Origin: Kluyveromyces lactis
Lineage: Eukaryota; Ascomycota; Saccharomycetes; Saccharomycetales; Saccharomycetaceae
DNA length: 64,000 bases
Assembly: GCF_000002515.2 (NCBI RefSeq)
Contig: NC_006041.1
Span: 496,001-560,000, forward strand
Direction: 5' to 3'
Part shown: positions 1 through 64,000 of the stretch, piece by piece
Layout: each line of letters opens with the position of its first letter
How positions within the stretch are numbered: the first letter of the stretch is position 1
Translations under genes and position numbers: made by a program
The notes under the pieces: model-generated
Databases searched by the model: none
The model's input: only the letters and a program-made list of their open reading frames with translations
What the model was told of the DNA's origin: nothing

Positions 1-270
1 AGATGTCATAAAATTTTCAGAGCTAGAGCTTTTGAAAGTTTAAAGAACATGAACAAGTCCATAACACGAGAGTTCTTCAGTCCGTGGTTTTGACTTATCT
101 TGAAGATTGCCCTTGCATTCTTTCGTTCGCGATCCAGTGCCAAATTGAGTTCAGAGTTTGTGTCATAGTGTTAGAGAAGTGGTTCTTGTTTTTCACTGGT
201 TGTATCATTTCACTGTCATCATCAAATAACAAAGGATAAGGAACAGCAAGTAAAATAATAAACAAGCATA
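1..270. other. URA7 upstream region at window edge
   Basis: No gene is seen here. The stretch holds the promoter and 5' leader of the CTP synthase gene that starts at 271. The leader is A-rich just before the ATG, as is usual for a well-translated yeast gene. The neighbouring gene on the left lies outside the window. Confidence 0.6.
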
Positions 271-2007
271 ATGAAGTACGTCGTTGTATCTGGTGGTGTC
301 ATTTCAGGTATTGGTAAGGGGGTGTTAGCCTCGAGCACCGGTATGTTGTTGAAAACCCTAGGTTTGAAAGTAACATCCATCAAAATCGATCCATACATGA
401 ACTTGGATGCTGGTACAATGTCTCCATTGGAGCACGGTGAATGCTTTGTTTTGAACGATGGTGGTGAGACCGATTTAGATTTGGGTAACTATGAACGTTA
501 CCTAAATGTGACTTTAACTAAGGACCATAATATCACTACTGGTAAGATCTATTCCCATGTCATCGCTAAGGAACGTAAAGGTGATTATTTGGGTAAGACA
601 GTTCAAGTTGTGCCTCATTTGACTAATGCTATCCAAGATTGGATTGAGCGTGTTTCTAAAATCCCAGTTGACAACACTGGTTTAGAACCAGACGTTTGTA
701 TCATTGAATTAGGTGGTACTGTCGGTGATATTGAATCTGCGCCATTCGTCGAGGCTTTAAGACAATTCCAATTCAGAGTTGGAAGGGAAAACTTTGCCTT
801 GATTCATGTGTCTTTAGTTCCAGTTATTCATGGTGAACAAAAGACTAAGCCAACTCAAGCTGCTATCAAAGACCTGAGATCTTTGGGTTTAACTCCAGAT
901 ATGATTGCATGTCGTTGTACCGAAAAGCTAGATCAGCCAACCATTGACAAAATCGCTATGTTCTGTCATGTTGGTCCTGAACAAGTGGTTAATGTCCATG
1001 ATGTTAACTCGACATATCACGTCCCACTTTTGTTGTTAGAACAGAAGATGATTCACTACTTAGCTGAAAGATTAAGTATATCGAAGATTGAACTATCCAT
1101 TGAAGACACTCAAAGAGGTGATGATCTATTGCAAAGATGGAAGAATCTAACTTCTAACATTGACGAATCTCTTGAAACTGTAAAGATTGCTTTGGTTGGA
1201 AAATACACAAACTTGAAAGATTCATATCTTTCTACCATTAAAGCATTGGAACACTCCTCTATGAGATGTAAACGTAAGTTAGAAATCATTTGGGTTGAAG
1301 CATCAGATTTGGAACCAGAAACTAATGAAAATGTGGAAAATAAGGCCAAGTTCCATCACGCATGGAACTGTATTTCTATAGCAGATGGTATTCTAGTCCC
1401 AGGTGGGTTCGGTAGTAGAGGTACCGAAGGTATGGTTCTTGCAGCCAAATGGGCTAGAGAAAACAACATTCCATATTTGGGTGTTTGTTTAGGTCTACAA
1501 ATTGCTACCATTGAATTTGTAAGAAACGTCTTGGGTAACAAAAACGGTACATCTGCTGAATTCTTCCCTGAATCTAACGAAGAAGATCATGTCGTTGTAT
1601 ACATGCCTGAAATAGACAAGGAAAACATGGGTGGTACTATGAGACTTGGATTAAGACCAACTATCTTTGAGCACGACACAGAATGGAGCAAGATTAGAAA
1701 GCTATACGGTGGCGGATCACAGGTCGAGGAGAGACACCGTCATCGTTACGAAATCAACCCTAAACTAATCGAATCTTTAGAAAACCATGGATTGAAATTT
1801 GTCGGTAGAGACGAAACGGGTCAAAGATGCGAAATTTTAGAACTTGAAAACCATCCATATTTCGTTGCTACTCAATACCATCCAGAATACATGTCCAAGG
1901 TTTTGGACCCATCTACGCCATTCTTGGGTTTAGTTGCCGCTGCTTCTGATATGTTAAACGAGGTCATTGAAGCCAGAACCTCTGAAACAGGTAAGGCTGA
2001 TTTCTAA
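271..2007 (+). CDS. URA7: CTP synthase
   Basis: Makes CTP from UTP, ATP and glutamine in the cytosol, the last step of de novo pyrimidine nucleotide synthesis. The 578-residue protein has the N-terminal synthetase domain with the glycine-rich [10 protein letters not shown] at residues 8-17. A class-I glutamine amidotransferase domain follows, with nucleophile Cys406 in GVCLGLQ and the His537/Glu539 pair in YHPEY. Length matches the S. cerevisiae paralogues Ura7 and Ura8 (579 and 578). As a pre-duplication locus it is orthologous to both; URA7 is used as the name. It is followed convergently by SOD1, as in the YJR103W-YJR104C order. The ATG lies in an A-rich leader and starts the conserved MKYVVVSGG sequence. 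Codon use is biased, suggesting good expression. Confidence 0.97.
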
Positions 2008-2638
2008 TATAATTACTGTTTCATCTTTTAATTACTAGCTAGTCAACTAAACAGTTTCTACCTCATGTTATAAACCAAATGCTAAGCAATGTTTTATCAC
2101 AGAAAATAACGACATTCTTCAGATGAAGCTCCACTAATAGTAAGCAAAGTGCTAGTGATGAAGTTTATAAATTTAACCCTAATAAAAATACAAACCTAAT
2201 ACTTGTTGGTACATTTGAAGGACGTCGTCATAGAAAAAACACATGAAAAATGCGGTAAATCAGACAGACCGGTAAGCTAACATAGTTGTTATGGAGGACT
2301 CGATTTGAAATGATATTACCAGCGTTATCTCATTTGTTTGGTACTTGACGGTATGTATATACTATATACCATGAAACTTACAAATGGAAACGAATATAAC
2401 GATGGAAAGAATATAATAAACTGAAAACATAAAAAAGATAAACTCTTTAGCGTTGAATTTGATTTTTTTAAGGCGTATGTTTTTTAGGAGAGCCTATGAG
2501 ATGGCTTTTGTGAAAGGTTTCATAACATGTCTGATCGAATCTTTATGATGAAGTCAGCCAAGAAACTCCGAGCCATAACGCAACCCCACGAGATCAGGGT
2601 TTACTACAATGAAAAAAGGGTAAAATTAGGGAGTTCAT
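2008..2638. other. URA7-SOD1 convergent intergenic region
   Basis: About 630 bases between two gene ends, long for a convergent pair. I see only AT-rich 3' flanking sequence and no credible open frame or RNA gene. A 21-base stretch near 2365 resembles one near 11550 with a single mismatch in its core; I attach no function to it. Confidence 0.5.
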
Positions 2639-3106
2639 TTAAGCGTTAGAGATACCAATAACACCACAGGCGTGTCTGGCACCGGCGTTACCGGTCTTCA
2701 AAGATTCAGCATCGCCACCCTTACCTAAATCATCTTGACCAGCGTGAACAACAACGGTTCTGCCGACGATAGATAGAGGACCCAGTAACTTAATGTGCTT
2801 GTCAGTCAAACTACCCTTAGAAATACCTTGAGCATCAGTTGGAATGTTACCCAAGTCACCGACGTGTCTTTCTTCATCTTCTGGAGCACCGTGGTTCTTG
2901 TTGAATGGGTTGAAATGTGGACCAGCAGAGGTGCAACCATTGGTGTTGTCACCAAAAGTATGGATATGGAAACCTCTCAAAGCATTGGCGTCATTACCAG
3001 TGATTTCCCAAGAAATCTTGGTTTGTTGATCTTCTGATTCTTGTTCGAATCTAACAATACCTGAAACAGAGGAATCACCCTTCAAAACTGCAACTGCATT
3101 AACCAT
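2639..3106 (-). CDS. SOD1: Cu/Zn superoxide dismutase
   Basis: Converts superoxide to oxygen and hydrogen peroxide in the cytosol and mitochondrial intermembrane space; the Ccs1 chaperone loads copper. The 155-residue protein is one residue longer than S. cerevisiae Sod1. Copper ligands are His47, His49, His64 and His121. Zinc ligands are His64, His72, His81 and Asp84. Cys58 and Cys147 form the structural disulfide, and Arg144 is the active-site guide residue. All are present. It lies convergent to URA7, matching YJR103W-YJR104C. The start ATG begins the conserved [10 protein letters not shown]. The sequence agrees closely with what I remember of Kluyveromyces lactis Sod1, which supports the species call. 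Confidence 0.98.
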
Positions 3107-4025
3107 TTTGTACTGTGTAATTTGATTATAACTGTGTGCTTTCTTCGATAAATTAGCTCACTAAAACAATTAACGGATCAATTGAAAGGGGGCTAGTACT
3201 CGAATGGTTACAGAAGAACTCACGAGCTAAATAAATAAAATGGCAGTTATTATATAAACTCTCAAAAAGAGTGAGAGCAATTTTTCAACCTTTAAATACA
3301 CATACCTGAAATGTGTGAACTTTTCTTTCCCACAAATTCCAAAGGAGAAATTCTAAAGGAGTAAGGAGAAAAAGACCGAAGAGACAGACAGACAGAGACC
3401 GTAGGCAGGTTTAGAATGAGCATGAATTAGACAGTTCTTTTGCAAGGCGACTGCGGTTGCAAGCGCAATTTGTAATCCATGTGCTATGTGGGCCAATGCG
3501 TGTATTGGCAGATAGGAGATCGCATTAACTTATCTTAACATAAGGTCTCATCACTCCTTGTCTCGCCCTTCTTTCCGCACACTGCGTCTGACTTTTTTTT
3601 TTCAATATTGTTTATTAAGAATTTATAACGTTCTGGCTACTGGCTTTGGCTGCTATTCTCTTTGAATAGAGAAATAGGGGAAAAGCATGAGTGCGAATCG
3701 TAGCTGGATTGTAGTTAGCTTTCACGTGAAGTAACCGAGGCATCGTTTGGGTGGGAAAGAAGAATTTGTGCTAGGCTTCGGCTCCTAACGAGTGAATAAG
3801 GGAAAAATTGTGAGAAAACTATGAATATTACAGCAGTGGTATCTTGATTATGTAAAATTGCCAGGTAGCGGTTCAGACGATGAAGCCGGGATGGCAGTGT
3901 CGCCCTTGACTTATGTAAGTGTGTTTAGAAGCTGATGGAAGAGACTTCGGCTCTACTAACAACCCTGTATATTGCTTAGCTTATTGGAATCGTTTGGAGA
4001 TATTATGTTAGAAGGTAGGGTAATG
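3107..4025. other. SOD1 upstream region
   Basis: About 920 bases upstream of SOD1. A CACGTG element is present at 3723-3728. There is purine-rich sequence near 3330-3400 and a T9 run near 3591. No additional gene is supported. Confidence 0.45.
3723..3728. promoter_or_regulatory. Cbf1-type E-box CACGTG
   Basis: Palindromic CACGTG about 620 bases upstream of the SOD1 start. This is the core site of the yeast bHLH factor Cbf1. Binding is inferred from the motif alone. Confidence 0.4.
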
Positions 4026-4214
4026 TCACTTGCTTCTTCTGTTTAAGTCACGTGGTTTTCCCCTTTTTCCATCTGGAATGGCGGGTAACGACCATATGGA
4101 GACGATTGTACTGGAAACGATAAGGCCAGTAAAGATCCACATGATGATGGAGCTGGGTTTACGCGTTATGCGATGAAAAAAATCGATGACTGGATTATCA
4201 TGGAAAAACCCCAT
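4026..4214 (-). CDS. possible 62-residue membrane micro-protein
   Basis: ATG-started frame of 62 residues with one predicted membrane helix at about residues 23-45 and a basic tail ending in NRRSK. I do not recognise it by sequence. In S. cerevisiae the small gene YBL039W-B lies between URA7 and ERD2 on the strand opposite to both. This frame sits at the same place on the same relative strand, so it may be the orthologue. Against this, the frame contains a CACGTG (4049-4054) and a CGGGTAA (4082-4088), so the DNA could simply be promoter. Frames this short also arise often by chance. Confidence 0.4.
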   Translation of the reverse strand: MGFFHDNPVIDFFHRITRKPSSIIMWIFTGLIVSSTIVSIWSLPAIPDGKRGKPRDLNRRSK

Positions 4215-4521
4215 CGCGTGTTCTTCTTGGTTTTAACCTTCGATAAGCTAACACATCGTAATACCTCTTTTAGTTTCACTTGCGTTTTTGTATTCATGAA
4301 AGGGTTCAATGTTCCTTAATCTTTTTTTTTTGAATTTTTGGTCTTATTTTCTGTGATTCCATGTCCTCACCTAATTTTCGCCAAGAACAGGTTTTGGAAA
4401 GAATATGACTTAGGTACATACAGTATTCTTCAAATAAGTTAAGAGATAACATGTTTGATCTCTTGGAAGCACCTCTATCACCTTAGTAGTTGCAAAATTA
4501 AAGAGGCCACCCACTCTTCGG

Positions 4522-5631
4522 ATGCTGAAGATAAGTTCTGTACTACTAGTGGTTGTATGGCTATTGCAGTTGGTAATAGTGGGACGATGCTCTTCGAGGA
4601 TTGTGCATCTGGATAGCAGCGAGCAGTTCTATGATCTGGTACATGCTAATTATTATAGAAATAAAGAATCAGCGACGAATATACTGTTGTATGTGTTCAA
4701 ACCTGGGTGTAGATACTGTGCGGAGTTGGAACCGAAGCTGGATTTCCTGACGACAGTGTTTCCTAACGACAGTACAGTGAAATTCGTCAAGGTGAATGGA
4801 CAACAAGCTTCTACACTCGTTAAAGATCTTTACATCAGGAGCTTTCCTCAATTGTTCATATTCAAACCAATACCTGGTCAAAGTATGGAAGTCACTAATA
4901 ATATACGAGAGACTGTAAAGGATAATTCATTCTTATCTCAGTTTCATGGAGAAAGAACCGTTAAAAGACTCGCACAATGGATTTCTAATAATGTCGGGGA
5001 GATGGCTCATTGGCCAACTTCAAGAGTCAATTACAATATCAGAGACATTGATGATTTCGTGCGTATAATGCCACAATCTTTGATAGAATCTATTTTTCCT
5101 ACGGATGATTCGGTAAAGGATTCAGGAGAGAGACCGGCATGCCTTGCTTTTGTTAACTCATGGATGGATATACAATATGTCGACATGTTTAATGGTGACT
5201 TGAATACCTTAATATTAGAAAAAATGAGTGACCACTGGAGATCAATCGATTTCTATGTTATTGATTCCTCTGTACCCGAATTGTCAACGTTGTCTACTCA
5301 GCTTCAGGTAGCTCATTCACCAACGTTGTGTTTTATCTTTAAAGGTAAAATTATCAAGTCCGCTCTAAAGCCTTACGATGACAATTCTAGAGATAGAGAG
5401 ATGGAATACTTCAATGAAATTATCTCCAAATGTGTAGTGCCTACACTCCAAGATAACAAGGTTTGTGAAGAACACATAAATTCCTTACCTTTAGCCGAAT
5501 TCTTCACTCTTTCACCCCTCCTCTCTAACGGAGACTCGGATGAAACAGACTGTAACGATGACGACGACGACGATGATGATAATGATTATGATGATGATGA
5601 TGAAGTGCCATTTGACGTTTTTGACCTGTAA
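4522..5631 (+). CDS. secretory thioredoxin-fold protein, Mpd1-like
   Basis: 369-residue protein with a hydrophobic signal peptide at residues 1-23. A thioredoxin fold follows, carrying a CRYC redox pair (Cys63, Cys66) after FKPG, and the usual proline of IRSFPQ at 109. The downstream region follows the layout of the PDI-family protein Mpd1: a linker after the fold, then a second redox-inactive thioredoxin-like part around residues 190-310. It is therefore likely an ER-lumen or secreted oxidoreductase. Odd points: the canonical CGHC is replaced by CRYC, the C-terminus is a long Asp-rich tail (about 338-367) ending FDVFDL, and there is no HDEL/DDEL retrieval signal. It sits directly upstream of ERD2, the receptor for that signal. 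I know of no S. cerevisiae gene at this position. The substrate is unknown. Confidence 0.75.
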   Translation: MLKISSVLLVVVWLLQLVIVGRCSSRIVHLDSSEQFYDLVHANYYRNKESATNILLYVFKPGCRYCAELEPKLDFLTTVFPNDSTVKFVKVNGQQASTLVKDLYIRSFPQLFIFKPIPGQSMEVTNNIRETVKDNSFLSQFHGERTVKRLAQWISNNVGEMAHWPTSRVNYNIRDIDDFVRIMPQSLIESIFPTDDSVKDSGERPACLAFVNSWMDIQYVDMFNGDLNTLILEKMSDHWRSIDFYVIDSSVPELSTLSTQLQVAHSPTLCFIFKGKIIKSALKPYDDNSRDREMEYFNEIISKCVVPTLQDNKVCEEHINSLPLAEFFTLSPLLSNGDSDETDCNDDDDDDDDNDYDDDDEVPFDVFDL

Positions 5632-5702
5632 ACCCCTTTTGTAAATAGCCTCTGTCCTTTTTAAGTACTTATGCGGTGTCTGTTAATACAATCTTTGTGG
5701 CT

Positions 5703-5708
5703 CACGTG
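5703..5708. promoter_or_regulatory. CACGTG in ERD2 promoter
   Basis: Cbf1-type core site about 180 bases upstream of the ERD2 start, in the 255-base gap after the Mpd1-like gene. Confidence 0.4.
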
Positions 5709-5886
5709 ATTTATTATTTTTCTCAATGTGGGCCAAAATTGCAATCTCTTAACTCTGAAAAATAAAACAAGGCAGTACTAATCGCTTCTTAAACACTTGT
5801 TCTTTAAAGATTGAAATAAACTACCGACATTTGTCGTTCTAAGTTAAATTCAAATCAAAACAGCTTTCAATTGAGTGTGTCACATT

Positions 5887-6703
5887 ATGTTGAACGTTTT
5901 CAGAATAGCAGGTATGTGAAAAGAACTGATTTTATATCATTGTTGGACGTCAACCTCGATCGGAACGTTATATCTTGGTTCTGAATGATGATTTCCATCG
6001 GCTTATCTCTACTGGCAGCATCTTTACTAACATTGTTATTACCAACTATTTTGTAATCGAGTGTTTAGGTGATTTCTCTCATTTGGCTAGTATCATCATT
6101 TTGATACAATCGATCACAACATCTAACTCAGTTGATGGTATCTCATTGAAAACTCAACTGCTATACACCTTGGTCTTTATCACACGTTATTTGAACCTAT
6201 TTACCAAATGGACCTCCTTGTACAACTTCTTAATGAAAATTGTTTTCATTTCATCTTCGGTTTACGTCATTGTGTTAATGCGCCAACAAAAATTTAAAAA
6301 CCCTGTCGCATATCAAGACATGATCACCAGAGATCAATTTAAAATCAAGTTTTTAATAGTACCATGCATTCTCCTAGGATTAATTTTCAATTATCGTTTC
6401 AGTTTTATACAAATATGCTGGTCCTTCTCTCTATGGTTGGAAAGTGTTGCAATCCTTCCTCAATTGTTTATGTTGACTAAAACAGGTAAAGCAAAACAAT
6501 TGACATCTCATTATATTTTTGCATTGGGGTTATACCGTGCCTTGTACATTCCAAATTGGATATGGAGGTATTATACCGAAGAAAGATTCGATAAATTATC
6601 AGTTTTCACCGGTGTGATTCAAACTTTAGTGTACTCTGATTTCTTCTACATCTATTATCAGAAGGTTATCAAACTCGGTGGAGATTTAGAATTACCACAA
6701 TAG
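5887..6703 (+). CDS. ERD2: K/HDEL receptor of the Golgi (spliced)
   Basis: Retrieves escaped ER-lumen proteins by binding their C-terminal HDEL or DDEL in the Golgi. Exons are 5887-5911 and 6069-6703, giving 219 residues, the same length as S. cerevisiae Erd2, which also has an intron. Exon 1 encodes MLNVFRIA plus the first base of Gly9. The product is a seven-helix membrane protein. The intron has a GTATGT donor at 5912, a TACTAAC branch point at 6025-6031 and a TAG acceptor ending at 6068. Reading exon 2 alone adds an unrelated N-terminus made of intron sequence, which I discount. The K. lactis Erd2 is known to accept both DDEL and HDEL. It lies between PRE7 and URA7 as in YBL041W-YBL040C-YBL039C. 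Confidence 0.96.
5912..6068 (+). other. ERD2: ERD2 intron
   Basis: 157-nt spliceosomal intron with GTATGT donor, TACTAAC branch site at 6025-6031 and a TTTAG acceptor. Removing it restores the conserved N-terminus and keeps the frame. Confidence 0.93.
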
Positions 6704-6867
6704 ATGACAGGATTTGCATCTCCACTTGCAGTCAGTTCGGAAGCTTTCTTCAGATTGATCGAAGCGAATAAAACACTATCTTATATTTTACTATATATAT
6801 ATATATATTGTACACTAAGATTCAGAAACTTTATCAAAAAGATTTCGTAAAAAAAATTGAGTGTAAC

Positions 6868-7590
6868 TTAATCTCTCTTTAAATCGAAGTATTCTTTTCT
6901 TACACCATCCTTTGTGACAATCAAAATCTCTAGACCATCACCAACGTTGATATGTCTCTCAGTAGCAGATGTGAACGCATCTCTTACTAATTTGATAACT
7001 TCTTCCACACCTAAGTATTTAACTTCTTTGCGTTTAGTACCATTAGAATCAGGCTCATACTGGTTCTTTAAATTCACTTGGTTATCCAAAAATGGCATGA
7101 TTAAGGAGGCCGCAGAGCCACCTGCCCTGCACTGTTCCCTTTCATAAGAGCCCACTGGATCGAAAGAGTATACGGCCCCCTTACCTTCTTCATCTAATCC
7201 AGCAATAATGGTATGAACATAATATGGGAACATTCTCTTTCCGTATAGTAGATGTTGGATATTCCTGGCCGCACTCTTTATCGTTAGCTTCTTGTTGTGA
7301 TTGAAATGATACCACATTTGACTGTTTTTAAACCTTTTCACTAAAGCTTCACCGTCAGCTGCAAACCCATTCGCACTGATTAGAATGTTGTCTTCACATT
7401 CGAACACCTTTGGTTCATATCTTGAATTGATAGAATAATCTGTCGTGTGTCTGGTATCTCCTGCTAAAACGGCGAAGTCTTCCCCTGCAATTCCAAGAAT
7501 TGTACCACCATTATCAGAATATGGGTTAAATTGGTGTTGAATAGGCACCTTGGAAAGTTCGTTTCCGTATTCTGAAGCAGTTGTTGCCAT
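6868..7590 (-). CDS. PRE7: 20S proteasome beta-6 subunit
   Basis: Structural, non-catalytic beta subunit of the 20S proteasome core. The 240-residue protein is nearly collinear with S. cerevisiae Pre7 (241), including HQFNPYSDNGGTILGIAGED and DPVGSYEREQCRAGGSAAS. The frame is open for another 30 codons upstream to a TTG at 7680. Those codons are not conserved, and a PACE element overlaps that TTG, so the start is placed at ATG 7590 (MATTASEYG). It is convergent with ERD2, as in YBL041W-YBL040C. Regulation by the Rpn4 proteasome regulator is inferred from the PACE element. Confidence 0.96.
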   Translation of the reverse strand: MATTASEYGNELSKVPIQHQFNPYSDNGGTILGIAGEDFAVLAGDTRHTTDYSINSRYEPKVFECEDNILISANGFAADGEALVKRFKNSQMWYHFNHNKKLTIKSAARNIQHLLYGKRMFPYYVHTIIAGLDEEGKGAVYSFDPVGSYEREQCRAGGSAASLIMPFLDNQVNLKNQYEPDSNGTKRKEVKYLGVEEVIKLVRDAFTSATERHINVGDGLEILIVTKDGVRKEYFDLKRD

Positions 7591-7672
7591 TTTATTGTAC
7601 GGTGTGCTTGTTGAGTTTCTAGGTTTAGTGTTAGAGATGGTTGCTAATTTACTGGGCTCTGATGTTTTAAAC

Positions 7673-7681
7673 GGTGGCAAA
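7673..7681 (+). promoter_or_regulatory. PACE element (Rpn4 site)
   Basis: GGTGGCAAA, the proteasome-associated control element bound by Rpn4 in yeasts, lies 83 bases upstream of the PRE7 ATG. Perfect match to the consensus at the expected kind of gene. Confidence 0.85.
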
Positions 7682-7751
7682 GGTTCAGCATATCACTTAT
7701 TTTCTGCTATTATATTAAAGTACGTTCACTTAAAACAAGAGAAATCTAAAG

Positions 7752-7757
7752 CACGTG
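7752..7757. promoter_or_regulatory. CACGTG upstream of PRE7
   Basis: Cbf1-type core about 160 bases upstream of the PRE7 ATG, between it and the CPS1 stop. Confidence 0.35.
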
Positions 7758-7858
7758 ACCTCATTTGTCTGTTATAGTAATGGCTGAACATATCATTATT
7801 TGACGTAAGGCAAATTACCCATAGATATTGTGCTACTATACAGTTATATTGTATGGAT

Positions 7859-9592
7859 TCAGTTCGATTGAACAGCATTTATGTAATGATAAACGAATGC
7901 CACGGTATGCATCACTGTTTCGAAGTCCACATGTTCGTTGACAGAGTGAATAGTACCAAGGGTATCTTTACTGGCAAATCCAGGTTGGAATCTGTAGATG
8001 TTTTCTGTCAAGGATAGGTAGTGCAAGCAATCTGTGTTCCCACTCATTATTGTTGGGGCGATAACAAGTTCTGTTGAATCTTCCTCCAACTTGGTTGGGA
8101 AAACGATATCTTCGTAGAAAGATTTTACTGTACCGGCAAAGTGTTTCCATGCATCGTTGTTTGGTGCGGGTGGAGCTGGGTCCTTTCCAACAACTACTTC
8201 AACAAAAAAAGTTCCATGTTCGGTAGGTTTAATTAGCTCATCGCCATTATATTCTAAACCAAGGTCATTTTCGTTGGATATCTCTTTGAGTTGGTTAATA
8301 AACTTTGTCATAGTCTCGTTCACAGTAGATTCGAGAGCTATCCTTGAGTTTATCAACACTGATACAGTTTCTGGGAGAGCATTTGATTTGAAACCACCGT
8401 GAATGATGTCCACTGCTTGAGATGTACGTAGTAAATACTCCATACTCCTACCTCCAGTTTGCAAAAGGTATTCGATGACACGGGCGTTGGAACCTTCGTC
8501 ATTCATAGCATTAAGGAAATCATAACGCAAACTATTGTCCATCTCTAGAGAGTATTGTGCTGCGCATTGATGCCATTGAGAAACAGGATTCTTTTCCGTA
8601 AACCACAATGGGAATTTCTCACTCTCGATCTTCTTTACCAGGCTAGAAATGATACCAATAGACGTATGGTCTGGTGGAACGGAGGAATGACCACCTGGTG
8701 TTGTGAGATGAATCCAGAAATTGATGAAGCCCTTTTCTGCGGTACCTGGGGACGCCATGTATACTCCCTCTTGTTTTTTGATACCATTTAGACCCTCATC
8801 TACAATGGCGTATATACCATCATCACCATATCTTTCCATAAGAATTTCGTTGATTTTTGCAGCACCGAACTGTCCACTTGCTTCCTCATCACTCCCCACT
8901 GCAAGAACAATTCCTCTCTCCGGCTGGAAATCTTGTGATAATAACAATTCCAAAGCCTGCAATTCACCGATCAACATGTTTTTGTCATCGAACGAGCCAC
9001 GCCCCCAAATTTTGCTATTTAGAATGTTGTCTGAGTCGAATTCTATGTTGCCACTGAAAGGTGGATGCCTCCACTCGTCCCAAGTTTTCCTCTCAACTGG
9101 TACTACATCCATATGGGACGCGAACATCAAAGGCTTTAATGATTCGTCAGTACCCTTCCAAGAAATGAGCAATGCCAAATTATTGACTATTTCAACTTGT
9201 AGCTTAGACCATACTAGTGGGAAATCATGTTCTAGCTGTTTGTGCAGCTCGTAGAATGGTTTATACATGTCTTCATCTGGGTGAGTACCAGGATCCGGAC
9301 GCTCATCTGATACTTCTGTTGGAATGCGGATAATATTCTGTAGCTTACCAATGGTGCCGTTAATAAACGACTCATCCGATATAATGTAATTTAAGTCGTC
9401 TGTGGAACCTCCAGAAACCTTGTCATAAGTTTGACATTGGAACAATTTACCGTCATCCGAAATGTTCAATATTTCATGATTATAGAAATTCTTGAGCAAA
9501 AAAAGGAAACAAATGATAGATACGAGAGAGGTAAGTAAGCTGAGTACTCTTCTCTTAGCTGTAACTGGACCTCTATCCTTTTCACGTAACAT
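7859..9592 (-). CDS. CPS1: vacuolar carboxypeptidase S (M20 family)
   Basis: Zinc metallo-carboxypeptidase that releases C-terminal residues from peptides in the vacuole, supplying nitrogen. The 577-residue length matches S. cerevisiae Cps1 (576). A short basic cytosolic N-terminus (Lys5, Lys13) precedes one membrane anchor at about residues 16-34, the layout of Cps1, which is sorted through multivesicular bodies after ubiquitination of the tail. M20 signatures are visible: SHMDVVPV with metal ligand His160 and Asp162, GRGSFDDK with Asp202, and SDEEASG with the catalytic Glu pair at 236-237. In S. cerevisiae the equivalent place on chromosome II holds FUI1, so CPS1 here is a local difference in gene content. 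A strong inverted repeat lies about 80 bases before the start. Confidence 0.95.
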   Translation of the reverse strand: MLREKDRGPVTAKRRVLSLLTSLVSIICFLFLLKNFYNHEILNISDDGKLFQCQTYDKVSGGSTDDLNYIISDESFINGTIGKLQNIIRIPTEVSDERPDPGTHPDEDMYKPFYELHKQLEHDFPLVWSKLQVEIVNNLALLISWKGTDESLKPLMFASHMDVVPVERKTWDEWRHPPFSGNIEFDSDNILNSKIWGRGSFDDKNMLIGELQALELLLSQDFQPERGIVLAVGSDEEASGQFGAAKINEILMERYGDDGIYAIVDEGLNGIKKQEGVYMASPGTAEKGFINFWIHLTTPGGHSSVPPDHTSIGIISSLVKKIESEKFPLWFTEKNPVSQWHQCAAQYSLEMDNSLRYDFLNAMNDEGSNARVIEYLLQTGGRSMEYLLRTSQAVDIIHGGFKSNALPETVSVLINSRIALESTVNETMTKFINQLKEISNENDLGLEYNGDELIKPTEHGTFFVEVVVGKDPAPPAPNNDAWKHFAGTVKSFYEDIVFPTKLEEDSTELVIAPTIMSGNTDCLHYLSLTENIYRFQPGFASKDTLGTIHSVNEHVDFETVMHTVAFVYHYINAVQSN

Positions 9593-9670
9593 TACGTGCT
9601 AATTATGTTTGTTGAATCGTCTTTGAGTACGTCCCTTATAATATATCTTAGCCAGTGCGACTAAAAGTAA

Positions 9671-9701
9671 ACTTCAAGTATCTTGGGAGAATACTTGAAG
9701 T
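9671..9701. repeat. perfect 11-bp inverted repeat upstream of CPS1
   Basis: ACTTCAAGTAT and its exact complement ATACTTGAAGT flank a 9-base loop. It lies 79-109 bases before the CPS1 ATG, so it would form a hairpin if transcribed in the leader, or be a dyad protein-binding site if upstream of the transcription start. Confidence 0.85.
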
Positions 9702-9901
9702 AACAAATTGTTCCAATACCAAATTTTTTTGAATGAATAGAGGGTCTCTATTTAGCCTTCTTCGGTCTTTTATATTCAAAAAATGTTGTTGTTTGGTTGC
9801 AAATGGTTGTCAAACTCCTTTCTCTATGACTGCTCGGGAAACTCTATCTAAGGATGAGCTCTTTTGCTTGAAGAATCATGTTCGGTAACTTCTTTCCTTT
9901 T

Positions 9902-9908
9902 CGGGTAA
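9902..9908. promoter_or_regulatory. Reb1-type site CGGGTAA
   Basis: Matches the Reb1 core, about 310 bases upstream of CPS1. Confidence 0.35.
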
Positions 9909-10393
9909 TCCTCAGCTGAGTTATCAAAATCAGAAAAGGGAGCTTTTAAGCTTTGAATCATTCTGGCATTTCAGTTCATACATTCTGTTGAAGCATGGAT
10001 ATTAATTACACAGTTTTATTACATAGTCGTCACGTCGTTAAAAAACTTAATAGAGAAAACAATCATCAGTATTATTGCATTGAATCCCTGTATGCAGGTT
10101 CGGGCCCTTTTATCTTTGAAAGGGCATTCTAATCCGTTTTTTCTTTGTTATATTAATTACAAGGTTGAAAGATACACATTGGAAAATGTGAGGCTGGGCA
10201 TCGTTAATCATAAAGTCAGGTAGTCGGACACTAGATTGTCCTGGAACTTTTGTACTAACCAACAAAATAGTTTTTGAATTTTCATCCAGATTGATCGAAT
10301 ATTCAATAATACTTACAGGGTATTTTGTTGAGTATCGGTTCCTAAATGGTAGCACTTCGACAAGGTTTAGGTTGAATGGCTTCCGGAGCCAAT

Positions 10394-11089
10394 TCACAAA
10401 ACGTACACTGGCGATAAAGTTCCTAGATCTTCTTCTATCTCATTATCAGAGTCTTCATCTGATAGTAGCAGCGTTGTGACATGTGTTTCTTCATTGTTGT
10501 TTTCATGCGTCCTGGAAGACATCAGATTTAACGATATTGATGAAAGCGTCAAATTTTGGGATGGACATTTGTAAAGAGCTGGTTGTGATGATAGAGAATA
10601 TTTTGGATCAAGGTCTTCTGAATCATCTTGTAGATCTTGTAATTTTGCAAGATATTTGGAACGAACATTCGATTCGTCATAATCTGAAATAGAGTCTGAT
10701 GACGAAGAATCTGAATTTGTTCCCAAATCAGAATCAGAGTCGGATTCAGAGTCAGATCCAGAGTCAGACGACACATACGAATGATGGATGTGCTGGTACT
10801 TTGGGGGAGCGTTGTCAAAATCTTCCTGTTCTTCATCGCTATCGCTATCGCTATATTCATCGTCATCAGCTTCTTCTTCGTTGTAATGGTAGTCATTTGA
10901 TGAACTTCTGGAGACGATATCGTCGAATTTGGCTACTGAAGAGGAGAGTCTATCGAGTAAATTAGCATGGCCTACTAGAATTCTCAAATCATGATCTCTT
11001 CCACTGTTTTTATTTGCTGCGGCTAGTAGCTTGCCTTTAGCCCTTGAGGCAAGCATATATTGTTGTGACAGACTTAATATGGTAGCCAT
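10394..11089 (-). CDS. ECM13: acidic Ser/Asp-rich protein, ECM13/YJR115W-type by position
   Basis: 231-residue protein of unknown biochemical function. The N-terminal 50 residues look like a conserved helical module, including SLSQQYMLASRAKGK and LVGHANLLDRL. A long Ser/Asp/Glu-rich low-complexity part follows (about 65-145), and then a less biased C-terminus. In S. cerevisiae the duplicate pair ECM13 (YBL043W) and YJR115W occupies this site: between PRE7 and COR1 on chromosome II, and next to RSM7 on chromosome X. Both are divergent from the neighbouring COR1 or RSM7 side in the same relative orientation as here. The name rests mainly on position and strand. The ATG at 11089 follows a T-rich stretch on the opposite strand. 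Confidence 0.65.
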   Translation of the reverse strand: MATILSLSQQYMLASRAKGKLLAAANKNSGRDHDLRILVGHANLLDRLSSSVAKFDDIVSRSSSNDYHYNEEEADDDEYSDSDSDEEQEDFDNAPPKYQHIHHSYVSSDSGSDSESDSDSDLGTNSDSSSSDSISDYDESNVRSKYLAKLQDLQDDSEDLDPKYSLSSQPALYKCPSQNLTLSSISLNLMSSRTHENNNEETHVTTLLLSDEDSDNEIEEDLGTLSPVYVL

Positions 11090-13157
11090 TTTTTTTTTAG
11101 TATGTTCTTTTTGGTGGCAGTTATCTGTCCTTAATACAGTAAAAGTTAATTCGCTCTGGAGTACCGTTTTGATGTCGTTGACTATAACTAATGACGTTAC
11201 TATGGGGCGTCAACAGATAATCTCAGCCAGTGTCAGATAATATTTACACCCACCCGACATACATATATATATATATAAGTAAAGACGTGACAAAGCAATT
11301 CAGATATACGTGGATATTTGATAAGGCCCGCAAAGTATCCGAAGCGTTTTATAACCACCTTTGACACATCTCAAAACGATAAACTTCTCAGCTTTGTAAA
11401 ACTTAAAACCCGTTCCTGAGATGAGCCATTATTATTACAAATGCTTTTTTTGCATTAGTGTCGCTCGAACTTGCACCTAGCACAAAACACCAAACACATA
11501 TTTTTCGGCATTTTCCCCTTTCCATTTTGACAAATGCAATCCAAAGTACATACCATGAAACTGACAAATGCACAAAAAAGCACTCAACTTCCTCACAAAA
11601 CCAAGCAACGAACTCCGAGCCATTCTGAAAGCCAGACTGAAAGCTACTGATAGGATTATCAGTACCAACATGTGTTTACAGTCTGCTGACCCTTGTTACT
11701 CGTATTTCCTAGCATGCAAAAACGTAGAAAATCCCTTCCATGTAATAAAATAGATCCCGCGGAGCTATTTTACCACGGCTGTTAACCCAAGAATCCATGT
11801 CAAAAGAAAACTGAAATAATACGGGAGGCATTCTTTCAAAACTGGCGGCAAGAACAACAACCGTTCCGGACGGGGATTACATGGGAGTTAAGATATTTGG
11901 ATCCTGATGGACCGACCATTTTTCAGCGCATTTTGCTTTGCGGGAATAAGCTCCCTTCTAAATTTCTTAGAAACCTTGCTTGAAGAAGTCGTAAATACAT
12001 GCAGGGATAGTTGGCGAATGAAATGATGATTTTATTTCCGAAGAGTAAATCCGAATGGATATTCGTTGCGGTGTTTTCAAGGCGAGAATCGAACACTTAC
12101 ACTGTACGCACAAACCACCAGCAAGCAAGCAAGTAATCAAAAAAAAAAAAAGTACTCATTTGGACTTTGGTACTTACCCGAATCTTTCTATTGTGCGGGT
12201 AAGTGTAATTTTATTCACGTGAGTCGAATTTCAATCTCGGTATTTGATCATCTTTGACGAACCAATGGAAATCCAGTTCGGGCATCGTATTTCACGGTTC
12301 ATTTTTCATTCAAAGTTTACCGCTTACCATAGGAAATCGAGCATTTCCACTGTTTATTATGGGAAAAGAAATGCTGGTACCGATACTTCCGTAACTGCGA
12401 GATGAGCGAGAAAGAGGGATATGCAATCCCAAAAATGTCGATTTGATTGGAAATGTTCGAGCAGATGGAATTAGCAGTTTTGGGGCTAAATTCTCGTCCC
12501 GAAAAGTACTCGCTACTATGTAAATTTTTGTTTTTCGGACCAGTTTCTCGGCCAGAAACGATTTTAATAATTGTTCAAAGGGGGTCCCCTATTAATTATG
12601 TGGACAGGTCGTTGTCCAATGAAAGAAAATCTCTATGCTACAGAGAAGACAAAGAAGAAGAGGTAAAAAAAAAAAATTATGGAAATATCGAAAAACTAGA
12701 CAGCGCTCTCAGTATCAACATTTTTCACTTTTTTCATATAGTGTAACCTTCCAAAATTAAAAAAAAATTAAAAGTAGTTAGATAAATCATTGATATTTGT
12801 TTAATGAAAGTACACTAACTTTATTTAGACCTGTTTATAGTTTTCTACTCTTGTATATTGCTTCAGTCAAGTGTGCACAATTTTAAGGAAATTGAGAATT
12901 CAGTTAGGCTAAAAACTATCCAAACTTTGCTTTATATTTTTTTCAGTGAAATACCACTATACTGTTTTTTGAATCGATAGTATACCAACAGAAAGGTTTC
13001 CAAGGAAAAAAGTAAACGAGAATTATAACTTCGAAGGTATTACATTTGGGAGCTCATTGACTTGTTTTTGATCCCGTATTCTATTTATTTTGCACGTACA
13101 AATTCAACACACTATATTGATTAAACGGATTATAACCAATTATTTGCCATAAGAAAG
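11090..13157. other. 2.07-kb divergent promoter region, ECM13-like/COR1
   Basis: No convincing gene. Open frames of 61-99 codons here show no domain, composition or positional support. The stretch holds a TATATATATA run near 11263-11276, a paired inverted Reb1-type site with CACGTG (12172-12221), an ACCAAT at about 12259 that could serve a Hap complex for COR1, and poly-A runs near 12139 and 12669. A TCGAA-containing stretch near 12085 resembles a tRNA T-loop on the minus strand but lacks tRNA arms. Confidence 0.5.
12172..12221. promoter_or_regulatory. inverted Reb1-type pair plus CACGTG
   Basis: ACTTACCCG (12172-12180) and its exact complement CGGGTAAGT (12196-12204) are separated by 15 bases and followed by CACGTG at 12216-12221. 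Reb1 and Cbf1 are general regulatory factors that position nucleosomes in yeast promoters; which flanking gene is served is unknown. Confidence 0.55.
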
Positions 13158-14495
13158 ATGTTGAGAACCGCTACTAGATCTTCAATCTTGAAGAGAACCA
13201 TTGCCACTCAAATTACCCCAAAAGCCATCGTCACCGAACTATCTAACGGTGTTGTTGTTGCTACTGAACCAAACAGCAACTCTGCCACTGCTGCGGTCGG
13301 TTTGGTGTTCGGTTCCGGTACTACTGCCGAAAACCCATACAACAACGGTGTTTCCAACTTGTTGGCTAACTCCTTTGTCAACTCTTCTATCAAGGATGCT
13401 CAAAAATTGGGATTCTCCTTAGAAACCAAGGTTGGCAGAGACCACCAATCTTACATTGTTAACTCTCAACCAGGTCAATATGCTAAGGCTCTAGAATTCT
13501 TGCAATCCAAGCTTTTCGCTCCAATTGAGGACTCCGTCTTCGAAAGTTCCAAGAGAGCTACTGTAGACACTGTTGCCAAGTTCGAAGAAACTGAACACGA
13601 ACAACGTGTTTTCGAACACTTGCACGCCACTGCTTTCCAAAACACTCCATTGTCTTTGCCAGTCAGAGGTACTGTCGAAACTCTAGAAGGTTTGGAAAAC
13701 ATCGACTTGTCCAACTTCGTTCAAAACCAATTCAAGGCAAACAACTCTGTTATTGTTGGTACCGGTAACGTTAACCACGATGAATTGGTCAAGGCTGTTG
13801 AAACTAAGCTTTCTTTGCTATCTGGTGACAAACCAGTGCCAAAGAAGAAGTCCACTTTCTTGGGTTCTGAAGTCAGACTAAGAGATGATACTCTACCAAA
13901 GGCTTGGGTATCTATCGCTGCTGAAGGTGAACCTATCAATTCTCCACAATACTATGTTGCTCAAGTCGCTGCTGAAGTCTTCGGTACTTTCGTTGCTGCT
14001 GAACCAGCTTCCAACCTACAAGGTGTTAAGTTGATCGACGAAGTTAACGAATACCACTTGTGTGACTCTTTCGAACACTTCTCTGTCTCTTATAAGGACT
14101 CCGGTTTGTGGGGTTTCAGAACCACCATCACCGACCCACACAACATCGATGAAACTGTCCATTTCACTTTGAAGCAATGGAACAGATTGTCCATCTCTGT
14201 CACCGAAACTGAAGTCGCTCGTGCTAAGTCTTTGTTAAAGTTGAAGTTGGCTTCTCAAGTTTCTACCAACGCTGCTGCTGCTAACTTGTTGGGTGCTCAA
14301 ACCTTGGTTTTGGGTGCTAAGCCAGCCTTGGCTGAAGTCTTCACTAAGATTGACAAAATTACCTCCAAGGATATTAAGGCTTGGGCTTCCGAAAGATTAT
14401 GGGATCAAGATATCGCTGTTGCCGGTACTGGTAAGATTGAAGACTTGTTGGACTACGTCAGAATGAGAAACGACATGAGTATGATGAGATGGTAA
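13158..14495 (+). CDS. COR1: core subunit 1 of ubiquinol-cytochrome c reductase
   Basis: Matrix-facing core protein of respiratory complex III, needed for assembly and stability. The 445-residue protein has a basic, Ser/Thr-rich mitochondrial presequence (MLRTATRSSILKRT) followed by an M16-family fold. The HxxEH zinc motif of active processing peptidases is absent, as expected for fungal Cor1. S. cerevisiae Cor1 is 457 residues. Codon use is the most biased in the window, indicating high expression. It is divergent from the ECM13-like gene and convergent with PSY4, as in YBL043W-YBL045C-YBL046W. A CCAAT-type motif sits upstream. Confidence 0.95.
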   Translation: MLRTATRSSILKRTIATQITPKAIVTELSNGVVVATEPNSNSATAAVGLVFGSGTTAENPYNNGVSNLLANSFVNSSIKDAQKLGFSLETKVGRDHQSYIVNSQPGQYAKALEFLQSKLFAPIEDSVFESSKRATVDTVAKFEETEHEQRVFEHLHATAFQNTPLSLPVRGTVETLEGLENIDLSNFVQNQFKANNSVIVGTGNVNHDELVKAVETKLSLLSGDKPVPKKKSTFLGSEVRLRDDTLPKAWVSIAAEGEPINSPQYYVAQVAAEVFGTFVAAEPASNLQGVKLIDEVNEYHLCDSFEHFSVSYKDSGLWGFRTTITDPHNIDETVHFTLKQWNRLSISVTETEVARAKSLLKLKLASQVSTNAAAANLLGAQTLVLGAKPALAEVFTKIDKITSKDIKAWASERLWDQDIAVAGTGKIEDLLDYVRMRNDMSMMRW

Positions 14496-15335
14496 TCAAA
14501 CTAAAAGCCGAGTCTTAAGATATTTTAACAATTCTTTTTATATTATATTCTCATTTCACGACGGTCATTCTAAAAACAATTCTCTCTTTTCTACTCGACT
14601 GAGTAGAATTACTCCCTGTAACATTTACTTTTGAGTTGTTATAACCATATCACTCGATGAGTAATAAGTTACAGTTTAATTTCATGTGTGTATATTCCCC
14701 CAAAAAAAGAAATTTGTCACGATCGATTTATATCAATATTTTACTGTTTTGGACTAAAGTCTAGGGTGTTTACTGGCGCATTCGATTTTTCGCTCTGTCA
14801 CAGCTCCTCAAGATCAATACATTTAATGAACATAATGTATTTTTTAATTCCAAATGATATTTGAAAATTTAGGCTAAATCGAAATAAATCAAAATCTCGC
14901 TCATTATTCGTCGAAACAAAAATATGAGTTCAATGTCCTTATTTATGATACTGTCATTTACTGGTGAGCAATTGAATACATTTTAACCATCAAGACTTTC
15001 TCTTGAGGTAATCTGGAAATTGCGGTATTCAAGTCATCCTAAAAAAAAAATTCAACACTCTACTTTCTATATCGAAACCTGAAAAAAAACATCAAATTAT
15101 TATAATTAATCCTGTCTGAAATAACCTACTGATATATTCATTTGATACTAAGAAGAGTGACCTTTATGTTTTCCTTGTATCACGGGAAATATTAATAAAC
15201 TCTTTATTTATATTTATTTCATATGTATGAAAAAACTAACTGAATTCTTAAATTAAGGCCTTGTGTTTTTATTCTGTATCTAACATAATAGCGTGGAACT
15301 TCTTGATGATAACTGCGTAATCATGCGCTGCATGA
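14496..15335. other. COR1-PSY4 convergent region
   Basis: 840 bases, long for a convergent pair and very AT-rich. It contains a COR1 3'-side hairpin (14589-14608). On the minus strand an exon-like stretch of 26 codons follows a T10-AG (14958-15038), for which I find no first exon. Nothing else is supported. Confidence 0.5.
14589..14608. repeat. 8-bp hairpin in COR1 3' flank
   Basis: TTCTACTC-GACT-GAGTAGAA, a perfect 8-bp stem with a 4-base loop, begins 94 bases after the COR1 stop. It probably lies in the 3' UTR or near the polyadenylation site. Confidence 0.6.
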
Positions 15336-16544
15336 TCACATTCTTTTTTTGTCTTGCAACGGACTAGTAGATAACTCATTTTTTTCCGCTTGAGTTACTG
15401 AATTCGTTGTATCTGGAGAAATGAATGTATTTATCCTTGAATCATCGTTTCTGGATGGATCCTCCTGATTAGATACTACGGGGGATACCATAGATGACGA
15501 TGATCCAAACTCGTTCAAGGGCATTTTACTTTTCTTTGGAGTTGTTATGAAGCCATCATTCTCCTTGGTTTCTTTGTACTGATAATCATCCAACTCGGTG
15601 ACATTTCTTTTCCTCGAAAGAATGCTTTCATTTTCATCTTCATTGGCCGCGTGTGAACTGACGGATAAAACGCTACTTGTTGAAGATAATCGAAGCTCTT
15701 CTTCGATAGGAACGCCATTGTACTTAAGCTGAGTGTCCGTAACATCTGTATGTGCATTATCTTGGTCATCATTTTCTGCTATCTCGCCTATAGAGATGTC
15801 GTCACTTGCATCCTCTTCCACCTCTTCTGCTTCCATTTCGTCGACGTCACTGTCGTTGTCTTCGTCTTCTTCATCTTCTTCTTCATCTTCGTGATCCTCA
15901 TAGTCCTCATCTTCGAATTCTTCATCCATTTCCTCGTATTCCTCGATGAGCACATCGCCATGGTTATCATATCCACGACCGATGTCATGATCTGTACCAT
16001 CTTCATTGTCGTCGTCGAAGTCATCATAACCAAAATTTACAGCCACTATAGTTTCAATCTTCGAAATAAACGCCTGCAAAGACTTCTCATCTTCTTTATT
16101 CGTGCGGATCCACTCAATAGGTATCAGAGAAACATCTTCCATTGGGTTTGTGTTTGGACACTCTTTGCCCAGCCTGGGTGTCCAATCAGTATTCACCAAG
16201 CAACATTTCTCCATGGCCGACACAAACTTTTGCAAACTGTGCACAGGGAAATATTGTAATGGATGGTAAGATAATTCGCATATCCGTTGAATCGTGAACG
16301 GATACTTATCTCTTTTTGCAAATTTCACAACAAGGTACCTCGATAGCTCTTTCAATCTGTGTAAAAGGTCTTCCTCTTGGTCCTCGTTATAATTGAAGAT
16401 CTCCTTCGGTATCGTTATGCTGAAATGTTCAGATAGCTGTGGGATCAATTGCGAAGGCGATATTTCGTTAAACGCGCTTAGATCTTTATCGATAACTATT
16501 TTAGTCAAACGGTCGTATAGATGTCTGGATTTTATTCCCATCAT
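15336..16544 (-). CDS. PSY4: PP4 phosphatase regulatory subunit R2
   Basis: Regulatory subunit of the Pph3-Psy2-Psy4 protein phosphatase 4 complex, which dephosphorylates gamma-H2A and Rad53 targets after DNA damage. An ordered N-terminal half with LYDRLTKIVID and HPLQYFPVHSLQKF, typical of PPP4R2 proteins, is followed by a very acidic region (about residues 180-260) and a Ser-rich tail. The frame opens at a TTG at 16592. The first ATG pair is at 16544 and 16541, giving 402 residues versus 441 in S. cerevisiae. It is convergent to COR1, as YBL046W is to YBL045C. The stop follows an A7 run, and the +1 frame beyond it stays open for 24 more codons. The true C-terminus therefore deserves a check. 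Confidence 0.85.
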   Translation of the reverse strand: MMGIKSRHLYDRLTKIVIDKDLSAFNEISPSQLIPQLSEHFSITIPKEIFNYNEDQEEDLLHRLKELSRYLVVKFAKRDKYPFTIQRICELSYHPLQYFPVHSLQKFVSAMEKCCLVNTDWTPRLGKECPNTNPMEDVSLIPIEWIRTNKEDEKSLQAFISKIETIVAVNFGYDDFDDDNEDGTDHDIGRGYDNHGDVLIEEYEEMDEEFEDEDYEDHEDEEEDEEDEDNDSDVDEMEAEEVEEDASDDISIGEIAENDDQDNAHTDVTDTQLKYNGVPIEEELRLSSTSSVLSVSSHAANEDENESILSRKRNVTELDDYQYKETKENDGFITTPKKSKMPLNEFGSSSSMVSPVVSNQEDPSRNDDSRINTFISPDTTNSVTQAEKNELSTSPLQDKKRM

Positions 16545-17484
16545 ATTGACAATGTATCTGATTAATGAGCTGATAGTAGGAAAGGCTGGCAAAAAAAAAA
16601 AAATTCTACGGTATAGTAATATTACACTTGGTTAGATCTCCTTGAAATGGCACTAACGAAAGATCGGTGTTCTCGGGGTATTCTAATTAGCACAAATAAG
16701 TCCAGTATGAGCGATGCCTTTTTTATTCCAAACTGGCAGATATAGAATAGATAAAAAGGATAGTCTCGGAAAATAATATGAAACAACGGACTTGTAACAC
16801 CTAGTCCCAATAGACAGTACACGGTTAGCCAATCCCAGCTCAGCCAGCAGCCTTATAAAGTTCGTTCTCTAGTCTGTTGATTGACCGTTCTATCTTTGTA
16901 GCTTAGAAACCTACATGTTATTTGAACAAATTTCTTTTATTTATCATTTCACATAATATTGTGCGCATATAACAAATTTCACCAACTTTTCACGTAACGA
17001 AATGTGATATTATTTAAAGGATTTCACTTAAGAACGGCAGGAATTTTAACACTTAAGTACGGAAGTTCTAAAGATACTATAGTTACATACCTGAATACAA
17101 AATAGATCAACGACATCTTTACTATAATATTAAAGGCTAAGGTGTCTAATAAGGTACAGTCTATATAATATCATTAATTATTCTTGGCAAGCTTGTGCTC
17201 AATGCACTGACAGGCAAAACTACCAACGGCACATAGAAACAGATCATTAGTAGTCACGTGTATTTATGCGGGTAACACTGTTCACACTGGCTCATCTCTG
17301 AACCTTTGATCAAAAAAATTTACGATTTTCAAACCAAATTCAATATCATCATATTCTGGTGAAGTAAGCTTGAATTTGGATCTAATGAGAGTTACTCTTA
17401 GATTGAATAGGTTCTGGTTGTATTGTGTGTGTCCTTGTGTGGTCCTTGTGTACACTGGCATCTATTCAACGGAAATTGTACAGT
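16545..17484. other. PSY4/RSM7 divergent promoter region
   Basis: 940 bases with no supported gene. A poly-A tract abuts the PSY4 start. CACGTG and CGGGTAA lie together at 17255-17275, about 210 bases before RSM7. Confidence 0.5.
17255..17275. promoter_or_regulatory. paired CACGTG and CGGGTAA upstream of RSM7
   Basis: CACGTG at 17255-17260 and CGGGTAA at 17269-17275, 8 bases apart: Cbf1-type and Reb1-type cores in one short module. Confidence 0.5.
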
Positions 17485-18279
17485 ATGTTGAGAGCAGGAA
17501 GGTTTAGTCTGAGTCACGTCCATGCTAACGTTTTGGCAAGAAGTCCACTTGTACATGCTGCCAGTATACCGACCATGCAAACCAGATTCCAAAGTCAATC
17601 TGTGAATAATAATGCGTCTACAGGGGAGAAATTAGCTAGCCTTAGCGACGAACAGGTTGATGAATGGTTGAAAGTTATTGGATCGTTAGAAGAAGAGTTT
17701 TCGCAACAAGATTATAACCCAGCTACGTCCCTTGCACCAGGTAACCAATCTAGAATTAATATCTTGGAGAAGGCTATGGAATTGAACAAGCCCAGCTTTG
17801 AGCCAAGTCAAGAGCAAATAAATGAATGGGAAACGTTGAAGCAAGTTCCCATTCCAAAAAAACAGGATCCAGTTTTACAGCATGTAACGAATATGATTAT
17901 GAGACACGGGAAAAGAGAAAGAGCTGAGAAGATTCTTTCAAGAGCGTTATATATTGTGTTCTGTCAAACAAGGAAAGACCCGGTAAAAGTTTTGAAAGAA
18001 TCCTTGGATGTGTTGGCGCCTCTTATGGTTATCAAGACCTTCAAGACTGGTGTCGCAAAGGCCACTGTGGTTCCAGTTCCATTGAATCAAAGACAAAGGT
18101 TTAGATTAGCTTGGAAATGGATTGTGGAAAGTTCTGTGAAGAGATCATCGAGCGATTTCTCAGTAAGACTTGGTGAAGAATTGGTATCTGTCTTCAACGG
18201 TAATAGTTCAGGTTTCGAAAAGAGAGACTCTATTCATAAGACTGCTATTGCACACAGAGCTTACATTAACCTAAAATGA
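17485..18279 (+). CDS. RSM7: mitochondrial small-subunit ribosomal protein uS7m
   Basis: Binds the 3' major domain of mitochondrial 15S rRNA in the small ribosomal subunit. The 264-residue protein has an N-terminal presequence rich in Arg, Ser and His ([20 protein letters not shown]). The S7 domain covers the last 150 residues, including [21 protein letters not shown] and a basic C-terminal half with [11 protein letters not shown]. The frame is open back to a GTG at 17425, but the first ATG at 17485 starts a good presequence. Length compares with 247 in S. cerevisiae Rsm7. The order RSM7, YJR112W-A, NNF1, PXP2, YMR1 matches YJR113C-YJR110W, with EDE1 interleaved. Confidence 0.92.
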
Positions 18280-18351
18280 TCAAAGTTCCAACCTCCACTG
18301 TATTTACTTGAATAAACCTGTACATATGTATACGTGAAATATAAATGAACG

Positions 18352-18798
18352 TTATCGATTTTCATAGTTATGCTGAATTTGTTGCTCTATCTTATATGCA
18401 ATTCCTAGGCCCAGCAGACTTCCCGAAAAATTGGCCAAAATATCGTTTACATCAAAGGACCTTTTTCCTCGTGAGAGGAACTGTTGTGCAAATTCACTGC
18501 TCGTACTGGCACATACGCAGCATACAATAAATGCCAATAGATATTTGTTCATGGAAAAAGGTTCGTACGCAGCCAAATTCCTTGATCGTAGTCTTTTGGG
18601 GATGAATGCCGGCAACTGTACGGTATCACATTCAAACATCATGGTAAACAGAACGGTTTCAATGCAAAATACTATGCAATGGGCGAGCTTATCATGAGTT
18701 GATGTTATTAGCTTTAACCTGGCATCAGTAGTTAATCCGAGGAAGACAACAAAACATACACTCGAGAAAAATGTTACTGCGTATTTATATCTTATCAT
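18352..18798 (-). CDS. small membrane protein, YJR112W-A-type (VanZ-like)
   Basis: 148-residue membrane protein of unknown function. Four likely helices are seen: at about residues 8-23, 42-55, 85-103 and near the C-terminus. The motifs DKLAHCIVFCIETVLF and SFDVNDILANFSGSLLG resemble the VanZ-like family, which has a His in the second helix and DVxDxxxNxxG in the last. It sits beside RSM7 in the position and relative strand of S. cerevisiae YJR112W-A. It is 72 bases downstream of the RSM7 stop, convergent with it, and divergent from EDE1. No catalytic role is proven for this family in yeast. Confidence 0.8.
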   Translation of the reverse strand: MIRYKYAVTFFSSVCFVVFLGLTTDARLKLITSTHDKLAHCIVFCIETVLFTMMFECDTVQLPAFIPKRLRSRNLAAYEPFSMNKYLLAFIVCCVCASTSSEFAQQFLSRGKRSFDVNDILANFSGSLLGLGIAYKIEQQIQHNYENR

Positions 18799-19080
18799 TT
18801 ATCAATTTTCATAAAAACTCTCAATAAGAGTTGCATACACTCTACACAATTTCTAAATGAAGTGATAAACTCAACTCTCTCATCGCATTGGAAACCTTAA
18901 TCCTACATCAATGCTTCACTTCTTTATGCGATCCGAAAGTCATCTTGCACGATTATATAGTTTCATCATCTTTTTGAGATAATTGAATAACGACAAATTG
19001 GATCAAATGGTCGAAACCCCTTTCGTGAAATATAGCCGATAAACTGCAACAGATACACATCCACCACGCCTCTGGGAACC

Positions 19081-22000
19081 ATGTCAGGTATTGCGTTCCG
19101 TGTACCCCTCACTAGTGAGGAAAAGCAAGCATTTTCCCAGCACTTTTCTCGGTTAGATAGAGAACAATTGGGAATTGTGACTGGAGAAGCTTTAAGACCT
19201 TTGTTTAGTCAATCAGGGTTAACTCCGCAACAGTTGTCGCAAATATGGACCATTTGCGATACCGAAAACGCGGGCTTCTTAACTGTTGATCAATTTAACG
19301 CCGCTCTAAGAATGGTTGCGCACTTACAGGAAAATCCAGGTGCGCAAGTTACTTTAGAATTGTATCAGACTCCTGCTTCGAAGCTCCCTTCATTCGGACA
19401 AAGTCAAAAGTTCAACTCTGCTTCTACACAACCATCTATCCCACCACCATCAAATCAGTCTCATTCTGTCCAGAGAGTCCCCTCTGTTATCAATAGATCG
19501 GTGAGCAGAACTAATACGGGTTCGTCGCCAACTTATTCCGTCATTCCTGTATGCACTCCTCATGATTATGCCAAGTTTGCCCAATTATTTGACAGATCAA
19601 CGGAAGAAAGCGGTTTCCTAGCTGGTAATAAAGCAAGAGAAATCTTCCTTAAAGCAAAGTTACCAACTCAAACTCTAGGTACTATTTGGGGGTTGTGTGA
19701 CAGGAGCAATAGCGGAAGCTTGGATAAAGTGGAGTTTGTTATGGCGATGCATTTGATTCAGCTAACACTACAGCAAAACGCAGCCGTTCAAAACTTACCT
19801 TCTACTTTGCCAAATTATTTGTGGAATTCTTTGAATAGTACAGCATCTTCTACTCTGACTCCACTGAGCGCCAATAACACAGGCTTCTCTTTCACATCTG
19901 GCAGTGGATCTGTTGTCAGAAATCCGGGAATTATCAGAAAACCTTCTTTGTCCAGACTTCCATCCGGTACTTTTTCTAATGCTGCAACAGATTGGACCTT
20001 GACTCTTGAAAAAAAGCAGCAGTTTGACGCTATTTTCGATTCTTTGGATAAAGAGAAAAAGGGTTCCTTAGGTTCTAACGTCTTAGTTCCATTTTTTTTG
20101 ACATCGAAATTGGGACAGGATGTCTTAGCAACTGTGTGGGATCTTGCTGATATTCATAACAGTCCAGTTTTCACTAAGGTTGAATTTGCGATTGCAATGT
20201 TTTTAATTCAGAAGAAGAATGCCGGGATCGAATTGCCAGATGTTGTTCCTGATCAATTATTAAATTCGCCAGCTTTAGGTTTGTACCATCAACAACAACA
20301 ACAACAACAACAACAGCGCATTAGTGTAGCAAGCACCGGAGATGCTGGTCAAAATTACCAAAATTTTGCAGCTCCGGTTCAAGCTCAGAAAACCAGTAAT
20401 AGCGCTCTGGATGACTTGCTTGGTCTAAATGAATCATTCACTCCTCCGCCTCCATCTCTTCCTTCCCAGCCACAATCATCGGCTCAGCCTTCAACACATT
20501 TGGCACCAAATGCTAGGAAATTTAGACCTTCATCTACATTTGGACAAACCATTATCCCTGAAGAAGGTGGTAACGACCAGCAACAACAACAACAGCAGCA
20601 GCAGCAGCAGCAGCAGTATATGCAAACTGCTCCTACACACGTAGGCTCTGCAGCTCCTCCTCCACCACCCACTGCACGTAATTCTTCGTTACCAAGTGTT
20701 CCAAACTTTGGAGGTGTTTCTGTCCCTTCGAGGGAAGTCACTTCTAACAATCGTGAAATTGTGCCACCGGCATCGCTTTCTCAGGCCACTACTGAACTTG
20801 CAAATCTCTCCACTCAGGTGAGTTCATTAACGACACAAGCTACGAAAGTTCATGAAGAGAAAACAGCTGCTCAGAATGAACTTACTCGTATAACTAACAT
20901 GAAGGCATCGATCGAGACTAAACTCATTGGTTTGCGTGCGTCTTACAATGAAGAAGTTCGTCAAACGGAGGAGATACAGACGCAATTGAACGCTCTTCGT
21001 GCACAAAACGAAGAGTTAAGTCAACAAGCTTCTGTTGCAGAGGCAAATTATCATGCTGTGCAGACTCAGAACGAGGATTTGCAAACACAGTTGCAACAAG
21101 CTCAAGAAGAGGAAAGGCAGTTAAAGGAGAGGTTGGCCCAGTTTAACACTTTGTCCTCTCAGTTACAGCAACAGTTGGCTGAAGTTCAAGAGAATGCTAA
21201 AGCTGAAAGATCCAGAGTCGATATTCATGCCAAGCAGTTAGAACTTTCAGAGATGACTGCCAACAATCTTCAAACAGAAATTCAAAGTCTTGAACAAACC
21301 CTTGGTATCTACTTATCAAAGCACAAAGAATTGGATGACTACAAAGCTACTATTGAGGCTCAGCACGCTGAGATGGAAAACAAACATAAGCAATACCTTG
21401 CAACTTCTGAAGAAGTACATGCACGTGAATTGGAAGTTCAATCCAGAACAGCAGAGATAGAAAAGCAGGAACAACTATACCGTGATCAAGTATCGAGGTT
21501 GCAAGAACTATTTAATGATTTGAATAAAAGGAAGTCGGAGTTTGAAGCAGCAAATGCAGAGTTTGAGAAGCAACAGTATGACTATGCCGATAGAGTCCAA
21601 AAATTCTCTGAGAATCAAATGAAGTTAGCCATGGGAGAAACCCCTGATGATGAGTATACAAACGAATTGATTCAAAAAAGACTGCAAATTCAGACTGCCC
21701 AGCCAGCTGAGGAGGAGGAAAAACCAGAAAGTGTTTTCGACAAAGATGTTCCAACTCCTGTCTCACAAACTGAACCTGACGAAGAACAAAATCAACAATT
21801 AGAAGATGATCAATTAAGCGAGCAGCAATTACATGACCAGCAGGGTAATGATGAAGTTGCTGCCGAAGCGATGGCAGATTCTTTCGAAGGAAGTTTAAAC
21901 GAATACGGCATCCCTAGAACAGAATCTGTCACATCGTCGACAGCCAACAATCCACCTCAATCAGTTAGAGACGAAGTCGAGAGTGAGCCAAAGGAAAACG

Positions 22001-22767
22001 CTGTCCTAGACATTGATCAACAGCTGGAAGATGCTGAAAACAATGATATTACTAAACAAGGGAGTGAAACTGTACAACCAGCTTCTACTGATGAACCATT
22101 ACCAGGTGGATGGTCTACTGGTTCTACGTTAGAAAAGGATCAAATATCAGATTCCGATGCTGACTCGATCAAGAAGACACCAATTTTAGAGACACAAGAT
22201 AAAGTGTCAGATGCCCAGGGCGCTGAAATCGATATTCCTGCCATCCAAGATCTCAAACTTGAAGACACTCAAGTTTCTTCGGAGGATGAAAAGCATGAAC
22301 AAGTCGAATCTTCCGCCAAAAATGTATCAAGTAAACCTGATACTCCTGAATTTGTCAATCAGTTCGAACACATTACACATCAAGATCTTGATGAGAATGT
22401 TTTCCATGACGCAAGCTCAGTCCAACCTTTTGATAGTGAGGAATCTGCTAAGGCACCGGTAGGAAATGACGAATGGGATGAGATTTTCTCTGGATTAGGC
22501 AACAATGGTAACACAATTCAAACTTCTGACGTACCAGCCTCCGTTACTCCTACTCCACTCCAGCACCCAGTACCTAGTGCAGGTTCTTTGCCTCTCTCCA
22601 GCATGTCCAAATCGCCGATTGATAGAGGTATTGCTGTAACGCCGAAATCTTTGGCAATCGAAGAGTTAAGCAGCATGGGCTTTTCAAAGGAAGAAGCTAC
22701 AAAAGCTCTTGAAAAATGTGATTGGGATCTTGATGATGCCACCAATTTACTACTTGATGGTGCATGA
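19081..22767 (+). CDS. EDE1: endocytic EH-domain scaffold protein
   Basis: Early scaffold of clathrin-mediated endocytosis that starts cortical patches and binds ubiquitinated cargo (Eps15 homologue). The 1228 residues (1381 in S. cerevisiae) hold three EH domains at about 10-95, 158-245 and 312-400. Each has an EF-hand-like second half such as CDTENAGFLTVDQFNAALRM. A Pro/Gln-rich linker with two polyglutamine runs follows, then a long coiled coil at about 565-880 and an acidic region. A C-terminal UBA domain (about 1187-1226) has the MGFSKEEATKAL loop. It is divergent from the YJR112W-A-type gene, and its relation to PSY4 and MOH1 matches YBL046W-YBL047C-YBL049W. Confidence 0.96.
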   Translation: MSGIAFRVPLTSEEKQAFSQHFSRLDREQLGIVTGEALRPLFSQSGLTPQQLSQIWTICDTENAGFLTVDQFNAALRMVAHLQENPGAQVTLELYQTPASKLPSFGQSQKFNSASTQPSIPPPSNQSHSVQRVPSVINRSVSRTNTGSSPTYSVIPVCTPHDYAKFAQLFDRSTEESGFLAGNKAREIFLKAKLPTQTLGTIWGLCDRSNSGSLDKVEFVMAMHLIQLTLQQNAAVQNLPSTLPNYLWNSLNSTASSTLTPLSANNTGFSFTSGSGSVVRNPGIIRKPSLSRLPSGTFSNAATDWTLTLEKKQQFDAIFDSLDKEKKGSLGSNVLVPFFLTSKLGQDVLATVWDLADIHNSPVFTKVEFAIAMFLIQKKNAGIELPDVVPDQLLNSPALGLYHQQQQQQQQQRISVASTGDAGQNYQNFAAPVQAQKTSNSALDDLLGLNESFTPPPPSLPSQPQSSAQPSTHLAPNARKFRPSSTFGQTIIPEEGGNDQQQQQQQQQQQQQYMQTAPTHVGSAAPPPPPTARNSSLPSVPNFGGVSVPSREVTSNNREIVPPASLSQATTELANLSTQVSSLTTQATKVHEEKTAAQNELTRITNMKASIETKLIGLRASYNEEVRQTEEIQTQLNALRAQNEELSQQASVAEANYHAVQTQNEDLQTQLQQAQEEERQLKERLAQFNTLSSQLQQQLAEVQENAKAERSRVDIHAKQLELSEMTANNLQTEIQSLEQTLGIYLSKHKELDDYKATIEAQHAEMENKHKQYLATSEEVHARELEVQSRTAEIEKQEQLYRDQVSRLQELFNDLNKRKSEFEAANAEFEKQQYDYADRVQKFSENQMKLAMGETPDDEYTNELIQKRLQIQTAQPAEEEEKPESVFDKDVPTPVSQTEPDEEQNQQLEDDQLSEQQLHDQQGNDEVAAEAMADSFEGSLNEYGIPRTESVTSSTANNPPQSVRDEVESEPKENAVLDIDQQLEDAENNDITKQGSETVQPASTDEPLPGGWSTGSTLEKDQISDSDADSIKKTPILETQDKVSDAQGAEIDIPAIQDLKLEDTQVSSEDEKHEQVESSAKNVSSKPDTPEFVNQFEHITHQDLDENVFHDASSVQPFDSEESAKAPVGNDEWDEIFSGLGNNGNTIQTSDVPASVTPTPLQHPVPSAGSLPLSSMSKSPIDRGIAVTPKSLAIEELSSMGFSKEEATKALEKCDWDLDDATNLLLDGA
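20288..20315 (+). repeat. EDE1: CAA repeat coding polyglutamine in EDE1
   Basis: Run of CAA/CAG codons giving a stretch of about nine Gln after the third EH domain. Likely variable in length between strains. Confidence 0.8.
20577..20615 (+). repeat. EDE1: CAA/CAG repeat coding polyglutamine in EDE1
   Basis: About 13 consecutive Gln codons, first CAA then CAG, in the Pro/Gln-rich linker. Confidence 0.85.
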
Positions 22768-22889
22768 GCATTTCCCTTTGCACATCTCTAATCAGACACA
22801 AATACTGATTATTTGATAAGAATTGCTTGGGGTTATTCACTGCACCTAGGTTATTATAACTTCTATGTAAATATAAATATCAAAAATGT

Positions 22890-23507
22890 TTATGATGTCT
22901 GTCTTGATTCAATTATCATGTCACTAACTGCCTGCTTTATCGTTTCGTCAGGTAGCATGGACTTTTCGTTTAACATATCGTCATAAACCTGTTGCAACTG
23001 GTCCAATTCTTGAAATATATTGTCATTGAGGTCCTTTAAATTTGTCTCCAACGCTTCGTTAGATTCTTTTATTATCTGTAATTTATTATTAATCCTTTCG
23101 AGTGTCGATTCTTTAGCACCCTGTAAATTCCCTTCAATTAGTTCCAGTGGCCTTAAATCATCAATTTTTCGCAGCTTCTTGCTAGAAGAAGAAGTATCTA
23201 TGCTTCTTGCCTTGTTTATGAGATCATCTAGTTGATTTAATTTCTCTTCAATCGATCGCTCGTGAAATATCGCGTCAAATTCAACTCTTGAAAGATTTGA
23301 CCATAATTTGATTACTTGCTGTTGACAAACTGTAAGATTTTCTATCCCTTCTCTTGTTTGACCATAGTTCGGGAAGCACTCATGTATCTTCTCCCAGGAC
23401 TGTAGCTTCCTTATGCTTTCTTCCAATGCTTTATTGCACACTTGAACCAGTCTCTGAAACCTAATGTGTTCAGTCCCCTCCATTCCGGAATACCTGTCGA
23501 CTGACAT
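22890..23507 (-). CDS. NNF1: MIND kinetochore complex subunit
   Basis: Subunit of the Mtw1-Nnf1-Nsl1-Dsn1 complex that links the inner kinetochore to Ndc80 and Spc105. The 205-residue helical protein has the conserved N-terminal RFQRLVQVCNKALEESIRKL and QSWEKIHECFPNYGQ, and long coiled coils after. S. cerevisiae Nnf1 is 201 residues and aligns through the whole length. The frame opens at a TTG at 23525; the first ATG at 23507 (MSVDRYSG) is taken. It is convergent with EDE1 (122 bases apart) and divergent from PXP2, as in YJR112W-YJR111C. Confidence 0.93.
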   Translation of the reverse strand: MSVDRYSGMEGTEHIRFQRLVQVCNKALEESIRKLQSWEKIHECFPNYGQTREGIENLTVCQQQVIKLWSNLSRVEFDAIFHERSIEEKLNQLDDLINKARSIDTSSSSKKLRKIDDLRPLELIEGNLQGAKESTLERINNKLQIIKESNEALETNLKDLNDNIFQELDQLQQVYDDMLNEKSMLPDETIKQAVSDMIIESRQTS

Positions 23508-23746
23508 TCTTAACTGCAGAATCAAGTATGTTGCTTTCTTTAGTAACCAGATTTGACTATTGATAGTCAGTTAAGCTAATGTTGCAGCACAGATGTGGCA
23601 GGTCAATATCGGGTTGTTTACATTCTTAAAACTAATTGTTTATGTTTTATACTATTCGACAAGAACCTTCTAATATCAACTTTTATAATATGAAAATCGT
23701 TTGAATCTCAAAATCACGGACTTATATTTCAATAACTTACAAATGC

Positions 23747-24610
23747 ATGAAGCGGAGTGACCCATTTGAACTATCACAGGCTATGTCTTTGACAGCTCAA
23801 CGATTGGTCGCAATATCCAAATGGAATGGACGTTTTTCCGTTTTAAACTACCTTGTCGCCGCTTCGACATTGAGTGTGTGCAATGAATCTAAAGAAATCC
23901 CTAAGATATACCACCTTGCGATGGTAATGAGTGAAGAAAATTCGCCAGATGATTCTGCATTGATAGATGCAGCCAACTCTGTGGTGACCCTTTGTGACAA
24001 AGCGGAGTCAAATGATGATGCTAGCGCTTATGAAAGTTTATATCAGTCACCTACTGTTCACCAAAGAGAGTTGACAGAAAAATTCAGAGAGGCCTTATTG
24101 AAAACCAGTCCGTTGGCAGGTCTACCAAAAGCAATAAATGGATTGCGTGCATTACATAATGTAACTCCGATCTCATTATTAGCTCCGTATCAACATGTAT
24201 CGAAGAATAGTACTAATGTTCACGACCTTTTCCCGAAGACCAAACGAAATACTGACTCGGACAATGAGATCGAACGGGGTATGAAACACTGGAATCATCT
24301 TTATGGTAAAGTCTCTGGAAGAGTCATCAATAACTTGAATAGGTCATATCCAGATCTTTGGTATTATACTATGTCGCATGCTTACGGGCCATTGCTTTCG
24401 TATTCTGATGTGCTAGATGCACAAGAAACAAGTCTAATAATTATTTCATCCCTTGTACCTCAGGATGTCAACCCTCAACTTTGGGGGCATTTGAAAGGAG
24501 CAATAAATGTAGGTTGTTCGAAAGAAGCTATTGAGAATGCAAGAACATTGAGTATTCAAATTGCTCAATGGTGCGGCGTTGAATGGAAGGGAGATGTAGT
24601 CAAGCTATAG
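23747..24610 (+). CDS. PXP2: Pxp2-type peroxisomal protein
   Basis: Orthologue of S. cerevisiae YJR111C (283 residues), reported as a peroxisomal protein of unknown reaction; the family may have an AhpD-like fold. There are 287 residues from ATG 23747, or 275 from the in-frame ATG at 23783. The C-terminus GDVVKL could act as a weak type-1 peroxisomal targeting signal. An out-of-frame ATG at 23743, four bases before the first in-frame ATG, would give only five codons. The ATG at 23783 has a better context (G at -3) and starts just before the conserved TAQRLVAISKWNGRFS, so the shorter form is a real option. Neighbours NNF1 and YMR1 match YJR112W and YJR110W. Confidence 0.85.
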   Translation: MKRSDPFELSQAMSLTAQRLVAISKWNGRFSVLNYLVAASTLSVCNESKEIPKIYHLAMVMSEENSPDDSALIDAANSVVTLCDKAESNDDASAYESLYQSPTVHQRELTEKFREALLKTSPLAGLPKAINGLRALHNVTPISLLAPYQHVSKNSTNVHDLFPKTKRNTDSDNEIERGMKHWNHLYGKVSGRVINNLNRSYPDLWYYTMSHAYGPLLSYSDVLDAQETSLIIISSLVPQDVNPQLWGHLKGAINVGCSKEAIENARTLSIQIAQWCGVEWKGDVVKL

Positions 24611-24701
24611 CAGGTCTGTGCAAGGTAAAGGAGTGCACTATAAGATATATGCGGTATATAAGTGTGTGTATCATTATGCGAATTTTCATTTATAAAAGCT
24701 C

Positions 24702-26591
24702 TTACTTCTTGGAAAATATCTCCAAACTAAATTTGGGCATCTTGAGGCTTGACACAATCGTATTTGTTTTCTTCACCAACGTATCCTCATCTTCATGAGT
24801 TGGGCAAGGGCCATTCATCTCTGCATCCCTCCTTCCGAAAAGCTGCCACCACCACTCTACCTTCTCCCAATCAGGAAGTATCCAATCTTCCTCATCATCG
24901 GATGGTTCCCTATAATTTGGATTGGAAAACTCATGAGTCCTTGACCTGAAATAATCCCAAACACTTCTAGTCTGATGGAAAGCGTTGTTGGTGACTCTTT
25001 CGTACTCATTATCAAAAATGAATGTTCCATATTGACAAGAATATAGATGGTACACCAACCTTCTTAAGAAACGTTCATTGAACTCAAACTGAGTAGGATA
25101 TTGAATCAAAAGTTGATGGACACAGTCCAAGAATTGTTGGAAAACGGGTGATGTGAGCTTCATGTTTGTCCCATTTCTAAACTTTTTGAAGGTAGAGGAG
25201 ATTCGGGTTTCTGGTGAGGTCATTGTGGAAAATTCCCCTAATTCGTTCTCTTTTTTATCGTTTAACGAAAGGGATTCGGCAGCTAGAGCGATGCTTAATC
25301 TCGTAGAGTTGTCATGAAATACTGAATGTGAACTTAGATGGCCGGACCTTTCACAAAATCTATGACCGAATGCAAGCCAATCCTTTTCGACTAGAACCAT
25401 GAATCCCTCTATAGTCCTGTAGTATGGATCGAGAGATAGTTGAACTAAGGATGTTATCTGAGCTGTTCTATCCCATCCATCAGAACAATGCACAAGTATG
25501 TTGGAGTTGTTGAAAACAATAGACTTTACCAATGTGTCTGTCGATGATAAAAGTAGTTTAATGTATTTAAGCCATGAACTTGACTTATCCGAATTTAGCA
25601 TACTCTTGTCAATTGGAAGGTATAAATCATTATCCACTAAGAAGTTATCAACCAAATAGTTCAAAGAATCCCTCATTACATGGATATTATCTATTCCTAA
25701 GAACATCCGAGAGCAGGTCTGATTAAAGCCATAGTTATCCATATTTTCAGTACCTCCTCCTAGGGCAGTTTGGGCCATTGCATTTGTAGTAGGCCTAGCG
25801 TCTACTATAATGTTCTTACTAGTCTTGTTTATACTGCAATTAAAAATTTCCCTGATAAGTTTCTCATCTTGAATCGATCGTTGTTGAGTAATACCGGGCA
25901 GAGGTTGTGCACATCTAGTAATTGACGCCCCATTCTTTGCGTAATAATACGTCAAAGCCGGAATTCTTTGCTGGGATCGATATTTCACGGAATAAGATAT
26001 TAATGTGTCTGAAACAGTCTTCGGTACCACCAACTTACTTGGGTAAGTCCGACAAAATGAGTAATCTTCGTTGATATCCGAAACTCTCCATTTACAACAT
26101 TCTTCGTCACCGAAATTTAGGCCCTGCCTTTCAAATTCCTTCACGGGATCGTAAATATTCCAGCTATTAAATGGTGTTTCTGCTTTGTTTGGGGAGTAGA
26201 TGAAAGCGTATAATTTGTGAACATCATCAAGAATTGTCAACTTGCATAACGAATCGTAAACGTCTTGAGTATTCTTCTCATTTTCCAAATCCAAAGAGAA
26301 TATGTTATAATCCTTGGTTATTACTTTAATATTGAAAAACATCCAGATGTCTTTACCAGCATATAAGGCTTCTTTTTCCCATTCGGAATGATGCTTGTAC
26401 TTTGATATTAAAGAGCTTCCCTTGTTTTTGAACACAGACGCAATGGTGGGATACGCTACCCAAAATTCCCTCGAAGAATTGTCATCAGTAAAGATCAAAT
26501 GATGCGTAGTCAAATGCAGAGATCCCTTCAATGAAATACCTCTCTTGTGCCAGATAACATTGTCAACTCTTGCTATTTTAATGTAATCCAT
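24702..26591 (-). CDS. YMR1: myotubularin-type phosphoinositide 3-phosphatase
   Basis: Removes the 3-phosphate from PtdIns3P (and PtdIns(3,5)P2 in the family), controlling endosome and vacuole lipid identity. The 629-residue protein (688 in S. cerevisiae) has an N-terminal PH-GRAM domain (about 1-115) and the myotubularin phosphatase domain. The catalytic CX5R loop is VHCSDGWDRTAQ, with Cys369, Asp371, Asp374 and Arg375. The C-terminal WWWQLF segment is typical of this group. It is convergent with PXP2 (91 bases apart), as YJR110W is with YJR111C. Confidence 0.95.
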   Translation of the reverse strand: MDYIKIARVDNVIWHKRGISLKGSLHLTTHHLIFTDDNSSREFWVAYPTIASVFKNKGSSLISKYKHHSEWEKEALYAGKDIWMFFNIKVITKDYNIFSLDLENEKNTQDVYDSLCKLTILDDVHKLYAFIYSPNKAETPFNSWNIYDPVKEFERQGLNFGDEECCKWRVSDINEDYSFCRTYPSKLVVPKTVSDTLISYSVKYRSQQRIPALTYYYAKNGASITRCAQPLPGITQQRSIQDEKLIREIFNCSINKTSKNIIVDARPTTNAMAQTALGGGTENMDNYGFNQTCSRMFLGIDNIHVMRDSLNYLVDNFLVDNDLYLPIDKSMLNSDKSSSWLKYIKLLLSSTDTLVKSIVFNNSNILVHCSDGWDRTAQITSLVQLSLDPYYRTIEGFMVLVEKDWLAFGHRFCERSGHLSSHSVFHDNSTRLSIALAAESLSLNDKKENELGEFSTMTSPETRISSTFKKFRNGTNMKLTSPVFQQFLDCVHQLLIQYPTQFEFNERFLRRLVYHLYSCQYGTFIFDNEYERVTNNAFHQTRSVWDYFRSRTHEFSNPNYREPSDDEEDWILPDWEKVEWWWQLFGRRDAEMNGPCPTHEDEDTLVKKTNTIVSSLKMPKFSLEIFSKK

Positions 26592-27475
26592 TCGGTGTTC
26601 GTCTTCTCAGAAGGATATGGCGTGCTGTTGTGTGAGATATGGTACCGATAATGTTGATAAATAGTGAGTAAGGAAGATATAATGGGATGGTAGGAGGGAA
26701 ACAAAAAAAAAAATTCTAAATAGAACCCTATCTTAAACTGCTCATCAAGCGTGCCTTATTGATTCGTAGTGCAGTTTAGTCTCACTGCACCGAGTTGTTC
26801 ACTGTTTATTCCTTACCGCTGGTTGGTTTGTATTCTGTTGATTGTAATTCAAACTTTATTACTCTTTCTCAGCATCTGTTTATAAAATTGGTGTCTCCTC
26901 CGAAACGAAGATAAGATCCCTTAATCGAAAAGTAAAAGACGACGGTCTGATCATGAACAGGATTGATGCCGAAGACATAGTCTTTGGCGCACTATCTAGA
27001 TAGTGTTTTTAAGCAAGTAAAAGTATTGACGTTAAACAACATATATAATTTATCCAGTAGTAGAGAAGAAGATGATATATAAAAGTAAAAATAGGGAGAA
27101 CAGAGAAATTGAACCAACCATTCACAGTTAAAGGGTATCACAGATAGCCAATGGGTGATTCAAACGTTTATGTTAATTGAGAATTGAAAGTTTAAGTGAC
27201 AAAAATAGAGACTAACAGTGTATATGTTCTTTTAATTTTAAAGCCCATTCCCAAATTCTCATACCAATTTTTCGAGACATTAGAAGAAAACCGTGTAGAT
27301 ATTAGCATGATAACAAGTTGATCAGGTTGAGTGAACATTAGTTAAAGTGTATTTTTTGTTTTGTTTTGTGTTGAATTTGCATTTGCATTAGCATTTGCAT
27401 TTCGGTTGTAAGTCATAGGAAAATGGTCCAAGGATAAGAGAGGCAGAAATCTGTCAAATTCCTGGCTCTTAACTA
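26592..27475. other. YMR1 upstream region
   Basis: 884 bases between the MOH1 stop and the YMR1 start. A poly-A tract lies at 26702-26713 near YMR1. A small tandem of GCATTTGCATTA-type repeats lies at about 27377-27402. No gene is supported. Confidence 0.5.
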
Positions 27476-27850
27476 TCATCTACATTGAGTTATGGGAAGT
27501 AGTTCCAAAATATACTTGCCCTCCTTGTACTGCTGGTTGCTCTTCTCGCTCTTCAAATATTTCCAACCCACCAGCGCTCCGCAAGTAGAACAGTATATGT
27601 CGCAAACTATGTACTTCCCCGTAATCATGTATCGCGTCTGCTTTTCCCCCTCATACACATTAAGCACCTCGTTCATAAGATACGCATCCCCGGTCTTACC
27701 TCGATAATCTTTAGACATGAGCTGTGTACTCGATGACAAATGTGTCCTACAATTACGGCATCCGTATATAACAAACCGATCATGCTTATGTTTCAGACAA
27801 ATATCCTCGCCAGATGGCTTCTCAATATAAACACAGCAACTGATTCCCAT
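27476..27850 (-). CDS. MOH1: Yippee-family zinc-binding protein
   Basis: Orthologue of S. cerevisiae Moh1 (YBL049W), a stationary-phase protein of the Yippee family, which resembles the substrate-receptor fold of GID E3 complexes (CTLH component Ypel5 in animals). The 124 residues carry two CxxC zinc knuckles: Cys31/Cys34 in YGCRNC and Cys87/Cys90 in YCSTC. The family signature GALVGWKYL follows the second. The frame begins with a GTG at 27853, one codon before ATG 27850; the ATG is used. It is in the YBL047-YBL050 gene order between EDE1 and SEC17. The promoter region contains a 30-bp perfect palindrome. Confidence 0.93.
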   Translation of the reverse strand: MGISCCVYIEKPSGEDICLKHKHDRFVIYGCRNCRTHLSSSTQLMSKDYRGKTGDAYLMNEVLNVYEGEKQTRYMITGKYIVCDIYCSTCGALVGWKYLKSEKSNQQYKEGKYILELLPITQCR

Positions 27851-28329
27851 CACTTGTCAATCAGAATAAGTCAGATTAAAACGCTTTGCAAGGCCTGAAA
27901 AACCTCTTAGTACCAGATACCGGATAACCAGGCCCAAAACCGAAACCTGATCAAAAAGGATTGAGACTCTCTCACCTTAAACCTTTGCCAGAAGAAAATT
28001 TGTAGAAACAACGAAGTAACACTGGACGTTACCGTTCCCCTGTTTCCAAACACTTGAAAACTTCAAATCAATCTGTAAAACTGTTCATTGAAAACAAGTC
28101 TCATATCTGTTCATGCTATATATACCGAAATTCCATATTCTGTCGTTATATAATGACAGTGACTCCCTAAAAAAAGTTAAGTGATACGAAGCTATCGATG
28201 GAATAGGTAATTTCTGGTGAAAAATTGAGAAGCGATGAGCTAAGACAAGACAAAGTGGACGTTTGTAGATTCCCAGCAGGCCTGTGCTTTCCTGGGACGA
28301 TGAGCTGGGAAGACTCTTACCAATGCTAT

Positions 28330-28359
28330 TGTTGCTCTGCTCTGCAGAGCAGAGCAACA
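28330..28359. repeat. perfect 30-bp palindrome
   Basis: Every base pairs with its symmetric partner around the centre at 28344/28345. The left arm reads TGTTGCTCTGCTCTG, and the right arm is its exact complement. Each arm itself contains a repeated GCTCT unit. It lies about 480 bases upstream of MOH1. Confidence 0.95.
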
Positions 28360-28826
28360 GGCAGAAGTGAGCTCAACAGCTGAGGAAACCCTCACTATAT
28401 ACTGAATGTTGTAACTTGATCTATATACAGTAGCACGCCAGGGCGCCTTCAGGTGACTTTCAACTGGTGTTAACACGTTGTGGGAATAAAGATATAGAGA
28501 GTATCCCCTTTCGACAAATTCTTCTGTTTTTATACTTCGAAAGTCAAATTGTGTTTCTTAATCTGAAACACTCTTAACTGTCATTGAGAACTTATTAAAT
28601 AAAGAGAGAAAGGGTTAGTTGCAGTCAATATTGGAATGGGAAAAGAGTTCGAACGGGGCTTAGACAGCGCTTCTTGTTAACCGGAACACTTAATTGCTGC
28701 ATGTCCGCTATGTACTGACGTTCTTCATCTCATAATGGGCTTCAGGAATGGCCATGGCTATGCCCGGCCTTTACGGCCTTTAAAGAGAGATGATCCAGTG
28801 CCATTTCTACATTCTGCTCCTTCAAT

Positions 28827-28857
28827 CACGTGGATTAGAAAAGATATATATATATAA
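28827..28857. promoter_or_regulatory. CACGTG plus TATA run without an assigned gene
   Basis: CACGTG at 28827-28832 followed 12 bases later by TATATATATATAA at 28845-28857. The nearest plus-strand ATG frames are under 20 codons. MOH1 is about 1 kb away on the other strand. Confidence 0.35.
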
Positions 28858-29091
28858 GCAGGAACCGGAAAACACTTGACTCTCCGCTCGTGGCTAACAG
28901 AATTGTAAGGAAATAAGACATAAGTTACTCAACTAGGCTTATTCCCGATTCGCTGGTAGTGGAATCTTTCGGATAGTAATAAATCATAAGTTATGAATGG
29001 TTTAGATCATGTGTGGATGATACCAAACCAGAAGAGATAAAAATATTATACAATAAGAGGGATTCTCCCCAAAGGAATTCTCCCAGGTCAA

Positions 29092-31233
29092 CTACCACGC
29101 TTGAAGTTCTTCAATATAATCAAGTGTACCAGAAGTTCTTGTTCCAGAGATATCCGCGACTGTTCTTCTAATGGTGTCGCAAATTGCATTGTGACCACAA
29201 CTGACAACGGCAACGTCTGTGGATCCCAGATCTGAAACGTCGGATCTCACCAATTCCTCAATATTTGGCTTTTCGTACCTAAACTCAACGTTTGGCAACA
29301 CTTTAATATACTCTTCAGATCCATCGATCGAGTTTGTCATTTCATCCACGGTGCTTTCTTCTTTGTCTGCCTTTTCCTTATCGAAGACTTCGAAAACTGG
29401 TTGTCCCGGATGCCTTGTGACGTATACGACCGTTTCAACGTTGGAGTAGTTTTGCAACGCTGCCAACTCGTCCATAAACCACTCAACAGACTCAATGTGC
29501 TGAATGATCCAATACAGTGTGATACTCTTGTCACGATTCTCTGGATCCTTCAATAAATTCATCACATATGGATACACTCCTGGAATACCATTCCCACTGC
29601 TGTAGAACAATATGTCTCTGTAATGGTCTAATGGTTTTTCACTCCCATATGGTCCTTCGAACATTACCTTAATTTCAGCAGTTTGTGATTTTTGTTTTTG
29701 GACGTGCTTCAAAATTGTTTTCGTAGCACCCTTCTTCACCTTGATGTAGAAGTTTATATGCTTCCCATCTTCACTAGGAATGATCGAAAATGGATGTGAT
29801 TGCCAAAAAATAGTTGGCTTCATGAAATAAATATACCCGAATGCACCAGGATAAACTGGCCAGTATTTGTGTCTAGGAATCGAGATCATAAGGACTTCAT
29901 CATGAATAACAGTCACTTTTGCGGTTCTCACACCGAAATAGAGAATTCTGACGATTCTTGCAAATCTATCAAATGCCCAGAACGCACCCATAATATAGGA
30001 GAATAACGTGTATTCTTCTTTCTTCAAGTGAAATGCTGTCATGATTAAAACCAATAGAGCCAAAAAGACGTGGAGGATATAGAAAATTTCGTAGTTAAGT
30101 TTTCTTAATCTCCCGAGACCCTGTATCACCATCGTACTGGCAGCAACCAATGCAAAAGCACCACATATCCAGTATCCTTTCATAAGATTACGGTGGTAGT
30201 GCTTAAGCAATGAAGATCTAATTACGTACCCAATTGCATGCACACAGACAACTAAGACAGTAGCACGGGCAACAGCTTTATGGTATGCATAGAAAGTAGA
30301 TTGCTTCCAGCCAGTCCACCATAAAAATATGTTATTACGGCCAGACAAGAAGAATGTTATAACCATCAAATGAACTCCCATGATACCTGCTCTATCAGCG
30401 ATAAGACGACTCAAGTATATTGACTTTGAGGGATAGGTTTTACTGCCTGCAATATGTGAACGATAATTCGTACAAAGGAAGATAAATGTCAAGCACCACC
30501 ATGCCGTTATAAATATTGACTGCAACCTTGTCGGATAGTGTCCACCAGTTACTGGCTCAGGAGCAGCATGCGTTCCGTTAAACAGAGAGGGAATGGTAAC
30601 ATGCTTTTCGAACACTCTAACAATCCATACCTTTTTCATAGCTCTTCTAACTGAGTTAGTTTTCTGTGGGAAGAACACTTTCAACCAATGGATAAGACCA
30701 CCAAAGAAAAATATAACTGGGAAATATGCTGATAGAACTGCCCCGTAATAAAATGAGTGATGGTAACTATTATAAAAGTTTTCCATGGTATCGTAGTAAT
30801 TATTATAGAACTTTTCACTGTAATACACAGGGAACGAGATTGGAACCGATTTGTTAAAGTGTGGGACGTCACTTACCTTTACCAAATGAGACGTAGCGTT
30901 TTCGTATACGGCAAGGATCTTCTTTTCACTGTAACCATTGCATGTCTGATTCACAGTGTTCATGAACTCTTTTTTAGTCGAGTCATCTTCTATGTGTTGG
31001 AAGACGCAGTAAAAGTATGACCCCGCATAATCAACGTTCTTACAGAAACATGTCGCAGCCTTTTTCGCGGTGCAGAATGTTGCTACCGATGCCAATGATT
31101 GTGTACATGCCTGTGTGATTTTCAGAGCAGAACTTCTGGGGGTAAAGAGATCAGTTTTGACAGATGCTGACACCCCATTTAATAGGAACACCACCAAAAA
31201 TGTCAAAATAAATTGCAGTTTGGAGGATCTCAT
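29092..31233 (-). CDS. plasma-membrane ferric/cupric reductase (FRE family)
   Basis: Reduces extracellular Fe(III) chelates or Cu(II) using cytosolic NADPH, FAD and two haems, feeding metal uptake. The 713 residues match the Fre2-Fre6 size class. A signal peptide (1-24) is followed by a Cys-rich ectodomain (Cys43, 54, 62, 64, 76, 98). The ferric-reductase membrane domain carries haem ligands His318, His332, His388 and His402. HPFS at 480-483 binds FAD, and the NADPH-binding part contains FYSSGNGIPG. I cannot tell which S. cerevisiae FRE gene is closest, and none sits at this position there. Iron or copper control is likely by family, but I see no clear Aft1-type promoter pair. Confidence 0.93.
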   Translation of the reverse strand: MRSSKLQFILTFLVVFLLNGVSASVKTDLFTPRSSALKITQACTQSLASVATFCTAKKAATCFCKNVDYAGSYFYCVFQHIEDDSTKKEFMNTVNQTCNGYSEKKILAVYENATSHLVKVSDVPHFNKSVPISFPVYYSEKFYNNYYDTMENFYNSYHHSFYYGAVLSAYFPVIFFFGGLIHWLKVFFPQKTNSVRRAMKKVWIVRVFEKHVTIPSLFNGTHAAPEPVTGGHYPTRLQSIFITAWWCLTFIFLCTNYRSHIAGSKTYPSKSIYLSRLIADRAGIMGVHLMVITFFLSGRNNIFLWWTGWKQSTFYAYHKAVARATVLVVCVHAIGYVIRSSLLKHYHRNLMKGYWICGAFALVAASTMVIQGLGRLRKLNYEIFYILHVFLALLVLIMTAFHLKKEEYTLFSYIMGAFWAFDRFARIVRILYFGVRTAKVTVIHDEVLMISIPRHKYWPVYPGAFGYIYFMKPTIFWQSHPFSIIPSEDGKHINFYIKVKKGATKTILKHVQKQKSQTAEIKVMFEGPYGSEKPLDHYRDILFYSSGNGIPGVYPYVMNLLKDPENRDKSITLYWIIQHIESVEWFMDELAALQNYSNVETVVYVTRHPGQPVFEVFDKEKADKEESTVDEMTNSIDGSEEYIKVLPNVEFRYEKPNIEELVRSDVSDLGSTDVAVVSCGHNAICDTIRRTVADISGTRTSGTLDYIEELQAW

Positions 31234-34193
31234 CGATTATGTTCCTAGAGCCTTCGTGATTTACCTTGGTGAAAAATATGATGTTATACTTGGTGAGTTG
31301 ATAAAAACGAGACAGTAAAAGTTTAAAATCCATATATTAAACCATTGATGGGTCCAAAATGCTCAAATAGTTTCTCAAGAATGATGCTATTATATATACA
31401 TATCAGAAATCCGAGATGATGACGAAGATCCATACCGGAAAGCTGATAAAATAAATTTGGCAAAAGAATCTAACGTACCTATCTGATATCCCTCAAATTG
31501 CGAATGCTAACGTTGTAATATCGCTCCCTACTGACAGGCAATATCAAGAAATGTCCGAATACGATATCGATTTACTTCCATTCCGTTCTAACTTGGAAAA
31601 AAGTGGCGGATCTATCGTAACCTGATATATCATCCTTAACCCCACTAGCCTCGTATCATAGATACTCTGCTATTGTATCGAATGTTCTTATTTCTACGTT
31701 TATTACTTTCGCTGGTGCGAATCTGACAGAAAGGAAAAAAGAAAACATCGAATAGATATGAAAACCCCATCTCTGCCAAGAGTTTAATAGTTTGATAAAG
31801 CTTCTAGCCCTTTCTTCATACTACAATTAAACTTATTCAATTGCAAAAATACCATTAAAATGGGGGTGTGCAGACCCTAGTCTCGCAGACATCAACGTAC
31901 CCATCTTATGTCCTTTTACTGAATTCTCGAATGCATGAATAAAACTAAAAAATAAAGGCTTGGCTTTTAGATGTTAATAATCAATCAAACAGGCTCAGAA
32001 CAGTCCGGATTAAGCCATCTCCCCGTAGCATCCATGGTACAGCATAAACTTTGATTTGTTCGAGCTTTAAGGGAGTATAACTCACGTAGAACAAGTAAGA
32101 GAACTCAGTGTGCTGGAAACCTTTTTTATTCATAATTGGAATCTTTAACCCAATTCGATTACTTAGATTACTTTAAATCACACCCAGTTTTGACCTTTCT
32201 GCATACCGATGCCATTTTTTATCTGAAACTGTCAAACAAACATACAAACGTTCTGAAAAAGAAAAAGGATTCAAGAAGGTTAAAAAAAAGAAAAAGCTGT
32301 GGGTATCTATTGGATGAGCGAAGCAGTAATACGTCGCTCTTACAATTCATTTGTAACGTGAGAGGAAACATTATGTCTTACATCAGGGCCAAGCTAGCCT
32401 CGATGTAACTTTGGCTTTAAAATCGAGCTTTTGCGTTGAGCTGAATGAGCAAACATAAAATGATTACAATTATCGGATCAAACTAGAACGAAAATTGACA
32501 AAGTCTCAAAAGGGACCCTAATCAATGTAGTCAACTAGAATGTATAAAGCTTTGCTATCATTTCTTACGTTCACGGGATGTTCTCAGTCAATCTCCCCTG
32601 TATCTACAATATATATCTACAATGTTCATACTATTTTTATCCGCTATTTGCGGAACTGACAAAACATGCATTATTTCCATGTATGCACAATTAGACGCTT
32701 CCGTCTCCTGTATTTTCGACCCTCTTTTTTTTTGAAATTTTTGGTTTTTCATCCGCATTTCTTTTTTTTTTGCTACTGAGATGCTGCTCGAGGACGGAAG
32801 ACTACATCTACTGCGCATTTGACGCATCTCGAACGGATGTTATGCTGTTTTTAGGCTATTCAAACGGCACTGCCGTGTGTCAATAGAGAGTTGGCGTTCG
32901 ACCGACCAATTTACGTACTAGCATCCATTCAAATTAAAGTTGTTTCGATGCAAAGCGGGATGAAAGGTTCATCCGACCCAAGAATGAGCATTGTTTTCCC
33001 GTTTACAACTGGCTATAGTTCGATATATCCTTGTGTCTAATGTTCATCACTCTCAGTTAATAATCAAGATACACTTCATCTCGATATAGTTTGGAATAAC
33101 CAATTAAGAAATGTTATGCCTCTCCGTTTAAGATCTTGATTTGGTGTGTGGCATCTCATGGTTCTATTGTTGAAGCTCCATAGGTGCTATCAGTTTTACT
33201 TGTATACTGTGTTCACACCTCATCTATGCTGCGTTACCACATGTTCTTGGTGTTCTGGTGGAAAGATGTCCCGCTGTATTGAACTTCTTTTTCTCTAACC
33301 ATAATACTAGAAGGAATTTAATCATTAGGTACTCTAAAAAAAGAAAGACTATGCCAACATTACTGACTCCCAGGCACTTCGCCACATCGTTTGAGTAATT
33401 TAAGAACAGCCGCTTTCGTTTTAGCATTGTGTCACATCCATTTTGCTGAAAATGGTTATTATTCCGGAATACCGTTATGAATATTAAACCATGTAGTTTA
33501 CAAAATTAATCCGGTTGTATGAAAGATGTCCTTATTGAATTTCGTCGAATGCTCAGGATAATCAGTAATAGTCCGCAATCTCCAGGATCCAGTAAGAACG
33601 GAAACGCATCTGTTGAGGTTTTCATTCTTTTGATTTCTTTTCTTACACTTGCATACTTTTTTTACGGAAAGATGCGAAAGGGTCCTCTTATCTGAACGTT
33701 TTAGAGATCATGTTACCCCTCAGTTGATGTGTTTTCATTCATCTAGTGATATTATCAATCAACTGCCTTTTGCGTAGGCTCATCTAGTAGATTTGCTGAG
33801 GAAGTATCATCATATTCATTAAAAATTGTACCAGCATTCTGAAATATTAGGTTTGTTTCTTACCGTAAGAAGATGTAAAAAATTGTGATACATTTCTTAC
33901 TTAATTGTATATTTATTCAAAACGGTAAGGGAGCCGTTCGTCAGAAGCTTAAAAAACATTTTCGTTACCATTAACATCTTCAAAATTTCCAAACGTCCAA
34001 GCCAGATGGCAAGCTTATTTGCATCGATATAGTTGATAATGGGAAATGAAAGACGTTAACGTGAAACAAACCACTCGATGTGGTTGTACAAATGGGTATA
34101 CACCATTTATAAAATAATTATTCCACCAAAAAAGTGACAGTTGTGTTAGAGAAAAGAATACAATTACAAGAGAATGAGTTGAATATTACCATT
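31234..34193. other. 2.96-kb gene-free stretch, FRE upstream / SEC17 downstream
   Basis: The largest gap in the window. Open frames of 60-90 codons exist (32136-32408, 32588-32827, 33224-33427). The first starts only at TTG, and none has a recognisable domain. A TATATATA run near 31391 lies about 160 bases before the ferric reductase start. A TGAGCAAA (32445-32452) matches a single Mac1-type half site, and T-rich tracts occur at 32725 and 32762. I see no tRNA, snRNA or mobile-element remnant. Confidence 0.5.
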
Positions 34194-35294
34194 TTATAGT
34201 AGATCGTCATCCGCCTCGACGATTGTATTTTTCACCTTCAAGAGTATAGTTGTTTTCCAATGGTCTAACTTATTGAACCTATCATATTCGTAGATCTTTT
34301 GCGATAATTTTTCAGTATCACCTTCCCTTACAGCTTCAATTACGTTTGATAGTAACTCAAACTCCCTTGATTGAGAGAATGATGGATCCAACGATTGTGA
34401 TTCGTTCAAACTTTTATCTGCAGCTACAACATCACCAGCAGCAAGGTAACATAGGCCAATCTTCAATAAGTACTCTTTGAGCGACCACTGGCTTAATTTA
34501 TTCCCCAATGAATTTTCAACGACTTTCTTTAAGATCTCGGTAGCTTCCAAATAATCACCGTTCAAAGCTTTCAAATCGGCGCATTTAATGTAGGATTTAT
34601 TCGAGAGAGCAATAGCTTGGTCTTGCAAATACCAATCACCAGCTGTTTCATAATTGGCAATGGCACTTGGGTAATCCTGTAATTGCTGTTCTTGTAATTC
34701 AGCCAATTCGAATTTGAAGTTGGCACCTCTTCTAAACTGACCTCTTCTTGTGAAAATATCTATCGACTTGGCTAAGGACTCAGCAGCTTGTGCTGGAGAA
34801 GATCCTGTCTTGAAACACTTGTAGGCTTCGATATACGTATTTCCTGCTTCATCTTCATTAGAAGCCTGTATTTGACACTCTGCTGCCCTCAAGAAAGTAT
34901 CACCCGCTTGATCCAACTCCTTTCTTAGCCTATAGAGGTTTGCAGCCTCGATATAAAGATCTGCTGCTTCTTCGTAACGGTAAGAGTCTGAACCGCTAAG
35001 GAAACTGAAAAATCCTGATGATGGTTTAGCCTTCTTTTCGGCCTATTACAAAAATGACATGAGATATGTTTCCATACCATTAAGTGAAAAAGAGAGAATA
35101 CGAATGATAAATCACTTCCTCTTTCATCACATTATGGCTAGGGTTTGCATATGTTTATTGTTAGTATTAGGGGTTCAGGCGAGAATAAGGTCAACCATTG
35201 TCATCATACTTTCCTAGACTTATTGATTTGACCTTTCAACATAAATGATGGAGAAAAAACGTACCTTAGCTATAATTTCTTTAACATCCGACAT
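34194..35294 (-). CDS. SEC17: alpha-SNAP (spliced)
   Basis: Adaptor that brings the ATPase Sec18/NSF to SNARE bundles and so drives their disassembly after vesicle fusion. Exons on the minus strand are 35265-35294 and 34194-35042, giving 292 residues, equal to S. cerevisiae Sec17. Exon 1 encodes [10 protein letters not shown]; exon 2 starts [17 protein letters not shown]. The protein is a helical TPR-like layered sheet ending in the conserved acidic DDLL that stimulates Sec18. Taking only the first ATG in exon 2 (34916) would lose 52 residues. Its place next to the MOH1 region fits YBL049W-YBL050W. The 3' side faces the long FRE upstream region. Confidence 0.95.
35043..35264 (-). other. SEC17: SEC17 intron
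   Basis: 222-nt intron with GTACGT donor, a TACTAAC branch site at 35160-35166 and an AATAG acceptor. Branch-to-acceptor spacing of about 117 nt is long but within the yeast range. Confidence 0.88.
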
Positions 35295-35675
35295 ATTCAA
35301 AGAAAACCTGAGTGGGATATGGCTGAATGCTGTTAACTTTTGTCAACCAAGAGCTTGCTTACAACTTTTACTATCAAACTATCAACATTGTATCATCATT
35401 ACATGTTACATATTCTAATTACCATCAGAAAGTAAAGAAATTCCTTAAGGGGAGAAACAACGGAAGGCTATCAGCAGCCGGGTAATTAATTCACGTGACT
35501 TTCAAATAGGCTGGCCTGGGAGCCGGTCCAAGGTATTTGGCTGGACGCGAGGATGAACACTCGACCATCACGCCTAAATCAGTTATATAGGGTAGATGGA
35601 ATATAAAATAACACAAAGTGGAAAGATACGTTTTATTGAAGGATACTTATAACATGATTATACGATGCAACAAGC
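35295..35675. other. SEC17 promoter / RPL43 3' flank
   Basis: 381 bases holding a close CGGGTAA-CACGTG pair (35479-35497), about 190 bases before SEC17. It is also the join between the two ancestral gene blocks. Confidence 0.5.
35479..35497. promoter_or_regulatory. paired CGGGTAA and CACGTG upstream of SEC17
   Basis: CGGGTAA at 35479-35485 and CACGTG at 35492-35497, 6 bases apart, the same two-site module as upstream of RSM7. Confidence 0.5.
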
Positions 35676-36448
35676 TTAAGCTTCAGCCATGTCTCTCAAT
35701 CTTCTGATGGTAGATCTGACGGTAGCGGCAGCGGCGGTAGACAAAGTGTAAGCACCACCAGCGATGGTTCTGTTACAAGAAGAACAAGACCAGACACCAG
35801 CAGCACCTCTCTTAACACAAGTCTTACCACAGAAAGAACAGTTATAAGTGGCGTGTTGTTGAACTTCCAACTTCTTAACTTGTCTTCTCAAAGAGGAACC
35901 GTAACGGACACCGTACTTACCAGTGATACCAACCTTCTTAGTTCTTTTAGCCCTGAATATAAAATGAATTGTGTATTCATTACGTCCGATTCCAATAGTT
36001 CGATTCAATTTGTTCACATAATGGGTGGTAATGAATCGATACCACAGGTAGAATGGGTAATAACACAGATATAAAAGTTAGTAAAATTGTTGCAATTAAA
36101 GGAACAACAGTTTTTTTGGGGGAGGAGGTCTAATAGATCGTCATTTATTCTGCTGTCGTGCGTGTGGAGCTGACACTATAAATCATCACACTGGAATTTT
36201 GCATCTAGCTGTAGTTTCTTGTGCTTATGGTATAATTCCAGTTACCCATTTGTCACTACACTTCTTCTATGTTGATTCCATCTCCTAGTGAACAGGTCAG
36301 TCTGCCTGTATCGTATCAGTCTGCTTCTTCTTCGTCTTCTTCAATCCTCATCGTCTAGTCTATCATAGTTCATAGTTCAACTTGTTATATCGATCACTGA
36401 GTTCTTCGGCCCCATAACTGTGCGCGGTGTGCATTAGGTATCATACAT
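35676..36448 (-). CDS. RPL43: 60S ribosomal protein eL43 (spliced)
   Basis: Cytosolic large-subunit ribosomal protein with a zinc-ribbon. Exon 2 is 35676-35952 and, with a 2-nt first exon (AT at 36447-36448), encodes 92 residues beginning [16 protein letters not shown]. cerevisiae RPL43A/B are the same length and also have a 2-nt first exon. Zinc ligands are the CSFC and CSSC pairs. The first exon was found by searching for AT directly before a GT donor; 36448 is the only workable position in the interval. Its donor is GTATGA, not GTATGT. A Rap1 site lies about 355 bases upstream. RPL43 and IME1 are divergent, as in YJR094W-A/YJR094C. Confidence 0.88.
35953..36446 (-). other. RPL43: RPL43 intron
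   Basis: 494-nt intron with an unusual GTATGA donor, a TACTAAC branch site at 36077-36083 and a TTCAG acceptor. No snoRNA is evident inside. The acceptor side is firm; the donor is the best available. Confidence 0.65.
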
Positions 36449-36802
36449 TTTGGTTTCTTTGTGTTTGCTTGGTTTCTGGAGGGTATATAAGAGTGAATAT
36501 GAACAACTATAAAACGTAGTTAACAACCTATACAATCTTTAAATTCTAATCACTTGCTAAAGATGAAAACTGGTTGGTATTGTAAATGAGTTTGAAACTC
36601 GTCAAGTTTGCAGAATTGAAAAAACTGTGAGGATGAAAGATCCACTGTCCACTAAAACAAGCGTAGACCGAAAAGAGGATAGTAGATTTTTTGTTAAACT
36701 GTAAGAAAAAGAGAAAAAGTTGGGATGTGAAAATCCGAAAAGGGAAATATTCTAAAAATACAAATAATTCTGAGAATACACAGGGTGTAAGGGTAAATTA
36801 CT

Positions 36803-36816
36803 ACACCCGTACACCC
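36803..36816 (+). promoter_or_regulatory. Rap1 binding site of RPL43
   Basis: ACACCCGTACACCC matches the Rap1 consensus of ribosomal-protein promoters, about 355 bases upstream of the RPL43 start. Strong motif at the expected type of gene. Confidence 0.85.
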
Positions 36817-37102
36817 AAACAGTCCGGAAATATAGAAAAAATGAATAGAAACATCCTGGAGTGCCGAATCTACCATTCACATCTTCATGACATCGCGATG
36901 ATTCCCCCATTGGACACTTCCTTATATTTGGGTAATTGAAAAGAATAGAATACAGTGTATACGGAATATTGGAGGATAATACTCTGTACGAATGTATATC
37001 GCTGTTAAAGATGGAATTCGCCAGTGTAATCTCCGAATCCCCGTAATGCCAGGGGGGAGCTTGATCCTTAAGATCTCCGCTCAAACACGACTACTGTAAC
37101 AA

Positions 37103-37126
37103 CTCTTTACCCTTTTGGGTAAAGAG
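37103..37126. repeat. 10-bp hairpin in the IME1 promoter
   Basis: CTCTTTACCC, a TTTT loop and the exact complement GGGTAAAGAG. Confidence 0.85.
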
Positions 37127-37387
37127 ATGATATATGTGTCTTCCCTTTTTTTTTCGAAAAGAAAGAATATAGTATTGACGTACCAAATACAAAACATAAC
37201 AGAAGATCACTCACAGCTACTAACAACTCTAAGCAAAGTAATATTGTTCCGTGCTGCCCGTATTAACGTCTGCTCGATCAAAGCAAAAACCAAGTGTCAG
37301 TGCCGTCTCAACCCAGTGACAACCCGAAACCAGTCTCTTGTCAAACGGAAGCAATTGTTAACGGTAGTCAAACAAGTCAAACAACCT

Positions 37388-37419
37388 ACAGAATAATAGA
37401 CAAAGTGCTATTATTCTGT
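37388..37419. repeat. 12-bp hairpin in the IME1 promoter
   Basis: ACAGAATAATAG and its exact complement CTATTATTCTGT around an 8-base loop. Confidence 0.85.
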
Positions 37420-38071
37420 GTCGATATCTTGTCTTGTCTTGTCTCAATGTAAGATCAGCTCCCCCTGAAATATGCACATTACTGTAGAGAATGTTCCCAG
37501 GGGTGAGGCTCTATACTAAACGGAATAAAAAAATTGTTCAAACAATGTAAAGTTCCGCTACGCCATACAGAGATTTATGAGCGGGGAAGGCGCGTGCTTT
37601 TCCCTAATACTATAGGTATGTCTTAATTATATTGCGTTACCGCATACGGAAACGCCTGAAATGTCACTCTTAAGTACTGTGCTGCTTTTTGTCCCCTTCA
37701 AATCAAAATTTATCCTGCGCTTATTTCACTTCGCGTGTCTTATCTTGGCTCTAAACTGCAAATCAAATTAAATCAAATCAGATCAGAAAAAAAAATTATT
37801 TTTTTTACAGTTAATACCGCCCTTGTTTCATGCTACGGTTCTATCTGGTAAATTCTTGCATTATAATTAACTAGTTAATTAGTTTTATTAGTTTATCCCA
37901 GTCTCAATATTGTTTTTACTCCTGTTTCCACCTTGTTTCTGGATCTAGATGTAACTGGGCATGATACGATATGACATGATTTAGGGTTAATTTGGGAATT
38001 ATTTTAGGATAAATCTAGTTTTATCTAACTTTAGTATATGCAGTTTGAAGTGGAATGCTATCTACCAAGCT

Positions 38072-38079
38072 TATATATA
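38072..38079 (+). promoter_or_regulatory. IME1 TATA box
   Basis: TATATATA 143 bases before the IME1 ATG, a normal spacing for a yeast TATA-containing promoter. Confidence 0.6.
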
Positions 38080-38221
38080 GGTCTATCGTTTTTGAGGCTT
38101 TTGACATATTCTTGTCTGTCTTTCTTTTTCTATCGGTTGCCTCATTACCGTGCATAAAAAAAAACTGATAGTGAAATACTAACTGGTTACCATAGAAGCT
38201 TAATATACTTTACCCAATACA

Positions 38222-38857
38222 ATGCACTGCGAGCTGGATATTTCTAGCTATTTGAAACTGGACGACCTGCAAGAATGTGGAGTTAACATGGAATGGCATG
38301 GTGAATTGGCACTTTCTGATCTCGAAGATGATGTAAGCCTTGATTTTCATGAGAAGCATGTTATCAGTCGACACGATTTACAGCCAAGGTCCATCCATAT
38401 GCCGTCGATGATCCATACTCAGCCTGTCCATTTGATTCACGTTCACAATTTGAAATTTTTACAGACGAGTTTTGAAGAAGAAGATGAACAGAGAATTATT
38501 TGTTCTTCTTCTACACCACCTTCACTGGCTGACACAAGACACAGTTCTGTTTTCTCTTCTACAAGAAGTATCAACGTGTTACTGGAAGAAGACGAGCAAG
38601 ATTTGGACAATGACTTGCAGTGCATGGCTCCAGTGAAGAAAAAACAGCAACGTGCATTGGTGGCACCCATCATGTTCTCCTCTTCATCTTCAAAGAAAGA
38701 TTCGGTCGTTTCGGAAAAGGATCAGTTTGTTTACACGCTAACTAACAAGTTACTACCTTATTTTGGGTATTTCTTGGCTGATTCTAACGATTTGGATTAT
38801 TTCGATAAGATTAGATTCCAAGAAATTGATTACAAGTTCTCCAAGACGTATTTTTGA
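38222..38857 (+). CDS. IME1: meiosis initiator Ime1
   Basis: Master activator of early meiotic genes, recruited to their promoters by Ume6. Only 211 residues, against 360 in S. cerevisiae. Two parts identify it. HTQPVHLI at 65-72 matches HTQPIHLI of S. cerevisiae Ime1. The C-terminal segment at about 168-211, with DYFDKIRFQEI and YKFSKTY, matches the Ume6-interaction end. The Ser-rich middle (SSSTPPSL, STRS, SSSSSK) could carry kinase sites like those used by Rim11 and Rim15, but is much shorter. Its position between RPL43 and FIP1 and its strand match YJR094W-A, YJR094C and YJR093C. The ATG starts after an AT-rich leader. Confidence 0.9.
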   Translation: MHCELDISSYLKLDDLQECGVNMEWHGELALSDLEDDVSLDFHEKHVISRHDLQPRSIHMPSMIHTQPVHLIHVHNLKFLQTSFEEEDEQRIICSSSTPPSLADTRHSSVFSSTRSINVLLEEDEQDLDNDLQCMAPVKKKQQRALVAPIMFSSSSSKKDSVVSEKDQFVYTLTNKLLPYFGYFLADSNDLDYFDKIRFQEIDYKFSKTYF

Positions 38858-39754
38858 TGGAACAATCCTCATCCTTTTATCCAGATATTATTTTTCCCCC
38901 TTTGCTATAGACTGCCTGTATGATACACCTGCATATTTTTTTCCTTCTTCATCATATTTCTTACATTCATTCCTTTCTAATTCTCTACTTCATTTCAAAT
39001 TACCTTCCATTTTTTTTTTTACTTTGTTTCTGTGGGTGCGGACACAAGGTGACCATGTTTAGTCAACCTTACAGGTCCCATAAACACTTCAAAAAAGAAC
39101 ATTCACTTCTCAATTGCAGTTTACAATCGACTTTTTTGAACATTCATTCTCAACAATGTCTGACTCTTTTCAACACATTAAAGACACTCACTCGCCTGTA
39201 ATGTTTGTTTCCTCTGTTGTTTTCTGTCAATTTTTTTAATTAATTCACACTTTTACTCTGAAAAAACAGGACAAAGTATTATGCTTCGTCAATAAGATGC
39301 ACTTTTTTCTTTGGTTTCCCTTGTTACTTTTCCATATCTTTAATTCTTACCATCGCATATTCTTTCAAGTTCGTTAACATCGGAAATCGATACTGTCCGC
39401 AACATGCACATCTAATTCTTCTGTAAATCATGTATTCTCATTAGCTACACATTTAACCCATATTATACATTCCGTCCAAACAAGCTGAGTCGCTGTCCGC
39501 TGTCCGGTGACAGATATTCATTAGAAATGTTTGTCATTGAATACGACAATAATTTACCCGGATATGCGTCGATTTAACAGCATCATTTTGGTAAATCTTA
39601 GCATTGAGAGTTAACTATTAGTTGATTTCTATATGAGAAGAAGAACTATCTTCCTGTTAAGATACCTTTTGGGTTGCGCAGCCTTCCAAACTTTCCAAGC
39701 ATTTATTGATAAATCTTCTACCAGTCCACGAACGACATATAGAAACGAATCGTT
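38858..39754. other. IME1 3' flank and FIP1 promoter
   Basis: 897 bases. The first part is a pyrimidine-rich 3' flank in which a 93-codon ATG frame (38920-39201) is rich in Phe, Leu, His and Ser from T-tracts and is not credible. The FIP1 side has a Reb1-type TTACCCG at 39554-39560. Confidence 0.5.
39554..39560. promoter_or_regulatory. Reb1-type site TTACCCG upstream of FIP1
   Basis: TTACCCGG about 195 bases before the FIP1 ATG. Confidence 0.45.
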
Positions 39755-40642
39755 ATGAGCAGTGAGGATGAAGACGATAAGTTTCTATACAGCGATGAGG
39801 AGGATTCTAACGTAGTCGCAAAGCAAGAGGGTCCTGCATTGAAAAGACAAAAGGTCGAAGAAACACCCAAGATACTAGCTCATGATGTACCGGAAGGTAA
39901 TACGAATGAGGTAGAGAGTGAGGCCTCCAATCAGGATAGTTCATCAGATGAGGATGACAGCAGTGACTCAGATTCAGATGTTGAGATTATCATCGGAACT
40001 GGTAACGATACCTCTAAGATAGATTCTGGTAAGTCCCAGATATCTGCTATAACAGACACAACGCCTCTTGGTACAGCGGATCATGCTATTGCAGCAGTGG
40101 CTGGTATATCGGACGTGGTTCCTGTACAGGAGGGTTCAATACCACCTGAACAGCAGCAGCAGCAACAACAAACTATTGATTTGAACCCGGATGCACAATT
40201 CGATGGGAAACCTATAGTACAGATCGATCCAGAAATTCTAAAGGAGAAGCCCTGGAGACAACCAGGAGCGAATATTTCAGATTATTTCAATTATGGATTT
40301 AATGAACAGACTTGGATGGAATATTTACATAGACAAGAACATTTGACGAAAGAATACAACCCACAAAAGATTTTGATGAACCTCCTAGCTTTACAGCAGC
40401 AAGGAAAGTTAAATGATCCAGGTTCAGGACAACCTGTACAGAATACAATCCAACCTCCTCCTCCGCCTATGGGACTTCCCCCCATGTTTGGTGGTTTCCC
40501 AGGATTTCCATTTCCGGGTATGATGAATAACATGCAAAATCAAAATGTATCAAGCATGAACAACATGAACAACATGAACAACATGAACAACATGAACAAC
40601 ATTAACAACAACAACAATAATAATCTCAACGACAAGAAATGA
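39755..40642 (+). CDS. FIP1: poly(A) polymerase-associated factor Fip1
   Basis: Flexible subunit of the cleavage and polyadenylation factor that tethers poly(A) polymerase Pap1. The 295 residues (327 in S. cerevisiae) comprise an acidic, Ser-rich N-terminus (1-75) and a short polyglutamine near 132. The conserved Fip1 motif KPWRQPGANISDYFNYGFNE lies at about 165-184 and is followed by the Yth1-binding helix. A Pro/Gly/Phe-rich part ends in Met-Asn-Asn repeats and an Asn run. Position and strand between IME1 and BUD4 match YJR093C. Confidence 0.95.
   Translation: MSSEDEDDKFLYSDEEDSNVVAKQEGPALKRQKVEETPKILAHDVPEGNTNEVESEASNQDSSSDEDDSSDSDSDVEIIIGTGNDTSKIDSGKSQISAITDTTPLGTADHAIAAVAGISDVVPVQEGSIPPEQQQQQQQTIDLNPDAQFDGKPIVQIDPEILKEKPWRQPGANISDYFNYGFNEQTWMEYLHRQEHLTKEYNPQKILMNLLALQQQGKLNDPGSGQPVQNTIQPPPPPMGLPPMFGGFPGFPFPGMMNNMQNQNVSSMNNMNNMNNMNNMNNINNNNNNNLNDKK
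40556..40600 (+). repeat. FIP1: 9-bp tandem repeat coding Met-Asn-Asn
   Basis: Five copies of ATGAACAAC, followed by related AAC/AAT codons, at the 3' end of FIP1. Likely variable in copy number. Confidence 0.85.
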
Positions 40643-40855
40643 AATTTAGTGCTTGAGGCTCGTATTGATTGCAAGCAACATTAATGATATATAGCGGACA
40701 TGTACATGTATTTTCGATTCCTTGATGGAATTGTAACACAGCTTAGTTTTAAAGACCTCATGTTGACATTTGTTATAATTAGAGAAATGACATTAATATA
40801 CTATACTTCAAAAAAAATGGCAAAGACAAACTATATATCTGAATACTATAACAGT

Positions 40856-43800
40856 TTAAAAAGTAATGTTGTATTGTTCGTTTTCAAAAACTCTTTTGAT
40901 CCATGGTTGATGGAATTTATTCAGTTCAACAACGCTGGTCAAAATTTCAACCCATTGTTGTTTTAAAAGATTAGAATCAGCGTTAAAATTTATAACTTCA
41001 TCATTTGCAAAAAGGAGTTTGAAGCAATCGCTGAAAAGTACCATATCAGTAAAGTTTCTCATTTGTTTTCCAGTTGCCGTTTTACCATCAGAGTATATAT
41101 CTACTACGTTTAGAAGATTCAACAAAGTTTGTGGTTTTCTGGTAACTTCGTCATGAGCTATAAGTTCAGTGCCTTTCAAAATCATATATCTTCTTTTCAA
41201 CATTCCCTCTACATCACCGCCTTCTTGCCACAGGAATCCTTCATTATTGACCCTTTGCTGTTCAAGATACTTCTCGCAACACTTCTGAACTGCCTTCAGA
41301 TTCTTTGGGAATCTTTCCATGGACGAAGTTCTTGGAAGATACATCACATCAACTGTAAGAGAGCAAACCTTAGATGGATTTTTCCGAGGAAGTTTCCATA
41401 ATTCGTCTTCTTTATATGTTTGTGCGATTTTCTCATCAAATTCGCGCTCCCATTCATTGAGGAATTCAAAGTGTAGCTCATTTGTTTTGTATTTGATTTG
41501 TTTCAGCATATTTTTATTGACATTTACCTGGCAGCGTGCAAATGAACCATCCTTTGCGAATTTGAAGTCCCAATCGTCATATTTCAATTTCTTAGTAACA
41601 AACCTTTTCTCAAGCCTATACTTTGTTTTGCCGAACGCAAATCGTTTCTTGATAGGAATCTTCTCTACAACCTCAGTTAGTTGATTTTGAGGGCTTGTGT
41701 ATCGAATTTTCATAGTCATGAATAAAGTGACGTTATTTGATTCCATGTTTACTTCAAATTCCTGACTCATTTTAATAGGACCATCTTCCGGAATGGATTC
41801 CCACGGTGTTTCAATAACCTCTTTTCCATTATCAAACTCTATGCAATACTTTGCATTATGGCGTTTAATTTGTTGTAAACGAAGCGAATTGATACTCTTT
41901 AGTTTCAAGTATAGTTTGCCATGATCTTGAAGCTCCGAGGATTCAAATTCTTGAAGGGAGTTTTCTAGATAAACAGAAGCTAATGATGTCGTCGGAGCTC
42001 GCTGCAGTCCTTCATTTACTTCTGTAGTATCCCTTTCGTAGACTACGGGCGATTGAGGTGGTGTTTCAGATCGAGCTTTCACTTTGAAGGGTGATCCTAC
42101 GTGCTTAATTGGCGATTTTTTTGTGGTCTCTACTGACAGATCCGATACTGATTTTTGAACATCGTATCCCTCAATTTCATTCCCGAGTAACACCTTAACA
42201 TCTTGAATATGCGACCCCACTTGAACGACATCTTCGTTTTGATTGTGAAGAACTTCAGCAATCTGTTGCTGAGTTGCCTTAATATCTACATTACCAGAAC
42301 TGACGTCTCGGAAATGACCCCAAGTAGTTTGAAGATTCTTCTTTGAGTTCAATCGAGATTCTTCTGCCAACTTCTCTTCAAAGTCGTCTTTATCAAAATT
42401 GTCTAAAAAGGACGAAAATACAGTTTCAGTTGATTGCGGCGGCAAAAGTGTCAAATTCTTATGGGATAAAATGTTTGTAGTGTCAACCGCCTTGTCACTT
42501 GTTCTCGAAATGTCCCCAGTAATAATTGATTCGTTGTGTATACTTGGTTCCGAACTTTCATCCAAAGCAAATTTATTAGCAAATGGATACATTTTAGCTT
42601 GTGTCTTGAGTTCTTGCTGGATACGCTTGGACATGATAGTATTTCTTCTTAGCGGATCCAACTTACTATCATCTTGTGTGCTGAGGACATACTCATCACT
42701 GAATTGTCTAAATGCTTCTTGCTTGAATACATGAGAATTCGAAATGATTCTCGATTTGAATTTAAATGAACTTCCGCTATGATTTGTCGGCACTGATGAT
42801 GTACGTGATTGAGTACTAAATTGAGAATTGGTGCTCAATGCTGGAGATATAAAACTGCCCCCTGTTTTCTGTGAGTGCCAAATTGACAGATAATTCTCCT
42901 TGTGGGACGACGAAGTTAAATCAATTGACTCGTGCGAGGTCTCATGGTCATTGAATAAATCCTGGTCAAACATTGTCGAAAGTCCATTCATAGGAGGCAA
43001 AGGTGGTAGCTCGATTCGATCACTTTCTCTCGAGAAGCTACTGGTTATATCCCTTCTTCCTTCGTCTTGAAACTCAACTGACATTTCTACATGGTGCTCT
43101 GGTGCCTGTTGTGCCTGTGACACCTCTGATACGCCCAGCAACTGTCTATTCTGGCTATGTTGAGACATATTATCATTTGTAGGACTTCCACTTCTCTCCG
43201 GGTTAGAAATCAATTCTGCCTCCTCTTGTTCTATTTGTTCCATAGTATCATCCGCGATATTGACGTCTGAGTTGAACTTTGCTTTATCATGCTGTACCGT
43301 TTCCATAGAACTGGATGTCTTCATGGAAGTAGAGTCCAGTTGAAAAGTCGGAAAGCAAGGCAACTCATTCGGTTCCGGGATCTCTAAGTCCTTTACTGAT
43401 GCGTCATCAGAGAGTTCTTCACATCCAACAGTTGAGGACAAATCATATTCTTTTGCCGACTGGTAGTTGTCATTTGTAGTTGCAACACTAAATATTCTTG
43501 AAGCGTTAACGCTTTGAACACTTGATGACTTATAATCCTGCAATGTTAAAGCAGGCAACTGAGGGAGTTGTGGAACTGCTTGGGCACCGCTGAGAAGATG
43601 ATACCGGTCCTGAAATCTGTGCGTATTAAGTTCTTGTGCATCTTCTGTCGATGAGCCAGATGAAACCCTTGTTTCCCCGTTATTATTTACGAATCTGTTG
43701 ATGCAGACGTTAGGAGTGACTGGGATCTTAGAATCAAGCAGGAGATTGGTTGCTTCTTTGGTGTCTGCTGCCGCACCATCAACATCATCTTCATCAGGAG

Positions 43801-44509
43801 TGTGAATTTCGACTTGAATCATGGTTGAAGATACTTCCTTCGAAGGAAAAAGTGGTTTAGTTGGCTCAATTGTGAACACCAATGGTTTATCCTTTTTTGG
43901 GTCATCTTCCATGGCTTTTTCATCGGCCATTGAGAGCATTCCTTTCAATGCAGGCAAATTTGGATTCTCAGCATATTTCTGATCTAGGAAATGAGATAAT
44001 CTTTCACCTACATCGGTGACCATCTTATCCTTCAACTCTAGGCCAGTTATTTCTTCGGAAGTATAAGAAGGAATTCTGGTACTTGCATTAATATCTTCAA
44101 CAGAAGTGTCTGATCCATCATTTGAGATTAATCTTTTTGAAACCACAGGTTTAGTCTGCTGATAGTTGTGTTTGATCCAAGCAGTCTCTAGAGGTGCTTT
44201 ATCGAGTCCTTCTGCCATACTTATGACATCTTCTGTGTTTTCGACAGTATCGTGGTCCTCTGTGCAAGATGTTTCTTTAATTTCGGTAGTTGTATTTGCA
44301 CTCTCGTCACCCAACTGGAGAGCCTCCTCCTCTGTATTTTCAATGACATTCTCACTGGCGTCAATTTTCTTTTCATTGTCCAAGGTATCCTCTTCTGGGA
44401 GTTGATCAATGCTGATATTGTCGGTGTGAGAAATCTCTTGGTCAATCTCCTTCAAAAGAGAATACATTGCATCAGGATTAAGTGCCTCGCCTTTGTCTTC
44501 CATTTGCAT
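40856..44509 (-). CDS. BUD4: anillin-like bud-site protein Bud4
   Basis: Septin-associated landmark for axial budding that stabilises the septin double ring. The 1217 residues (1447 in S. cerevisiae) are mostly acidic and disordered in the first 800. A conserved anillin-homology region follows at about 830-1070, with KIRYTSPQNQLTEV and WKLPRKNPSKV. A PH domain lies at about 1089-1205, beginning GFLWQEGGDVEG. It is convergent with FIP1 and divergent from JSN1, as in YJR093C-YJR092W-YJR091C. An in-frame second ATG follows two codons after the first. An ATG frame on the plus strand at 40700-40966 overlaps its end and is a shadow. Confidence 0.93.
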   Translation of the reverse strand: MQMEDKGEALNPDAMYSLLKEIDQEISHTDNISIDQLPEEDTLDNEKKIDASENVIENTEEEALQLGDESANTTTEIKETSCTEDHDTVENTEDVISMAEGLDKAPLETAWIKHNYQQTKPVVSKRLISNDGSDTSVEDINASTRIPSYTSEEITGLELKDKMVTDVGERLSHFLDQKYAENPNLPALKGMLSMADEKAMEDDPKKDKPLVFTIEPTKPLFPSKEVSSTMIQVEIHTPDEDDVDGAAADTKEATNLLLDSKIPVTPNVCINRFVNNNGETRVSSGSSTEDAQELNTHRFQDRYHLLSGAQAVPQLPQLPALTLQDYKSSSVQSVNASRIFSVATTNDNYQSAKEYDLSSTVGCEELSDDASVKDLEIPEPNELPCFPTFQLDSTSMKTSSSMETVQHDKAKFNSDVNIADDTMEQIEQEEAELISNPERSGSPTNDNMSQHSQNRQLLGVSEVSQAQQAPEHHVEMSVEFQDEGRRDITSSFSRESDRIELPPLPPMNGLSTMFDQDLFNDHETSHESIDLTSSSHKENYLSIWHSQKTGGSFISPALSTNSQFSTQSRTSSVPTNHSGSSFKFKSRIISNSHVFKQEAFRQFSDEYVLSTQDDSKLDPLRRNTIMSKRIQQELKTQAKMYPFANKFALDESSEPSIHNESIITGDISRTSDKAVDTTNILSHKNLTLLPPQSTETVFSSFLDNFDKDDFEEKLAEESRLNSKKNLQTTWGHFRDVSSGNVDIKATQQQIAEVLHNQNEDVVQVGSHIQDVKVLLGNEIEGYDVQKSVSDLSVETTKKSPIKHVGSPFKVKARSETPPQSPVVYERDTTEVNEGLQRAPTTSLASVYLENSLQEFESSELQDHGKLYLKLKSINSLRLQQIKRHNAKYCIEFDNGKEVIETPWESIPEDGPIKMSQEFEVNMESNNVTLFMTMKIRYTSPQNQLTEVVEKIPIKKRFAFGKTKYRLEKRFVTKKLKYDDWDFKFAKDGSFARCQVNVNKNMLKQIKYKTNELHFEFLNEWEREFDEKIAQTYKEDELWKLPRKNPSKVCSLTVDVMYLPRTSSMERFPKNLKAVQKCCEKYLEQQRVNNEGFLWQEGGDVEGMLKRRYMILKGTELIAHDEVTRKPQTLLNLLNVVDIYSDGKTATGKQMRNFTDMVLFSDCFKLLFANDEVINFNADSNLLKQQWVEILTSVVELNKFHQPWIKRVFENEQYNITF

Positions 44510-45991
44510 TGCCCAAGATGCTCAGGTATATTCGACTAAGGGACTTAAATTGACGACGAATAAAATGGAATATTACCACTTCAAAGATGTGATGAGAGTT
44601 AAGATCACTGATTTAATCGTTAAAACAATTCCCTTCAAAAAAAAAATGAGATCTAGTATAAACAAAGAAATGAAAGATGTAAACCCTACAAAATACAACA
44701 ATATATTATAGTTGATGAACATATTCAATGGGCAAACAAGTAAACAATGGAAACCATTGTTGATGGGGTATGTTAAATTTCCCTGTCAATCACCTAGTGT
44801 TTGTTGACAATATCTGAATTAGGAAATACGTAAACATCAAATTAGAGGAAAAACCAAAAAAAACACAGAATTGGCAAAGGAAAACGAGATCATAATTACA
44901 TAAGTATTCACGTGATTTCAAATTTTCAACTAGCAGTAATTCCGGGTAAGTAAATTCATTCTATTAATATTTTATTCTTTTCTCCAGCCACCGACCTCCG
45001 CCTCATATCCGAGGAAACTCACGTGCCGAGCTCTTACCCGGATAATCATAGTTCCTGACAATTAATTACTTTTCCATTCGCTGGCAGAGATAATCAAAGA
45101 AAGGGCGTGCAAAGACAAGTACCAAGGAAATATAAACCTTGAGCTTCAATCACCAAGCTTCTTCGCAGAGGCATACTTGCGTATTATTTTCACTGGCTCT
45201 AATTCTAAATACTCAGAGTGTGATTCGAATTGGATCATTTATTGTCCTGGTAAATCATCATTTTTTCTCTATATACGAGAAGAGCTGAAGATCACCATAA
45301 TAGGGGCATAATGCGCGCTAAATTTGTGCTGCGTCGTTAATACTGAAAAGTTCCTGGGTTTTCAAACATATGTACTATATATAAAAAAAACAGTGTACTG
45401 TGGCCAGTACATTAGCAATATCCTAACTGACAGGATTTTCTAGCTTACTGCCTTGCTGTCATTCGGCGTTCTTCTATTTCCTTTATTTTATTCTGTTCGG
45501 CGTTTTCCAATAATCGAGAAAATTTCAAAATCCGATCCCCTTTTCATTCATCTTCCTTTTATTCTACCTGGCTATGGTAGTATATTTGTTCTAGTGTTTT
45601 TTCTAACTTTGTTAATATTTCATCATTGTCATACTATATTGAAATATAAAGAAGGCATTTTTAAATATTGAGAGCTGATTTGATTTGATTTGAACCAATT
45701 TAAACTTTAGAGAAGAATTGAGTTGTTTTGCTAAAAAAACCCAAACCAGTCACTCACCGAGTTAGTCAAAAGGGTATATTCACTGTGAGATTCTAGTGTA
45801 GTCGATTCAGAAGACAAAGATATACTTTTATCTAATAATTGGCTCTTACTTTCATTGACCCGACTCTAGTGTGTTTAGAAAACCGAGATATAAAACTTAT
45901 CAATCAGAGCTAAAGCTAACTTTCCAAGGAACAGGTCAAAAATAGCAAATAGGTTTTTTTCCCGGCTTCTCGCAAATATCCAATTCACGTT
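44510..45991. other. 1.48-kb BUD4/JSN1 divergent promoter region
   Basis: No gene is supported; the 72-codon frame at 45453 starts at TTG. It holds two CACGTG and two Reb1-type sites (44909-45040), AT-rich tracts, and a TGATT tandem near 45677-45692 in the likely JSN1 leader. Confidence 0.55.
44909..45040. promoter_or_regulatory. double Cbf1-type/Reb1-type module
   Basis: CACGTG at 44909-44914 and 45020-45025, CGGGTAA at 44943-44949 and TTACCCG at 45034-45040. Each CACGTG is followed by a Reb1-type core within 9-29 bases, so the module appears twice. Confidence 0.55.
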
Positions 45992-48900
45992 ATGGAGAAG
46001 AGGAAAGCTTCCGGCGATTCTATGTCAGGATTGTCCAACATTCCGGAAGTTATCGATCCAGGAGTGACAATTCCCATATACGAAGATGATTTCACCTTAA
46101 GTGGTGGCAATAATATAGACCAGCTACCAATCCAGCCACAGAAGCTAGGTTCTTATAGATCCAAGGCAGGGAAATTCTCCAACACGCTATCGAATCTTTT
46201 ACCTAGTATCAGTGCGAAATTGCATCATAATAAGAAGGGTTCAAAGGGTAGTAGTGCCGTGGGAGAAGGTAACCATTCTGGTGAGTTAAGCTCGGATGAT
46301 GCGACTGCAAATACCAGTGAACAGACTTCGAAGTCGGGTTCTATAGCTCAGATTAATTTGTCAGTGCCTGGACATATCACCCCGCCACTTGACGTAGATT
46401 ACAATCAAGCTATTCATCTTCCGGATAGTTCAAGTCTTTTGGTCCCATCACAACCAAGGCTTTCCGGTGATTCGTTCACTTTTGCCACAAACAGCGTCCC
46501 GCTTCAACCAACTGCATCAAATACCATTTCCAGAACTAGGAACAATACCGTTTCATCTCAAATTACTGGCCCTTCTAACGTCAACGGGTTGGTCCCAAAT
46601 GTCGGCAATGTTTGGTTCCCTAACGATATGAGTGTGAATCCAATGTCTCCTCCTGGCATTCAAACAACTACTAATCCAACTAATGTCAATAATAATAATA
46701 ATAATAACAACAGCCATTTAGCACCAGGTACGTATAGTCCTTATGAGGCAACTGGTAACTATTTCGATCTGAACACAAGTTCTAATAACATTAATAACTT
46801 GGGTGTACCTGGAGCAACAACAGCTGGTGCCCATCAGTTCCAATCTCAACAAATTGGAGGGGTTTGGAATTCGAGACCTAGGTCTCAATCAAATGCGTCC
46901 AGTATCTATACCGACGCTCCAACCTACGACCAGATGGATACTAGATCTAGGGCTTCTACTTTCATTATACCACCTTCTATGGATCCACAACTAAAAGCCA
47001 CTGCTGCTTCTACCAACCCAATTGTTCAAGATGACATGGATTCCAGATCGATCAATTGGGTGACAACTGATCCATCAGTACCATCGATCAACCACATTTC
47101 AAACTTATTACCAACTAATACCATATCCATCTCTAATGTCTTTTCATTGCAACAGCAGCAGCCTCATTTGTCCAATACTGTCAATTTGACGAGTACAAGT
47201 TTGGCAACGTTGTGCTTGAAATTTGGAACTGTCATTTCAGCACGGACCTTGAGGGGCGTTAATATGGCAATTGTTGAATTTGCCTCTGTGGAAGCTGCCA
47301 TCAAGGCAAAAGAGGCTTTGAATGGTAAAGAAGTATCTCTAGTCGGTGCTCCAAGTACTGTTTCCTTTGCAAAAGTCTTACCTATGCATCAACAACTACC
47401 TCAGACTCAGCAAACTCAACAGCAAAATAACCATCAATCTACTGCCATCAACCCTCAGTCCCTGCTACAAGAACAGTTATTCTCAGGCGCAGTCCAATTC
47501 CAACAGCAAGGTAACGTATCCGTTCCTTCTTTTACTGGCAATACGCACGCACAATCGAGCTCTCAAGCATTTGTGTCACCTACCAATCCATCCTCAAGTA
47601 ATTCTGAGAAGGAACAATGTCCATTCCCACTACCACCACCATCTTTCAAGGAGAATATCACTTTGTTGAACGATACTATTAATAAGTTTGGTATCAATTA
47701 TGATACATCTCAGTACCAGCATATCATTGCAAACGCAATTGAATACAATGGAACAAGTGATACTACTGATTTCGGTCCATTACCTGAGCCCTTATCTACA
47801 AGGGAGTTCGATGCCCCAAGGCTTCGTGAATTACGAAAAAGTATTGATTCTGGACAAATGTCAGATTTGGAAATTGAACAGCTAGTTCTAGCTATGTTGG
47901 ATGAAATACCAGAACTGAGTTCGGACTATTTAGGTAATACTATAGTACAGAAACTATTTGAACATGCCTCTTCCGTCATTAAAGATATTATGTTAAGAAA
48001 GACAAGCGTATATTTGACATCGATGGGTGTACACAAGAATGGTACTTGGGCATGTCAAAAGATGATTACAAACGCAGATACCCCAAGACAAAAAATGTAT
48101 GTGGCAAACGGAGTCTATAAGTATTGTACCCCATTGTTCAACGATCAATTTGGTAACTACGTTATTCAATGTGTGTTGAAGTTTGGTTTCCCTTGGAACA
48201 ACTTTATCTTCGAGAATATTGTTTCCAACTTCTGGAATATCGTGCAAAATAGATATGGAGCTCGTGCAGTCAGAGCTTGTTTGGAAGCCCATGACATAAT
48301 TACTCAAGAACAACTCTTATTACTTAGTGCTATGATTGTGTTTTTTGTGAAATATTTAGCCACCAATAGCAATGGGGCCCTTTTGGTTACGTGGTTCTTA
48401 GACACTTGTACTTTGCCAAAAAGACACTCAATACTTGCTGAGGCATTATTACCAAATATTTTCGAATTAGGGTGTCATAAGCTTGCCTCATTAACAATTT
48501 TGAAAATCTTGAACTATCGTGGTGATGAAGTTGCCAAAAGGGCTATATTAGATACTATCTTCGGCCCTATGGATAACGAAATATCTTCTAAACCACCTCA
48601 GCTCTTATATCAGTTGTTGAGTGACACGAATTATGGACCATCTTTTGTTTATAAAGTTTTGTCTATTCCTATGTTGGAAGGAGACGTTAGACACCATGTT
48701 ATCGAACAAGTTCGCTACATTTTGACCACAGAATCTAATATCACACAGCATCGCAGACTCTTGGAAGAAGTGGGCTTGAATGCAATAAACAATCAACCAT
48801 CTACCGCTCAAACCAAGCCAAGAATGAGTATTTCCCATGTTTTTGGTAATGACCATCCTCAACATATGAGGACTGTTTCCGTCAACAGTGTCAGGTCGGC

Positions 48901-49276
48901 ATCTTCTAGACCAAGAGCCTCCTCGAACGCACAATCTCAACAGCAACCCATCCAATCTTCTCAGGTCCAAGCTCAGTTACCTCAACAATCCCAATCTCAA
49001 CCTCAGCATCAACCTCAGCAAGCGTCCATTTCTGGCATCTCTGGGCAAGCAAGCTACTACACCTACCCTGGCATGTTTCCCGCTTCACAACCGTATCAGT
49101 ATTCCACGTCAACCAGTGGTCTGAATGATGATTTAGTGTCAAATTTTGATATGCTGACATTCAATAATGGCACGCAAATATCCTTGCCGCAACTAACAAT
49201 GAATGGTCAACCACTCCCCCATTCTCAGAATAGACATCATAATGGACAGTTTGGTGATGGAATGTTCAACCACTGA
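45992..49276 (+). CDS. JSN1: Puf-family RNA-binding protein (Jsn1/Puf2 ancestor)
   Basis: Binds 3' UTRs of mRNAs, mainly for membrane-associated proteins, and affects their decay and localisation. The 1094 residues match S. cerevisiae Jsn1/Puf1 (1091) and Puf2 (1075), duplicates of this one ancestral gene (YJR091C, YPR042C). A disordered N-terminus contains an Asn run (about 231-239). An RRM-like domain follows at about 394-464, with CLKFGTVISARTLRGVNMAI, and then the Puf repeats at about 610-930, with DYLGNTIVQKLFEHAS, FGNYVIQCVLKF and NGALLVTWFLDT. The tail is Gln/Ser/Pro-rich. The ATG is the first in frame. Confidence 0.94.
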   Translation: MEKRKASGDSMSGLSNIPEVIDPGVTIPIYEDDFTLSGGNNIDQLPIQPQKLGSYRSKAGKFSNTLSNLLPSISAKLHHNKKGSKGSSAVGEGNHSGELSSDDATANTSEQTSKSGSIAQINLSVPGHITPPLDVDYNQAIHLPDSSSLLVPSQPRLSGDSFTFATNSVPLQPTASNTISRTRNNTVSSQITGPSNVNGLVPNVGNVWFPNDMSVNPMSPPGIQTTTNPTNVNNNNNNNNSHLAPGTYSPYEATGNYFDLNTSSNNINNLGVPGATTAGAHQFQSQQIGGVWNSRPRSQSNASSIYTDAPTYDQMDTRSRASTFIIPPSMDPQLKATAASTNPIVQDDMDSRSINWVTTDPSVPSINHISNLLPTNTISISNVFSLQQQQPHLSNTVNLTSTSLATLCLKFGTVISARTLRGVNMAIVEFASVEAAIKAKEALNGKEVSLVGAPSTVSFAKVLPMHQQLPQTQQTQQQNNHQSTAINPQSLLQEQLFSGAVQFQQQGNVSVPSFTGNTHAQSSSQAFVSPTNPSSSNSEKEQCPFPLPPPSFKENITLLNDTINKFGINYDTSQYQHIIANAIEYNGTSDTTDFGPLPEPLSTREFDAPRLRELRKSIDSGQMSDLEIEQLVLAMLDEIPELSSDYLGNTIVQKLFEHASSVIKDIMLRKTSVYLTSMGVHKNGTWACQKMITNADTPRQKMYVANGVYKYCTPLFNDQFGNYVIQCVLKFGFPWNNFIFENIVSNFWNIVQNRYGARAVRACLEAHDIITQEQLLLLSAMIVFFVKYLATNSNGALLVTWFLDTCTLPKRHSILAEALLPNIFELGCHKLASLTILKILNYRGDEVAKRAILDTIFGPMDNEISSKPPQLLYQLLSDTNYGPSFVYKVLSIPMLEGDVRHHVIEQVRYILTTESNITQHRRLLEEVGLNAINNQPSTAQTKPRMSISHVFGNDHPQHMRTVSVNSVRSASSRPRASSNAQSQQQPIQSSQVQAQLPQQSQSQPQHQPQQASISGISGQASYYTYPGMFPASQPYQYSTSTSGLNDDLVSNFDMLTFNNGTQISLPQLTMNGQPLPHSQNRHHNGQFGDGMFNH

Positions 49277-49878
49277 TTTGTTCACGAGCTATTGTTACAT
49301 ACTAATAATATTAAAAAAAAAAAGAAAATGTGGCACGTAAGACGCTAAAGTATCCTGTGGGGAACATCCCTGTATAATAAGAACCTCCCCTCGCTTCCCT
49401 CTCATCTATTTCTCACCTTCTGTTTCATGATCAAAAACTTACACAATTATTGCAAACGACTCCTGATCCTACTTATGTTATTCCAGGATGATGATTTTTA
49501 CGACCTAAAACCTATTAAAACAAGCTTGCAGCACAAACTGCTGTCTCGATCGATGACTTCATACACTTTCGTCTCATAATATAGATATAACTTCTCCTTT
49601 TCATCTTTTAAATGTACATAAATATATTATATATACCTCGATCTTCAAAGTTTATTCTTCTCAGCTTCCTCTAGTTTGACAGTATTCGTCTTCTGTGATA
49701 CTTCTTAGTATATTTTGCGTAATTTCTATGTCACAAAAAAAGGTAACCGCTCTCTCCTTGCTGATTAAACGTTTTATGTGATAAAATACAGGTCCAATTA
49801 AGTGGAGCCAATAGTAGATGAAACTCAAAAGGAAGTATTTGTACTATTTTGAGTGATACTTAAAATTGCTACGCTACA
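49277..49878. other. JSN1-GRR1 intergenic region
   Basis: 602 bases. A poly-A run follows JSN1, and a TATATATA-type stretch near 49625-49635 could belong to the GRR1 promoter. No gene is seen. Confidence 0.5.
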
Positions 49879-52800
49879 ATGGACCCACAGCAACCGGCAT
49901 CCGATAATTCTGAATGGCAGTTTCAGGTCAGTCCTGGCGCTGCTTGGAATTTAAGAGCACAAGCCAGGAGGGGCCAGACAGGCAGCAGGGATGCAATTCC
50001 GTTAAGAGTGGATGAGCTGACGGATGAGAATGAGCTTAATTGGGAGGCTCTTAATAATAGGAATCTTAGCATTCTTGGAAACGATACCCTTTCTGATATT
50101 TTCAGATCAAATCAACTGATCAATAACGGAACTAACGATAATAATAGTAATAACAATATCGACGGTGAAATACTGAATACTACAGGAACTGACGAAGATA
50201 ACAGAAGAAGTACTGATATAGATAATAATACCGCTGACCATTTCGAAGAATTGACGCGGGGAGCTGCTCGTGAAGCTAACTTATCGAGGGAAAGTGCTCA
50301 TGTATCTTCTGGTCTGCCTGCTGACTGGTTTACTACCATGAATCCTAGTAAACTGTCTTTACACCAAAGACCATTTTTGGCTAGAGAGCGGAAATCCGCC
50401 CTTAGTGGCATTGCACAAATTGAAGATGATTTAAGACAGTTGTTTGAAAACATAGAAAAAGAAGGATGGAAATTACCACCGATCGAAGGTGATTCTGAAC
50501 AATTACAAGAATATTTTGATAAACACAAAATCGATATGAGGGCAAGACAAAATATTGAGAATTTTGTTCTCAAAATGCAAAAAGAAGCATTAGATGACAG
50601 CTCTAACTGGACCGAAAAGGAAGCGTTGTTGGATTTCTTACTGAAGCAAGTCCAACTTACACCAGAAGACACTACAGCATTAAGTGAAATTGTCGAACTT
50701 TCAAGATACAGATTTAAATTTGCATTAGGTATTATAGAATTAAGAAAAAACTATCTTAAGGAGTCTTTGCAGCTAGGAATCCAGCGACTTCGTGACCTAA
50801 ACTATTCAGCATTTTTAGCGGAGAGTAATTTGTCGACGGAAGTTGTTGAACATCTAAAATCAACAATTATGAAACAGCAAAGAGTTATTTTAAGGGCAAT
50901 CGAAATGGAACTCTATTCTCTACATTCCTATCAAGAAAAATATTCGGAAATTATCAAAAGGATGGCGAGATCGATACATGACTACTATAAAAGAAAGAAT
51001 ACCAACCCTAACGTACCAAATCCTATTTATTACTATCGCGATTTGTTTTTGAAATACTCTCCTTGGACAAAAAGAGGATTGGACTTGGCTTTATATGATA
51101 TGCATGTCTCAGAAGAGGAATGGAAGTTTATGTCTAATCACGTGAGAAGCCAGTTGCCCCAGATGCTCTCAATGGTTTCTAAAGATAATGCATTATATAC
51201 CAGAATCAAAACACCAAAGAACACTTTCCCGTTATCTGATCTTCCTCATGAAATCCTAGCAATGGTTTTAGAAGCAAAAAGTCAAAAAGCCAATATTGTT
51301 CCCTTAATGGCTGTTTCTAAGGCTTGGGCTGAAGTCATTGCAAAACTCATATATTATCGTCCCCATATCAATAAACAGCAGCAATTGAATTCTTTTTTGA
51401 TTACCATGAGCAAGCCTAAGGAAGAGACGCTATTTGATTACAGGAGCTTGATAAAACGTTTAAATTTTTCATTCGTTGGTGACTATATGACAGATAGAAA
51501 ACTAGAACATTTCATTGGGTGTCCTAACCTTGAAAGACTTACTTTGGTTTTCTGTAAATATATTACAACCAAATCTGTGGCAAAAGTTTTAAAGGGTTGT
51601 CAATATTTACAAAGTGTCGACATAACTGGTATTCATCACATTAGAGATGATTTGTTTGAAGTATTAGCATCGGATTGTGAGAGGATTCAGGGACTTTATG
51701 TTCCTCATTCAAACGATGTCTCACCTAATGCTATCTCGAATTTTATCACTCACGCGCCGATGTTAAAACGTGTCAAAATAACTTTTAATCAATCTATTGA
51801 AAATGATTTGGTGATGAAAATGGTCAAATGTTGTCCATTTCTCGTAGAGGTGGATTTAACGTCAACACCGAATATTGATAATCATGGCTTGGTTACGCTA
51901 TTCACCTCTTTACCTCAATTAAGAGAAATCAGAGTCACGCATAACACGAACATCACCGATGAGTTTATGTTGGCGGTTTCTCAGGAAACCATGGGATTAC
52001 CTGCATTAAGACTAGTCGACTTCTCTGGTTGCGAAAACATCACGGACAAGACAATTGATAAACTTGTTACTTTAGCACCCAAGCTAAGAAACTTATTTTT
52101 GGGGAAATGCAGCCGTATCACAGATTCCGCTCTAAAGTCGTTGGCAAGATTGGGAAAAAATATACAGACAATGCATTTTGGTCACTGTTTCAATATTTCA
52201 GATGAAGGTGTCAGGGTTTTAGTAAGCAATTGCCCCAAGATTCAATATATCGATTTTGCTTGTTGCACCAATTTGACAAACAAAACCCTTTACGAACTCG
52301 CTGAGTTGCCCAAACTTAAAAGAATAGGTATGGTTAAGTGCTCTCAGATTACAGATGAGGGACTTTTAACAATGATAAGCATTCGCGGAAGGAATGACAC
52401 GTTAGAGAGAGTCCATCTATCTTACTGTACCAGTCTAACGATCTATCCTATATATGAATTGTTGATGGCATGCCCCAAGTTATCGCACTTATCGCTAACT
52501 GCAGTTCCATCTTTTCTTCGTCCCGATATCACGCAGTTTTGTCGTTCTCCCCCCAGTGAATTTACCGCTAATCAAAGGCAGATATTCTGTGTATTTTCCG
52601 GAAAGGGCGTTCATAAGTTGCGTCATCATTTAATGGGTATTCATGAACCTACCGATGGACCTAGCACCAAATCTGACGAAATTTTCATCAGCTTTTTAAA
52701 AAACAAAAACGCAATACAGTCTGACACTATTGAAGATGAGGATCTTGAAAGGTTATCCCATAACGCCGATCTTGATTCTGCCGCATTGTTTGCAGCTTCT

Positions 52801-53598
52801 GCAGTCTTCAATTTCGCTAATGAGCCTTTTAACCAAATTGAATTTGCTCATCTTGACCATGTATTCTCATCCATGCTGATAACTTCTGAAGATGAGCATG
52901 TTGTAAGCTCTGCTGATCTTACTGCACTGGAAGATTTCGACCGATCTTTTTACGATAATCCGCTTGATCCAAGGTTTACGGATAGATATGTTACGGTTGC
53001 ACCACCGGCTTCTTCTAATATTAATAATGAACTCGCTGATGTTATAAGGAAATTCCGTAAAATATTGAATCGTGTGTTAGATTTTGAAGTCAATGTCGCC
53101 AGTTTATGCAGGATCCAATTCCAATATTGTGGTACGTTAATTGCAGAAATGTCTTCGATTTACATAACATTCGTCGATTTAAACAGATATATCTCAGAAA
53201 TATATCAGAGAATTAAAGCTTCAGAAGAGCCAAAAGACCTCTTAGGATTTGTGCTGTGGAAAAAGTGGTGGTCACCTTGCTTCAAGGATTTAATGAGAAA
53301 TTTTAAGATTACAGCTTTAGTGTTGAGAATTTACGTGAAGGAAAGTTTGACAGTACTTACCCGTCAAAGAGAATTGGTTTTACAACGTGCCAGGGAAACA
53401 TGGGACAGAGAGGCTGCTAATGATCTTCCTGACGGAGAGGGAGATATTGACATGGGTGTCAATATGCTATTACCACCAGGAGGAACTGTGGCTGAAGAAA
53501 CTGATAACAATGATAATAATATAGATTTGAGGCTCTTCTTACCTCCCGGAAACGAACAGAATAGAGAAACTCCGGATGATCAAATCATTGAGGAGTAA
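49879..53598 (+). CDS. GRR1: SCF F-box protein Grr1
   Basis: Substrate receptor of the SCF ubiquitin ligase. Targets include G1 cyclins, Mth1 and Gic2, so it links glucose sensing to the cell cycle. The 1239 residues (1151 in S. cerevisiae) have an Asn-rich, disordered N-terminus and helical region up to about 440. The F-box lies at about 449-498 (FPLSDLPHEILAMVL, then AVSKAWAEVI). About twelve Cys-type leucine-rich repeats cover 540-875, each like LVDFSGCENITDKTIDKL. A long C-terminal domain and an acidic tail end the protein. In K. lactis, GRR1 acts on the hexose transporter gene RAG1. Order JSN1-GRR1-BIR1 matches YJR091C-YJR090C-YJR089W. Confidence 0.96.
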   Translation: MDPQQPASDNSEWQFQVSPGAAWNLRAQARRGQTGSRDAIPLRVDELTDENELNWEALNNRNLSILGNDTLSDIFRSNQLINNGTNDNNSNNNIDGEILNTTGTDEDNRRSTDIDNNTADHFEELTRGAAREANLSRESAHVSSGLPADWFTTMNPSKLSLHQRPFLARERKSALSGIAQIEDDLRQLFENIEKEGWKLPPIEGDSEQLQEYFDKHKIDMRARQNIENFVLKMQKEALDDSSNWTEKEALLDFLLKQVQLTPEDTTALSEIVELSRYRFKFALGIIELRKNYLKESLQLGIQRLRDLNYSAFLAESNLSTEVVEHLKSTIMKQQRVILRAIEMELYSLHSYQEKYSEIIKRMARSIHDYYKRKNTNPNVPNPIYYYRDLFLKYSPWTKRGLDLALYDMHVSEEEWKFMSNHVRSQLPQMLSMVSKDNALYTRIKTPKNTFPLSDLPHEILAMVLEAKSQKANIVPLMAVSKAWAEVIAKLIYYRPHINKQQQLNSFLITMSKPKEETLFDYRSLIKRLNFSFVGDYMTDRKLEHFIGCPNLERLTLVFCKYITTKSVAKVLKGCQYLQSVDITGIHHIRDDLFEVLASDCERIQGLYVPHSNDVSPNAISNFITHAPMLKRVKITFNQSIENDLVMKMVKCCPFLVEVDLTSTPNIDNHGLVTLFTSLPQLREIRVTHNTNITDEFMLAVSQETMGLPALRLVDFSGCENITDKTIDKLVTLAPKLRNLFLGKCSRITDSALKSLARLGKNIQTMHFGHCFNISDEGVRVLVSNCPKIQYIDFACCTNLTNKTLYELAELPKLKRIGMVKCSQITDEGLLTMISIRGRNDTLERVHLSYCTSLTIYPIYELLMACPKLSHLSLTAVPSFLRPDITQFCRSPPSEFTANQRQIFCVFSGKGVHKLRHHLMGIHEPTDGPSTKSDEIFISFLKNKNAIQSDTIEDEDLERLSHNADLDSAALFAASAVFNFANEPFNQIEFAHLDHVFSSMLITSEDEHVVSSADLTALEDFDRSFYDNPLDPRFTDRYVTVAPPASSNINNELADVIRKFRKILNRVLDFEVNVASLCRIQFQYCGTLIAEMSSIYITFVDLNRYISEIYQRIKASEEPKDLLGFVLWKKWWSPCFKDLMRNFKITALVLRIYVKESLTVLTRQRELVLQRARETWDREAANDLPDGEGDIDMGVNMLLPPGGTVAEETDNNDNNIDLRLFLPPGNEQNRETPDDQIIEE

Positions 53599-53774
53599 CT
53601 CAAGTTAAGTGAAGAAATTAGCACGGAGAAATATGATCGTAGTGTCGATGATAATGATAACAATTATAATACTAATAATACTAATACAATTTTTCGACGC
53701 CGTTGTTTGGTCAATCGATATATGTAGAAACCCCTATGTTTGTGTCTCTGTTTTTATGTAGTTGACGTATTTCG

Positions 53775-56111
53775 TCAGAAGTCAATATTAAACCTATTAG
53801 CAAACTCAAGCAAGACGGAGTCGTCATCGATTTGCTGTATGAATTCCTTTGCTGTTGAGAATTGTCGTTGTAATGTCTCTATTTTTGTATTAATGGTGGT
53901 TTCAAAAGATTCAAAAATCTCCTTTCCTTTCTGATCAATCCAGTTCTTGAAGTTCAGGGCAAGCTCCTCATTAGGCATGCTGTTTATGAAAAAAGTCAGC
54001 TCACCCGTTAAATCAGAAGCCAATGAAGCATCAATTCTATTCATGTACAATAACAGATCGCTGAAATACTTATTAAGTGTTAAGACATCCTCACTCAAGG
54101 AAGTTAGCTCACTGTTATGTAATACGTTCCATTTTGGTAGGCTTTCAATAGGAGTGGTCTGCGTTATTGATTCTGCATCTTGGTATTTTTGATCCAGATG
54201 TGGGTGATCCGTAGAATGGTTAGAATTGTTAATGACAGCTTTAGTGTCCACGTCTGGTGAGGAGGGAAATGGTGCGAAAGATACTTTTGGCTTGTTGGAG
54301 GGCGATACATCTGGTGTTCCTTGCCCGTTGACATCTTGGAATGTTAAAGATAAAGACCATTCATCTGATAATCGGTTTGAAGTTCTTCGCTCCGTGTTAT
54401 CCGCACCCAAATTGTTAGCGTGACTTTCGACTAGCTCATTGCTAATATCGGCACCCTGTTCCATTCTATTTTGAGCTCTTGAAACGTCATTGGCGAGTTC
54501 TGGCTCATCTATTGGATTCTGCTTAGGCCGAAGCAAATCTCGTTCACGATCTGGTAAACTTTGAACAGGTGATGAATGAACTCCGTCCTGGTTGTCATTG
54601 GGAGAGTAATCACTATCATTTTCACTTTCATCGCTGAATGCTATATCAGTATCAATAAGTTCCAGTTGCTCTTTTAAAGGCTTCATTGGGCTTGATTTTT
54701 CGGTTTTATTCTTTTTACTGCTCTGAGCAGGGAACGCCTCTTCAGGTATCACAAAGTTGCTCGTTCCATTGTTGTCAAAACTGAAGACATCATAACTGTC
54801 ATCCAAGATTGTGTTGGGTTTTGTGGCTTTTTCTTTGTTCTTCTTAAAGTCTAAGAAAACATCTTTATTCTTTTCAACAGATTGCATAAATGAAGTTTCT
54901 CCCACCTGGGAACCCTTGGAGTCATTAATCCCTAATTGAGCTGCTGTCTTCGCAAGTTTTATTTTTTTCTTTGGAGAAGCTTCTAATTGATCCTTTTGTT
55001 GCATTCTGCAACTTATAATGTCATTTAGTGTCCATTGATTTTCAGGTAACTTTTCGGTGTTAGAAGCAGATTGATTTTTATCTTTATTGTCTTTGTCCTT
55101 TGGTGGACGCCCTCTGGGTCTTTTTATCTTTGGCTCCGCAGTCTCATCTCGTAATTTTTTTGGTCTTCCTCTTTTCCGAGGTGCTTGTGTCTGAATTGCG
55201 CTGTCAGTGCCTCTTTGAAGTTGATCAGATGCTGTGTTATCACCAAACTCTATTCGGCCCTTATCTGCTCGATGATCTGATTGTACTTTTTCGAGCGGGT
55301 CAACTTCAGGTTTATAAGAGTCATCTGATGATAATGATGTTGAACCTTTGCTACTATACGCTGAAATGCTGTCCGTCACTCCCGCAATACTACTTGACGC
55401 ACAATGTATACTTTTTCGTTGGCTATTATCTTTAACCGGGGAAGATTCAAGTTCACTCACGTCACTCCGGTGTGACGACTTTTTAGGATCAAAGGTATCT
55501 CTGGAAGAGATTAGATTTGGGTAGTTATCTTTCTTATGTAGGATCTTTTCAATCTTAAGTTTCATATCATTTGAGTAGTTCATATCTTCATGCAATTGTT
55601 CTGTCCTTACGCTCACAATCGATTCAGTTTTCTTGGGTCGTCCTCGTTTCTTTGGCTGAATTGGAATTGGAAGAACATTGTGAGAATGCTTAGCTCTCGA
55701 AGCTTTTGGAATACCTCCTGATGTGTCCTGGATATTGTTATTATTATCAGTGGTAGTATTCTTCTTAGATTCTGAAGTAAAAGATATATTAGTTGGATCA
55801 ATTAGAGATTTTCTAGGCCTTCCTCGCCGTTTCTTTACCGGAAGACCATTTTCATCCAATATAGGTTCTTTTTTGGCGCTTTTACGAGCTTCTGTGGTTG
55901 GGTTCTTTCGTGGTCGTCCTCGTTGTTTTTTGATTGGATTTCCATTTGCATCTAATTCAACCGGTACAACAGGTTTAGTTCTCGGTCTACCACGTTTACG
56001 CTTTTCTGCTTTGGGCAATTTAGGCGTGTTCAAAGAGCCTATTTGCTGCAAACTCGATTCCTCTGACAGGAATGAAAGATCCATTGCAGACGAGAGGTTG
56101 GAATCATTCAT
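53775..56111 (-). CDS. BIR1: BIR1 positional orthologue with AT-hooks and no BIR domain
   Basis: By position and strand this is BIR1 (YJR089W), the survivin-like chromosomal passenger subunit that binds Sli15 and the kinetochore. The 778-residue protein (954 in S. cerevisiae) has no BIR fold: the N-terminal 235 residues contain no Cys, so the Cys3-His zinc site is absent. Instead there are six AT-hook cores RGRP at about 40, 64, 96, 156, 314 and 333, and the first three sit in a near-repeat. The middle is acidic and Ser-rich. The last 130 residues are ordered helices (TGELTFFINSM, ALNFKNWIDQKG), where the Sli15-binding part of Bir1 would be. The name rests on synteny plus this C-terminal layout. 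A rapidly evolving DNA-binding protein unrelated to Bir1 is the alternative. Confidence 0.6.
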   Translation of the reverse strand: MNDSNLSSAMDLSFLSEESSLQQIGSLNTPKLPKAEKRKRGRPRTKPVVPVELDANGNPIKKQRGRPRKNPTTEARKSAKKEPILDENGLPVKKRRGRPRKSLIDPTNISFTSESKKNTTTDNNNNIQDTSGGIPKASRAKHSHNVLPIPIQPKKRGRPKKTESIVSVRTEQLHEDMNYSNDMKLKIEKILHKKDNYPNLISSRDTFDPKKSSHRSDVSELESSPVKDNSQRKSIHCASSSIAGVTDSISAYSSKGSTSLSSDDSYKPEVDPLEKVQSDHRADKGRIEFGDNTASDQLQRGTDSAIQTQAPRKRGRPKKLRDETAEPKIKRPRGRPPKDKDNKDKNQSASNTEKLPENQWTLNDIISCRMQQKDQLEASPKKKIKLAKTAAQLGINDSKGSQVGETSFMQSVEKNKDVFLDFKKNKEKATKPNTILDDSYDVFSFDNNGTSNFVIPEEAFPAQSSKKNKTEKSSPMKPLKEQLELIDTDIAFSDESENDSDYSPNDNQDGVHSSPVQSLPDRERDLLRPKQNPIDEPELANDVSRAQNRMEQGADISNELVESHANNLGADNTERRTSNRLSDEWSLSLTFQDVNGQGTPDVSPSNKPKVSFAPFPSSPDVDTKAVINNSNHSTDHPHLDQKYQDAESITQTTPIESLPKWNVLHNSELTSLSEDVLTLNKYFSDLLLYMNRIDASLASDLTGELTFFINSMPNEELALNFKNWIDQKGKEIFESFETTINTKIETLQRQFSTAKEFIQQIDDDSVLLEFANRFNIDF

Positions 56112-56685
56112 TGTTACAGTACGCCATAGAAATCAAACCTACAGATCATTCATGTAATGAAACCGTCTGATGAAAGTGTATTTTTACTCTTCTTCCAACA
56201 AGATTCGCACCCTATTCTTCTCTTTTGACAGGACCTAGTATTCTTCTTGTCCATTCAGGATGTAAATATGATTTGATCTCAAATTGTGTCTTCTTTTTCC
56301 ACGAAAGTGTAAACAAAAGAGAGAAAAGGATCATCACAGCTGAATATTGAAAGACAATAAATAGGTTATAAGAAGACAAGGGCAGGTCGGCACGGCGCAC
56401 CTATCAGTGCCATTCTTGAGCCGCTAATGATGTATGCGCAAGGTCATGAATGTATTAAACATATGCGTATATATGATAGTATACATACAGTATTTTACAG
56501 AGCTAAAGGATAAATATTGAAGAGATTTAGTTCGCTCTTGATAAAATGAAAATGATATTTATTCTGTTAATGCAAAACAAGGAGATGGTTAGGATGATAA
56601 ATAGAAAACGAAACACCGAAAAATCTGGTTAAAATTTGAATAGTATTTGAACTTTGACCATTTTCTTATAAGATCATGATTTTCT
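56112..56685. other. BIR1 upstream region / TIF5 3' flank
   Basis: 574 bases with no BIR-domain remnant in any frame I read. A 62-codon minus-strand frame (56212-56400) shows no family features. TATATA-rich sequence lies near 56467. Confidence 0.5.
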
Positions 56686-57882
56686 TTATTCCGAATCCTC
56701 ATCATCTTCTTCGGCAGTTTTCAACCAAGTGATGAATGGCTTGGCAGCTCTACGAACCTTCTTAGAAACATCCTTTGGTACAAACTTCTTAGAGCATTTG
56801 GTACCGAAGCTGATAATCTCTTCTTCGGAAATGATGTCGTTGTTGTATAATTGGACCAAGATCTTTGGTAGTAATGGGATCAATTCTTGGTGATCAAGTC
56901 CAAGGAATCTTTCAATACCACCCAAAAAGTTCTTTTCGAAGTCTTCGTCCTTCAATAATTTTTGCAAGAACGCAGTATGTTCAGAGATATCCGATACGAT
57001 ATCTTCATCGAAAAGAACTTGGGCCAGAACTGCAGCAACCTTTGGATCTTCCAGAAGCTCGAGTTCTGCAATCTTTTTGTATAATTCAATATCGGTAGGT
57101 AGTTCTTCTTCATGTAGTACCCATTCACCAAATTCTTCCAACTTGGAGAATTCGCCAGTTTCTTTGTCAGCTTCACCTTGTAATTCTTTCGCACGAGCTC
57201 TGATGGCTTCTTCAGACATATCAACGGCCCAGTCCTCATCCTTGACTTCAATGGTAGCCAAGTTAGAGGCAGCGGCATTAATTTGTCTGGCCAATTCATC
57301 ATCATCGGAATCGTTTTCTTCGGCATCGTCACCAGCTTCAGCTTGGGATTTACCTTGAGCGATATCACTAATAGAAAGACCACCACCTCTGACATTAGCA
57401 GACGCAGTGGCAGCCTTCTTCTTTTTCTTGGAACCGTTCATACTGTCAGGAGGGTTCTTTAAGACGAACGAGGACAACTTATGTCTCAAATCCATAGGGG
57501 TTCTCTTACCACAAGCTTTACAGTCTCTAACCAAATCACCATCTTTAGTGATAACAATTTCAGTTTCAGGATTCTTACAGGATCCACAAAGGACAAACTT
57601 AGTGATGAAACCATCCAATACGTCCTGTAATTTGGCTGGTTGATGAGCACCATTGACAATGTAACGATCATTTTCAACATTGATAGCAGTTTGGGCACCC
57701 AATTCAAACCCGAAATATTTGATGATGTATGGAGCTGGTCTGTTTAAAGCACGGGCAACATCCATGGTATTCATAACAACAGTTTTGATACCATTACCTC
57801 TACCTTCAATCTTAGCCTGAATTGGAGGCATTTTATAACGGTAGAAAGGGTCATTGTTGTCTCTGCAAATATTGATTGACAT
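56686..57882 (-). CDS. TIF5: translation initiation factor eIF5
   Basis: GTPase-activating protein for eIF2 in the 43S preinitiation complex, acting at start-codon recognition. The 398 residues (405 in S. cerevisiae) begin with the GAP domain, including catalytic Arg15 in DPFYRYKMPP. A zinc ribbon with Cys99, Cys102, Cys121 and Cys124 follows. An acidic linker with DDAEENDSDDD precedes the C-terminal HEAT/W2 domain (about 240-390), whose acidic-aromatic end EEDDEDSE binds eIF3 and eIF2beta. Codon bias is high. It matches YPR041W, with TIP41 (YPR040W) further along, and BIR1 and EMC2 from the chromosome X copy lie between. Confidence 0.97.
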   Translation of the reverse strand: MSINICRDNNDPFYRYKMPPIQAKIEGRGNGIKTVVMNTMDVARALNRPAPYIIKYFGFELGAQTAINVENDRYIVNGAHQPAKLQDVLDGFITKFVLCGSCKNPETEIVITKDGDLVRDCKACGKRTPMDLRHKLSSFVLKNPPDSMNGSKKKKKAATASANVRGGGLSISDIAQGKSQAEAGDDAEENDSDDDELARQINAAASNLATIEVKDEDWAVDMSEEAIRARAKELQGEADKETGEFSKLEEFGEWVLHEEELPTDIELYKKIAELELLEDPKVAAVLAQVLFDEDIVSDISEHTAFLQKLLKDEDFEKNFLGGIERFLGLDHQELIPLLPKILVQLYNNDIISEEEIISFGTKCSKKFVPKDVSKKVRRAAKPFITWLKTAEEDDEDSE

Positions 57883-58412
57883 CTTCGGCTACTGTTACTA
57901 ATCTCTAGTCACTTGTTTCTGCTACCACCGTGTCTTTGACGTTCTTCAAGTCTGGAAAACACAAAAACTTTTAAAAGTAAGTTCGAACTGATCCTGTATT
58001 GGACTGTAAAACGGGGTCATTAACGCCTTCTTGAATCATGTATATGGAAGAAGTTCATCTCATCTCTTAGAAGTTCAACTTCAACTCTTCGCGTGTGGCA
58101 ATCAGATACTGAGGCCTTGATTCCTGAAAAATTTTCGTCGTTTATGGTGATATGAAAATACATGTCGAAACGGAGCATGTGTCACGTGCTTTAGCTCCAA
58201 CGATTCATTTGGCTCTGTGATTGTTTAAGCATCGGTTCTGTAAGAGACATATTACAGGGTATAACATGGGTGAGATACGTATGGTGGTGTTAAATGTTTG
58301 AATACCTTCAATACAATTACTGCTCGTGGAATTTAGTGAGTAATTTACTGTGTTGAAATTGTGCTCGAATCTCACATACATCTTAGGGTCGAAATCTAAC
58401 TTTGTTCATATC
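57883..58412. other. TIF5/EMC2 divergent promoter region
   Basis: 530 bases with one CACGTG (58183-58188). The frame of EMC2 runs back to a GTG at 58350, but there is no conserved sequence before ATG 58413. Confidence 0.5.
58183..58188. promoter_or_regulatory. CACGTG between TIF5 and EMC2
   Basis: Cbf1-type core about 300 bases from TIF5 and 225 from EMC2. Confidence 0.35.
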
Positions 58413-59273
58413 ATGGATTTACTTAAGAACAAATTACTGGCAATCCATAAGACTGGCGCATGGGCCATTCTGCCACCTAAAGAAATTGATTTGGCTTATA
58501 AGGAAACGAAACTTTTGATAGATGCTGGGTTAAATGGGCTTGACGAAATTAGTTATTTCTCAATGGTCGAATTATTGTTTTATCTTTGTCTTGTTCGTGG
58601 TGAAGACACAGAGGCTGAAACATTGTACAAAACTGTGACAGATCGTCTAGGTGACGATTCTCCAAGAATTCATGTGATGCACTCTATGTTAATACAGGTC
58701 ACTCGATCCGATGATGCGGCTAAGAAATATATCGAGGATTTGATCAAGAATCAGCTGGAAATAGCTACTGATTCAGAAGACTACGTACAGATGAAGAAAA
58801 GGCTACTTGCGATAGAGAGACCTTCGATGAGTAAAGAAAAATGGGTAAAAGAACTACTGGATCTGGTTGAGAAGTTTCCTCTAGATGCAGAAATATGGTC
58901 GTTACTTTCGCAAGAATACCAGGAGGCTGGGGACCTACGTCAAGCAATATATTGCATGGAAGAAGTCATAATTGGGGTGCCGTTCAGTTATGAAGCATTT
59001 GGTCAATTAGCTTATTTGCATTACTTGAAGTCTCAATCAGATTCTGACCCTGAAGCTGCTTTGCAATCAAGTTTATCAAATGCGTTGAGATCTGTTGAGT
59101 TGGCAGAAGCCTACGTGAAAGGTTGGGGTATTGTATTGAAGACATCTCAGAAACTGAATAAAAAACCTGAATTAACTCAATTAGCTGTAAGAAAATTGCA
59201 AGAACTTCAGCAAAATAATGATAACAGAGAAATCACTAACGTATCCAGATACCTTTTGGATTCAGAAACTTGA
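58413..59273 (+). CDS. EMC2: ER membrane protein complex subunit 2
   Basis: Cytosolic TPR scaffold of the ER membrane protein complex, which inserts tail-anchored and multipass proteins. 286 residues from the first ATG (292 in S. cerevisiae). It shows collinear TPR helices and the conserved KFPLDAEIWSLLSQEYQEAG and NALRSVELAEAYVKGW. An in-frame GTG at 58350 is discounted. It is divergent from TIF5 and convergent with TIP41. In S. cerevisiae it is YJR088C, next to BIR1, consistent with the interleaved order here. Confidence 0.93.
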   Translation: MDLLKNKLLAIHKTGAWAILPPKEIDLAYKETKLLIDAGLNGLDEISYFSMVELLFYLCLVRGEDTEAETLYKTVTDRLGDDSPRIHVMHSMLIQVTRSDDAAKKYIEDLIKNQLEIATDSEDYVQMKKRLLAIERPSMSKEKWVKELLDLVEKFPLDAEIWSLLSQEYQEAGDLRQAIYCMEEVIIGVPFSYEAFGQLAYLHYLKSQSDSDPEAALQSSLSNALRSVELAEAYVKGWGIVLKTSQKLNKKPELTQLAVRKLQELQQNNDNREITNVSRYLLDSET

Positions 59274-59426
59274 ATAGTGTGTATATAATATTATCACATG
59301 TATTACGAGATTTGTATATTATTCCTTTTGGGTAACATAATTAAATAGGTAGATTCATGAATGAGCAAATCAACTCTTTCTTGAATTTTCCAAAAGTGCT
59401 GTCAATTCGACAGTAGCGGTGAGTGC

Positions 59427-60638
59427 TTATTCGACAACTTCTTCTATATCTTCTTTTTTCCTCAATACTTCACATACGCGCTCCTTCAAAGGTAATACAG
59501 ACGCAACCCAGTTGCTGTCTCTCAAAGATTTCTTAGGATCGTTTGAATTTAATCTACATTTATTCAATACTGTCTTGTAATCATCCTCCATATATTTCCA
59601 TTCCCGTACAACAAGGTCCTCATTGAATTCGACATATATTCTTGTATCAATGATTTTAAACAAGACCTCATCGACTCTTAGGAAGAATCTGCATAATAAA
59701 AGAAGTCTCTCTGCCATTACCCTAAGTTTTATCGAAAGCATACTGATACCGTTGTCTGCCAATTCATCTTCAAATAGAATGAAATCATCATAGAATAAAA
59801 TGGGATCTCTTCTTGTTAATTTTTCTATTGGAAGCTGATACTGGTTATCCACAACAAACTTGTATTCACTATCTTCTGACACAGTCCCATTGTATAAAGT
59901 CGTATAGGACCAATCCCAATGTTTTCCGAATTGTAATCCTTCCTCTGTGTTTGTCACTTGACTATTCTTAAGTTTGGAATTGATCCATTTCTCGGAATAT
60001 GACACTCTTAACCCAGAATCCCCAAGTTTTACTTGACTAAGTGCATGGAACGGATTGAATCGTATGCACCAATGAGTCTTGGTGTTCTTCAATTCAACGC
60101 TGGAATGACCAAAAATCATTTCTGGGATTGGGAACTTCAATTTCTCAGTCCAATCGTCGATCTCATCACTAGAAAGAATAGGCCTCTTCGTCGTGGTGAT
60201 AGTCCAATCACCTACACTTACAGATGGGTCATCTTTCGCTGGTATTGTGGCTACAGGGGATGGAACAATGACTGTACCGCAATGGCCACAATTTGGATTA
60301 TTCGGATTATTCGATCTATGTGGGTGTGTATGAGTGTGCTTATGATCATGTTCGTGAGAGCGCTTGGAGCTCGGTTTGGGCATGCTAGTGGCTACTGTAA
60401 CCGACTGTGTATCTTGGAAACTTGAGTTCGTGGTGGTACCACCGACAGTAGTATTGGTCGTGCGCATCATAGAACTTTGTATCTCGGTTTCTCTTGGCTG
60501 CTGCGGATTGCCGGGGTGACGCGCCCTTACCGTAGCCTGAAACATTTCACGAGCCTGGTTAACCTGTATCATAGGAATACCGCTCCCAAGAGATCTTCTG
60601 TTCCTGGCATTGTTCTGAGGCTGACTCTTATCACTCAT
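59427..60638 (-). CDS. TIP41: TOR-pathway regulator Tip41
   Basis: Binds Tap42 and type-2A phosphatase catalytic subunits and promotes phosphatase activity when TORC1 is inhibited. The 403 residues (356 in S. cerevisiae) start with a disordered N-terminus of about 150 residues rich in Asn, Thr and His, including a His run at 95-107. The TIP41-like domain follows, with PEMIFGHSSVELKN, WCIRFNPFHALS and DPILFYDDFILFEDELADNG. It matches YPR040W next to TIF5 (YPR041W) on the same strand. It is divergent from ERV2. Confidence 0.95.
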   Translation of the reverse strand: MSDKSQPQNNARNRRSLGSGIPMIQVNQAREMFQATVRARHPGNPQQPRETEIQSSMMRTTNTTVGGTTTNSSFQDTQSVTVATSMPKPSSKRSHEHDHKHTHTHPHRSNNPNNPNCGHCGTVIVPSPVATIPAKDDPSVSVGDWTITTTKRPILSSDEIDDWTEKLKFPIPEMIFGHSSVELKNTKTHWCIRFNPFHALSQVKLGDSGLRVSYSEKWINSKLKNSQVTNTEEGLQFGKHWDWSYTTLYNGTVSEDSEYKFVVDNQYQLPIEKLTRRDPILFYDDFILFEDELADNGISMLSIKLRVMAERLLLLCRFFLRVDEVLFKIIDTRIYVEFNEDLVVREWKYMEDDYKTVLNKCRLNSNDPKKSLRDSNWVASVLPLKERVCEVLRKKEDIEEVVE

Positions 60639-61119
60639 TTTGGCATGTGTATTTCCCCTGATCGCTCAGATTCCTGTCGTATAATAAAACTAGTGAAATT
60701 AATCCCTATGCAAATTTTCTTGGCTATTAGCGTGAGAACAAAATGACGTTCAACGCTTGTAATCCAGTGGGAATATTAATTAGTTTGAAGTTTTATCAGG
60801 GGCTGAAACAATGATCGTAGTCCTTTTTGCAACGTTTCCTTTCCACCACAAATCTTCAATTAAGAGATGTCTTGCATGCTGGAATATTGATTCTTATAAA
60901 TCTCAATATCAATAGAAAAAAGGTTACAGTCGAAAAATATTGGAAGATCGTAAAAGTAGTAAGGAATGTATTAATACGTGATTGACACCTTAGTGTAACA
61001 ATATGGGAACAAAGTTATCTACCGAGGAGCCGTACATACACCTTACAGAGTTGTTATCCCTCTGCTATTCTCTATTATTTCTAAAAGCATACTTTCCTTG
61101 ATCAGATTGAACAACGGAT
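60639..61119. other. TIP41/ERV2 divergent promoter region
   Basis: 481 bases; I see no gene and no strong regulator motif. Confidence 0.5.
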
Positions 61120-61731
61120 ATGTCAATCAAGCTAAAGGTAGGACTGCATAAGCAGCGGATCGTTACAATAACTACGCTTCTAATGATAGGCTTGCTATGG
61201 TTTACATTTTCTAATAGCCAGCTACCTATTGAGGGGTCACCATCGTTGGGTGGTACCAAATCCGATCTGTTTGGAGGACTAAGTGCGAACGCGAAGAACG
61301 ATGATGCATCAGGTACGATTATGCCGAAGATGCCTGATCAGGAGGCGAAAAAGGCTTTGGGGCGGGCTTCATGGAAATATTTCCACACTCTTTTAGCCAG
61401 ATTTCCCGACGAGCCTACAGAGCAAGAGAAAACGAAACTACGTGAATTTCTTTACCTATATGCGGAGTTATATCCATGTGGCGAATGTTCTTACCATTTC
61501 GTCAAGATGTTGAAGAAATACCCACCACAAGTAGCCAGTAGAACCACTGCTGCTTTATGGGGCTGTCATATTCATAATCTAGTGAACGATCATCTTGAAA
61601 AACCAAGGTACGATTGTAACACAATCTTAGAAGATTACGACTGTGGATGCACTGACGAGAACGGTAATATCGATCCATCTTTGAAAATGAACAAAGTAAC
61701 GTTGAACAAAGAGGAGAAACAATTGGGATGA
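61120..61731 (+). CDS. ERV2: ER sulfhydryl oxidase Erv2
   Basis: FAD-dependent thiol oxidase of the ER lumen that makes disulfides with oxygen as acceptor and passes them to PDI. The 203 residues (196 in S. cerevisiae) have an N-terminal signal anchor at about 15-30 and the ERV/ALR domain. The FAD-proximal pair is Cys120-Cys123 in YPCGECSYH. HxxN-type haem-like FAD contacts occur in HIHNLVND, and the shuttle pair is Cys175-Cys177 in DYDCGC. All redox cysteines are present. It corresponds to YPR037C. The Mpd1-like protein at 4522 is a possible distant substrate in the same compartment; that link is only inference. Confidence 0.95.
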   Translation: MSIKLKVGLHKQRIVTITTLLMIGLLWFTFSNSQLPIEGSPSLGGTKSDLFGGLSANAKNDDASGTIMPKMPDQEAKKALGRASWKYFHTLLARFPDEPTEQEKTKLREFLYLYAELYPCGECSYHFVKMLKKYPPQVASRTTAALWGCHIHNLVNDHLEKPRYDCNTILEDYDCGCTDENGNIDPSLKMNKVTLNKEEKQLG

Positions 61732-61868
61732 AGTGAGGGAATCGTTTACCCTCCGTATGTGTCAATTGAAAGAATAAGATCTAATATTGTTGCATTCGCA
61801 TTTCGTTTTATCTAAATATATATGTAACTAATAAGCATAGAGAGTATACGGCAGCAATATTTTTATCA

Positions 61869-62141
61869 TCACATTATGGTACAACAGGCACTCGTTTCCT
61901 CGTGAGATCTAGCAAAATTGTTCTTCCTCATAGTATTATTATATGGGTTTTCACCAACCATTGGGTAACCCCATACTTCTGGAACAGCGTAATCCTTATG
62001 GGTTGAGGTATAGTCGATTATGGACAAACAAGCATTTGACGCAGTCATTCTTTCCCTTGCTAGCTCATTTCTTAATTTATTATTCAATTCTTCGATTCTT
62101 CTCAATTTCAATTCCTGGATCTTATATGGTAACTCTCCCAT
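61869..62141 (-). CDS. STE18: G-protein gamma subunit of the mating pathway
   Basis: Forms the Gbeta-gamma dimer with Ste4 that transmits the pheromone signal. The 90 residues (110 in S. cerevisiae) lack the Gln-rich N-terminal extension but keep KLRRIEELNNKLRNELARER, TASNACLSIIDYTS and WGYP. The C-terminus CCTIM is a CaaX box: Cys87 would be farnesylated and Cys86 palmitoylated, as in CCTLM of S. cerevisiae. It is convergent with ERV2 and divergent from TMH11, fitting YJR086W beside YJR085C. A pheromone-response element lies upstream. Confidence 0.95.
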   Translation of the reverse strand: MGELPYKIQELKLRRIEELNNKLRNELARERMTASNACLSIIDYTSTHKDYAVPEVWGYPMVGENPYNNTMRKNNFARSHEETSACCTIM

Positions 62142-62293
62142 CAGTGGTACACAAATACAAACTCGAAAACTACACCAAGGAAGAGAGCTTATCTTTACTC
62201 ACTCTTATCACTGCACCGAGTTTTTCTGCAAAACAGTTGTACCAAGCGTTAAAACTACCAATTACAAACCTTTATATACATAAAACCCTTGAC

Positions 62294-62300
62294 TGAAACA
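62294..62300 (+). promoter_or_regulatory. pheromone-response element TGAAACA
   Basis: Exact Ste12 consensus 153 bases upstream of the STE18 ATG, with a near match (TGAAACC) about 95 bases further. Fits a pheromone-pathway gene. Confidence 0.6.
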
Positions 62301-62484
62301 ACGTTTTCTTTTAGCAATCCTGTACTAAATTTCCCGCTGGCATGAGAACCTCCAGTATCTCAGTCAATATTTGTCTGGTTGTGGTTCATCTTGAAACCTC
62401 AAATCAGTATCTAATGAGGTTTTGGCCATAAAAAAAACTCATACTGACGCTGTCCAGCGCCTGGGAAAGGAGACCTTTTTTAGT

Positions 62485-62490
62485 CACGTG
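62485..62490. promoter_or_regulatory. CACGTG upstream of TMH11
   Basis: Cbf1-type core, part of a longer AGTCACGTGACT palindrome, about 205 bases before TMH11. Confidence 0.45.
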
Positions 62491-62693
62491 ACTGTCGAAC
62501 CCCGATCCAATCCCTTTTCTTTGCTTTCCCTGTATGAAATTCAGAGATAAAAGTGAAAACAAAATTACAAATGCAATGACCATCATCATGATAGACATGT
62601 TCAAACTAAATACACCTCACAATTTATATAGCACAACCCAGTCTAGTTCTCACCGACAGAGTTCATCTAATATTCACAAAGATAACAATTACA

Positions 62694-63011
62694 ATGGACC
62701 ATCCAAGTTTTGCTTTAGCTGCTCTAGCCACCATTGGTGGTACCATGGGTTACATCCGTAAGGGAAGTGTTCCATCGTTGGTTGCCGGGTTGACCTTCGG
62801 TGGTATTTACGGGTACGCTGGATACCTTTTGAAGAACAATGCTGACAACGGGTTAGAAATCGCATTAGGTGCGTCCAGTGTGATGCTAGTCACCGGTATC
62901 GCCAGAGGTATCCCAGGCAGATTCAAGAAACCAGTGCCAGTGGTGTTGACTGTTCTTGGTGGTCTGGGTACTTGGTACTACTACAAGAAGTACAAGGAAT
63001 TCTACCCATAA
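62694..63011 (+). CDS. TMH11: TMEM14-family membrane protein
   Basis: 105-residue protein equal in length to S. cerevisiae YJR085C/Tmh11. It has four short Gly-rich membrane helices, including GGTMGYIRKGSVPSLVAGLT and GVLG-type turns, and a C-terminal YYKKYKEFYP. The TMEM14 family sits in mitochondrial or ER membranes; animal TMEM14C is linked to porphyrin transport. The yeast role is not established. It is divergent from STE18, as YJR085C is from YJR086W. Codon bias suggests good expression. Confidence 0.92.
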   Translation: MDHPSFALAALATIGGTMGYIRKGSVPSLVAGLTFGGIYGYAGYLLKNNADNGLEIALGASSVMLVTGIARGIPGRFKKPVPVVLTVLGGLGTWYYYKKYKEFYP

Positions 63012-63404
63012 GAATACTACATAATGTGAGTACATATCATTCGTTTTAACTGTTTTTTTTCTAAATCTGTATATAGGTCTAATGTTAAAGTCGAATTCAT
63101 GAAACTAATAGTAAATATTAATATTATAACAGGAAAAATGATATTGAATTGGTAAAATGCATATAATATAGAGTGAGAGAAATATAATAATATATGGTAG
63201 TATAATATATTATTGAAAAAAGATAGGTGTTCGTTACAAGTAGTGAACGTAAGCAGGGTTGATAGTCAAAAATTCCACTATCAGAAAATTAAAACCAGTT
63301 TAATCTTGTAAAATGCATGGGGTATGATATATTTATTGTATGGTTGTGTGGATGATTGAGTGATTATTCTCACTTTTCAAAAACAAACCCTTAAATCACG
63401 ATAC
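63012..63404. other. TMH11 3' flank
   Basis: 393 AT-rich bases between two convergent gene ends. Nothing else is seen. Confidence 0.5.
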
Positions 63405-63530
63405 CTATAGCAGAGATTCATGCTTGTCAGAAGAAGTAGAGTTCTTTCTTGAAGATGGCTCAGAAACTGGTGAAAGAGATGGGATAACGAATGGTTTGGA
63501 AGCCTCAGAGGTTAAAACTAGGAAAGCCAT
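63405..63530 (-). CDS. 41-residue protein, SPO24-like by position
   Basis: ATG-started frame of 41 residues beginning MAFLVLTSEASKPFVIPSL, then Ser/Pro/Lys-rich to the stop (TAG at 63405). It has a good context (AAAAATGGC) and a TATA run about 100 bases upstream. In S. cerevisiae the small sporulation gene SPO24 (YPR036W-A, 67 codons) lies beside ERV2 (YPR037C) on the opposite strand. After allowing for the interleaved STE18 and TMH11, this frame is at that place on that strand. I assign it as a probable real small gene and a likely SPO24 relative. I could not compare sequences directly. Confidence 0.6.
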   Translation of the reverse strand: MAFLVLTSEASKPFVIPSLSPVSEPSSRKNSTSSDKHESLL

Positions 63531-64000
63531 TTTTCTTGTATTTGTGATTTGTGTGTTAGTGGGTTGGTTGGTATGTTCGATAAACTATTAGTTTGTCTGT
63601 GGTTTGTTATGTAATCTAGTATAATATATATATAATACAGATATTACACAATCAACCGAGTATCAACTGAATTCAATATCTCGATGCACCATGCTTATAT
63701 ACTTTTTTCCTTCATAAGTTGCAATCTTGTTCCAAACCATGCCCCGGGCGCTGAGATCAATAACTCTCACAACTTCCCACAATAAGCTCTTTACTAATGC
63801 TCCAGCAAAAAAATAGAACAATAAGTCATCGATTCAGTAGGAAAACAAATAGTCATGAAACAACGTCATGGATAGATGACCTGGCGAATGAACAAGAAAA
63901 TATGACAAGTCCAGTGCGACTCATGCGCAAAGCAAGCGTTTTCGGAACTTTCTATCAAGTCTTCCACAGCCTCAGCTCTTTCACGGAAACTTCACATCCT
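63531..64000. other. upstream region of the small gene, window edge
   Basis: 470 bases with a TATATATATA run (63625-63634) in the right place to serve the 41-codon gene. No further gene is seen before the window ends. Confidence 0.5.
63625..63634 (-). promoter_or_regulatory. TATA box of the 41-codon gene
   Basis: TATATATATA 95-105 bases upstream of ATG 63530, normal spacing for a yeast TATA gene. Confidence 0.5.

Follow-up and report, generated by a model that had tools for sequence, protein, structure and literature searches.

The BIR domain gives its name to this subunit of the chromosomal passenger complex (CPC) and is the part of human survivin credited with positioning Aurora B. Can a yeast Bir1 exist without it, and what is then left of the protein? 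These questions are raised by an ORF in a 64,000-nucleotide stretch of Kluyveromyces lactis DNA, here called the window (C5:496001-560000 of a searched genome of 10,729,447 bases in 7 contigs). An earlier note, prepared from the letters of this DNA, had read the ORF as a BIR1 orthologue in which the BIR domains were swapped for AT-hooks. The ORF encodes 778 aa and occupies exactly the position and strand that the note had given it, in the following setting.

49879 to 53598, plus strand: GRR1-like F-box/LRR protein, convergent (Pfam LRR_4 above cut-off, F-box-like just under)
53775 to 56111, minus strand: Bir1 orthologue without a BIR, 778 aa (ORF; C-terminal-half profile; sole genome match of two BIR-bearing Bir1s)
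56112 to 56685, no strand: intergenic stretch from the Bir1 ATG to the TIF5 stop (six-frame translation and BIR profiles: no BIR exon on either strand)
56686 to 57882, minus strand: TIF5 (eIF5) (Pfam eIF-5_eIF-2B and W2)

The Pfam domains of the adjoining genes fit GRR1 and TIF5, and the neighbourhood is thus the one described before. The F-box/LRR gene is presumed to be GRR1, as in the earlier note, and so is EMC2 for the 286-aa ORF past TIF5, in which a Pfam search found no domain. The S. cerevisiae gene order around BIR1 fits the GRR1 side as well as the TIF5/EMC2 side. Across window 56686-61731, TIF5 separates BIR1 from the EMC2-like gene, which is followed by TIP41 and a gene of Erv1/Alr type; we take the S. 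cerevisiae orthologues of TIF5, TIP41 and Erv1/Alr to lie in the other duplicated region, i.e. the order here to be the pre-duplication one.

The C-terminal half of the protein identifies it. A profile of the C-terminal halves of 12 Bir1s that have a BIR (four from Lachancea, three from Saccharomyces, and P0007, P0013, P0017, P0020 and P0021) finds the window protein at E 3.7e-53 and also picks up the other eight proteins of the Kluyveromyces/Eremothecium clade and that of Naumovozyma, while at E up to 10 it matches 0 of 200 shuffles and neither of two unrelated AT-hook proteins (P0014 and P0015, which served solely as negatives for the profile searches). When full-length Lachancea fermentati Bir1 is run against the whole genome, its sole match is C5:549784-550983 (window 53784-54983), through query residues 751-913 and 470-680, and P0021, probably S. 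cerevisiae Bir1, likewise has the window Bir1 locus as its sole match, via query residues 660-967. The window protein's best database match, at 93% identity, bears the name Bir1 [Kluyveromyces lactis]. The homologue set may be incomplete, since two of the three homologue searches scored only the candidates with the most shared words. The comparison with yeast Bir1 C-termini that had been proposed as a check thus returned strong similarity rather than none, and at the level of sequence the ORF is confirmed as a Bir1 (survivin) orthologue by descent, as the earlier note had it.

The N-terminal half is another matter. The 778 aa hold only two Cys, at residues 237 and 368, with no CxxC, no Pfam BIR and no match to BIR profiles; the Cys-Cys-His-Cys of the BIR zinc fold is lacking, and the protein is therefore not filed among BIR-domain (IAP/survivin) proteins. 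The earlier claim that so Cys-poor an N-terminus makes a BIR fold impossible holds good. A profile of the BIR region, drawn from four Lachancea proteins, recovers all 13 BIR-bearing proteins (the four in the profile and 9 of 9 others), the weakest being that of Naumovozyma at E 2.9e-35, whose BIR Pfam scores just below its cut-off, and it matches 0 of the 9 proteins of the Kluyveromyces/Eremothecium clade. In six frames of the window, BIR profiles find nothing (best E 0.73 with the four-protein profile and 0.11 with a nine-protein one), and every one of the six frames is interrupted by stops in the 574 bp that separate TIF5 from the Bir1 ATG, where no BIR match occurs either. In the genome, the BIR part of L. 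fermentati Bir1 or of P0021 matches nothing at E up to 10, and residues 1-230 of L. fermentati Bir1, used by themselves, are equally without a match. For two query Bir1s, the BIR part (265 aa) outscores the C-terminal part (170 aa) against 12 of 12 other BIR-bearing proteins; a BIR gene should thus be easier to detect than the tail that was actually found. Pfam is a poorer guide here. Genome searches with Pfam Nbl1 and with NDC10_II (Ndc10 domain 2), each run without a positive control, were empty, and since a K. lactis Ndc10 is known, the latter result is probably a false negative and an empty Pfam search of this genome carries little weight. A Pfam BIR negative is therefore insufficient by itself, and the absence of the BIR rests on the searches with BIR-bearing Bir1s and BIR profiles.

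The loss extends beyond K. lactis. In the survey of Kluyveromyces and Eremothecium that the earlier note had called for, the BIR is absent throughout, in 9 of 9 proteins of this clade with the window's included, and it is present in 13 of 13 Bir1s from Lachancea, Saccharomyces and others. One of the nine, P0006, has 618 aa on a 4,131-base contig and seems to lack its N-terminal part, so that it should not count towards the loss; this leaves eight BIR-less proteins, the window's among them. When the C-terminal halves are placed in a midpoint-rooted tree (22 rows, 448 columns; P0013 and P0024 on long branches), the BIR-less proteins make up one side of a single branch with support 91/92, which does not reach the tool's star at 95/80. 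A single BIR change suffices in 92% of 200 bootstrap trees, and 0 of 500 shuffles are as low. The tree also places P0004, P0005 and P0006 in the Kluyveromyces clade and groups P0020 and P0021 with the Saccharomyces Bir1s (P0019, P0022 and P0023). Most simply, the pattern fits one deletion of the BIR tandem in the ancestor that Kluyveromyces and Eremothecium share. We found no report of a BIR-less Bir1 in these genera among the listed titles and abstract openings of the openly licensed literature; it may be reported elsewhere. A separate case is P0024 (Naumovozyma dairenensis NDAI_0D00570), which has a divergent BIR with one Pfam stretch just under cut-off and no AT-hook core.

In the region that precedes the conserved half, the window protein carries six RGRP cores (residues 40, 64, 96, 156, 314 and 333), as the earlier note had counted in the N-terminal half, whereas 20,000 composition shuffles average 0.004 and never exceed 2.

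55983 to 55994, minus strand: AT-hook core 1, RGRP, residues 40-43 (core identical in four lineages)
55911 to 55922, minus strand: AT-hook core 2, residues 64-67 (pattern and conservation)
55815 to 55826, minus strand: AT-hook core 3, residues 96-99 (pattern and conservation)
55635 to 55646, minus strand: AT-hook core 4, residues 156-159 (not in all four lineages; best Pfam AT_hook stretch 153-163)
55161 to 55172, minus strand: AT-hook core 5, residues 314-317 (falls on a hook of Lachancea in the alignment)
55104 to 55115, minus strand: AT-hook core 6, residues 333-336 (falls on a hook of Lachancea in the alignment)

AT_hook is the only Pfam domain in the protein (E 9.7e-05, 22.3 bits against a cut-off of 17.4), which therefore has the sequence marks of an AT-hook protein, namely a GRP core flanked by basic residues and a Pfam score over the cut-off. 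Conservation was counted over four Kluyveromyces-clade lineages (P0001, P0003, P0004 and P0005; the near-copy P0002 and the truncated P0006 were left out). The hook columns are identical at 36 of 54 positions (67%) against 27 of 341 (8%) in the rest of residues 1-414, and the RGRP core is retained across the four lineages in five of the six hooks. By pattern, the Kluyveromyces-clade proteins have 6, 6, 5, 5, 7 and 3 cores (the 3 in the truncated protein), those of Eremothecium 7, 6 and 7, those of Lachancea together with P0007 4, 4, 4, 4 and 3, P0013 has 3 and P0017 has 5 (one RGKP included), and five Saccharomyces-group Bir1s and one Naumovozyma Bir1 have none. Pfam AT_hook scores above cut-off in the window protein, P0002, P0005, P0007, P0008 and P0010 and below it in P0003, P0004, P0006, P0011, P0013 and P0018; the listings for P0017 and the three Eremothecium proteins do not contain it, and the hooks of these are called by pattern only.

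What else is retained can be read from the alignment of the 22 Bir1s and from predicted structure.

56055 to 56111, minus strand: N-terminal peptide MNDSNLSSAMDLSFLSEES, residues 1-19 (the two BIRs begin here in BIR-bearing relatives)
54732 to 54869, minus strand: central motif around ILDDSYDVFSFDNNGTSNFVIP, residues 415-460 (common to the 22 aligned Bir1s; invariant columns)
54633 to 54665, minus strand: second short motif (L..I......S), residues 483-493 (L483 and I486 invariant, S493 nearly so)
53778 to 54116, minus strand: C-terminal helical domain, residues 666-778 (matches the C-terminal region of BIR-bearing Bir1s by profile and BLAST)

At the N terminus, 11 of the first 19 columns are identical across the four Kluyveromyces-clade lineages, against the same background of 27 in 341, and this conservation supports the annotated ATG as the true start. 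The peptide, SSxMDLSFxSxE, is kept throughout the Kluyveromyces clade and is not seen in the aligned Eremothecium or BIR-bearing Bir1s; judging by its conservation, it is possibly a short binding motif. The central motif is identical in those lineages at 31 of 46 columns and the C-terminal region at 43 of 138. The consensus of the central motif, ILDDSxDxFSFxxxGxxxFxIP, runs through all 22 aligned yeast Bir1s and within the Kluyveromyces clade exceeds the C-terminal domain in conservation; we know of no name for it. A PDB sequence search with the whole protein gave no match at E up to 10. AlphaFold predicts long disorder (whole-protein mean pLDDT 44.7) together with helices at 666-693, 721-760 and 764-773, with blocks of the tail reaching pLDDT 93, and the C-terminus is helical in both models, bearing out, as a prediction, the helical C-terminus proposed earlier.

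The partners with which such a protein would work are partly visible in the genome. It encodes an INCENP-box protein (Sli15) in an open 674-aa ORF and a shugoshin with N- and C-terminal Pfam domains. A Pfam search for haspin gave 17 matches, one of them above cut-off.

L004:1486-3573, C3 about 999481-1000572, minus strand: haspin-family protein (sole haspin match above cut-off)

Its catalytic loop reads FEHRLLTLDHVLI against FEHRDLHWGNVLL in human haspin, in an alignment that is weak overall (E 8.6e-07) and unbroken at the loop. The Asp of the HRD motif and a later Asn are catalytic-loop residues of haspin, and when aligned to the human protein the K. lactis one has Leu at the former and His at the latter. 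On these substitutions, the sole above-cut-off haspin may be a pseudokinase. If loss of the Asp were general to the BIR-less genera, writer and reader of H3T3ph would have been lost together.

Five candidate point centromeres with CDEI-CDEII-CDEIII spacing were found (L014, L015, L021, L026 and L027), with CDEIIs of 162-165 bp and 86.1-90.9% AT. A first pattern gave two matches, of which L012 is the same place as L021 and L013 was dropped as not AT-rich by eye; a second gave four, of which L014 and L015 were kept and L017 is the L021 site; a third gave 11, of which L021, L026 and L027 were kept by eye for AT-richness. L016 was dropped as a centromere, with three mismatches and no CCGAA. K. lactis presumably has six nuclear chromosomes, and no sixth candidate was found among the pattern matches in the genome. 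The CDEII of Eremothecium is given as about 160 bp, twice that of S. cerevisiae (PMC3276169), and CDEII length as varying twofold between species and little within them (PMC3141009); the latter paper also reports that no consensus centromere was found in N. castellii. Long CDEIIs, BIR loss and hook number might conceivably be linked.

How, then, is the CPC placed without a BIR, as it must be in Kluyveromyces and Eremothecium, whose Bir1s lack one? We lean towards a reading in which the BIR tandem was lost once and the CPC is docked by the Bir1 tail and central motif, aided by contact of the AT-hooks with DNA. What remains of Bir1 is, by prediction, a largely disordered protein in which the AT-hooks are inherited and constrained and which keeps the central motif common to the compared yeast Bir1s and a helical C-terminus. 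Going by homology and the known yeast CPC, this C-terminus would form a three-helix core with Sli15 and Nbl1. The BIR loss would be tolerated because budding yeasts would be independent of phospho-H3T3 for CPC recruitment, and the remaining contacts would be Ndc10-Bir1, Sgo1 and Ctf19-Sli15, along the recruitment routes described in PMC6546395 and PMC8094117. PMC8094117 states that budding yeast lacks the phospho-H3T3 route, which PMC4607871 calls unclear in yeast, and according to PMC6546395 the Sgo1/H2A route was so far established only in fission yeast. Thus, of the earlier statement that an H3-tail-reading domain was lost, the disappearance of the BIR stands, and that the domain read the H3 tail in a budding yeast is put in doubt by the same sources. 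The central motif would be the best candidate for contact with Ndc10 or for another shared contact, and through the hooks Bir1 may also touch AT-rich DNA directly in the minor groove, the long CDEII of the point centromere or its flanks being the most plausible site; Mif2 is described as touching CDEII via an AT-hook (PMC13079627). The anatomy is directly visible in the alignments; the contacts of tail with CPC core, central motif with kinetochore and hooks with DNA are what we infer from it.

Two other accounts of the missing BIR fare poorly. One may argue that a BIR exon is present and was missed, or that a second BIR gene exists, the loss being an annotation artefact, and the genome does hold one Pfam BIR stretch below cut-off (E 0.26), at a locus without a complete ATG-started ORF of 80 aa. 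Against this, there are stops in all six frames upstream and the BIR searches of genome and window are empty, including the search for another BIR gene that the earlier note had asked for, by Pfam BIR and by BIR-bearing Bir1s; moreover, the BIR-less state recurs in three Eremothecium proteins and in K. dobzhanskii, and the start peptide is kept in the Kluyveromyces clade. We reject the artefact as almost certainly wrong. That AT-hooks replaced the BIR as chromatin reader, which was the earlier note's own explanation, might draw on the 5-7 cores of full-length BIR-less proteins compared with 3-5 in hook-carrying BIR-bearing ones. However, two Pfam BIR stretches and 3-5 cores occur in one and the same protein in four Lachancea Bir1s, P0007, P0013 and P0017, and in the alignment the final pair of Kluyveromyces hooks falls on the final pair of P0007 and of the Lachancea proteins P0008, P0010 and P0011. 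Hooks that coexist with the BIR in Lachancea predate its loss, were not acquired as its replacement and at most expanded later, which makes a simple swap very improbable, and it too is rejected.

A more serious rival has the BIR lost under relaxed constraint, the hooks serving general chromatin retention or being basic patches (e.g. for nuclear import), and the CPC placed entirely by contacts of Ndc10, Sgo1 and Ctf19. It agrees with the reported absence of the H3T3ph route (PMC8094117) and with the reported suppression of Bir1 loss by Sli15 without its N-terminus (PMC6546395). It also agrees with the absence of hook cores from Saccharomyces-group Bir1s, which, together with that from the Naumovozyma Bir1, makes hooks dispensable for yeast CPC function in general; the predicted hooks could act genome-wide instead of at centromeres. 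Nevertheless, hook columns so much more conserved than their surroundings and five of six RGRP cores kept in four lineages are more than a plain basic patch would require, and we consider this account somewhat unlikely. Bolder, and in our judgement quite unlikely, is the conjecture that the Kluyveromyces-Eremothecium lineage dismantled the phospho-H3T3 axis (the BIR and, at least in K. lactis, the haspin Asp) and came to tether the CPC through Bir1 AT-hooks on CDEII, so that reading of a mark would have given way to reading of DNA.

Docking by tail and central motif with help from the hooks remains the reading that we prefer. The interest of the comparison is that a natural BIR loss, which extends over two genera and leaves the rest of the protein in place, sets the core role of Bir1 apart from what depends on reading by the BIR, and a BIR-less Bir1 in culturable point-centromere yeasts makes the role of the budding-yeast BIR directly testable. 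Among known systems, Lachancea Bir1 (L. fermentati LAFE_0B10330g, P0018) shares with the window protein the central motif, the second motif, the C-terminal domain and AT-hook cores, which in Lachancea lie between BIR and central motif, but has two N-terminal Pfam BIR stretches. Saccharomyces Bir1 (P0019-P0023) shares the central motif and the C-terminus (the last 170 residues of P0021 match at E 5e-19), whereas it has two Pfam BIR stretches and no AT-hook core. The Bir1s of Eremothecium (E. gossypii AER399C, P0016; E. cymbalariae Ecym_4672, P0009; E. sinecaudum HHR227W, P0012) are BIR-less like that of the window, with 6-7 cores by pattern and the same C-terminal half, but they start differently at the N terminus and more than half of their cores are PGRP. 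S. cerevisiae Mif2/CENP-C directs an AT-hook at AT-rich CDEII (PMC13079627), as proposed for the window Bir1; it belongs to another family and is not a CPC subunit, and the comparison is a functional one only. Finally, human survivin holds the same place in the CPC as Bir1 (PMC4607871), but the H3T3ph-reading BIR that is its defining part has no counterpart in the window Bir1.
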